Source of the DNA: Clostridiales bacterium
GTDB lineage: Bacteria; Bacillota; Clostridia; Christensenellales; JAISNN01
Direction: 5' to 3'
DNA: 33,112 nt
NCBI GenBank assembly: GCA_031276195.1
Contig: JAISNN010000047.1
Span: 1-33,112 of the forward strand
Every line of letters begins with the position of its first letter. The first letter of the stretch is position 1. The position numbers and the translations under genes were made by a program. This document shows positions 1 through 33,112 of this stretch, in pieces. A model generated the notes under the pieces. The model made no database searches. It saw only the letters and a program-made list of their open reading frames with translations, and was not told the DNA's origin.

Positions 1-5
1 CGGCC

Positions 6-39
6 GCCCCACCCCTGCACCCCTCCCACGGAGGGGAAT
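6..39. repeat. GC-rich hairpin repeat, copy 1
   Basis: This is a copy of a dispersed element whose core is CCCCTCC-CAC-GGAGGGG followed by AAT, a 7-base stem with a 3-base loop, preceded by CCCCACCCCTGCA. A second copy follows at 105-139. About fifteen copies occur in the left half of the window, all in the same orientation on the plus strand, and none after about 15.2 kb. Confidence 0.85.
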
Positions 40-104
40 GTGAGGAAGTTTTTCGTTGTTTTGTTTAGGCTTGCACCTTTGGCGTTTTATGTTTCTTTTG
101 CGGC

Positions 105-139
105 CACCCCACCCCTGCACCCCTCCCACGGAGGGGAAT
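105..139. repeat. GC-rich hairpin repeat, copy 2
   Basis: Same element as at 6-39. The text after it (GAGGAAGTTTTT, then TTGTTTAGGC) is a diverged first copy of the 47-base tandem array that starts at 171, so the two repeat types are physically joined. Confidence 0.85.
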
Positions 140-170
140 TTGAGGAAGTTTTTCCTTGTTTTGTTTAGGC

Positions 171-311
171 ATTCCGTATGAGGAATTTGAGGAGGTTTTT
201 CGCTGCTTTGTTTGGGCATTCCGTATGAGGAATTTGAGGAGGTTTTTCGCTGCTTTGTTTGGGCGTTCCGTATGAGGAATTTGAGGAGGTTTTTCGCTGC
301 TTTGTTTAGGC
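171..311. repeat. 47-bp tandem repeat, three copies
   Basis: Three head-to-tail units lie at 171-217, 218-264 and 265-311, nearly identical, each beginning with (A/G)TTCCGTATGAGGAATTTGAG. The period is exactly 47, not a multiple of three, and no ribosome site plus start codon makes use of it. No function is evident. Confidence 0.9.
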
Positions 312-354
312 TTGCACCTTGGGCGTTACTGTTTTTCAAAAAGATTTAAAGACA

Positions 355-434
355 GTATAAATTATTTATTCCGCATTCTATATCTTGAAAAGACCGTGTA
401 AATTATTTATTCCGCACTTTATATCTTGATATGT
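355..434. repeat. Duplicated 3' end of the acyltransferase gene
   Basis: Two copies of a unit of about 42 bases lie at 355-396 and 397-434. Each reads (on plus) GT(A/G)TAAATTATTTATTCCGC followed by a TATATCTTGA block. The right copy contains the stop codon and last codons of the minus-strand gene at 419-1648, and the left copy is a downstream duplicate of that gene end. The same arrangement recurs at other genes in the window. Confidence 0.75.
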
Positions 435-1648
435 ATGCCTTTTTTGATCAGCGAGAAATTCAAGAAAAACAAGCCCGCAACAATTATGACCGCGACAGAA
501 ACCGCCGCGACGATCGGTAATCCGCTCGCAAACGCGCCCAAAAGCGTCGAAATTATAATCGACAGCGAATACGTCAAAATCGACGACCCGCCCCAAACAC
601 TCAAAAAACTACGCTTCGGATTATAGACCTTTGACAAGAGGTTGAAACCTCCCCATATCGCCGCGCCAAGCCCCGACGCAAACAACGTATATACGGGCGT
701 CCCGCCGCGCCTCTCCGCGATGAAGTTGAATTTATATACCAATATAAGCGGAACGGCTATGCACAGCGCGCAAGAAATCCAATATAAAATGCGCTTGTCC
801 TTTATATCCTTAAAATATCCGCCCAAAAGTACGGGTATCGCCCAGCCCATTCCGCCGATAAAACCGCCGTTGAAAACCTCGTTCCCGAAACCGTCCAAAC
901 CGCCGTACCCGTAAAAGGTCGTCAAAATAAAGCCGAACACCAAAGCCGCGGTCAATTTTCCCCACTTGTTTAAGCCCATAAACGGAAGAGCAAACAAAGC
1001 GGCAAGCCCGATCGTCTGAAATACGTCCATAATTTCGATCGGATTTTCTCCCGTGATCAAAAATCCGCTCGTCCTCACCAAGAAAAATACGGTGACCGCT
1101 CCGCCCGCCGCCCATATGGCCTTTATGCAGCCGGAAACGATTTTTGTCAATTTCGGCTTTTTGATGATTTTGGTCACAAAATATATCAACGCGAGCGCGA
1201 TAAACACAAAGAAAAGAATCAAAACAAGCCGATACGCAATGAAAAGATCGGAAAAAGCGGTCTTTTCCGCAACCATCTCATATGTAATTGCTATCGCGTC
1301 CAACGACACGGTCCCGAAACCTATCAAAATAAGATATTTTAACCCGAATTTTTTCATCGCGGCGGTAGGTCCGAAACGGTCGGAAACTTTTTTGAAACTT
1401 CCGCACGCCGTAAGACCCATCACGAATACGAAAAGAGGCAGAAATATATCGTCGAAAGGCACACCGCGCAATACTTCAAACATCTTTCCGTTCGCGGAAT
1501 TTAAAAAAGGCAGACGAACGGTAATCGAGGCGAACGCGCCGATCATATAACCCACCGCGTTCAAAAACAACAAAAGACCTCTGAACCGGTCGATCGAAAG
1601 CAGCCTTTCGCTTTCGGGTTTTAAGGTGACATTTTTAGCGTTTTCCAT
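419..1648 (-). CDS. Multi-pass membrane acyltransferase-like protein (HGSNAT/DUF5009-like)
   Basis: The 409-residue product has about ten to eleven hydrophobic segments. After a short cytosolic N-terminus comes a motif of the type RLLSIDRFRG, seen at the first helix of the heparan-alpha-glucosaminide acetyltransferase-like and acyltransferase-3-like families (compare RLxSLDxxRG). Such proteins move acyl groups across or at the membrane onto sugars. The acceptor cannot be told here. The start is supported by AAAGGGGAAG about ten bases upstream. The last helices are followed by a short basic tail (KKGIHIKI) whose codons lie in a repeat duplicated downstream (355-434). A distant relative by architecture is at 29544-30680. 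Family placement is by motif and topology only; a plain hypothetical membrane protein remains possible. Confidence 0.75.
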   Translation of the reverse strand: MENAKNVTLKPESERLLSIDRFRGLLLFLNAVGYMIGAFASITVRLPFLNSANGKMFEVLRGVPFDDIFLPLFVFVMGLTACGSFKKVSDRFGPTAAMKKFGLKYLILIGFGTVSLDAIAITYEMVAEKTAFSDLFIAYRLVLILFFVFIALALIYFVTKIIKKPKLTKIVSGCIKAIWAAGGAVTVFFLVRTSGFLITGENPIEIMDVFQTIGLAALFALPFMGLNKWGKLTAALVFGFILTTFYGYGGLDGFGNEVFNGGFIGGMGWAIPVLLGGYFKDIKDKRILYWISCALCIAVPLILVYKFNFIAERRGGTPVYTLFASGLGAAIWGGFNLLSKVYNPKRSFLSVWGGSSILTYSLSIIISTLLGAFASGLPIVAAVSVAVIIVAGLFFLNFSLIKKGIHIKI

Positions 1649-2143
1649 TAATAAAGACTTCCCCTTTAAAATGATTTTTGAATCAAACTTTTATCGCTTT
1701 AAAGACCGCGCGTCTCCGATAAAAACATTTTAATACCGTTTCGTTTCCAAAATTTTTGAGTTTACGCTTTGCGGATTTAAAGAGCGGTAAGGAACGGAAA
1801 ATGCGGAATACGTACCGACAAGTACATATTTTTTTTCCGATTTTCCGCGCCGCGCGGCGGTGCGCTTGATTCTTTACTAAACTAAAAATATTCTACCCTA
1901 ATTATTTGTTTTTTTCTTTATAGCTTCGGCTTCCGTTGTCTTTGTCTTTTTCGTTTTGTATGTTTAATTTTCCGTTTGTCTTTGTCTTCTTTTCTTTCGT
2001 GTGTCTGATTTCCGGCTTTCGTTATGTTTTTGTCTTTTCTATTTGTATATTCGGTTTTTGGCTTCCGTTTGTCTTTTCTATTTTGTATGTTTAATTTTCC
2101 GCTTTCGTTATGTTTTCGTTTTATATGTTTATATATGAAATAT
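1649..2143. other. Gene-free spacer, T-rich degenerate repeats
   Basis: No gene is seen here. The right part (about 1900-2130) is pyrimidine-rich with degenerate repeats. TTTTGTATGTTTAATTTTCC occurs at 1954 and 2081, and CTTTCGTTATGTTTT occurs twice. On the transcribed (minus) sense the spacer is therefore A-rich. A promoter for the gene at 1648 probably lies here but none stands out. Confidence 0.6.
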
Positions 2144-2524
2144 CTATCCGATTTTTCTGATATCCCGAACGATAAATCTCGATTTTCCGCTCTTGACCTC
2201 GGGCAAACTTTCCGTCATAACGGCGATTGCGGCGGCGATTGCGGCGGCGATTTTGCCGTCCTCTCCCTCCGCGCCGCGCAAAAGCAAAGGAGATTCCGCG
2301 GCGGTCAAGGCGGCGGCGGGTTCGCCCGCGCTCAACGCTTCCGTCTTTTTTCCGGCGGACAAAGCCGCTTTTTTATTATCCGTCAATTCCGAAAGTTTTT
2401 CTTCGACTTTTCTCAACACCGTAACGACGGCGACAAGCAGAAAAAGCACCGAAAAAACCAAGACGACACCCATAATCGCAATCAAAATGCCCGTTCCGAA
2501 ATTCATTCCCAATATCGCTCTCAT
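2144..2524 (-). CDS. OadG-type gamma subunit of a sodium-pumping decarboxylase
   Basis: The 126-residue product has one N-terminal membrane helix (about residues 8-35, TGILIAIMGVVLVFSVLFLL). An Ala/Glu-rich linker follows, then a C-terminal stretch of the OadG pattern (AAAIAAAIAVMTESL...FIVRDIRKIG). In oxaloacetate or methylmalonyl-CoA decarboxylases this small subunit anchors the carboxyltransferase to the membrane and stabilises the complex. The start at 2524 is preferred over the longer open frame to 2554 because AAAGAGG lies eight bases upstream (2533-2539). It lies downstream of, and co-directional with, the carboxyltransferase gene, but 665 bases of repeats separate them. The family call rests on topology and the C-terminal pattern. 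Confidence 0.78.
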   Translation of the reverse strand: MRAILGMNFGTGILIAIMGVVLVFSVLFLLVAVVTVLRKVEEKLSELTDNKKAALSAGKKTEALSAGEPAAALTAAESPLLLRGAEGEDGKIAAAIAAAIAVMTESLPEVKSGKSRFIVRDIRKIG

Positions 2525-2636
2525 AAAATAAACCTCTTTATAAAAAAGTCGCAAGTAATTTTCCGGTTATAAATCGGCGGTTTTAAAACGCTCGACTTGC
2601 CGTAGCCCGTATCTCCGAATTTAAATCACGTTATAC

Positions 2637-2682
2637 GCGTTATTTTTCGCGGTATAGTACCGCGTTTTATGTGTGTTTTTTT
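2637..2682. repeat. 46-bp dispersed repeat with 17-bp palindrome, copy 1
   Basis: This is identical over 46 bases to 3017-3062. At its centre (2648-2664) is CGCGGTATAGTACCGCG, a hairpin with arms CGCGGTA/TACCGCG and loop TAG, followed by TTTT on the plus strand. The same 17-mer occurs at 3028, 5928, 6053, 6142, 6232 and, inside a gene, at 17927. Confidence 0.9.
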
Positions 2683-2766
2683 GTCCGCTTATTAAGGATA
2701 GCAAACCGCTAAACACTATTTATTAACCGCCGTCATCGATCACTGACCACCGCTTATTATTCGGTC

Positions 2767-2802
2767 GCTCCACCCCTTGAATCCCCTCCCACGGAGGGGA
2801 AT
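2767..2802. repeat. GC-rich hairpin repeat, copy 3
   Basis: CCCCTCCCACGGAGGGGAAT with a slightly altered left part (CCACCCCTTGAAT). It lies in the spacer between the OadG-like gene and the carboxyltransferase gene, preceded by the GATCACTGACCACCGCTTATTATT lead-in that also precedes the copies at 8.1-8.6 kb. Confidence 0.85.
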
Positions 2803-2878
2803 TTTTGCCGTCTACGCTTTTTGAGTGAAACGCTTATTCCTTTTTGTTCGGTTGACCTTGCTTTCTTTCCAAATCGCC

Positions 2879-2913
2879 GCCCCACCCCTTAAGCCCCTCC
2901 CACGGAGGGGAAT
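2879..2913. repeat. GC-rich hairpin repeat, copy 4
   Basis: Same element and orientation, 112 bases after the previous copy. The text following both copies (TTTTTGAGTGAAACG and TTTTAGAGTGAAACG) is also shared, so the repeated unit is longer than the hairpin. Confidence 0.85.
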
Positions 2914-3016
2914 TTTTCATATCTTCGCTTTTAGAGTGAAACGTCCGTATCCGCTTTTATGAAAAAATTTTCTTATTTATCCGTTGCCGGCTGTTCCTTA
3001 TAGTACCGCGCTTTTT

Positions 3017-3062
3017 GCGTTATTTTTCGCGGTATAGTACCGCGTTTTATGTGTGTTTTTTT
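3017..3062. repeat. 46-bp dispersed repeat with 17-bp palindrome, copy 2
   Basis: Identical to 2637-2682. The palindrome is at 3028-3044. Just left of it (about 2998-3010) is a half copy, TAGTACCGCG, suggesting an earlier, partly lost unit. Confidence 0.9.
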
Positions 3063-3097
3063 CCGCTTATTTCGACCGCCGCCGCTCCATAAAATGG

Positions 3098-3200
3098 GAA
3101 TTTACCGCGCTTATGCCGCATCGTTAACGCAAAAAAGAAATTTACCGCGCTTATGCCGGCATCGTTAGCGAGAAAGGAATTTACCGCGCTTATACCAACA
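3098..3200. repeat. Triplicated 3' end of the carboxyltransferase gene
   Basis: TTTACCGCGCTTAT(G/A)CC begins at 3101, 3141 and 3180, giving periods of 40 and 39. The third copy carries the stop codon (3190-3192) and the last codons of the minus-strand gene at 3190-4596; the other two are downstream duplicates. The gene end therefore lies inside a tandem repeat. Confidence 0.85.
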
Positions 3201-4596
3201 TCGTCAAAACGCTTGAAATATACTGCCTTATAAGCGACGGTTCGATTATGTTGTCTATATATCCGTCTTTCGCCGCTATATAAGGATTCGCCGATTCGTC
3301 GGCGTATTTCTTGATCAATTCTTCCCTTTTCGCGATCGGGTCTTGCGCTTTTTTAAGTTCATCGCCGCCGATCAAAACGACCGCCGTCTCGGGATTTATC
3401 GGCGAAACGACCGCGTTCACCGTCGCGAAAGTATAGTTGAAACCGATCGCCTTGGACGCAAGCGCGCCGTACGCGTAGCCTATCGCGTTCCCCGTAATTA
3501 CGGCAATCTTGACGTTCTCGGACAACGCGATATTCGTCGTCAATTCCGAAGCCGCCTCAAAAATGCCGTTGTATTCGCCGTCCAAAGAAGGCTCTATCCC
3601 CTTGCTGTCCACAAAACCGATATACGGTATATTCAAACCCGAAACGGTATATATAAATTTCGACAGTTTTTTCAGCCCGTTCAGCGTTATATATTTGTTC
3701 TCGTTCGGATCGAAACCCGTAAAAGCGACGCTTATCCCCGCGATTCTGCCCAACGCGCACTTGACTTCCTTTGCGAATTCGGGATATACCTCAAAATATT
3801 CCCCGTCGTCCGCCGCCGCTTTGACCAACGCGCCGAACGACGCGTCCGAATTTAATTCTCCGCTCTCGCGGTTTAGGTCGTCCGAATAGCCGTCCGCCGC
3901 GATATACGAACTGTTCGAAGGCAAAAGCCCGAGAAGTAAGGTGAGTTTTTCTTTTAAATCGTCAAAAGATTTATAGACATACGCCGCCGCTCCCGATTTC
4001 GGCGCGGTGTTTTTCACGGTCAGCGCGTCCGCGGACACGCCCTTTGAAACCGCCGCGACAACCGAAGGCGAATTCGCGGAAATTTTCGCTTTTTCGTCCG
4101 CAAAAACAAAATCCGCCGTTCCCGCGTACGCGCTCATAAGCCCCGTGCAGTTTCCCTTGACCACCGCTATGTGCGGAACGCTCCCCGAAATGTCGTTCGC
4201 CGCCTTTATAATCTTTGCAAAACCCTCGCAAACGCCGATCCCCTCGCCGATTCTGGCTCCAGCCGAATCTATAATCGAAACGAAAGGCACGCCCGCCTTT
4301 TTCGCGGCGTATATATTCTTTACGATTTTTTCCGCGCCCGCAATGCCGATCGACCCCGAAAGCACCTCCGCGTTCTGCGCGAAAAGATATACGGGAGTGT
4401 CCCCTATAACGGCGTATCCCGTAACCACGCCCTCGCCCAACGCGTCCGTTCCGTCGGCAAAATTCTTGCCGGCAAGAAAAATATCGGTCTCGACAAGGCT
4501 TTTCGGCTCTATAATCGCGTCCAAAAACGCCCTGATTTTCGCGGACGCTTTGAATATGCGGTCGGAATTTTGGTCAAGAATTTTTATCTTATCCAT
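3190..4596 (-). CDS. Biotin-dependent carboxyltransferase subunit (MmdA/acyl-CoA carboxylase type)
   Basis: The 468-residue product has two crotonase-fold halves. The first has GVVTGYAVIGDTPVYLFAQ, then SGSIG and a long SIIDSAGARIGEG motif, typical of the CoA-binding half. The second has GRIAGISVAFTGF and a GNAIGYAYGALASK loop, where the family binds carboxybiotin. The protein transfers CO2 between an acyl-CoA (or oxaloacetate) and biotin on a carrier protein. It is a little shorter than the usual ~510 residues. With an OadG-like protein downstream, a sodium-pumping decarboxylase (for example methylmalonyl-CoA) is the best guess, but no beta subunit or biotin carrier is in the window. The start has GAGGG five bases upstream. 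A promoter lies at 4631-4663. Confidence 0.85.
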   Translation of the reverse strand: MDKIKILDQNSDRIFKASAKIRAFLDAIIEPKSLVETDIFLAGKNFADGTDALGEGVVTGYAVIGDTPVYLFAQNAEVLSGSIGIAGAEKIVKNIYAAKKAGVPFVSIIDSAGARIGEGIGVCEGFAKIIKAANDISGSVPHIAVVKGNCTGLMSAYAGTADFVFADEKAKISANSPSVVAAVSKGVSADALTVKNTAPKSGAAAYVYKSFDDLKEKLTLLLGLLPSNSSYIAADGYSDDLNRESGELNSDASFGALVKAAADDGEYFEVYPEFAKEVKCALGRIAGISVAFTGFDPNENKYITLNGLKKLSKFIYTVSGLNIPYIGFVDSKGIEPSLDGEYNGIFEAASELTTNIALSENVKIAVITGNAIGYAYGALASKAIGFNYTFATVNAVVSPINPETAVVLIGGDELKKAQDPIAKREELIKKYADESANPYIAAKDGYIDNIIEPSLIRQYISSVLTMLV

Positions 4597-4630
4597 TTAA
4601 CCCTCACAAAAAACAAAATATTTCGACTAT

Positions 4631-4663
4631 ATTATAATAAATCATTTCCGTAAAAAAAGTCAA
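4631..4663 (-). promoter_or_regulatory. SigA-type promoter for the carboxyltransferase gene
   Basis: On the minus strand TTGACT (4658-4663) is followed after 18 bases by TATTAT (4634-4639), about 35 bases upstream of the start codon at 4596. An overlapping TATAAT (4631-4636) would need a 21-base spacer. Confidence 0.6.
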
Positions 4664-4771
4664 GTTTTTTTGAATAGTTAATTAAAAAAAGTTGCGAAAA
4701 ATTGTTTTTAAACGTCGATTTTCCGGAATGACGAATTAATTTTTTTAAAAATTGGCATAAGCCCGAATCGA

Positions 4772-4805
4772 CCGCCCCGCCCCCGCCCCTCCCGCGGAGG
4801 GGAAT
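4772..4805. repeat. GC-rich hairpin repeat, copy 5
   Basis: A variant with CCCGCGGAGGGG (loop changed to CGC) in the spacer between rsmA and the carboxyltransferase gene, same orientation as the others. Confidence 0.8.
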
Positions 4806-4888
4806 TTAAGGAAAGAAATTTATGGTAACCGCCTCTTTTTTAATCACGCAAACTTAGATCAATCTATTATCAATCTATTATTAAACGT

Positions 4889-5000
4889 CCGGATTTTGAA
4901 ACGCAAAACCGCTTAACCGCGGAATTTTTGAACGCCGGATTTTGAAATGCAAAACCGCTTAACCGCGGAATTTTGAAATGCAAAACCGTTTAACCGTATA
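4889..5000. repeat. Tandem repeat of about 46 bp upstream of the carboxyltransferase gene
   Basis: Units starting CCGGATTTTGAAA(C/T)GCAAAA lie at 4889 and 4935, and a shortened third (TTTTGAAATGCAAAACCG) begins at 4971. Each contains ACCGCTTAACCGCGG. No gene is seen in the 4597-5056 spacer. Confidence 0.8.
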
Positions 5001-5056
5001 AATTTATGCCGCATAAATTTAAAAAAACTGCCGGCGGATAAAAAAAATAGCGCGTT

Positions 5057-5857
5057 CTAAAAAAATACCCCGAAAAGTTTCAAAAAATCACTCATAGAAA
5101 GCGTTTCGCCCCTGATATTCGGCGGATAACCGCTCTCGATAAGCCTCTTTTCAATCAGCGGCTTGTCGATCCCGAACGCCGCGTTCAGATTGTTCGCGAA
5201 CGTCTTCCGCCTCATCGCAAACGCCGCCGACGTGAATTTCAAAAATTTTACGCGGTCCTTGACCGGATATTTATCCGGTATAATTTTCAGCCCGATAAGC
5301 GCCGAATCGACGTTCGGAACGGGATAAAACATATTCCTGCCGACGTTCCGCAAAATTTTCGCGTCGGCGTAGAAATCTACGGTGACCGTAACCGCCGAAT
5401 AATCCTTCGTCCCGGGCTTCGCCGTCAGCCGCTCCGCAACCTCGCGCTGCACCATAACCGTCATATCCGAAACGCCTAAACCGCTCTCCAAAAAACGCAT
5501 AATAAGGGGCGTCGTGATGTAATAGGGCAGGTTCGCCGCAACCTTAAATTCTCCCCCGACGAGACGCGCAATCTCCCCGTCGCTCATCTTTAAAACGTCC
5601 GAAAAAATAACCTCGACGTTGCCGCATCCGGAAAGCGTCCGCTCCAAAGTTTCCCTCAAACTCCCGTCCACCTCGAAAGAAAAAACTTTTTTCGCCTTTT
5701 TGGAAAGCGCGAGAGAAAGCCCGCCCGCGCCCGCGCCGATCTCGACTACGACGTCGCGGGAGGTTATACCGGCGTCCGATACGATCGCGTTTAAAAGATT
5801 TGTGTCGGAGATGAAATTTTGCCCCAAAGATTTTTTAAAACGAAAGCCGCCGTCCAT
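5057..5857 (-). CDS. rsmA: 16S rRNA (adenine1518-N6/adenine1519-N6)-dimethyltransferase
   Basis: RsmA/KsgA dimethylates the two adjacent adenines of the 3' terminal helix 45 of 16S rRNA, using S-adenosylmethionine, late in small-subunit assembly. The 266-residue product is full length for the family. It opens with KKSLGQNFI, has the SAM-binding VVEIGAGAGGLS (residues 38-48) and the catalytic NLPYY (109-113). AAGAGGG lies just before the start codon, at short spacing. It is the last gene of the minus-strand run metG - tatD - radical SAM - rsmA, a common Firmicutes order, but separated from the gene before it by about 400 bases of hairpin repeats. No insertion interrupts this protein. Confidence 0.97.
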   Translation of the reverse strand: MDGGFRFKKSLGQNFISDTNLLNAIVSDAGITSRDVVVEIGAGAGGLSLALSKKAKKVFSFEVDGSLRETLERTLSGCGNVEVIFSDVLKMSDGEIARLVGGEFKVAANLPYYITTPLIMRFLESGLGVSDMTVMVQREVAERLTAKPGTKDYSAVTVTVDFYADAKILRNVGRNMFYPVPNVDSALIGLKIIPDKYPVKDRVKFLKFTSAAFAMRRKTFANNLNAAFGIDKPLIEKRLIESGYPPNIRGETLSMSDFLKLFGVFF

Positions 5858-5927
5858 ATGCCCTCTTTTTTGATGTTTTTTGCGCGTCTTTTCGCGTATT
5901 CTTTATGTGTTCCGTTTTGCGTTTTTT

Positions 5928-6248
5928 CGCGGTACTATACCGCGTTTTTTGCGTTATTTTGTCTTGTTTTTATTCCGTTTGTTTTGTGTTTTTTTATACG
6001 ATTTTTCGCGTGTTCTTTATACGGTTTTTTACTTATTCTTTATTCGTCGTTTCGCGGTACTATACCGCGTTTTTGCGTTATTTTGTCTTGTTTTTATTCC
6101 GTTTGTTTTTGCGGTTTTCGGGTGTGTTTTTATATGTTTTCCGCGGTATAGTACCGCGTTTTTTTCGTTATTTTGCCTTGTTTTTATTCCGTTTATTTTT
6201 GCGGTTTTCGGGTGTGTTTTTATATATTTTCCGCGGTATAGTACCGCG
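5928..6248. repeat. Array of four 17-bp palindromes
   Basis: Exact hairpins lie at 5928-5944 and 6053-6069 (CGCGGTACTATACCGCG) and at 6142-6158 and 6232-6248 (the reverse complement, loop TAG). The last three are spaced 89 and 90 bases apart in near-identical units containing ATTTTG(T/C)CTTGTTTTTATTC and TTTTGCGGTTTTCGGGTGTG. Each hairpin is followed by a run of T on the plus strand, that is, terminator-like but antisense to the surrounding minus-strand genes. No gene is seen in this 400-base spacer. Confidence 0.92.
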
Positions 6249-6259
6249 TTTTTAGAGAT

Positions 6260-7129
6260 TTAAACCGCGCTGTATTTTCTTATCCGAAGTTCCGCGCCGA
6301 CCTCGCCCGCAAGCCTTTTGCACTTCTCGATTTCATCCTCTCCGATCGTGTCGACGACGGACAAAATCACCCTCTTTACCTTTCCGGCGCACTCCTTCGC
6401 AAATTCCAGCATAGCATAAAACCCCTCACCGCCGAAAGCGCAGCGGCATATTTCGTTATACCTCTCGGCGTTCGACGCGTTCAAACTTATGCCCACGGTG
6501 TCGACCGCGCCGCGCAGTATCCCGACTACCCTCTTGCAAATATCCTTTCTTTCCGGATTCTCATACGAACGGCAGCCGCCCGTTTCCGGATTTTTTCGCA
6601 AGTTGCAAACGCCGTCTTTTGTGTGGTTTTCATACGGATTGCAAATACCTTTCTCCTCCGAATCTTTCGCCGAACCGCTTTCCGCATAATTTTCCGGATT
6701 TTTTTGCAGGGTGCAAACGCCGTCTTTTGTGTGATTTTCATTACGGGTTTTCACCGATCCCGGATTTTTGTCCGCTTTTTTTTCGATTCGGTCGAGAACT
6801 TCGCGCCCTATGATGAGCGAAGCCTGTCCGTTCGTATTTAGGCGCGTTTTCTTCCCCTTTCCTTTCAAAAAACGTCCGATTTCGATTAATTTTTCAAAGG
6901 CGTAGAGGGGTTCGCCGAAACCGCAAAATACAAATTCCGCGTATTTGTCCAAATTCATACCCCTCAATTCGGCTATAATCTCCTCCGCAGACGGCTCATT
7001 TTCCAGCCAAAGGTTATGTCCGCCCACTCCGTCGGCGGTGTTTCTGACGCAAAAATCGCAATTGTTACTGCAAAGATTGGTGAGATTTATGTACAGTTTG
7101 TCTTGGTAGCCGTAAAGATAAGTGTTCAT
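6260..7129 (-). CDS. TatD-associated radical SAM protein with an 82-residue repetitive insertion
   Basis: The core has CxxxCxxC at residues 20, 24 and 27 for the 4Fe-4S cluster, then FCGFGEPL (68-75), both typical of small radical SAM enzymes encoded beside tatD (TIGR04038-like). The reaction of this family is not established. The core would be about 207 residues, as expected. Between residue 118 (after DRIEKK) and residue 201 (VVGILRGAVDTVGIS) sits an 82-residue hydrophilic segment. It contains two copies of ENHTKDGVC(T/N)L(Q/R)KNPE, encoded by 48-base direct repeats at 6586-6633 and 6694-6741, 108 bases (36 codons) apart. The insertion splits the fold between the motif after the glycine-rich GEP loop and the following strand, and keeps frame. 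It lies directly downstream of tatD. Confidence 0.88.
   Translation of the reverse strand: MNTYLYGYQDKLYINLTNLCSNNCDFCVRNTADGVGGHNLWLENEPSAEEIIAELRGMNLDKYAEFVFCGFGEPLYAFEKLIEIGRFLKGKGKKTRLNTNGQASLIIGREVLDRIEKKADKNPGSVKTRNENHTKDGVCTLQKNPENYAESGSAKDSEEKGICNPYENHTKDGVCNLRKNPETGGCRSYENPERKDICKRVVGILRGAVDTVGISLNASNAERYNEICRCAFGGEGFYAMLEFAKECAGKVKRVILSVVDTIGEDEIEKCKRLAGEVGAELRIRKYSAV
6586..6741 (-). repeat. In-frame 48-bp direct repeats inside the radical SAM gene
   Basis: The two copies (6586-6633, 6694-6741) differ at only a few positions. Both begin CCGGATTTTTT on the plus strand and share CAAACGCCGTCTTTTGTGTG. They lie entirely in the extra segment of the protein, not in the conserved fold. 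Confidence 0.9.
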
Positions 7130-7210
7130 ATGTTCCCTTCCGATGTTATTTCAACGCGCAATTTTATAATTCTTAATTCATAATCCAAAATGCAAAATGC
7201 AAATTTTCAA

Positions 7211-7260
7211 CGCTAAATTCTAAACGCTAAATTCTAAACAATCAAGCCTTAAATTCTAAA
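7211..7260. repeat. Triplicated 3' end of tatD
   Basis: The 14-mer C(G/C)(C/T)TAAATTCTAAA occurs at 7211-7224, 7225-7238 and 7247-7260. The last copy contains the stop codon (7249-7251) and final codons of tatD, so the gene end is again repeated downstream. Confidence 0.7.
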
Positions 7261-8019
7261 AAATTCTTTTGTGTTCCGATTTGTCAACGCCTCGAATTCG
7301 CCGTATTCCAGCCCCATCAACGCCGCGCCTTTCTCCGCGACATATTTGACGTAATACGGAAAATTTAACTTCCCGCGGTGCGGCTCGGGCGTGAGATACG
7401 GGCAGTCGGTTTCAAGCAAAATACGCGATTTTTCCGCGCTCAAAAACGCTTCTATACCTTTTTTATTGTTCTTAAAAGTCAATGTTCCGCCAAAGGAATA
7501 ATAACAGTCAAATTCGTCGAATCCGCGCATAATCTCCGCGTCGCCGCTGAAATTGTGAATCAAAATTCCGTTGTTCAAATACCGCTTGTTCGTCCTCAAA
7601 ATTTCCAGCGCGTCCCCGTATGCGTCGCGGACGTGAACCACAACGGGCAACCCTACACCGTCCGCAAGTTCCAAATGCGCGGCAAAAACCCGCTTTTGGA
7701 CTTCACGCGGCGACAAGTCGTAAAAATAGTCCAGCCCCGTTTCGCCGATCGCGGCAATCTTTTTTTGGGACGCGAATACACGAAAAATATCCGCGTCCTT
7801 TTCGGTGTAACTTTTGGACTCGTGAGGATGAAAGGCCGCCGCCGCGAAAATTTTACCCTCGTATTCCTCCGCCAACACGACGGCTTTCGCGCTCGACGGC
7901 GCGTCGTAACCCACGCATACGACGCTCTCGACGCGGTATTCCGCCAGCGCGGACACTATCTCACTCACCATACCGACAAGCCTTTCGTCGTTTAGGTGCG
8001 CGTGCGAATCAATTAACAT
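7249..8019 (-). CDS. tatD: TatD-family metal-dependent hydrolase/deoxyribonuclease
   Basis: The 256-residue product has the family's metal ligands in order: HAH (residues 6-8), GETGLDYFY with Glu93, VVVHVRDA and HNFSG in the middle, and ETDCPYLTPEPHRGK near the C-terminus. TatD proteins are TIM-barrel metal hydrolases with 3'-5' DNase activity, linked to DNA quality control. The start has AAAGAGG four bases upstream. The protein is uninterrupted and of normal length. It stands between metG and its usual radical SAM partner. The spacer to metG is a 700-base repeat array. Confidence 0.95.
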   Translation of the reverse strand: MLIDSHAHLNDERLVGMVSEIVSALAEYRVESVVCVGYDAPSSAKAVVLAEEYEGKIFAAAAFHPHESKSYTEKDADIFRVFASQKKIAAIGETGLDYFYDLSPREVQKRVFAAHLELADGVGLPVVVHVRDAYGDALEILRTNKRYLNNGILIHNFSGDAEIMRGFDEFDCYYSFGGTLTFKNNKKGIEAFLSAEKSRILLETDCPYLTPEPHRGKLNFPYYVKYVAEKGAALMGLEYGEFEALTNRNTKEFFRI

Positions 8020-8045
8020 ATTTCCTCTTTATATAGCGGTATTTA

Positions 8046-8700
8046 TTAATTTATTATTTAGTCCGACACCGGCCACTAACCACTGCTTGTTATTAGGTCG
8101 CCCCACCCCTGCACCCCTCCCACGGAGGGGAATATAAGGATATATAACCGCTAAGCGGTAATAATCACCGCGCTGACCACTAACCACCATTTGTTATTAG
8201 GTCGCCCCACCCCTGCACCCCTCCCACGGAGGGGAATATAAGGATATATAACCGCTAAGCGACAATAATCACCGCGCCGATCACCGATCACTGCTTGTTA
8301 TTAGGTCGCCCCACCCCTACACCCCTCCCACGGAGGGGAATTTCTCCTATCTACGCTTTTTGAGTGAAGCACACCTATGTTCGGTCGCCCCACACCTTGA
8401 CGAGAGGGGAATTTTATGAGAATAAGGCACGAAACACCGATCACCGTTTATTAACCGCCGCCACCGATCACCGATCACTGCTTATTATTAGGTCGCCCCA
8501 CCCCTGCACCCCTCCCACGGAGGGGAATATAAGGATATATAACCGCTAAGCGGCAATAATCACCGCGCCGATCACCGATCACCGTTTATTATTAGGTCGC
8601 CCCACCCCTGCACCCCTCCCACGGAGGGGAATATTAAGGATAGAGAACCGCTAAGCGGTAATAATCACCGATCATCGATCACCGTTTATTAATGACCGAT
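8046..8700. repeat. Array of six long repeat units, 104-bp period
   Basis: Units contain a CCGATCACCGATCACTG-like lead-in, GCTTGTTATTAGGTCG, the GC-rich hairpin CCCCTCCCACGGAGGGGAAT and ATAAGGATATATAACCGCTAAGCG. GGTCG anchors lie at 8096, 8200 and 8304 (exact 104-base steps), at 8393 (a damaged unit lacking most of the hairpin), and at 8491 and 8595 (104 again). The AACCGCTAAGCGG segment is itself a short inverted repeat. The array fills the 717-base gap between tatD and metG. No gene, tRNA or CRISPR-like unique spacers are present. Confidence 0.92.
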
Positions 8701-8736
8701 CACTGCCGCTAATCATTAAACCATCACTAATTCCGG

Positions 8737-10932
8737 CTATCTCACCGTGCCGCCGTCCGCGCTGTCCGCCGTAACGATCGCCAGATTGTGTTCTCCGTCT
8801 TCGGCGCAGAGAATCATACCTTCCGAAACGATTCCTCTCAACTTCGCGGGCTTTAAGTTCGCGACGATGACGACCGTTTTTCCGATCATTTCGGCGGGCG
8901 AAAATTGGAGAGCGATTCCGCTGACGACCGTCCTGGTTTCCTCTCCGCATTTTAGCGTCAATTTCAAGAGTTTATCCGATTTTTCAACCTTTTCACACGC
9001 CGTAACCTTCGCCGTTTTAAGTTTGATTTTCATAAAATCGTCGATGCTTATAAATCCGTTTCCGGGCGCGTCCGCGTCTTTATTTTCCGGCGGTTCTATA
9101 CCGTTTTTTCCGATATTTTTCTCGCAAGAATTTTCAAGAGTCTTCACGCCGTTTCCGGCATCCTTTACACAAGATTTTTCCGCAGTTTCCGCGCATTTTC
9201 CGGCATCCTTTGCACAAGATTTTTCAAGCGTTTCCGGAGATTCTATACCGCTCTTTTCCGCGCTTTTTTTACGAGAATTTCCGACCGTTTCCGGCGGTTC
9301 TATACCGCTCTTTTCCCCGCCTTTTCCGGAAGGCTTTTCAAGAGTTTTCGCAGATTCCGCGCCGTCCTTTTCCGCGAAATATTTCAGTTCCGCGGCGACG
9401 TCAACCCTCGGAAAAAGCGGCGGAATTTTGGTTATTACGCTCCCCGCTTTCAGCCCTCCGAATTTTTTTATGCCGTCAAATCCCGAAAGTTCTTTTTTGT
9501 CCGCCGAAAACGCCGCGAGAATTTTCTCCGCCGTCCCGGGCAAAAAGGGCGACAGCGCGGCGGCGATAAATCTGATCGTTTCCGCAAGGGTATACAATAC
9601 CGTATCCAGCCTGTCCTTTTCGCCGTTTTTGTTCAACGCCCACGGCGCGCATTCGTCGATATATTTATTGCACGCCTGCGCAAGCCCGATAATCTCGCAC
9701 AGGGCTTCCGGAATCAACAGTTTATCCGCAAGTTCCGTGATCTTCGGCAACAGCCTCTCCGCGGCGGCGGCAAGCGCGCTATCGATCGGTAAATATTCGG
9801 ACGGCGCGGGCAAAATCCCTCCGCGGTACTGCGATATCATAGCCGCCGTCCGGCTGACAAGATTCCCGAGATCGTTGGCAAGGTCGTTGTTTACGCGGTT
9901 TAAAAAAATCGAATTCGTATAATTTCCGTCCTGCCCGAAAGGAATTTCCCTCAAAAGGTAATACCTCACCGCGTCCACGCCGTACCGCGACGAAAGTTCG
10001 ACGGGATCTACGGTATTGCCCTTGCTCTTGCTGATCTTGTCCCCCGAAAAAGTCATCCAACCGTGCGCGTAGATTTTTTTCGGAAGCGGAATGTCAAGCG
10101 CGGTCAAAAACGCGGGCCAAATAATCGAATGAAAACGGACGATCTCCTTTCCCATCATATGAATATCGGCGGGCCAAAACTTCTCGAAAAGTCCCGGATT
10201 CTCAGACTTGTAGCCCAGCGCGCTGACGTAGTTGTTCAACGCGTCCATCCAAACGTATATGACGTGCTTAGGATCAAACGGCACGGGTATCCCCCATTTT
10301 AAAGTCGTCCTGCTCACGCAAAGATCGGCAAGCCCGGGCTTTAAAAAATTGTTTATCATCTCGTTGCGGCGGCTTTTCGGCTCCAAAAAATCGGGGTTTT
10401 CCTCGAACAGTTTCTCGATTTTGGCTTGGTATTTTGAAAGACGGAAAAAATAACTCTCCTCTTTCATCAATTTTACCTCGCGCCCGCAATCGGGGCATTT
10501 CCCGTCGATAAGTTGCGCGTCCGTCCAAAAAGACTCGCACGGCACGCAATAATGCCCCGTGTATTCGCCGAGATAGATGTCCCCCTTTTCATACAGTTCC
10601 GTAAAGATTTTTTGCACGGCGGCGATATGCTCTTCGTCCGTCGTGCGGATAAATTTATCGTACGAGATCCCGAGCAAAGCCCAAAGTTCTTTCAATTTAA
10701 ATACCTTTTCGTCCACGTATTCTTTGGGCGAAACGCCGCATTTTTCCGCGTTCGTCTGGATTTTTTGCCCGTGTTCGTCCGTTCCCGTGAGGTAAAAAAC
10801 GTCGAACCCCTGCTTGCGCTTGAACCGCGCCAGACAATCGCACATAACCGTGGTGTAACACGTCCCGAGATGCCAATTTCCGCTCGGAAAATATATCGGC
10901 GTCGTAATGTAAAATTTCTTTTTGTTTTTCAT
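8737..10932 (-). CDS. metG: Methionyl-tRNA synthetase with a 105-residue repetitive insertion
   Basis: MetRS charges tRNA-Met in the cytoplasm. The 731-residue product has the class I signature at residues 21-24, here HLGT instead of the usual HIGH/HLGH. It also has FYLTGTDEHGQK, a zinc knuckle (Cys129, Cys132, Cys146, Cys149), KISKSKG (299-305) and a C-terminal tRNA-binding fold of EMAP/Trbp111 type (about 627-731). Between the anticodon-binding helical domain and that C-terminal domain lies a 105-residue insert (about 522-626). It is made of repeats such as EKSGIE(P/S)PET and EKSC(A/V)KDAG(K/N). Variants of the 17-base palindrome (GGCGGTTCTATACCG at 9089-9103 and 9293-9309) are read there as G-I-E-P-P. 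The start has AGGGTAGG upstream. It heads the tatD/rsmA run. Promoter at 11093-11121. Confidence 0.96.
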   Translation of the reverse strand: MKNKKKFYITTPIYFPSGNWHLGTCYTTVMCDCLARFKRKQGFDVFYLTGTDEHGQKIQTNAEKCGVSPKEYVDEKVFKLKELWALLGISYDKFIRTTDEEHIAAVQKIFTELYEKGDIYLGEYTGHYCVPCESFWTDAQLIDGKCPDCGREVKLMKEESYFFRLSKYQAKIEKLFEENPDFLEPKSRRNEMINNFLKPGLADLCVSRTTLKWGIPVPFDPKHVIYVWMDALNNYVSALGYKSENPGLFEKFWPADIHMMGKEIVRFHSIIWPAFLTALDIPLPKKIYAHGWMTFSGDKISKSKGNTVDPVELSSRYGVDAVRYYLLREIPFGQDGNYTNSIFLNRVNNDLANDLGNLVSRTAAMISQYRGGILPAPSEYLPIDSALAAAAERLLPKITELADKLLIPEALCEIIGLAQACNKYIDECAPWALNKNGEKDRLDTVLYTLAETIRFIAAALSPFLPGTAEKILAAFSADKKELSGFDGIKKFGGLKAGSVITKIPPLFPRVDVAAELKYFAEKDGAESAKTLEKPSGKGGEKSGIEPPETVGNSRKKSAEKSGIESPETLEKSCAKDAGKCAETAEKSCVKDAGNGVKTLENSCEKNIGKNGIEPPENKDADAPGNGFISIDDFMKIKLKTAKVTACEKVEKSDKLLKLTLKCGEETRTVVSGIALQFSPAEMIGKTVVIVANLKPAKLRGIVSEGMILCAEDGEHNLAIVTADSADGGTVR
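9055..9370 (-). repeat. Repeat-derived coding insert in metG
   Basis: On the plus strand TTTTCCGGC- and TCTATACCG-containing blocks recur: TTCTATACCG at about 9094, 9241 and 9299, and CCGGCATCCTTT(A/G)CACAAG at about 9157 and 9202. The translation is rich in Lys, Glu, Ser, Gly and Asn, and lies in the linker between two folded domains. Confidence 0.85.
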
Positions 10933-11092
10933 AACCTACCCTTTTTTTAAAATCCCCGCATTTTTTTGTTTTTTGTATTTGTTTTTTGTATTTGTTTTTT
11001 TGATTTTTTGTATATCGTTTTTTTTATATTTTTTTTTTGTTTTTTTGCATTGCCGTTTTTATGTTTTTATACATAGTTTTTGCGCTTTTTAA
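10933..11092. other. A-rich metG leader
   Basis: The approximately 150-base leader of metG is almost pure T on plus (A in the mRNA), with TTTGTTTTTTGTATTTG repeats. No T-box or SAM riboswitch structure is recognisable. Confidence 0.5.
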
Positions 11093-11121
11093 ATTATACT
11101 ACATAAACAAAAAAATGTAAA
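11093..11121 (-). promoter_or_regulatory. SigA promoter for the metG run
   Basis: On the minus strand TTTACA (11116-11121), 17-base spacer, TATAAT (11093-11098). Transcription would start near 11086 and give a leader of about 150 bases. Confidence 0.75.
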
Positions 11122-11125
11122 CAAA

Positions 11126-11158
11126 AAAACGGACGGCAAAAAACCTATCCGTTTTTTT
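11126..11158. terminator. Intrinsic terminator, likely bidirectional
   Basis: ACGGA...TCCGT stem flanked by A-runs on the left and T-runs on the right (AAAAAAACGG ... CCGTTTTTTT). It separates the metG promoter from the small minus-strand gene at 11258-11461 and would end that gene's transcript. Confidence 0.65.
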
Positions 11159-11257
11159 ATTTTTTTATGCGCAGCGCTTTTTCTTGATTTTTTTCGACGA
11201 CACATAAATCGCTATACAATCACTCAAAAGGTACGTTCCTCTTTTGAAAACAAAACC

Positions 11258-11461
11258 TTACTTTTTCGCTTTTTTCGCGGCTTTTTTGTCGGCTTTGTCT
11301 TTGGCTTTCTGCTCTTTTTTGCTCAAAACGGGCGCGGGAGGGGGGGCGACGGGTTCGGGCGCTTTTGTTCCGTAGGCTCCGCCCGGGTTAAGGTTCGCCG
11401 TGGAACCTATGCTGCTTGCCGAAAACTTGTATGCGCTAGTATCAGTTGTTTTGATATCCAT
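11258..11461 (-). CDS. Small Lys/Ala-tailed hypothetical protein
   Basis: The 67-residue product is not recognised. It has a Ser/Thr-rich N-terminal half, a Pro/Ala stretch (APEPVAPPPAPVL, about residues 34-46) and a highly basic tail (KKEQKAKDKADKKAAKKAKK). There is no signal peptide or membrane helix. It is a convincing gene because GGAGGA (11469-11474) lies seven bases before the ATG and an almost perfect promoter lies upstream (11494-11522). A terminator follows at 11126-11158, so it is probably a single-gene unit. The basic tail might bind nucleic acid or an acidic surface; that is inference only. Confidence 0.8.
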   Translation of the reverse strand: MDIKTTDTSAYKFSASSIGSTANLNPGGAYGTKAPEPVAPPPAPVLSKKEQKAKDKADKKAAKKAKK

Positions 11462-11493
11462 AAAAAAATCCTCCGATTTATTTTGATATATTG

Positions 11494-11522
11494 ATTATAA
11501 CACACTTTTTAACGCATTTCAA
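11494..11522 (-). promoter_or_regulatory. SigA promoter for the small Lys-rich gene
   Basis: On the minus strand TTGAAA (11517-11522), 17 bases, TATAAT (11494-11499). The predicted start of transcription is about 25 bases before the start codon. Confidence 0.85.
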
Positions 11523-11537
11523 TACCTTTTGAAAAAT

Positions 11538-11589
11538 AATTTGATTTTTTTGAAATTTTCTTTTATCCGTCCTTTCGCTTGGCTTTTTA
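11538..11589. repeat. 52-bp direct repeat, copy 1
   Basis: AATTTGATTTTTTTGAAATTT followed by a CTTTTATCCGTCC block, repeated at 11839-11889 with a few changes. The segment between the copies (11590-11838) contains two GC-rich hairpin repeats (11655-11686, 11808-11831) and no gene. Confidence 0.85.
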
Positions 11590-11654
11590 TTCTTTTAAGG
11601 CGGTTCTCAAAACGCGTGATAAAAAGCGGTTTAAGGTATAAATCCAAATCGACC

Positions 11655-11686
11655 GCCCCACCCCTACCCCTCCCGCGGAGGGGAAT
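11655..11686. repeat. GC-rich hairpin repeat
   Basis: CCCCTCCCGCGGAGGGGAAT form followed by ATAAGGATAGATAACCG, as in the 8.1-8.6 kb array. A truncated copy lacking the right hairpin arm is at 11808-11831. Confidence 0.8.
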
Positions 11687-11838
11687 ATAAGGATAGATAA
11701 CCGTTAAGCGGTAATATCCGCCGCCGTTGATCTCTAACCGCTGACCGCTAAGAACCGCAGCCGCTGACCGCCGATCACTAATCACCGATCACCGTTTATT
11801 ATAGGTCGCCCCACCCTTGCCCCCTCATGCGTCGGTAT

Positions 11839-11889
11839 AATTTGATTTTTTTGAAATTTACTTTTATCCGTCCGTTTACTTGACTTTTT
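11839..11889. repeat. 52-bp direct repeat, copy 2
   Basis: Second copy of the unit at 11538. Its right end has CTTGACTTTTT where the first copy has CTTGGCTTTTT. That change supplies the -35 box of the promoter for the downstream radical SAM gene. Confidence 0.8.
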
Positions 11890-11908
11890 GCCGCGTAAAT
11901 TCTATAAT
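11880..11908 (+). promoter_or_regulatory. SigA promoter abutting the radical SAM start
   Basis: TTGACT (11880-11885), 17 bases, TATAAT (11903-11908). Transcription should start around 11914-11917, while the first ATG is at 11918, so the mRNA would be leaderless or the real start codon lies further in. Confidence 0.8.
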
Positions 11909-11917
11909 CAATCTACT

Positions 11918-13882
11918 ATGAAAACAGATAAAACAAAGACCGATATAAAAATTCGGAACGGAAAAACAAAACCCGCTCTTTCGGGCGTTCAAAACAATGA
12001 AACTACAAACGAAAAATACGAAATGCGGAATACGGAAACAAATTCCGTCCTTTCGGACGCGCAAAACGTGGGAATTCAAAATTCCGCAAACACAAGCGGA
12101 AAAGCAAACGGGAATTCCGAAATGCGGAATTCGGAAACAAACGAAATCTCATACGAATTTTCGGAGATTTTAAAACGCGTCGAAAAACCCGCGCGCTATA
12201 CGGGCGGCGAACATAACCTCCCCGATATGCAAAAAAAAGCCGCCGTCCGATTTTGTATGTGCTTCCCCGAAACGTACGAAATCGGTATGAGTAACGCCGG
12301 CCTATCCCTGCTCTACGCCGTCATAAACGCGCGCGCGGACTTCATCGCCGAACGGTGCTTTGCGCCGTGGACGGACTTCGCCGCCGAAATAAGGCAAAGA
12401 GGCGTGCCGCTGATGTCCGTCGAAACTAAAAAACCCCTCAAAGATTTTGATATTTTGGGCTTTTCCGTCCAACACGAACTGATATATACCAACGTTTTAT
12501 ATATGCTGGACCTCGCGGGAATCCCATTCCGCGCAAAAGACCGGGACGACTCGTACCCTATCCTCATCGGCGGCGGCCCGTGCTGCGTCAATCCGATGCC
12601 CTACGCGGATTTTTTCGACGCGGTTTTGGTCGGAGAGGGCGAGAACGCTCTCGTCGAATTCGGCGAACTCTACAAAAAATATAAGGGGAATAAAACGGAA
12701 TTCTTAAAAGCGGCGCAAAAAATACGCGGGTTTTTTATACCCTCCCTGTCCGACGAAAAAACCGTCGTCCGAAAGGCTTTCGTCGAAGATTTCGACGCTT
12801 CTATACCGCCGTTAAAACCCCTCGTCCCGAATATCGAAATCGTCCACGACCGCGCCGTAGTCGAACTCTACCGCGGCTGCCGCAGCGGCTGCCGCTTTTG
12901 TCAGGCGGCCTTCTTTTACCGCCCGATCAGAGAACGCAAAAAACAAACCGTAAAGGACATTATATTCGAATTGATAAAAAATACGGGCTTCGACGAAATC
13001 ACCTTGGCGTCGCTCAGCACAAGCGACTATTCCTGCCTGCGCGATCTTATGAACGAAATTAAACCCGAACTCGCCGCCCGTCATATAAACCTATCCCTCC
13101 CCTCCCTGCGGCTGGACAGTTTTTTTGCGGAATATACGGACGCGTCGAGAAAAAGTTCCCTGACGTTCGCGCCCGAAGCGGGAACGCAAAGACTGCGCGA
13201 CGTAATAAATAAGAACATATCGGACGAAAATATCACACAGTCCATAACGCGCGCATTCAACGCCGGCTATCGGTCGGTCAAACTGTACTTTATGATCGGT
13301 CTGCCCACGGAAACCGAAACGGATATCTTGGGAATAGTCGAAATCGTCAAAAAAATCCGCGCTCTGTACCGCGAAATTTGCCGGAATAACAGCCTCAATA
13401 TCACGGTCAGCACGTCGGTTTTTATTCCGAAACCGCTTACCCCCTTTCAACGCGAAAGAATGATCTCCGAAGAAGAAGCCGCCGCCAAACAAAACCTTTT
13501 AAAAAATACTTTAAACGCTATGAAAGGCGTGCGGTATCACTACCACGACGCGTCGTCGTCCCGTCTGGAATGCGCGATGGCGCGGGGAGGCGCGGAACTG
13601 TCGAAAGTCATCGAAACGGCATACCGGAAAGGCTGCTTTTTCGACGCGTGGAGCGAGAAATTTGACCAAAAGAAATGGGACGGGGCGTTTAAAGAATGCG
13701 GGATCGGCTTCGGCGCGTATTTGGATGAGATCGGAGAGGACAAAAAACTCCCGTGGGAATTTATCGACTTTTCCGTAAGACACGACTATCTCGAATATGA
13801 ACGCAAAAAAGCCTATACGGGAAAGACTACGCCCGGATGCTTTGAGGAATGCAATCACTGCGGAGCGGAATGCGGATTTTAA
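11918..13882 (+). CDS. B12-binding-domain radical SAM protein (TIGR03960-like) with repetitive N-terminus
   Basis: From the ATG at 11918 the product has 654 residues. From about residue 80 (EFSEILKRVEKPARYTGGEHN) it follows the TIGR03960 family: an N-terminal B12-binding-like domain (GFSVQHELIYTNVLYMLDLAGIP, IGGGPCCVNP), then CRSGCRFC (Cys321, Cys325, Cys328) for the iron-sulfur cluster. The reaction is unknown; the gene is nearly always paired with a DUF2344 gene, as here. The first 78 residues are not family-like. They are Asn/Thr/Ser/Glu-rich with repeats (EMRN(T/S)ETN twice, ALSGVQN/VLSDAQN). No ribosome site precedes the 11918 ATG. A TTG at 11888 lies upstream of the promoter's transcription start and is rejected. 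Starts at 12023 or 12122 (both ATGCGGAAT) are possible. Confidence 0.88.
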   Translation: MKTDKTKTDIKIRNGKTKPALSGVQNNETTNEKYEMRNTETNSVLSDAQNVGIQNSANTSGKANGNSEMRNSETNEISYEFSEILKRVEKPARYTGGEHNLPDMQKKAAVRFCMCFPETYEIGMSNAGLSLLYAVINARADFIAERCFAPWTDFAAEIRQRGVPLMSVETKKPLKDFDILGFSVQHELIYTNVLYMLDLAGIPFRAKDRDDSYPILIGGGPCCVNPMPYADFFDAVLVGEGENALVEFGELYKKYKGNKTEFLKAAQKIRGFFIPSLSDEKTVVRKAFVEDFDASIPPLKPLVPNIEIVHDRAVVELYRGCRSGCRFCQAAFFYRPIRERKKQTVKDIIFELIKNTGFDEITLASLSTSDYSCLRDLMNEIKPELAARHINLSLPSLRLDSFFAEYTDASRKSSLTFAPEAGTQRLRDVINKNISDENITQSITRAFNAGYRSVKLYFMIGLPTETETDILGIVEIVKKIRALYREICRNNSLNITVSTSVFIPKPLTPFQRERMISEEEAAAKQNLLKNTLNAMKGVRYHYHDASSSRLECAMARGGAELSKVIETAYRKGCFFDAWSEKFDQKKWDGAFKECGIGFGAYLDEIGEDKKLPWEFIDFSVRHDYLEYERKKAYTGKTTPGCFEECNHCGAECGF

Positions 13883-14000
13883 ACGCGGGTCCGTGCCGCG
13901 GAATACGGCAAAAAAATACAAGCATAAAAAAACGAAACCGCTTTCAGTGATATGAAAAAAAACGCTTAAAAAACGCGGGTCCGTACCGCGGAGTACGCGG
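13876..14000. repeat. Direct repeats starting at the radical SAM stop codon
   Basis: AACGCGGGTCCGT(G/A)CCGCGGA lies at 13882 and again at 13971, about 90 bases apart. The first copy begins at the stop codon of the gene ending at 13882. GTGCCGCGGAATACGGC and GTACCGCGGAGTACGC are hairpin-like. Confidence 0.75.
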
Positions 14001-14053
14001 CGGATATATAATAAAAAACGTCGTTATACGCGGCAAAAAAATAACGAGATTCG

Positions 14054-14166
14054 CTTTTTATACCGCGAAATGTCTAATAAAAAACACGATATAAAAGCAA
14101 ATCCTCAAACGTTGGGAACGCATTATAAAATATGCCGTAAAAACACGCTTCTATACCGCGAAAAAT
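14054..14166. repeat. Degenerate palindrome copies before the DUF2344 gene
   Basis: CGCTTTTTATACCGCGAAA (14054) and CGCTTCTATACCGCGAAA (about 14147) are partial relatives of the 17-base palindrome in the A-rich spacer between the paired genes. The second ends next to the AAGGAAAG ribosome site. Confidence 0.65.
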
Positions 14167-14180
14167 AAGGAAAGAAAACT

Positions 14181-14984
14181 ATGGTTACGATAAAATATAA
14201 AAAGACCGCCGCCGCCGTGTATATATCTCATATCGATATATTCCGGGCGGTCTATCGCGGCATTCGGCGCGCAAACCTCGACGTCGCATATTCAAAAGGC
14301 TATAACGCCCACGCCGAACTCTTTCTGTCTCCGCCTCTGCCCCTTTTCGCTTACAGCGACTGCGAATATTTTACCGCAGATACGAAAGAGAACGCCGACG
14401 AATTTTTTAAAAGATATTCCGCGGCGGCGCATAACCTTTTGCCGCCCGTATCGCGGTTCTATACCGCGAAAAATCCCAACCTCGCCGGGAAAATATTTTC
14501 CGCCGACTACTCTTTGGAAATCCCGGGCGCAACCGCCGCACATATAAAAAAACTGCTCGAAAAAGACGAAATAGTTTTCACCAACCGAAACGGAAAAGAA
14601 AAAAATATACGCCCGTATATCTATCGCGCCGAAATAATTCCGTACGCTCCCGGGATCGAAAACGACGGTTCGCAAAGCGTAAACGCAGAAAATAACGCCA
14701 TAAAAAACGCCGGCTTGAAAAACGAAAACCAAAATGAAAATTCCCAAAAACCGAACGGCAAAAATGATGAAAACGCCGGCTTGAAAAACGCCTTTGGCGG
14801 TACTATAATCAGAATCAATATCGATTCGACGAACCTCCGCGCCGAAACCGCCGCCGCGGAAATAGAAAGCCTTTCGGGACAAAAATGCCGGAAAATCACA
14901 AAGACCGCCCAATACGTCAAAATCGACGGAAAGATAATCGAAGCCGACGAATATTTGACAGAACTTTCCAAATTAAATTTTTAG
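14181..14984 (+). CDS. DUF2344 / TIGR03936 radical SAM-linked protein with a short repetitive insertion
   Basis: The 267-residue product starts like the family (IKYKKTAAAVYISHIDIFRAVYRGIRRANLDVAYSKGYNAHAELFLSPPLP) and is the usual partner of the TIGR03960 protein upstream. The role of the pair is unknown. The conserved fold is interrupted at about residues 159-205 by a 47-residue Asn/Glu/Lys-rich segment holding two copies of (K/E)NAGLKN, with AACGCCGGCTTGAAAAACG at 14709 and 14771. A full 17-base palindrome variant, CGCGGTTCTATACCGCG, lies at 14452-14468. It is read as S-R-F-Y-T-A in a part that looks homologous to the family. AAGGAAAG precedes the ATG by about eight bases. Gene spacing is 298 bases, longer than usual for this pair. 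Confidence 0.9.
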   Translation: MVTIKYKKTAAAVYISHIDIFRAVYRGIRRANLDVAYSKGYNAHAELFLSPPLPLFAYSDCEYFTADTKENADEFFKRYSAAAHNLLPPVSRFYTAKNPNLAGKIFSADYSLEIPGATAAHIKKLLEKDEIVFTNRNGKEKNIRPYIYRAEIIPYAPGIENDGSQSVNAENNAIKNAGLKNENQNENSQKPNGKNDENAGLKNAFGGTIIRINIDSTNLRAETAAAEIESLSGQKCRKITKTAQYVKIDGKIIEADEYLTELSKLNF

Positions 14985-15068
14985 AATTTTTTCCGTTTAA
15001 TCGGCATTTCTTAACCGAAAAAACTTTTAAATTTTGCGGAACTATACCGCCGTTTTTTAAATTTTACC

Positions 15069-15100
15069 GCCCCACCCCTACCCCTACCGCGGAGGGGAAT
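15069..15100. repeat. GC-rich hairpin repeat
   Basis: Variant CCCCTACCGCGGAGGGGAAT with the same following sequence (TCAAGGATAGAGACCCGCTAAGCG) and a GATCACCGACCGCCGACTACTAATCAC tail as in the large array. Confidence 0.75.
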
Positions 15101-15190
15101 TTCAAGGATAGAGACCCGCTAAGCGTTAATAATCACCGCCGCCGATCACCGACCGCCGACTACTAATCACTGACCGCTATTAAAACGGTC

Positions 15191-15222
15191 GCCCCACCCC
15201 TACCCCTCCCGCGGAGGGGGAT
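15191..15222. repeat. GC-rich hairpin repeat, rightmost copy
   Basis: CCCCTCCCGCGGAGGGGGAT form. No further copy of this family is seen in the remaining 18 kb. Confidence 0.75.
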
Positions 15223-15244
15223 TTTTACGTTTAACGGACAACTA

Positions 15245-15276
15245 AAAAAAGCCCGCGGTTTTCCGCAGGCTTTTTG
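15245..15276. terminator. Strong bidirectional terminator
   Basis: AAAAAGCC-C-GCGG-TTTT-CCGC-A-GGCTTTTT, an almost perfect stem with A-run on the left and T-run on the right. It sits between the converging DUF2344 gene (plus) and the small Cys/Gly peptide gene (minus) and would serve both. Confidence 0.85.
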
Positions 15277-15360
15277 TTTTTTTTGATATGCTAACGTTTT
15301 TGAAAATGAATGGTTTTTACCTCCCGTATTTAAGCGTAACGCCAACGAATTTTTTAAAAT

Positions 15361-15550
15361 CCGCCGCAAAATTCACGGCGCAAAAAGCAAACCCGTTTTT
15401 TTAGGTACGCGGAATCTCTTTGCAAACCTCCTACTTGCGGCCGCCGTTCAAAGATCCGCCGCAAAGTTCACGGCGCAAAAAGCAAACCCGTTTTTTTAGG
15501 TATGCGGAATCTCTTTGCAAACCTTCTACTTGCAGCCGCCGTTCAAAGAC
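15361..15550. repeat. 95-bp tandem repeat duplicating the end of the small Cys/Gly gene
   Basis: Two units, 15361-15455 and 15456-15550, plus the start of a third at 15551 (CCGCCGCAAA). Each unit holds GCCGCCGTTCAAAGA(T/C), which encodes the C-terminal SLNGG(C/R)K and stop of the minus-strand gene at 15526-15720, followed by about 65 bases of its 3' flank. The duplicate downstream end is itself still a readable tail. Confidence 0.9.
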
Positions 15551-15720
15551 CCGCCGCAAACGCAACTCAAAATAAGTATCAAAATCAATATGTCGCACGA
15601 TCCGCCGATTTTGTCGCCGAACCCGTTTCCGCCGCCGCAGCACAAGAGCAAAATAAGTATCCAGATCCAGCCGTTTCCGTCGTTTTCGCCGCAGCCGCAT
15701 CCTCCGTAATTGTTAAACAT
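15526..15720 (-). CDS. Tiny Cys/Gly-rich hydrophobic peptide
   Basis: The 64-residue product has two hydrophobic stretches (GWIWILILLLCC, DILILILILSCVC) separated and flanked by Gly/Cys-rich turns (GGCGCG, CCGGGNGFG, CGGSLNGGC). A perfect AAGGAGGT lies seven bases before the ATG, so it is very likely translated. Its style recalls small Gly-rich hydrophobic sporulation or coat-type peptides of Clostridia and Bacilli (YjcZ-like in spirit). I do not recognise a specific family. The two halves resemble each other (hydrophobic run then Cys-Gly-Gly), suggesting an internal duplication. Its 3' end lies within the 95-bp tandem repeat. Confidence 0.75.
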   Translation of the reverse strand: MFNNYGGCGCGENDGNGWIWILILLLCCGGGNGFGDKIGGSCDILILILILSCVCGGSLNGGCK

Positions 15721-15975
15721 CGCTTTTACCTCCTTTTTAGACTGCGGTTTTCAGAAAATATTTTTTAAAAAACCGCTTTATATTGCAATAATACGCAAAA
15801 AGAGAAAAAAGTGTTCGTTAAGTTTTTAGTTCCGCCGGATTTATTTATGCCGTATTGAACTTATTTATTCTATACCAAATATCCTTTGCGGCATATTCTT
15901 TGCCGTGTATTACTTGCAGTGTATTATTTGAGATATATTCTTTGCCGTGTATTCTTTACTCCGTATTTTTTAGCA

Positions 15976-16287
15976 TACCGCGTTGCGCATTCTCAACGCG
16001 TTTACCGTGAATTGCCTTCCGTTTTTTATATTCTCCGCATTTCTTTCCGCGCTTACCGCGTTGCGCATTCTCAATGCGTTTACCGTGAATTGCCTTACGT
16101 TCTTTATATTCCGCGCATTTCTTTCCGCGCATACCGCGTTGCGCATTCTCAACGCGTTTACCGTGAATTGCCTTACGTTTTTTATATTCTCCGCATTTCT
16201 TTCCGCGCATACCGCGTTGCGTATTCTCAACGCGTTTACCGTGAATTGCCTTCCGTTCTTTATATTCTCCGCATTTGCTCCGCGCTT
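15976..16287. repeat. 78-bp tandem repeat, four copies, starting at the DUF3343 stop codon
   Basis: TACCGCGTTGCG(C/T)ATTCTCAA starts at 15976, 16054, 16132 and 16210, exactly 78 bases apart. Because 78 is divisible by three, several frames stay open and give 26-residue repeats, but none has a credible start and ribosome site. The rightmost unit ends with CCGCGCTTAC, where the minus-strand DUF3343 gene has its stop codon (16286-16288). The same CGCTTAC is found inside the array. Confidence 0.92.
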
Positions 16288-16534
16288 ACGCCCTCGAATA
16301 TCCGTCGGAATCCCTGCGGAAAAACCCCGCGAACGATTGATAATCATAGTATCTTACCGCCCGTTTCGCGTAGTTTAGGGCGCGTTCTTGAAATTTTACC
16401 GAAATTCCGCAGCCCGAATGCAACTCCCTCGGTGTGTTTATGACCGTCGACCCGAAACCGCGCCCGCTCAATTCGGCGTTAAATCTCATCGTATTTTCGC
16501 GCGTTCTAAACACGGCGATATAGTAAACATTCAT
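16286..16534 (-). CDS. DUF3343 protein (putative Se/S carrier-like)
   Basis: The 82-residue product matches DUF3343 in length and motif order: YIAVFRTRENTMRFNAEL, then VINTPRELHSGCGISVKF with the conserved Cys, then a short helix-strand end (YYDYQSFAGFF). Family members occur beside cysteine desulfurases, YedF and SelD, and are thought to carry or handle sulfur or selenium. Here it stands divergently next to a cysteine desulfurase (17063-18565). GGAGG (16541-16545) lies six bases from the ATG. The last residues (RRDSDGYSRA) run into the repeat array. Confidence in the family is good; its role here is inferred from the neighbour. Confidence 0.88.
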   Translation of the reverse strand: MNVYYIAVFRTRENTMRFNAELSGRGFGSTVINTPRELHSGCGISVKFQERALNYAKRAVRYYDYQSFAGFFRRDSDGYSRA

Positions 16535-16570
16535 TATGCGCCTCCGTATAATATATATATATTACTATAA

Positions 16571-17040
16571 CCGTTCAAAGTTTACCGCTATGACGGCATT
16601 AAGCGCATAAAAAGCGGAAGCGGAAAGCGGCCGCACGGTCAAACAAAAACATAAAGCGTTTAAAGCGCAATCGAGAAATTATAGTTCGGCATAAAACAAA
16701 GCCTTCAAAAAAAATGAGAAACAGCAATTCGGCATAAAATAAAGCGTTCAAAAAACAACCGATAAACATTAATTCATACATAATAAGGCGTTCAAAAAAA
16801 CGGAAATTATAATGCAAAGCAAAATAAAGGCGTTCAAAAAAACGAAAAATAACAATGCGAAATAAAATAAAGACATTCAAAAAAACAACCGATAAACATT
16901 AATTCATACATAATAAAACGTTCAAAAAAACGGAAATTATAAGGCAAAGCAAAATAAAGCCTTCAAAAAAAGAAAAATTATAGTGCAAAATAAAATAAAA
17001 ATACGGAAAACGCGGTCGAAAAATAGCGATCCGCGCAAAA
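16571..17040. repeat. A-rich direct repeats of about 130 bp between DUF3343 and the desulfurase
   Basis: CAACCGATAAACATTAATTC starts at 16756 and 16886, 130 bases apart, each followed by CATACATAATAA and GTTCAAAAAAACGGAAATTA. Shorter AAAGC(G/C)TTCAAAAAA units fill the rest. The spacer is strongly A-rich on plus, the sense strand of the desulfurase gene. No gene is seen. Confidence 0.85.
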
Positions 17041-17062
17041 AAATCAAGGAGTTTTTAAGAAA

Positions 17063-18565
17063 ATGATATATTTAGACAACGCCGCCACAAGCCGGTTTAA
17101 GCCGCAAACCGTCCTCCGCGCCGTCATAAACGAACTCAAAAACGGCGCGAATCCGGGACGCGGAGCGCATTCCGACTCGATCCGCGCCGCCGCCGCCGTT
17201 ATGAACGCCCGCGCCGCCGTCCGTACCCTCGCCGGCGACCCGCAAGCCGAAGTCGTCTTTACGAAAAACTGCACCGAAGCCCTAAACCTCGCGATCTTCG
17301 GAACACTCAAAAACGGCGGACACATCATCGCCACCGATAACGAACACAATTCCGTTCTGCGTCCGCTGTTTGAATTAAAACGACTCGGGAAAATCCGATT
17401 GACAATCCTCCCGTCCGGACAATACGGCGCGCCCTCCGCGAAAGACGTCGAAAACGCGCTTACCCCCGAAACTTACCTCGTATGCGTCAACCATATCTCG
17501 AACGTTACGGGCGCGAAAGCCGACGTCCGATCTATCGGACGGCTGACCGCGGAACGCGGAATCCTCCTCCTCGTCGACGGCGCGCAATCCCTCGGACACG
17601 CCGAAATCGATATGAAAAAATACGGCATAGATATGCTGGCGGCGGCGGGGCATAAAGGGCTGCACGGACCGCAGGGAACGGGGTTTTTGGCGTTTAACCG
17701 CGGACTTGCGGCGGCGGAAAATAATACGTTTTACGGCGGTATAGCGTTGCAAAATTATGAGGAAAATAACGGGGGGGTTAACGGTATAGAATCACAAAAC
17801 GATGAAAGAAATAACGGATTTTTTAACGGTATAGAATCACAAAATTACGAGAAAAATAACGGGGTGGTTAACGGCGCAAAAACGCAAAATTACGAAGAAA
17901 ATAATACGGAAAAAAACGGGCTTTTCCGCGGTATAGTACCGCGGAATAACGCGGAAAACGGCGAACCTTTTAAGAGCATTGCACCGCAAAATTATGATGA
18001 AAATAAAGTGATCTTAAATGTCGGAAATAACGCGGAAAACACCGTATTCCAAGAGCGGAAAAAAAGCGGATTCTCCGGAAAAATAACCTTGAAACCTATC
18101 CTCTTCGGCGGCACGGGGACGGCAAGCGACAGCGTATACCAGCCGTCCTCCGCGCCCGAAGCCTTTGAAAGCGGCACGGTCAATACGCCCGGAATTTGCG
18201 GACTCGCCGAAGGCATAAAATGGACGCTTGAAAATAAAAAAGAAATAGAAGAAAAAATCCGCGTACTTTCACGCGAACTCCTAAACGGACTTGCGTCCAT
18301 AAAAAAAGTTATACTCTATACCGCGCAAAACGACCTCAACGGCGTCGTATCTTTTAATGTCGAGGGTATGACTTCCTCCGACGCCGGCGATATTCTGAAC
18401 GAAAATTACGGCATAGCCGTCCGAACCGGTCTGCACTGCGCCCCCCTCGTCCATAACCGCCTCAAAACACTCAAAAACGGCGCGGTGCGCGTCGGAATCG
18501 GTTACGTAAACACACGATCCGATATCAAAAAATTGCTCTCCGCCGTGAACGATATGACACGCTAA
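17063..18565 (+). CDS. Cysteine desulfurase with a ~125-residue repetitive insertion
   Basis: This PLP enzyme of the SufS/CsdA-like group (TIGR01977-type) takes sulfur or selenium from cysteine or selenocysteine. It has YLDNAATS at the start, the PLP lysine in AAGHKGLHGPQG (Lys198), LKPILFGGTG (343-352) and the persulfide cysteine in RTGLHCAP (Cys459). The family has about 380 residues, and this protein has 500. The excess lies between FNRG (211-214) and LKPILFGG. It is a tandem-repetitive segment of QN(Y/D)(E/D)E(N/R)NN-G-x-x-NGIESQ units. At 17927-17943 it contains the exact palindrome CGCGGTATAGTACCGCG, read R-G-I-V-P-R. AAGGAG lies eleven bases before the ATG. An unusually good hairpin follows at 18588-18623. 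The neighbouring DUF3343 suggests a Se/S role. Confidence 0.94.
   Translation: MIYLDNAATSRFKPQTVLRAVINELKNGANPGRGAHSDSIRAAAAVMNARAAVRTLAGDPQAEVVFTKNCTEALNLAIFGTLKNGGHIIATDNEHNSVLRPLFELKRLGKIRLTILPSGQYGAPSAKDVENALTPETYLVCVNHISNVTGAKADVRSIGRLTAERGILLLVDGAQSLGHAEIDMKKYGIDMLAAAGHKGLHGPQGTGFLAFNRGLAAAENNTFYGGIALQNYEENNGGVNGIESQNDERNNGFFNGIESQNYEKNNGVVNGAKTQNYEENNTEKNGLFRGIVPRNNAENGEPFKSIAPQNYDENKVILNVGNNAENTVFQERKKSGFSGKITLKPILFGGTGTASDSVYQPSSAPEAFESGTVNTPGICGLAEGIKWTLENKKEIEEKIRVLSRELLNGLASIKKVILYTAQNDLNGVVSFNVEGMTSSDAGDILNENYGIAVRTGLHCAPLVHNRLKTLKNGAVRVGIGYVNTRSDIKKLLSAVNDMTR
17735..18085 (+). repeat. Repeat-derived coding insert of the desulfurase
   Basis: Blocks of GGTATAG(A/C)(A/G)-x-CAAAA(T/C)(T/G)A(T/C)GA recur four to five times with the GGT-ATA codon pair always in the same frame. 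The exact 17-base palindrome sits at 17927-17943. The translation is dominated by Asn, Glu, Gly and Lys. Confidence 0.9.
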
Positions 18566-18587
18566 TATATTAGAGAATAAGAATAAG

Positions 18588-18623
18588 ACGGAGGGAAACT
18601 TTTTGAAAAAAGTTTCCCTCCGT
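18588..18623. terminator. 16-bp perfect hairpin after the desulfurase gene
   Basis: Arms ACGGAGGGAAACTTTT and AAAAGTTTCCCTCCGT with loop TGAA, 23 bases after the stop codon. It belongs to a dispersed family of end-of-gene hairpins (others at 19831-19873, 23597-23633, 28836-28875), several of which are followed by TTCAAAAACTTTCA. There is no long T-run, so it may end transcription inefficiently or protect the 3' end. Confidence 0.75.
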
Positions 18624-18673
18624 ACCGCCCTTCAAAAACTTTCAGTAATTTAGTACGGCGGTAAACGGACGGA

Positions 18674-18716
18674 TTTTAATCCTTGCGCCGCGCGGATGAA
18701 AAGTTTAATTAGTACA
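18674..18716. repeat. 43-bp direct repeat flanking the 316-residue gene, left copy
   Basis: TTTTAATCCTT(G/A)CGCCGCGCGG and ATGAAAAGTTTAATTAGTACA match 19736-19778 with one difference. The two copies bracket the gene at 18750-19700. Confidence 0.92.
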
Positions 18717-18749
18717 ATAAAGTTTTACGCGCCGCGTTTTCAAAAGATT

Positions 18750-19700
18750 TTATAAATAAGGATTTCCGAACCGCTCGAATAAACTCATAATTTTTTCATA
18801 CGCCGCCTTTGTTTTTTCGGGCAAGACGTCCGCCGCGACGGTTTCAAGCCGCGGATATTCGATATGCTCGTGCGCGTTAAACAAAGCCTCGAAAAACTTT
18901 TCATCCGTATCTATTTCCCTGTCGAGAATGTCCGGGTTTATCTCTATGCAATACGCGCAGTCGTCCCCGTCGTCCTTCGTATTCCCCGTGTCCTCCGTAA
19001 TCAACACAATCGAAAAATTATTTCCGCCGCCGTAATAATCACCTTCATATCGAACGACGTCGAAGTTTTTCAAAAACGGCGGCAATTCCGGCGCTTTATA
19101 TATAAAGCAACGCGCGTTGCAATCGGTGCATTTACGCTTGCAATCCGGCTTATTCAGCAGCGTATATTCGTTCATCTTTTTATGATCGATCTTGTCCAAA
19201 ACGACCTTACCCTTAAACCGCGCCTCGCCGCGGTGATCCTCGCCGAATTCCTTGACGGACTTCTCGTCCGAAACCAAACGTTTTTCGATAATAATCCGCG
19301 TGTTTTCGTTAAATTTAACAAATTTGTAATGCTTGCAAAAAAAACGTATCTTTTTCAACGCGCCGTCATAAGTTTTCGCAAGGTATCTTTCCTCGAGCGC
19401 GTTAGGTTCATCCTTTATCTTGACCTCGAATACGCAATCTTGCTCGCCGCTCCTAAAAAGTTCGTATTTCGCCTTTTCAAATCCGATACACCTTTTCGCC
19501 TGCGCGCGCGTCGGTTTGTCTCCGGTGTTTTCTTGAATCAGTTTAATCAGGTCAAGCCTCGCCGCAAAATCCGGCGCGTGCTTGTATGCCAAAATGAGCA
19601 GGTCAAAATCGGAAACCCTGAATTTTGCCGCGCGAATCGCCCTTTGAAGCGCCTTTGAACAAGTCGCTTTTATAATTTCGTTTTCAATTTTTTTTATCAT
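18750..19700 (-). CDS. Uncharacterised protein with a CxxxCxxCxxxC cluster
   Basis: The 316-residue product is not recognised. No signal peptide or membrane segment is visible, so it is probably cytoplasmic. About two-thirds along is CKRKCTDCNARC, four cysteines spaced 3-2-3, which could hold zinc or an iron-sulfur cluster. The N-terminal part is basic and helical (KATCSKALQRAIRAAKFRVSDFDLLIL), and the C-terminal third is acidic (DTGNTKDDGDDCAYCIEINPDILDREIDTDEKF). It has its own promoter (19778-19806) and a leader that opens with a hairpin (19726-19774). A 43-bp direct repeat lies on either side of the gene. The ribosome site is weak (AAAGAAAGCGG). Confidence 0.8.
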   Translation of the reverse strand: MIKKIENEIIKATCSKALQRAIRAAKFRVSDFDLLILAYKHAPDFAARLDLIKLIQENTGDKPTRAQAKRCIGFEKAKYELFRSGEQDCVFEVKIKDEPNALEERYLAKTYDGALKKIRFFCKHYKFVKFNENTRIIIEKRLVSDEKSVKEFGEDHRGEARFKGKVVLDKIDHKKMNEYTLLNKPDCKRKCTDCNARCFIYKAPELPPFLKNFDVVRYEGDYYGGGNNFSIVLITEDTGNTKDDGDDCAYCIEINPDILDREIDTDEKFFEALFNAHEHIEYPRLETVAADVLPEKTKAAYEKIMSLFERFGNPYL

Positions 19701-19725
19701 CGCCGTATACCGCTTTCTTTTTATG

Positions 19726-19774
19726 CTAATTAAACTTTTAATCCTTACGCCGCGCGGATGAAAAGTTTAATTAG
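19726..19774. promoter_or_regulatory. Leader hairpin of the 316-residue gene
   Basis: Arms CTAATTAAACTTTT and AAAAGTTTAATTAG, 14 bases each, enclose a 21-base loop that itself has ATCC/GGAT and CGCCGCGCGG. It would form at the very 5' end of the transcript from the promoter just upstream. Its right part is the direct repeat copied at 18674. Confidence 0.7.
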
Positions 19775-19777
19775 TAC

Positions 19778-19806
19778 ATTATAACGCTTATCCGCAAAGA
19801 AATCAA
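19778..19806 (-). promoter_or_regulatory. SigA promoter for the 316-residue gene
   Basis: On the minus strand TTGATT (19801-19806), 17 bases, TATAAT (19778-19783). Predicted start near 19771, about 70 bases before the start codon. Confidence 0.8.
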
Positions 19807-19830
19807 TACTATTTTTTATTTTTTTAAAAA

Positions 19831-19873
19831 AACGCGGAGAGAAAATCTTTTTTCAAAAAGTTTCCCTCCGCAT
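19831..19873. terminator. Imperfect terminator-like hairpin
   Basis: GCGGAGAGAAAATCTTTTTT / AAAAAGTTTCCCTCCGC, an imperfect relative of 18588-18623. It lies downstream of the minus-strand gene at 19919-20641. Confidence 0.55.
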
Positions 19874-19918
19874 AAAAAACCGCGTTCTTTATTTAAAATC
19901 TTACTTATTAAAAGTTTT

Positions 19919-20641
19919 TTATCCTCTTTTCAGTTCCGTTTTGCCCGTTTTCGCGTCTATCAAAACCGCCCAATAGTCGCTGTCCGACGCTATGAACGCG
20001 ACGTACCAATAGTGAGGTTCGCCGCCGCCGTAGCCCGAAACGAATTTCACATAGATTTCCCGGTCGAATCCGCCGTTCTTCGTATTCTCTTTAATCTCCT
20101 TAGAAAAGACTTTGACCGCGGCGTTGAACGCCCCCTCCGCGGATATTCCGCCCTCCGCCGCGCCCTTGACATCTATCGAATCGCCCTTCGCCGCGGCGTA
20201 TTTTATGTATACGGACTTGACGTTCTTAATCTCCGCCGCCTCGATATCCGCGGTATATTCGAGCGTCAGCGGATCTTTTTCGATTTTTCCGGGCGAATGA
20301 CTCCCGTCCTCAAAAAAGACCTCGCAGTCGAACGACGCGATTTTTGAATAGGCGGGATTCAAAACGTTCAAAACGATCTTGCAAAAACTCTCCACATCCG
20401 TCGCCTTTCCGTCCGTCAAAAAATTTTTTTCGCCCCGTCCCGAATAAACCGAAACCGCGAAGTTCGCGTTCTTCCCGAAAAAAACGCGTTCGTCGAAATA
20501 GCAGACGTTGCCGCTCAAATCGACGCCGCCCCGCCCGCGCGCCATAAGAAAAATACCGCCGAAAACCGCCGCGGCAACGGCGGCGGCGCAAAGAATTATT
20601 ATCGCTTTTTTTGATTTTTTCATATTTTTTAATTTTTCCAT
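19919..20641 (-). CDS. Membrane-anchored extracytoplasmic protein with a PepSY-like end
   Basis: The 240-residue product has a basic N-terminus and one membrane helix (about residues 12-34, AIIILCAAAVAAAVFGGIFLM), then an exported domain. The C-terminus (GGEPHYWYVAFIASDSDYWAVLIDAKTGK) resembles the end of PepSY-type repeats (WxVxF ... VxIDAxTGxV). PepSY domains are associated with inhibition or control of secreted peptidases. I rate that as suggestive only. The N-terminal exported part is not recognised. GGAG lies eight bases before the chosen ATG; an in-frame ATG six codons later is less well placed. Confidence 0.75.
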   Translation of the reverse strand: MEKLKNMKKSKKAIIILCAAAVAAAVFGGIFLMARGRGGVDLSGNVCYFDERVFFGKNANFAVSVYSGRGEKNFLTDGKATDVESFCKIVLNVLNPAYSKIASFDCEVFFEDGSHSPGKIEKDPLTLEYTADIEAAEIKNVKSVYIKYAAAKGDSIDVKGAAEGGISAEGAFNAAVKVFSKEIKENTKNGGFDREIYVKFVSGYGGGEPHYWYVAFIASDSDYWAVLIDAKTGKTELKRG

Positions 20642-21073
20642 ATGATATTCTCCGAGTCCTTTCGGCGGTTTTTTTGACGAATCCGCCGCGGTTTATTTTT
20701 TTTGAATTTCTAAACGATTTTTTTGAATTTCTAACGCCGTATGTCTTTTTTTTGCCGCTCCGCTATTTATTTTTTGAATTTATAAACGATTTTTTTTGAA
20801 TTTCTAACGCCGTATGTCTTTTTTGCCGCGCCGCGGTTTATTTTTTTGAATCTTTAACGGTTTCTTAAATACCTTAACGCGCGTTTTTTCTATCACGCCG
20901 CGGTTTATTTTTTTGAATTTTTAACGCGGTAATCGCTATAAATATATGCGCGTAAATATATGTTTATTCTCGTTAAACCCTTATATACGGCGGTTAAACT
21001 TTTAAATCAAGTCCGGCGGCTTTAAACCGTAATCATTGCATAAAAAAAACAAGATCGGATTTTTATATAAATC
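20642..21073. repeat. T-rich tandem repeats and a dispersed element upstream of divergent genes
   Basis: TTTGAATTT(C/A)TAAACGATTTTTT and CTAACGCCGTATGTCTTTTTT recur with a period of about 72 between 20690 and 20930, with GCCGCGGTTTATTTTTTTGAA at several points. At 20990-21036 is CGGTTAAACTTTTAAATCAA...CCGGCGG...TTTAAACCGT, a relative of the element at 32823-32868. No gene is seen in the 430 bases. Confidence 0.75.
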
Positions 21074-21102
21074 TTGACTTTCGTCCGATAATGAGTTATA
21101 AT
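21074..21102 (+). promoter_or_regulatory. SigA promoter for the glycosidase-like gene
   Basis: TTGACT (21074-21079), 17 bases, TATAAT (21097-21102), about 230 bases before the start codon. The leader therefore carries the triple repeat at 21153-21303. Confidence 0.85.
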
Positions 21103-21152
21103 AGAATCGTCATAAATAATGCGGTCAAAAAAGCCGCGCTTTTAAAAGTATC

Positions 21153-21303
21153 GGCTTGGAATATTCAAAAAATAATGCCGCTTCATTTTCAAAACGATAT
21201 GAAAGAGGCTTGGGATATTCAAAAAAACAATGCCGCTTCACTTTCAAAAACGATATGAAATAGGCTTGGAATATTCAAAAAAACAATGCCGTTTCATTTT
21301 CAA
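21153..21303 (+). repeat. Three ~55-bp repeats in the glycosidase leader
   Basis: GGCTTGG(A/G)ATATTCAAAAAA begins at 21153, 21207 and 21263. Each is followed by (A/C)AATGCCG(C/T)TTCA(T/C)TTTC and, in the first two, by ACGATATGAAA. The last copy runs into the ribosome site AAAGAGGT. Confidence 0.88.
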
Positions 21304-21329
21304 AATATTATAAAGAGGTATTTTTCCGT

Positions 21330-23573
21330 ATGTCAAAAAAGATGAGAATTATAACGGTTTCCGTTGCTTTCGTCCTTATCGCCGCGGTCGGGCTTTTCGC
21401 CGCCTACAATCTCTTTCTCCTCGCGGACGTATACGCCCCGATGAACCTAAAAGCCGACCCCGCCGCCGCCTTTTATTCCGAAAGCCGCGGCGCGGCTTCC
21501 CTCTCCAACGGCTATATCTCCCTCGTCTACGACACCGCGAAAGGACGCTACAACGTTTCTTATAACGGGAAAGCGATCACGACGGGCGCATATTCGCAAG
21601 CGGAAATCAAAACCGCCGACGGAAAAAAGACGCTTTTTAAGAGCAAAGATTGCCCTCTTTTACGCGTCTATTCTTTCGACGTTTCGGACGGCTTCGGAAC
21701 GGGCAAGGGCTTGACCGCGGTGAGAACCTTGTCGCCCTCTATGACTATGAGCCAAAACTTTTATATATACGACGGCGCGGAATCGCTCATCACGGACATA
21801 AAAATCGACTCGCCGGACGAGATCGCGACCAACGATATGCGCCAAATCCTCTCCGAAAAACACGGCGGCGCGAAAACCGTACTCGGAAATATGAAAAAAT
21901 TGTCCTTCTTGGAAACCCCCTTCGACAACGATTCCTACGAGGACTTTTCTCCGCGCCCGCTGACTTTCCGCGGCGATATGCTCGGCTACGGCGTTTCAAT
22001 GATTTTCAGCGAATCGGAAAAAGAGGCTCTCGTCGCGGGCGCGCTCGACAATTCAATCTTTAAAAACGCCCTCGCCGCAAGCGGCGGCGCGAATTCCCTC
22101 ACGCGAAAGATCAGCTTCGACGGGCTTTATATGCACTTCGGAAAACTTAGCAAGGAATCCCGCGACTATAATAACAAAGACGCGGACTCGATCGAACACG
22201 GCTATATCACGGGAAAATCTCTCGCCTCTCCGCGTATGTTTTACGGCTTTTTCTGCGACTACCGCGACGGTTTGGAGAGTTTCGGCGACGCGGCGGGGAT
22301 CGCCGAACCGATGTTGAAATGGGAGGGGAAAGTCCCCGTGGGCTACAATTCTTGGGCGGCCTTAGCCTTCGATATGAACTACGGCACTATGACCGGAATG
22401 AGCGACTATATCAAACAAAATCTCCCCTCTTACGGCGGCGGCGCGGACGTCTATGTCAATTTTGACAGCGGCTTCGACGGATTGGACCGCGAAGAGCGCG
22501 CGGCTTTCCCGGCATACGCGAAAGCGAACGGTCAAAAGGCGGGCGTGTATTTTAATCCGTTTACGGTGTGGGGAACCGCCTCTTTGGATCAAGACCTCAC
22601 CGATTATTCCGGAAATCCCATAACGGACGACTCCGGAAATACTTTAAAAAACCGCGATATCGTGCTTCGCAACAAAGACGGCGTTTTGATAAGCATAGGC
22701 GACCGGTATTCCGTAGACGCCACAAACCCGTTCGCGTTAAAGAAAATCGACTCCTTTTTGGAAACGATTTTGGATTGGGGCTATCAATACGTCAAACTCG
22801 ACTTCATAAACGACGGTGCGATGGAGGGCGAACACTACGACAAAACGGCGGGACCGACGGGTATCGCCGCCTTTAACTACGGGCTGAAACATATCAGGGA
22901 ATATACCGAAAACTACGTCCGCGAAAACGACCGCGATCCGTTCTTTATCAACGCCGCCATATCGCCCGTCTTTTCCGGAATGAATATCCATTCGCGCCGC
23001 ATATCGTGCGACGTTTTCGCGAAAATAAATCACACGTTCTATCTGCTCAATTCCTTGTCTTACGGGTGGTGGATGAACGGCAGAATAATCTCCGTTTCCG
23101 ACCCCGATCACCTCGTTATGTATCGATATTACGACGAAAAAACGCCGCCCTACGCGACGGAAAACGAGGCGAAAGCCGCCGTCGTGTCCCGCGTCATCGG
23201 AGGCTCGCTCCTGATGTGGAGCGACAATATCGCATACCCCGAGTCGAAAGAACGCGCCGAAACTTTCTTGGAAAACGGCGAACTTATGGAAATCGCCGCG
23301 AAAAATAAGGCGTTCCGTCCGCTGTACGCCGGGCGCGCATCTAAGGTGTTCTATCTTTTGGACGGCGAAACACTCTATGTCGCCCTCTTTAATCCGAACC
23401 AAACCGTCTCCGTTCCCTTCCTTTTAAACCTTTCGGAATTCGGATTTGACGCCTCCTCCGTATTTGTCAAAGATATCCTGTCCGGCGAAACGAAAACCTC
23501 GGACGCGCCGTTCTCCGTAACCGCTCCGCCCGCATCCGGAACAATCTTAAAAATAACTAAAACGGCGGCGTAA
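21330..23573 (+). CDS. Membrane-anchored glycoside hydrolase, clan GH-D-like (alpha-galactosidase type)
   Basis: The 747-residue product has an N-terminal signal/anchor helix (about 5-28) without an obvious cleavage site, then a beta-rich N-terminal domain. A TIM-barrel domain follows, starting near VPVGYNSWAA (about residue 336). YQYVKLDFIN provides the likely catalytic nucleophile Asp, and SCDVFAKINHT, followed by DPDHLVMYRY, lies where the GH27/GH36 acid/base Asp region is expected. A beta-sandwich ends the protein. Such enzymes remove alpha-galactose or related residues from oligosaccharides. The anchor places it outside the membrane. The exact substrate cannot be read. AAAGAGGT lies ten bases before the ATG. 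It has its own promoter and appears to be a single-gene unit. Confidence 0.82.
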   Translation: MSKKMRIITVSVAFVLIAAVGLFAAYNLFLLADVYAPMNLKADPAAAFYSESRGAASLSNGYISLVYDTAKGRYNVSYNGKAITTGAYSQAEIKTADGKKTLFKSKDCPLLRVYSFDVSDGFGTGKGLTAVRTLSPSMTMSQNFYIYDGAESLITDIKIDSPDEIATNDMRQILSEKHGGAKTVLGNMKKLSFLETPFDNDSYEDFSPRPLTFRGDMLGYGVSMIFSESEKEALVAGALDNSIFKNALAASGGANSLTRKISFDGLYMHFGKLSKESRDYNNKDADSIEHGYITGKSLASPRMFYGFFCDYRDGLESFGDAAGIAEPMLKWEGKVPVGYNSWAALAFDMNYGTMTGMSDYIKQNLPSYGGGADVYVNFDSGFDGLDREERAAFPAYAKANGQKAGVYFNPFTVWGTASLDQDLTDYSGNPITDDSGNTLKNRDIVLRNKDGVLISIGDRYSVDATNPFALKKIDSFLETILDWGYQYVKLDFINDGAMEGEHYDKTAGPTGIAAFNYGLKHIREYTENYVRENDRDPFFINAAISPVFSGMNIHSRRISCDVFAKINHTFYLLNSLSYGWWMNGRIISVSDPDHLVMYRYYDEKTPPYATENEAKAAVVSRVIGGSLLMWSDNIAYPESKERAETFLENGELMEIAAKNKAFRPLYAGRASKVFYLLDGETLYVALFNPNQTVSVPFLLNLSEFGFDASSVFVKDILSGETKTSDAPFSVTAPPASGTILKITKTAA

Positions 23574-23596
23574 AGTTTTTTGTTTTCAAATAATAT

Positions 23597-23633
23597 GCGG
23601 AAAAAAAACTTTTTCATAAAAAGTATTTTCCGC
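23597..23633. terminator. Terminator-like hairpin after the glycosidase-like gene
   Basis: GCGGAAAA...ACTTTTT-CATA-AAAAAGTATTTTCCGC, 24 bases after the stop codon. Same family as 18588-18623, again followed by CTTTTCAAAAACTTTCAATAA. Confidence 0.7.
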
Positions 23634-23696
23634 GCATCCTTTTCAAAAACTTTCAATAATCGGGAGCGTTTGCATAACGCACCCTAAATCTCCTCA

Positions 23697-23724
23697 AAAA
23701 ACGCGGTTCTATACCGCGTTTTTT
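23697..23724 (+). terminator. Palindrome-based intrinsic terminator
   Basis: AAAAACGCGGTTCTATACCGCG followed by seven T. The core is the same 17-mer variant found inside the DUF2344 gene at 14452. Here it has the full shape of a terminator for the plus-strand gene upstream. Confidence 0.75.
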
Positions 23725-23839
23725 TATTCTTTTTTTAATTTACTTTTATTCTTTTTTTGTCAATTTTCACGCTCGTTTTTTTTTAAAAACGCGTCCTCTC
23801 ATACATATATTTAAAAATTATCCGCATAATAAAGGTACT

Positions 23840-25765
23840 ATGGAAAATTTTTATAACGATTCAAACGCGCTTTTTAATCCGTTCGACAACTCCGCCGCCG
23901 TGTTCGACTCCGGCTCGGGCTTTACGCGCGACAGCGTGTTTACCCCCGAATCGGTCGATTCGGCTTACAAAAACGACGACTCGATCTTGGACGCGGGTTC
24001 GGGATTCGACTCTTCCGCGCCGCAAAATATCAACCAAAACGGCACGGAAAACCGCGGTTCTATGCCGCGTCGCAATTCGGATTTTTACACTTCCGCGCCG
24101 CAAAATATCAACCAAAACGACACGGAAAACCGCGGTTCTATGCCGCGTCGCAATTCGGATTTTTACACTTCCGCTACACGAAACGGCAGGGAGCGAAATA
24201 TTATTCCCGACGACATATCGGCGGACGCGGTCGAAAAACCCGACTGGCATTCGGACAAAATCGCCGAGGACAGCCGCGCCGACGGCTTCGCCCTAAACGA
24301 CGAATGGGATTCCGAAACGGCCGAACCCTCTTTGAGCGGTATAAGTATAAGCGACGAACCGGGCGCGAAAATTCAAACCGCCGCGCCGAATGCAAAAGTT
24401 CAAACCGATGAATCCGATTCAAAATCAAATCTTAACGGAAATTATAAAACGCAAACCGATAAAACTTCGGAAAAATCACCTTCGAACACCACGTCCGAAA
24501 ACCAAACCGACGCGCCGAATGCGAAAGTTCAAACCGATGAATCCGATTCAAAATCAAACCTTAACGGAAATTATAAAACGCAAACCGATAAAACTTCGGA
24601 AAAATCACCTTTGAACGCTACGTCCGAAAACCAAACCGACGTACCGAATTCAAAAGTTCAAACCGGAAAAATTTCCGAAAAATCGCCTTTCGCCGCGCTC
24701 TCTCCGAACTCTTGGACTGTTCCCGACGGGGCTTTCGACGGCGTTCTCAAAAACGCGGAATATAGCAATGCCGGCGCGTTTCTAAACTCCCGCGACTTCG
24801 AGGCGGCGACGCTCGATATCGATACGGAAAAAGAATTAAACGGAAGCGACTTAAACCCCGACGGCTATGACGCGGTCATCGAAAATTCCGACGAAACCGC
24901 CCTTTCGGAAACTTACGACCCGACGGCGGCGAAACCTACAAAAACGGAAACTCACGACCCGACGGCGGCACGCACAAAAACCGTCTTTATAATCGGCGCG
25001 TCCGACGGAATCGGCGCGGAAACCGCCGCTCTTTTTCTCGAAAAAGGCTATTCCGTATACAACGCGTCCAGAACCCCTTCCGAACTTCCCGGCATCAAAA
25101 ACCTGATCGCCGACGCCGCAAACCCCGTTTCGCTCGACGCCGCCGTCGCGGAGGTACTCGCCGCCGAAAACAAAATCGATATTTTTATATATTCGGCGGG
25201 ATTTTCCCTCTCCGCGCCCTTTGAAAACACGACGGAGGAGGACTGCCGCTATCTTTTCGACGTAAATTTTTTCGGGTTTGCGCGCGCCGTCCGGCTGTTG
25301 ATTCCCCCGATGAGGCGCGCGGGCGGCGGAAAAATTATCGCGATAAGTTCTATGGGCGGCATATTCCCGATCGCTTTCGACGCGTTTTACAGCGCGAGTA
25401 AAGCGGCTCTCAATATGCTTGTCCGAAGTATCGCGTTGGAGGTCGAACCGTACGGAATTAAGGTTACGGCAATCTTGCCCGGCGGCACGGCGACGAATTT
25501 CACGCGGAAACGCAAAATCTATCCTCCGCGCGCGACGGGCGTATACGAACGGCGCATGATGAAAGCCCACGCCGCCCTGTCCGATACGGAGCAAAGCGGT
25601 ATGTCCGCCGCAAAGGTCGCAAAAACCGTCGCCGCCGCCGCGGAAAGCGAAAATCCGCCGCAAAAAGACGCGGTCGGGATCGTGAACAAGGCTCTTTCCG
25701 CCGCCGATAAGATCCTGCCGGAAAATATTACGAATATCTTTATAAAGAAAAAATATCATTTATAG
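23840..25765 (+). CDS. Short-chain dehydrogenase/reductase with a 379-residue repetitive N-terminus
   Basis: Residues 380-641 form a complete classical SDR: nucleotide-binding GASDGIG (386-392), a YSAG segment in the NNAG position, ISSMGG, and the catalytic YSASK (Tyr517, Lys521). An oxidoreductase acting on an alcohol or ketone is expected; the substrate is unknown. The first 379 residues are low complexity. A 26-residue repeat occurs twice (59-84, 85-110, SAPQNINQN(G/D)TENRGSMPRR...) and a 43-residue repeat two and a half times (181-223, 224-266, 267-284, (A/D)APNAKVQTDESDSKSNLNG...). The 26-residue repeat carries CGCGGTTCTATGCCGCG (24053-24069, 24131-24147), a near copy of the window's palindrome. 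AAAGG precedes the ATG at short spacing. There is no Met close to the SDR start, so the extension is probably translated. Confidence 0.85.
   Translation: MENFYNDSNALFNPFDNSAAVFDSGSGFTRDSVFTPESVDSAYKNDDSILDAGSGFDSSAPQNINQNGTENRGSMPRRNSDFYTSAPQNINQNDTENRGSMPRRNSDFYTSATRNGRERNIIPDDISADAVEKPDWHSDKIAEDSRADGFALNDEWDSETAEPSLSGISISDEPGAKIQTAAPNAKVQTDESDSKSNLNGNYKTQTDKTSEKSPSNTTSENQTDAPNAKVQTDESDSKSNLNGNYKTQTDKTSEKSPLNATSENQTDVPNSKVQTGKISEKSPFAALSPNSWTVPDGAFDGVLKNAEYSNAGAFLNSRDFEAATLDIDTEKELNGSDLNPDGYDAVIENSDETALSETYDPTAAKPTKTETHDPTAARTKTVFIIGASDGIGAETAALFLEKGYSVYNASRTPSELPGIKNLIADAANPVSLDAAVAEVLAAENKIDIFIYSAGFSLSAPFENTTEEDCRYLFDVNFFGFARAVRLLIPPMRRAGGGKIIAISSMGGIFPIAFDAFYSASKAALNMLVRSIALEVEPYGIKVTAILPGGTATNFTRKRKIYPPRATGVYERRMMKAHAALSDTEQSGMSAAKVAKTVAAAAESENPPQKDAVGIVNKALSAADKILPENITNIFIKKKYHL
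24013..24170 (+). repeat. 78-bp in-frame tandem repeat carrying the palindrome
   Basis: Two almost identical 78-base units encode 26 residues each. Each contains ACCGCGGTTCTATGCCGCG read as N-R-G-S-M-P-R. Confidence 0.93.
24380..24690 (+). repeat. 129-bp in-frame tandem repeat
   Basis: Two full units and a partial one, stepped by 129 bases (43 codons). CCGAATGCAAAAGTTCAAAC, CCGAATGCGAAAGTTCAAAC and CCGAATTCAAAAGTTCAAAC mark the starts. The substitutions between units are scattered. Confidence 0.93.
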
Positions 25766-25990
25766 AATAAAAACGTAAGCGGTTTAGTATCCGGCATAAA
25801 ATATTCAGCGTTCTAAAATACGCCGCCGAAATATACGCGTCCTAAAATACGCTGATCAAATATTCTAAATTTAAAATACGGCATATAAACATACTCGTTC
25901 TAAAATACGGTTATATATCAAAATACAGCCGTATTTTTTTATATTTTTACTTAAAAAAGCGTCCTCGGTTTTTCAAATAAAAAATATGAA
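25766..25990. repeat. TAAAATACG repeats ending in a terminator
   Basis: TCTAAAATACG(C/G) or close forms recur at about 25812, 25850, 25872 and 25901. The last is part of a terminator at 25902-25942: AAAATACGG ... CCGTATTTTTTT. Confidence 0.75.
25902..25942 (+). terminator. Terminator after the dehydrogenase gene, copy 1
   Basis: AAATACGG / CCGTATTT stem with a TTATATATCAAAATACAG loop and T-run. An identical 41-base copy is at 27587-27627, so the two copies bracket the MarR-esterase pair. Confidence 0.85.
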
Positions 25991-26008
25991 AAAAATAGAG
26001 TATTTCTA

Positions 26009-26037
26009 TTGACAATTACAATATTATATATTATAAT
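26009..26037 (+). promoter_or_regulatory. Consensus SigA promoter of the marR-esterase unit
   Basis: TTGACA (26009-26014), 17 bases, TATAAT (26032-26037): both boxes perfect. A 13-base palindrome follows immediately. Confidence 0.92.
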
Positions 26038-26039
26038 TG

Positions 26040-26052
26040 TTATCAATGATAA
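26040..26052. promoter_or_regulatory. Candidate MarR operator
   Basis: TTATCA-A-TGATAA, a perfect palindrome lying between the -10 box and the transcription start of the marR gene, suited for autorepression. A second, weaker inverted repeat, TGAC-AATAC-GTCA, lies at 26067-26079. The assignment to the MarR protein is inferred from position. Confidence 0.6.
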
Positions 26053-26151
26053 TATGGTGCAATATATGACAATACGTCAATGTCGGATTTGAAAATTTAA
26101 CAAGCGTAAGCGGATTTACGAAAAATTTAACGGGCATAAAGGAATTTTTAA

Positions 26152-26613
26152 ATGGACGAATCGAAAGGAATCAAACTTTTGCGGTCGTGCTTCGGTATGC
26201 GGCGGCAAATGAGAAAAGTTCTATCCCAAGGCAGGCTAAAACCGGGCGAATATCTCGTCTTGCGCAGATTGTACGCGGCGCGGCAAGGCGGCGCGCTTCC
26301 GCCGCATATGGGACGCGCGGCGCGGATTTCAGAATTTCTCGACGTTCCGCCGCCGATCATAACGCGCATTTTGAATTCACTCGAAGACAGAGGCTTCATC
26401 GAACGGAAAATCGACAAAACCAACCGCCGCAGTCCGATGATCGAGCCGACGGAGACGGGCGCGGAGGTTTTGGCGGAGAGCGAAAAAATTTTAGCGCGGA
26501 TTTCGGATGCGCTCGCGGAGGAATTGCAAGGCGAAGATTTGGACGGTCTGACGAAACTGATAGACAAAATAGCCGATTTTTTCGACCGTCTTCCCGATGA
26601 AAACGCCGAATAA
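26152..26613 (+). CDS. MarR-family transcriptional regulator
   Basis: The 153-residue product has the MarR layout: N-terminal dimer helices, then a winged helix with RISEFLDVPPPIITRILNSLEDRGFIERKIDKTNRRSPMIEPTETG (about residues 57-103) and a C-terminal dimer helix. It would bind DNA as a dimer and respond to a small ligand. AAAGGA lies eight bases before the ATG. The consensus promoter with a palindrome next to it suggests autorepression. The esterase gene 63 bases downstream is probably co-transcribed and may be its target function. N-terminal helices differ from the best-known members, but the recognition region is clear. Confidence 0.92.
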   Translation: MDESKGIKLLRSCFGMRRQMRKVLSQGRLKPGEYLVLRRLYAARQGGALPPHMGRAARISEFLDVPPPIITRILNSLEDRGFIERKIDKTNRRSPMIEPTETGAEVLAESEKILARISDALAEELQGEDLDGLTKLIDKIADFFDRLPDENAE

Positions 26614-26676
26614 GCCGAACCGATATATTGGAAATAAATTTCTTGCGGCAAAATAAAAAAATACGGGGTGTTTTTT

Positions 26677-27546
26677 ATGACAAAACAAAAAAAAATTTTC
26701 GCGTTGATCTTTGCGTTCGCTTTTTTTTCAATTCTTTTGACCTCTTGCGGTATGCCGGAAAATTTCGGCGCGCCGAACAAAAAAGCGCGTAAAATTCTGA
26801 ACGAACTCAACGAAAACTGGACTCTCGGCGATCTATACGCCGTCGATTACGGAACGGCCGGCGACAATATTCCGACGGAATGGCTGCACAAAAAAGGCGA
26901 AAAACCCGGCAAGGCGATCTTGCATCTTCACGGCGGCGCGTACGTCCGAAACCTCGACTACGGCGGCAATCTCTATCGGCGTATGGCGCAGCAATACGCG
27001 GACATAAGCGGCGCGGGAGTTTTGACCGTCGATTACAGAACCGCCCCCGAAAACCCCTACCCCGCGGCTTTGGAGGACGCGCTGACCGCGTACTATGTGC
27101 TGTTGAACGGCGGCTTTAAGGGGCAAGATATCATTATCGCCGGAGATTCCGCGGGCGGCGGACTTGCCCTCGCGCTGACTTTGTATCTGAGAGATCACGG
27201 CGTTGAATTGCCCGCGGGAATCGTTACGATGTCGGCTTGGACAAAGTTGGACTATCTATTCAAAACCACGGACTATGCCGGAAAACACAACGATCCGAAA
27301 GACCCTTATATCTCGCCGTATTACGGCGACTTTCGCGGTTTTCCTCCTATGCTTATGCAGGTCGGGACAAAGGATATAACGAACGACACCGTAAAAACAG
27401 CGCAAAAAGCGAAAAAAGCGGGAGTTTCCGTTACGCAAACCACATACAAGAATATGTTTCACGTCTTTCAAGCCCTCTTTCCGAAATTAGACGAGGCAAA
27501 CGCCGCGTGGAACGAGGTCGAAACGTTCATTAACGCCATATTTTAA
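26677..27546 (+). CDS. Lipoprotein alpha/beta hydrolase (HSL-type esterase)
   Basis: The 289-residue product has a lipoprotein signal (MTKQKKIFALIFAFAFFSILLTSC, lipobox LTSC, Cys24), so it is anchored outside the membrane. The hydrolase fold has HGGA (85-88, oxyanion hole), VDYRTAPENPYPAALED, the nucleophile in GDSAGG (Ser158) and candidate Asp233/Asp237 and His262. This is the hormone-sensitive-lipase group of short-chain acyl esterases. ATG 26677 is chosen over an in-frame GTG at 26668 because GGGG lies about eight bases before it. A terminator copied from 25902 closes the unit. The substrate is unknown; deacylation of an acylated sugar or drug-like ester would suit the MarR control, as inference. 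Confidence 0.9.
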   Translation: MTKQKKIFALIFAFAFFSILLTSCGMPENFGAPNKKARKILNELNENWTLGDLYAVDYGTAGDNIPTEWLHKKGEKPGKAILHLHGGAYVRNLDYGGNLYRRMAQQYADISGAGVLTVDYRTAPENPYPAALEDALTAYYVLLNGGFKGQDIIIAGDSAGGGLALALTLYLRDHGVELPAGIVTMSAWTKLDYLFKTTDYAGKHNDPKDPYISPYYGDFRGFPPMLMQVGTKDITNDTVKTAQKAKKAGVSVTQTTYKNMFHVFQALFPKLDEANAAWNEVETFINAIF

Positions 27547-27586
27547 TACCTTTTTTCTTTCGTAATATTTAAAAGTATCGTTTTTA

Positions 27587-27627
27587 AAAATACGGTTATA
27601 TATCAAAATACAGCCGTATTTTTTTAT
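27587..27627 (+). terminator. Terminator after the esterase gene, copy 2
   Basis: Identical over 41 bases to 25902-25942. The text after each (CTTCCTCG-TTTTT versus GCGTCCTCGG-TTTTT) is also similar, so a longer duplicated tract is likely. Confidence 0.85.
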
Positions 27628-27674
27628 TTCCGCAAAAACCTTCCTCGTTTTTTTACCGCCGAATAAGACGGCAT

Positions 27675-27780
27675 TCAAAGCAACGTTCAAGATAATATCA
27701 AGACAATATCAAGACAACGTGCAAGATAATATCAAGATAACGTTCAAAGCAACGTTCAAAATAATATCAAGATAACATAT
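27675..27780. repeat. AACGTTCAAGATAATATC short tandem repeats
   Basis: CAAGATAATATCAAGA(C/T)AA and CAAAGCAACGTTCAA alternate several times in about 100 bases before the amidase gene. No gene here. Confidence 0.75.
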
Positions 27781-27860
27781 TTTTGAAATTTTTCATAATA
27801 TGTCATATCCAAATTAAAAATACATCATATCCAAACCAAAACAAAAAAACGAGGTATATA

Positions 27861-28811
27861 ATGAAAACTATTGTTCTTGACGCCGGACACGGCGGATACG
27901 ATTACGGCGCGGTCAACGGTACGCGTTACGAAAAAGACGACAATCTGAGACTTGCGCGGCTCGTCGCCGCCGATCTTAGGCGGCAAGGTCAAAAAGTCGT
28001 TATGACGCGCGATTCCGACATTTTTATTCCGCTTTTGGAGCGCAGCATCATATCGAATAACAACAACGCGGATATGTTCGTTTCGCTCCACCGCAACGCC
28101 TTCATCAACCCGAACGCGAACGGCGCGGAAACCTACATACAAATCAATTCGCCCCCTCAAAACACGCGTTATGCCGAAAATATTTTGAACGAAATCGTCA
28201 AGGCGGGCGGCTTAGTCAACCGCGGCGTCAAAAGCAACAATCTATCCGTCCTGAGGAATACCCGCGCGCCCGCGGTACTCGTCGAAACGGGCTTCATCAG
28301 CAACGCGCAAGATAACGCGGACTTCGACGCGCATATCGACGCCTACGCCGCCGCGGTTACGCGCGGCATTTTGCAATCTCTCGGTCTGCCGTATAACCCG
28401 AACGGGGGAGGCTACCCGGCAAACCGCGAACTCGCCGCAAAAATCCAGCGCGGACTCAACCAAACCTATAACGCGGGACTGTCCGTCGACGGAATCTACG
28501 GCGCGAAAACAAAACGCGCCCTCGTCCGCGCCCTGCAAACCGAACTGAACGAGGTCTACAACGCCCGCCTGTCCGCGGACGGAATCTTCGGCGCGAAAAC
28601 GAAAAACGCCGTCCGTCCGCTCAAACGCGGCGCGAAAAACAATTCCGTCTACGTCCTCCAAGCCCTGCTGTTCTTTAACGGCTATAATATCTCCGTCGAC
28701 GGCGTGTACGGAGCGGAAACCGAAAACGCCGTCCGCGTGTTCCAGCAAACGCGAAAACTTTCCGCCGACGGAATCGCGGGCGCGAATACGTTTGAAGAAT
28801 TGTTTAAATAG
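27861..28811 (+). CDS. N-acetylmuramoyl-L-alanine amidase with peptidoglycan-binding repeats
   Basis: The N-terminal Amidase_3 domain (1-175) has the zinc ligands His10, Glu24 and His77 and the catalytic Glu142 (VETGFISN). It cuts the bond between muramic acid and the stem peptide. The C-terminal part has three PG_binding_1-like units (LSVDGIYGAKTKRAL, LSADGIFGAKTKNAV, ISVDGVYGAETENAV, around residues 190-316). There is no signal peptide, so release needs a holin, mother-cell location or lysis, as in endolysins and some spore-cortex enzymes. The start at 27861 is chosen because ACGAGGT lies five bases upstream; the frame is open 26 codons further but without a site. No phage genes are near. 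Confidence 0.95.
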   Translation: MKTIVLDAGHGGYDYGAVNGTRYEKDDNLRLARLVAADLRRQGQKVVMTRDSDIFIPLLERSIISNNNNADMFVSLHRNAFINPNANGAETYIQINSPPQNTRYAENILNEIVKAGGLVNRGVKSNNLSVLRNTRAPAVLVETGFISNAQDNADFDAHIDAYAAAVTRGILQSLGLPYNPNGGGYPANRELAAKIQRGLNQTYNAGLSVDGIYGAKTKRALVRALQTELNEVYNARLSADGIFGAKTKNAVRPLKRGAKNNSVYVLQALLFFNGYNISVDGVYGAETENAVRVFQQTRKLSADGIAGANTFEELFK

Positions 28812-28835
28812 GATTTATTCTTAAATTAAAACGAA

Positions 28836-28875
28836 TGAGGGAGAGAACTTTTTTATAAAAAGTTACTTTCCCTCA
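28836..28875. terminator. Hairpin after the amidase gene
   Basis: GAGGGAGAGAACTTTTTT-ATA-AAAAGTTACTTTCCCTC, 25 bases after the stop, then CACCCTCTTTCAAAAACTTCACG. A degenerate second copy of the following tract is at about 28918-29000. Same family as 18588. Confidence 0.7.
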
Positions 28876-29074
28876 CCCTCTTTCAAAAACTTCACGTAAA
28901 TATTCGGATAAACAGAGTACGCGGAGCAAAACTTTTTTAAATATTTTCGCCGCCCTCTCTTTCAAAAACTTTTAGTAAATATTCAAATAAGCAAAGTACG
29001 CGGAAAAAAAATTTTTTAAAAAACCCTTTTACAATTTCAAAATACGGCATAATATCCCAAAAATAAATTTTCAA

Positions 29075-29108
29075 AATTCCTTATCTTGTGTGATAGGAAT
29101 TTTTTTGC
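29075..29108 (+). terminator. Intrinsic terminator in the amidase-acyltransferase spacer
   Basis: ATTCCTTATC-TTGTGT-GATAGGAAT followed by seven T, a stem with one bulged T. It is 264 bases after the amidase stop. Confidence 0.65.
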
Positions 29109-29244
29109 GTTTAAATTATACTTCCTCAATTAAAGAAAACCGGGAGAGCGCGCTAAAATAAAAAATGACATTCGGCGCAAATCAAATCTATATAAAATAA
29201 GAGGTATAATATTACCGGTTAACCAACCGCTAAAATAAGAAAAA

Positions 29245-29445
29245 ATTAACAAACCAAACCGGCAAACAAAATAAATCATAAACAAGCCGAATTAACAAAT
29301 AGAATAAATCATAAACAAGCCGAATTAACAAATAGAATAAATCATAAACAAGCCGAATTAACAAACGGAATAAATCACAAACAAACCGAATTAACAAACG
29401 GAATAAATCACAAACAAACCAAACCGGCAAACGGAATAAATCTAT
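29245..29445. repeat. 33-bp tandem repeat, about six copies
   Basis: (G/A)CCGAATTAACAAA(T/C)(A/G)GAATAA starts at 29286, 29319, 29352 and 29385, exactly 33 bases apart, with diverged units at both ends (CCGGCAAAC). The plus strand has stop codons in each unit. The minus strand is open but has no ribosome site. It lies about 100 bases before the acyltransferase start. Confidence 0.9.
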
Positions 29446-29543
29446 ATACAAACCAAATCAACCGAAAATCAATCTCTAATCACCTCCGCTAACCGCCGAC
29501 CGCTAAAATCTAATACAACCGCCGAAATACAAGGACAAAAAAA

Positions 29544-30680
29544 ATGAATTACACAAAAACACTCGAAAAAAACCAAAAACTCACTCTCCGCGACCAAACC
29601 GTCGACAATGCAAAGGGGCTTTTGATCCTTCTTTTCGCCGTCGAACACATCTTCCGCAATCTGCCGATAGTCGGCGGATACGCCGCCTACGACCTCGGAA
29701 AATGGTTCAACCATTCCGAACCGGGCTTCCCGATCGTTCCGTGGTGGGGGTTCAATATCTCCGACCTCGCGCCCGTCGCTTTTTACGCGTTGATCGGGTT
29801 CGTTATCTATCAATCTTTTGATAAACACTTCGCCCTCGCCGGAAAAAAAGCCTACAAAAACCATTTCATCAAAAATCTCGCCGTAACGGGCTTGTTTTTG
29901 TTCACGGTTTTTATCCAAAACCAAATGACGCTATCAGGCGCGGGCGAAACTATTTTTGTCCGCGACCTTTGGACGTGGAACTACCTCGCCGGCGTCGGCT
30001 TTACGGGAATTCTTATGCTGCCCTTCTTAACGCCGCTTTTCAGACGTAACGGCTTTGCCGGCGCCGCCGCGAAATTCGCCGCGGGCGCGGTTCTCCTTAT
30101 CGCCTACAATATATTGCACGATCCGCTTTTTTCTTTCCTCGGCGCGCATTCGGGGCAAGGGGGCGGACCGGCGGCTTCGTTCGGGTTTATATCGGTCGTG
30201 CTGTTCGCCGCGGGGATAAAGGATATTCAAGGCAAGACGTTCCGTCCGAAAAAAGAGACGGGAAACGCGTTTTTGACAAAACTTTATGAAATCATTCCCT
30301 ACTTCGCCGCGACCGTCGTATTTTATGTCCTCGGGCTATTGGCGGCGAACGTCCTGCGCCTCGACACGGACTACAATACCTTGGGCGCGCCGTATATTTT
30401 CACGGCGTTTTCAAAATTTCAAGCGATCTATTTCGTCTTTTTCGCCCTAAACAAATTCCTTTGGAACGGACGCGCCGTGCCGCTTTTGGCGGCGATAGGG
30501 CGAAACATTCTTCTCTACATAATAATCATAACGCTCGCCGTCGCCGCGCTCGGAATGTTCCGCGGAAGCCTGCCGCAAATTTCGTTTGAAACGGGACTTG
30601 CGCTCATTCCCGTGCCGATTGCCGTCTGCCTTGTCATCGCGATTCCGCTCGAAAAGAAAAAAGTCTTGTTCAAATTATAA
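29544..30680 (+). CDS. Multi-pass membrane acyltransferase-like protein
   Basis: The 378-residue product has about ten hydrophobic segments. Its start, LRDQTVDNAKGLLILLFAVEH, matches the first-helix motif of acyltransferase-3-like proteins (RxxxxDxxKGxxIxLVVxxH), with His near the helix end. Such proteins acylate sugars or other extracytoplasmic acceptors. AAGGA lies about nine bases before the ATG. It differs in sequence from the protein at 419-1648 but shares topology. It is probably a single gene preceded by the 33-bp repeat spacer. The acceptor is unknown. Confidence 0.75.
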   Translation: MNYTKTLEKNQKLTLRDQTVDNAKGLLILLFAVEHIFRNLPIVGGYAAYDLGKWFNHSEPGFPIVPWWGFNISDLAPVAFYALIGFVIYQSFDKHFALAGKKAYKNHFIKNLAVTGLFLFTVFIQNQMTLSGAGETIFVRDLWTWNYLAGVGFTGILMLPFLTPLFRRNGFAGAAAKFAAGAVLLIAYNILHDPLFSFLGAHSGQGGGPAASFGFISVVLFAAGIKDIQGKTFRPKKETGNAFLTKLYEIIPYFAATVVFYVLGLLAANVLRLDTDYNTLGAPYIFTAFSKFQAIYFVFFALNKFLWNGRAVPLLAAIGRNILLYIIIITLAVAALGMFRGSLPQISFETGLALIPVPIAVCLVIAIPLEKKKVLFKL

Positions 30681-30744
30681 AACAATAAAAGATAATATGC
30701 GGCAAAAGCGCGGAAGAATTTTTTTAGATTTGCGGTTAAGTTAT

Positions 30745-30773
30745 TTGCAAAAGTTTGCAATTTAGTATATTAT
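30745..30773 (+). promoter_or_regulatory. Probable promoter of the restriction-modification pair
   Basis: TTGCAA (30745-30750), 17 bases, TATTAT (30768-30773). TTTGCAAAAGTTTGCAA forms a direct repeat over the -35 region that could be a control site. Confidence 0.55.
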
Positions 30774-30775
30774 AT

Positions 30776-30791
30776 ATACTCGGGGGAGTAT
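30776..30791 (+). promoter_or_regulatory. Hairpin covering the ribosome site of the endonuclease gene
   Basis: ATACTC-GGGG-GAGTAT, a perfect six-base stem. The Shine-Dalgarno sequence GGGGGAG (30782-30788) is in its loop and right arm, eight bases before the ATG. It could lower translation of the endonuclease relative to the methylase. Confidence 0.55.
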
Positions 30792-30795
30792 TATA

Positions 30796-31596
30796 ATGAA
30801 TATATGGACGGAAAACAGCATAAAATTGGCAAATCAAAAAAATTATTTAGATTTGCTTTATAAAATATACCCTATGTCGATTAATTTACGCAGAGAATTA
30901 TCAGATTCCGCGGCAAAAGCGATAGAAACGCACTTTAATAATAAAGATAACTTATCTTTATTGAAAATACTGCTAAAAAACGATATATTCCCTCTTAAAG
31001 ATTCTTATGTCGCATATTTAAAAAAAGATAATTCCGCAATAGACAGAAATCCGCTGACGGTTGACAGACTTTCCGGAATGCTTTATGAGTTGGGTCTTGA
31101 TGAAATTATAGAAAGATCCTCCGCTCCGAAAGAAACGAACAGACAAATAGGTCCTTTATTTAGACAGTGGATACAAAACGGTTCATTAGGCGTTAAAGTT
31201 ACGGAGAATAGTAATGAATTTTTGAACTATGATGGCAATATTGTTCTAAATTCTTACGATGAAGCCAAAAAAGAATTTGCGGAAAAATATCTTGGCTATA
31301 GTCATAATAAAGGCTTGGATTTTATAGCGAAATTTAATAACAAATATGTTATCGCGGAAGCGAAATTTCTAACGGATTTCGGCGGACATCAAGACGCGCA
31401 ATATGCGGACGCAATTTCAACATTGAAAACCAATCTCAAACCGACAAAATATAATGTGATTAAAATAGCGATACTTGACGGAGTATTGTTTATTAATTGC
31501 GGCATGAAAACGTCAAAATCTATTAGAAGTGATTTTGACGATTCTGAAATAATATTATCCGCGGTATTACTTAGAGATTTTTTGTTTTCTTTGTAA
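30796..31596 (+). CDS. Type II restriction endonuclease, PD-(D/E)xK type
   Basis: The 266-residue product is identified by a nuclease core, KGLDFIAKFNNKYVIAEAKF (Asp175, then Glu188-Ala-Lys190), and by its position 13 bases before a DNA methyltransferase. It would cut unmethylated DNA at the sequence protected by the methylase. The recognition site cannot be read from the sequence. No signal, membrane or zinc motifs are seen. Codons are AT-rich (GAT, AAT, TTA, AAA), unlike the GC-richer neighbours, which suggests recent acquisition. The ribosome site is strong but sits in a hairpin. Another kind of PD-(D/E)xK DNA-binding protein is possible but less likely in this pairing. Confidence 0.87.
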   Translation: MNIWTENSIKLANQKNYLDLLYKIYPMSINLRRELSDSAAKAIETHFNNKDNLSLLKILLKNDIFPLKDSYVAYLKKDNSAIDRNPLTVDRLSGMLYELGLDEIIERSSAPKETNRQIGPLFRQWIQNGSLGVKVTENSNEFLNYDGNIVLNSYDEAKKEFAEKYLGYSHNKGLDFIAKFNNKYVIAEAKFLTDFGGHQDAQYADAISTLKTNLKPTKYNVIKIAILDGVLFINCGMKTSKSIRSDFDDSEIILSAVLLRDFLFSL

Positions 31597-31609
31597 AGGA
31601 GGGCGTTTT

Positions 31610-32806
31610 ATGTGTGCGGAATTAAATTTTAGCGGTAAAAGAAACAGGTCGGATATATTGAAAGATATGTTCGTTTTTTCACCTATCATCATAAAGGGTT
31701 CCGCTCTAATTTACGGCGATAATTTTAACGCAATGTCCTCTTTAGTAAACGGCAATATGAAAGGTAAAATTGACCTTGTATATATTGATCCGCCTTTTAA
31801 CACAAATCAAAACTTTTTAATGTCGGAAGAGAGAGTCGGCACAATCAGCAGAGCCGCGAATGGAATTGTGGCGTATTCGGATAATAAGTCTTTAGACGAA
31901 TACTTGGCATTTATCAGAGACAGACTCGTCGCGATACATGAACTTTTATCGGAAAAAGGGTCTTTGTATCTGCACATCGATAACAAGGTCGGGCATTATA
32001 TAAAAATTATTTTAGATGAAATTTTCGGATGCGATAATTTTAAAAACGATATAACCCGCAAAAAGTCAAATCCCAAAAACTTCAAACGCCGCGCTTACGG
32101 CAATCAAAAAGACACGGTTTTATTTTATTCAAAAAACAAAGATAAAAATATTTGGAACGAAATAACCGTTCAAAAAAGCGGGAAAGATTTAGAAACGAGT
32201 TTCCGCAAAATAGATAATAACGGACGGAGATACACAACCGTTCCGGTTCACGCGCCGGGTGAAACGCAAAACGGAGAAACGGGGTTGGCGTGGAAAGGTA
32301 TGCTTCCGCCCAAAGGCAGACATTGGAGGGTAAAACCGGCGGAATTAGATAGGCTTGATAATGAAGGATTAATAGAGTGGTCAAAAAACGGCGTGCCGAG
32401 ATTGAAAAAATACGCGGATGAACACAAGGGTAATAAAATACAAGATATCTGGTCTTTTATCGACCCTCAAAATCCCAATTATCCAACGGAAAAAAACTTA
32501 AAAATGATAGAAGGCATAATTTTGCAATCATCAAATGAGAATTCGATTGTATTAGATTGCTTCGCGGGCGGCGGAACAACGCTTCTCGCGGCAAGTAATA
32601 CAAAACGAACTTTTATAGGCATTGATAATTCTCAATGTTCTATACGCGCAATAAAAAAAAGATTAGAGGGCATATCTTTTGATTTTATTGACGCTAAAAC
32701 TTACGCTGACAATGATGCTGAATTAACCCCAAAAAACTTGTTTAATCAAGCGAAATCATATGATTTATTTTCCTATGAAGAGCAGTTATTAGAAGTTATC
32801 AATTAA
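31610..32806 (+). CDS. Beta-class DNA methyltransferase of the R-M pair (N6-A or N4-C)
   Basis: The 398-residue product has the catalytic motif IV DPPF (60-63, in DLVYIDPPFNTNQNF) before the SAM-binding motif I FAGGGTT (about 318-324). This order is typical of beta-class exocyclic amino methyltransferases. The region between holds a target-recognition part (about 150-290). It methylates the site cut by its partner and so protects host DNA. The ribosome site AAAGGAGGG overlaps the stop codon of the endonuclease gene, giving tight coupling. It is AT-rich like its partner and unlike the rest of the window. Whether it modifies adenine or cytosine cannot be settled here. Confidence 0.95.
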   Translation: MCAELNFSGKRNRSDILKDMFVFSPIIIKGSALIYGDNFNAMSSLVNGNMKGKIDLVYIDPPFNTNQNFLMSEERVGTISRAANGIVAYSDNKSLDEYLAFIRDRLVAIHELLSEKGSLYLHIDNKVGHYIKIILDEIFGCDNFKNDITRKKSNPKNFKRRAYGNQKDTVLFYSKNKDKNIWNEITVQKSGKDLETSFRKIDNNGRRYTTVPVHAPGETQNGETGLAWKGMLPPKGRHWRVKPAELDRLDNEGLIEWSKNGVPRLKKYADEHKGNKIQDIWSFIDPQNPNYPTEKNLKMIEGIILQSSNENSIVLDCFAGGGTTLLAASNTKRTFIGIDNSQCSIRAIKKRLEGISFDFIDAKTYADNDAELTPKNLFNQAKSYDLFSYEEQLLEVIN

Positions 32807-32822
32807 TGTTTTACAAGATATA

Positions 32823-32868
32823 ACGGTTGAACTTTTAAATCAAACCGGCGGACTTGATTTAAAACCGT
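32823..32868. repeat. Inverted repeat, relative of 20990-21036
   Basis: TTTTAAATCAA (32833-32843) and TTGATTTAAAA (32854-32864) form an 11-base perfect stem with loop ACCGGCGGAC. Outer ACGG/CCGT extends it across a bulge. It is 17 bases after the methylase stop and may end that transcript, although no T-run follows. Confidence 0.7.
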
Positions 32869-32922
32869 CCTCTCTCGCGGATCATAATCATAAATTCTTT
32901 CGCCGCAAAACGCCTCAACTTC

Positions 32923-33112
32923 TCACGAATCGTAATCATACGCGATTTTGTTTTTCTTTTCGCCTTTTAGGTTCAGTATAAAGCCGTCCTCTACCTTGCA
33001 CCACCATTCGGGGTCGCGGTTCGGAAGGTCCTCTAAAATTCCCTCGTCGTCTATATTAGACGGGTTGACAACCTCCAAATCCTCAACTCTTATACTCACA
33101 AAATTTCTGTCC
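32923..33112 (-). CDS. Truncated uncharacterised gene (3' end only)
   Basis: An open minus-strand frame enters from the right edge and ends at TGA 32923-32925, giving 62 residues: ...SIRVEDLEVVNPS..., then LPNRDPEWWCKVEDGF, ending with KNKIAYDYDS. GC and codon use return to the window average. The family is not recognised. The stop region (GATTACGATTCGTGAGA) is followed 40 bases later by a degraded copy (GATTATGATCCGCGAGA), again a gene-end duplication. Confidence 0.7.
   Translation of the reverse strand, partial: DRNFVSIRVEDLEVVNPSNIDDEGILEDLPNRDPEWWCKVEDGFILNLKGEKKNKIAYDYDS

What the first reader, a model, noticed from the sequence alone, without database searches (positions are those of the whole stretch)
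17927..17943. Exact intergenic palindrome read as codons in the desulfurase
CGCGGTATAGTACCGCG, present exactly in six intergenic places (2648, 3028, 5928, 6053, 6142, 6232; the 5928 and 6053 copies as reverse complement), also occurs exactly inside the coding insert as R-G-I-V-P-R. This ties the intergenic hairpin family to the coding inserts directly.
Basis: seen in the sequence. Interest (0 to 1): 0.78.

Follow-up and report, generated by a model that had tools for sequence, protein, structure and literature searches.

The report
Genome-wide 17-bp palindrome, mostly between genes
An uncultured Clostridia bacterium carries 93 exact copies (and hundreds of near copies) of one 17-base palindrome, almost all between genes but a few read as codons; it is a real, species-specific repeat, but its few gene copies mostly arose by base changes rather than by insertion, so the desulfurase copy does not by itself show that the element jumps into genes.

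Summary
Observation confirmed: all seven exact copies exist. The genome holds 93 (about 0.0002 expected); five congeners hold 0, 0, 0, 1 and 1. The desulfurase insert (aa 213-336) is absent from all congeners, so an empty site exists. But the link "intergenic hairpin = maker of coding inserts" is only partly supported. Of 93 exact copies 85 lie in spacers, nearly all between co-directional genes, flanked by A-tracts on the coding strand, at spacings that are multiples of about 11.1 bp. Eight lie in genes, only one (this one) in a repeat-built insert. Six sit in conserved positions and align without a gap to 27 congener orthologs: they arose by substitution. The desulfurase insert is a 124-aa linker expansion built on 45-bp units, A-rich and helically phased like spacer DNA; the palindrome is one 17-bp part. 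No Y1/RAYT transposase, GTAG/CGTC tag, compensatory stem change, terminator geometry or paralogous empty site was found. Most likely: an untagged REP-like/HIP-like iterated DNA palindrome amplified in one species. How it spreads is unproven: copying with neutral decay fits spacer copies; in-place gain is needed for isolated gene copies. A second palindrome family (457 copies) shares the genome.

The parts
17927..17943 (+). Exact 17-mer read as R-G-I-V-P-R inside the desulfurase linker insert
17063..18565 (+). Cysteine desulfurase (Aminotran_5) that carries the insert
17699..18070 (+). Species-specific 124-aa linker insert (aa 213-336), absent from all congener orthologs; A-rich, helically phased
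17750..17904 (+). Array of 45-bp units inside the insert, with half-palindromes GGTATAG at 17738, 17783 and 17828
2648..2664 (+). Exact spacer copy
3028..3044 (+). Exact spacer copy
5928..5944 (-). Exact spacer copy, in an array with 6053, 6142 and 6232 (spacings 125, 89, 90 bp)
6053..6069 (-). Exact spacer copy
6142..6158 (+). Exact spacer copy
6232..6248 (+). Exact spacer copy
23702..23718 (-). Spacer copy with 1 mismatch (GGTATAGAACC variant)
14452..14468 (-). Copy with 1 mismatch read as S-R-F-Y-T-A in the DUF2344 gene 14181-14984; aligns without a gap to two congeners, so a substitution-type copy
9058..9357 (-). Expanded linker of methionyl-tRNA synthetase with 45-bp repeats and a degraded copy (SGIEPP, 9293-9309, 3 mismatches); most of it missing in congener G002
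24012..24174 (+). Two 78-bp repeats in the N-terminal part of a short-chain dehydrogenase gene, each with a copy (24053, 24131; 2 mismatches) read as R-G-S-M-P-R

Best explanation
CGCGGTATAGTACCGCG is a short, untagged, highly iterated DNA palindrome amplified in this one species. Shown: it lives mainly in A-tract spacers between co-directional genes, multiplies there in tandem arrays whose units keep helical phase (multiples of about 11.1 bp), and is kept as a sequence rather than as an RNA stem. Shown: isolated gene copies arose by base substitution where the protein tolerated R-G-I-V-P-R or [S/T]-R-Y-Y-T-A. Shown: the desulfurase copy lies in a linker enlarged by tandem duplication of A-rich, helically phased, in-frame DNA. 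Inferred: recognition or copying of the 17-mer at the DNA level (a protein site, or short-patch conversion onto near matches) disperses and renews it, and the linker inserts come from the same duplication process that lengthens spacers.
For: 93 exact copies here against 0-1 in each congener; 85 of 93 in spacers, 118:5:3 co-directional:convergent:divergent; spacings on an 11.1-bp ladder; 180 one-sided against 1 compensatory stem change; six conserved gene copies ungapped against 27 congener orthologs; five G000-specific gene copies against none in 9 Mb of congeners, P = 3e-4; exact copies in coding DNA far above codon expectation; bipartite motif GCGGTATAGNNNCGC enriched over codon expectation in G001, G004 and G005 too; other perfect hairpins at chance level, so the process is sequence-specific; inserts share spacer composition and phasing.
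Against: No binding protein or copying enzyme is known. The mismatch distribution fits a burst with neutral decay, so continuing maintenance is not needed for the spacer copies. Gene copies are few (6-7), gene models are home-made, and codon models underestimate near matches in congeners about five-fold. Phasing of palindromes may only follow from phased A-tracts, which occur without palindromes too.
Confidence: 0.45

Rival explanations
1. A purely selfish REP-like repeat: one burst of a hairpin element copied into spacers by an unknown or lost enzyme, now decaying neutrally; the isolated gene matches are coincidence helped by the codon habits of the genus.
For: Species-restricted burst, Poisson-like decay with mean about 1.8, spacer location, hairpin of REP size, A-tracts on both sides compatible with insertion into A-runs, and a second spacer-only palindrome family of 457 copies in the same genome.
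Against: No Y1_Tnp gene; no GTAG or CGTC tag; no paralogous empty site; the isolated gene copies need another cause.
Confidence: 0.35
2. A Rickettsia-palindromic-element-like unit that inserts in frame into genes and made the desulfurase insert.
For: The exact 17-mer is in spacers and in one insert; degraded copies are in other inserts; the insert has an empty site in congeners.
Against: The palindrome is 17 of 372 inserted bases; six exact gene copies are not insertions; inserts have 45-bp and 78-bp tandem structure of their own and some inserts carry no palindrome (radical-SAM gene).
Confidence: 0.12
3. Intrinsic terminators or mRNA hairpins that recur because many genes end with them.
For: A 7-bp stem with a 3-nt loop beside A/T runs.
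Against: The T-run is on the antisense strand in 104 of 117 copies; few copies in convergent spacers and no bias to gene ends; stems not kept by compensation; no Rfam family in the window.
Confidence: 0.03

Closest known systems
REP sequences (GTAG- and CGTC-tagged families; PMC3733652)
   Same: Small hairpin repeats in high copy, species-specific, mostly in spacers, sometimes in genes, where clusters encode inserts of 20-82 aa
   Different: No GTAG or CGTC tag, no Y1/RAYT transposase in the genome, head-to-tail phased arrays, almost absent between convergent genes, no compensatory stem subfamilies, and gene copies without insertion
Rickettsia palindromic elements (reviewed in PMC10969869)
   Same: Family members both between genes and translated in frame within housekeeping genes
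   Different: RPEs are insertions of about 150 bp; here the unit is 17 bp and most exact gene copies are not insertions
HIP1 of cyanobacteria (PMC4390886)
   Same: A short palindrome hugely over-represented, present in coding DNA without being inserted, with a proposed DNA-level cause
   Different: Different, longer sequence, unrelated host, about 25 times denser in spacers than in genes, and no linked methyltransferase shown
DNA uptake sequences (PMC1939737)
   Same: Short iterated motif in genes and spacers
   Different: Those are not palindromes of this form; uptake was not testable here

Membership tests
REP (GTAG/CGTC) | Small palindromic hairpin repeat in high copy, mostly in spacers | tested here: met
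   93 exact copies, 85 in spacers, 7-bp stem with 3-nt loop
REP (GTAG/CGTC) | Unpaired GTAG or CGTC tag at one end | tested here: not met
   Flanks are A-runs, with G or A at +1; no tag in the positional profile
REP (GTAG/CGTC) | RAYT (Y1_Tnp) transposase in the genome (GTAG class) | tested here: not met
   PF01797 absent from the 94%-complete genome; the same search finds it in 5 of 14 control genomes. CGTC families are said to lack a transposase (PMC3733652)
REP (GTAG/CGTC) | Compensatory changes in the stem (subfamilies) | tested here: not met
   1 compensatory against 180 one-sided changes
Rickettsia palindromic element | Gene copies are in-frame insertions of the element | tested here: not met
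   Six exact gene copies ungapped against 27 orthologs; the desulfurase insert is much larger than the palindrome
HIP1 | Octamer GCGATCGC in cyanobacteria | tested here: not met
HIP1 | Over-represented in coding DNA without insertion (works-like test) | tested here: met
   but far weaker in genes than in spacers
MITE | Terminal inverted repeats with target-site duplication and a precise empty site | tested here: inconclusive
   A-runs on both sides could hide a duplication; no empty site among sampled paralogs
Intrinsic terminator | Hairpin followed by a T-run on the coding strand, at gene ends | tested here: not met
DNA uptake sequence | Bound and preferred during natural transformation | not testable with these tools
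   Uncultured organism

The most novel reading that the evidence does not exclude
A sequence-specific, transposon-free process writes one 17-bp palindrome into a bacterial genome in place, in spacers and at tolerant codons of conserved genes, while the same phased-A-tract duplication process enlarges both spacers and protein linkers.
Probability: 0.25. Interest if true: 0.75.

Novelty: new variant of a known kind. Interest (0 to 1): 0.48.

Why it matters
Short palindromes are usually treated as REP-type mobile units. Here one genome offers a family with no detectable RAYT partner, exact gene copies that align as substitutions and not insertions, and coding linkers with the DNA texture of spacers. 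That makes 'copied in' versus 'evolved in place' testable with a handful of conspecific genomes, and warns against reading a shared 17-mer as proof of mobility.

Tried and rejected
Terminator or RNA hairpin (wrong strand, no compensation). RAYT mobilisation. Phage origin (no viral contig). Generic palindrome perfection by template switching (other perfect hairpins at chance level). Precise empty sites among paralogous spacers (none). Selection shown by conservation of the AddA-like and amylase copies in G005 and G001: dropped, because codon identity at identical residues is about 0.5 anyway. Matches with up to 3 mismatches in congeners as proof of the family: in G001 mostly coding; codon use accounts for the half-site in G002, G003 and G005, but GCGGTATAGNNNCGC still exceeds it in G001, G004 and G005. 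The first concatenated query was too long and was shortened.

Full report
What is there. The 17-mer CGCGGTATAGTACCGCG is present exactly at the seven stated places. The window is one contig (C4) of a 2.27-Mb, 93-contig, 94%-complete genome, G000. That genome has 93 exact copies and none of the reversed control, against 0.0002 expected; 407 oriented matches at up to 2 mismatches with control 0; and 117 places with perfect 7-bp arms, 93 of them with the centre TAG/CTA. The five congeners have 0, 0, 0, 1 and 1 exact copies; 35 other genomes of the order have none. Two hits among 257 Gb of species genomes have the contig lengths of the congener contigs G001:C90 and G005:C47; their titles say 'MAG: Clostridiales bacterium'. 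That identification is an inference from contig length.

Where it sits. With a home-made codon-model gene finder, 85 of the 93 exact copies are in spacers and 8 in genes, about 25 times denser in spacers. Of spacer copies with 0-1 mismatch, 118 are between co-directional genes, 5 convergent, 3 divergent. They are flanked by A-runs on the coding strand in 104 of 117 oriented cases. Spacers are A-rich on that strand anyway (A5:T5 = 3.2:1), and two flanks at that ratio give about 10:1, so the flank bias needs no further cause. Because the T-run is antisense and positions inside spacers are roughly even, with few close to the next start codon, these are not terminators.

Helical phasing. A-tracts in spacers of this genus recur every 11-11.3 bp, with or without palindromes and also in congeners. 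Palindrome-to-palindrome spacings fall on the same ladder: 35, 46, 57, 68, 79, 90, 103, 114, 125 (R = 0.64, one spacing per locus, n = 32, p about 2e-6). Five coding inserts of the window are richer in A (0.31-0.45) than coding DNA as a whole (0.28) and at least as strongly phased as spacers, more than ordinary coding DNA. This is the best link between inserts and spacers; it is compositional, not proof of descent.

Sequence, not stem. In diverged spacer copies 180 stem changes are one-sided and one is compensatory. The left half CGCGGTATAG is better kept than the right. The mismatch distribution fits one burst with neutral decay, mean about 1.8. Once this family and a second one are set aside, perfect hairpins in spacers are at chance level (3 seen, 4.3 expected), so nothing perfects palindromes in general.

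The desulfurase. ORF 17063-18565 is an Aminotran_5 protein whose best solved relatives are cysteine desulfurases. All five congeners and more distant orthologs lack aa 213-336, and the alignment to solved desulfurases breaks at the same point, with 8 residues between the two aligned stretches in 5b7s. The insert is built on 45-bp units (17750-17904) plus less regular sequence, and the exact palindrome is one part of it. Its empty site is an empty site for the linker expansion, not for the palindrome.

Gene copies elsewhere. Six exact copies lie in conserved parts of genes: an HMGL-like enzyme (L028) and an ABC-2 permease (L069) by Pfam, and proteins that I read from sequence as histidyl-tRNA synthetase (L064), AsnB-like (L075), TrmK-like (L076) and AddA-like (L084). 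All 27 congener orthologs covering these sites align with no gap there, and their 17 bases differ from the palindrome by 0-12 substitutions. The AddA-like copy is identical in G005, and a C-terminal copy in an amylase-family gene (L072) recurs in G001; those two are probably inherited. The five G000-specific ones against none in 9 Mb of congeners have P = 3e-4 under an equal rate. Codon models expect at most about 0.003 exact copies per genome in coding DNA, although such models underestimate near matches in congeners about five-fold or more (compare). The bipartite motif GCGGTATAGNNNCGC is enriched over codon expectation (1-1.6) in G001 (45), G004 (41) and G005 (22), less in G002 (7) and G003 (3), with 334 in G000.

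Mechanism. Shown: amplification in one species; tandem growth in helical phase; substitution origin of isolated gene copies; a linker expansion carrying the desulfurase copy. Inferred: DNA-level recognition or short-patch copying as the driver. A selfish REP-like burst remains nearly as good for the spacer copies. REP membership proper fails on tag, transposase and stem compensation; RPE membership fails on insertion; HIP likeness is in manner, not identity.

Limits. Only about 218 kb of G000 (10%) was read, chosen around exact copies, so counts of near copies there are biased; genome-wide counts come from pattern searches. No conspecific genome was available. Gene calls are approximate and miss some AT-rich genes (e.g. 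the restriction-modification pair at the end of the window).

Noticed in passing
window 20, 120, 2783, 2894, 4786, 8114, 8218, 8322, 8509, 8613, 11667, 15203: A second dispersed palindrome family, CCCCTCCSNCGGAGGGG, inside a conserved stretch of about 45 bp (TCGCCCCACCCCTnnnnCCCCTCCCACGGAGGGGAATnTnAGGATA): 457 copies in this genome, 0 in five congeners and five other genomes; all 46 sampled copies are in spacers.
   Followed up: partly
G001 and G004 loci (L111, L116, L177-L226): Congeners have dispersed repeats of their own: G001 TTAGGGCAACCAAAAA... in 7 places, G004 ATGCAAAATGCAGAATTGCGG and GAGCTTGCGAAGAATCTAAAAC in 11-13 places.
   Followed up: no
L112 8488-9507 (G005); window 14181-14984: The DUF2344 gene has different, unrelated linker inserts in this species and in G005, and none in G003: linker expansion is a habit of the genus.
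   Followed up: partly
window 6260-7129: Radical-SAM gene with a repeat-rich internal stretch (ENHTKDGVC.. repeats) that holds no palindrome copy.
   Followed up: no
window 30796-32806: Tsp45I-type restriction enzyme gene followed by an N6/N4 DNA methylase gene.
   Followed up: no
window 15973-16276, 16693-16999, 29263-29462: Further tandem arrays in spacers without this palindrome, periods 78, 130 and 33 bp.
   Followed up: no
L089 1446-1542 and 1769-1865: Two exact copies with 97 bp of identical sequence in inverted orientation about 320 bp apart: a recent inverted duplication or an assembly feature.
   Followed up: no
spacers of G000 and congeners: A-tracts recur at 11-11.3 bp in spacers of the whole genus, palindromes or not.
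   Followed up: partly
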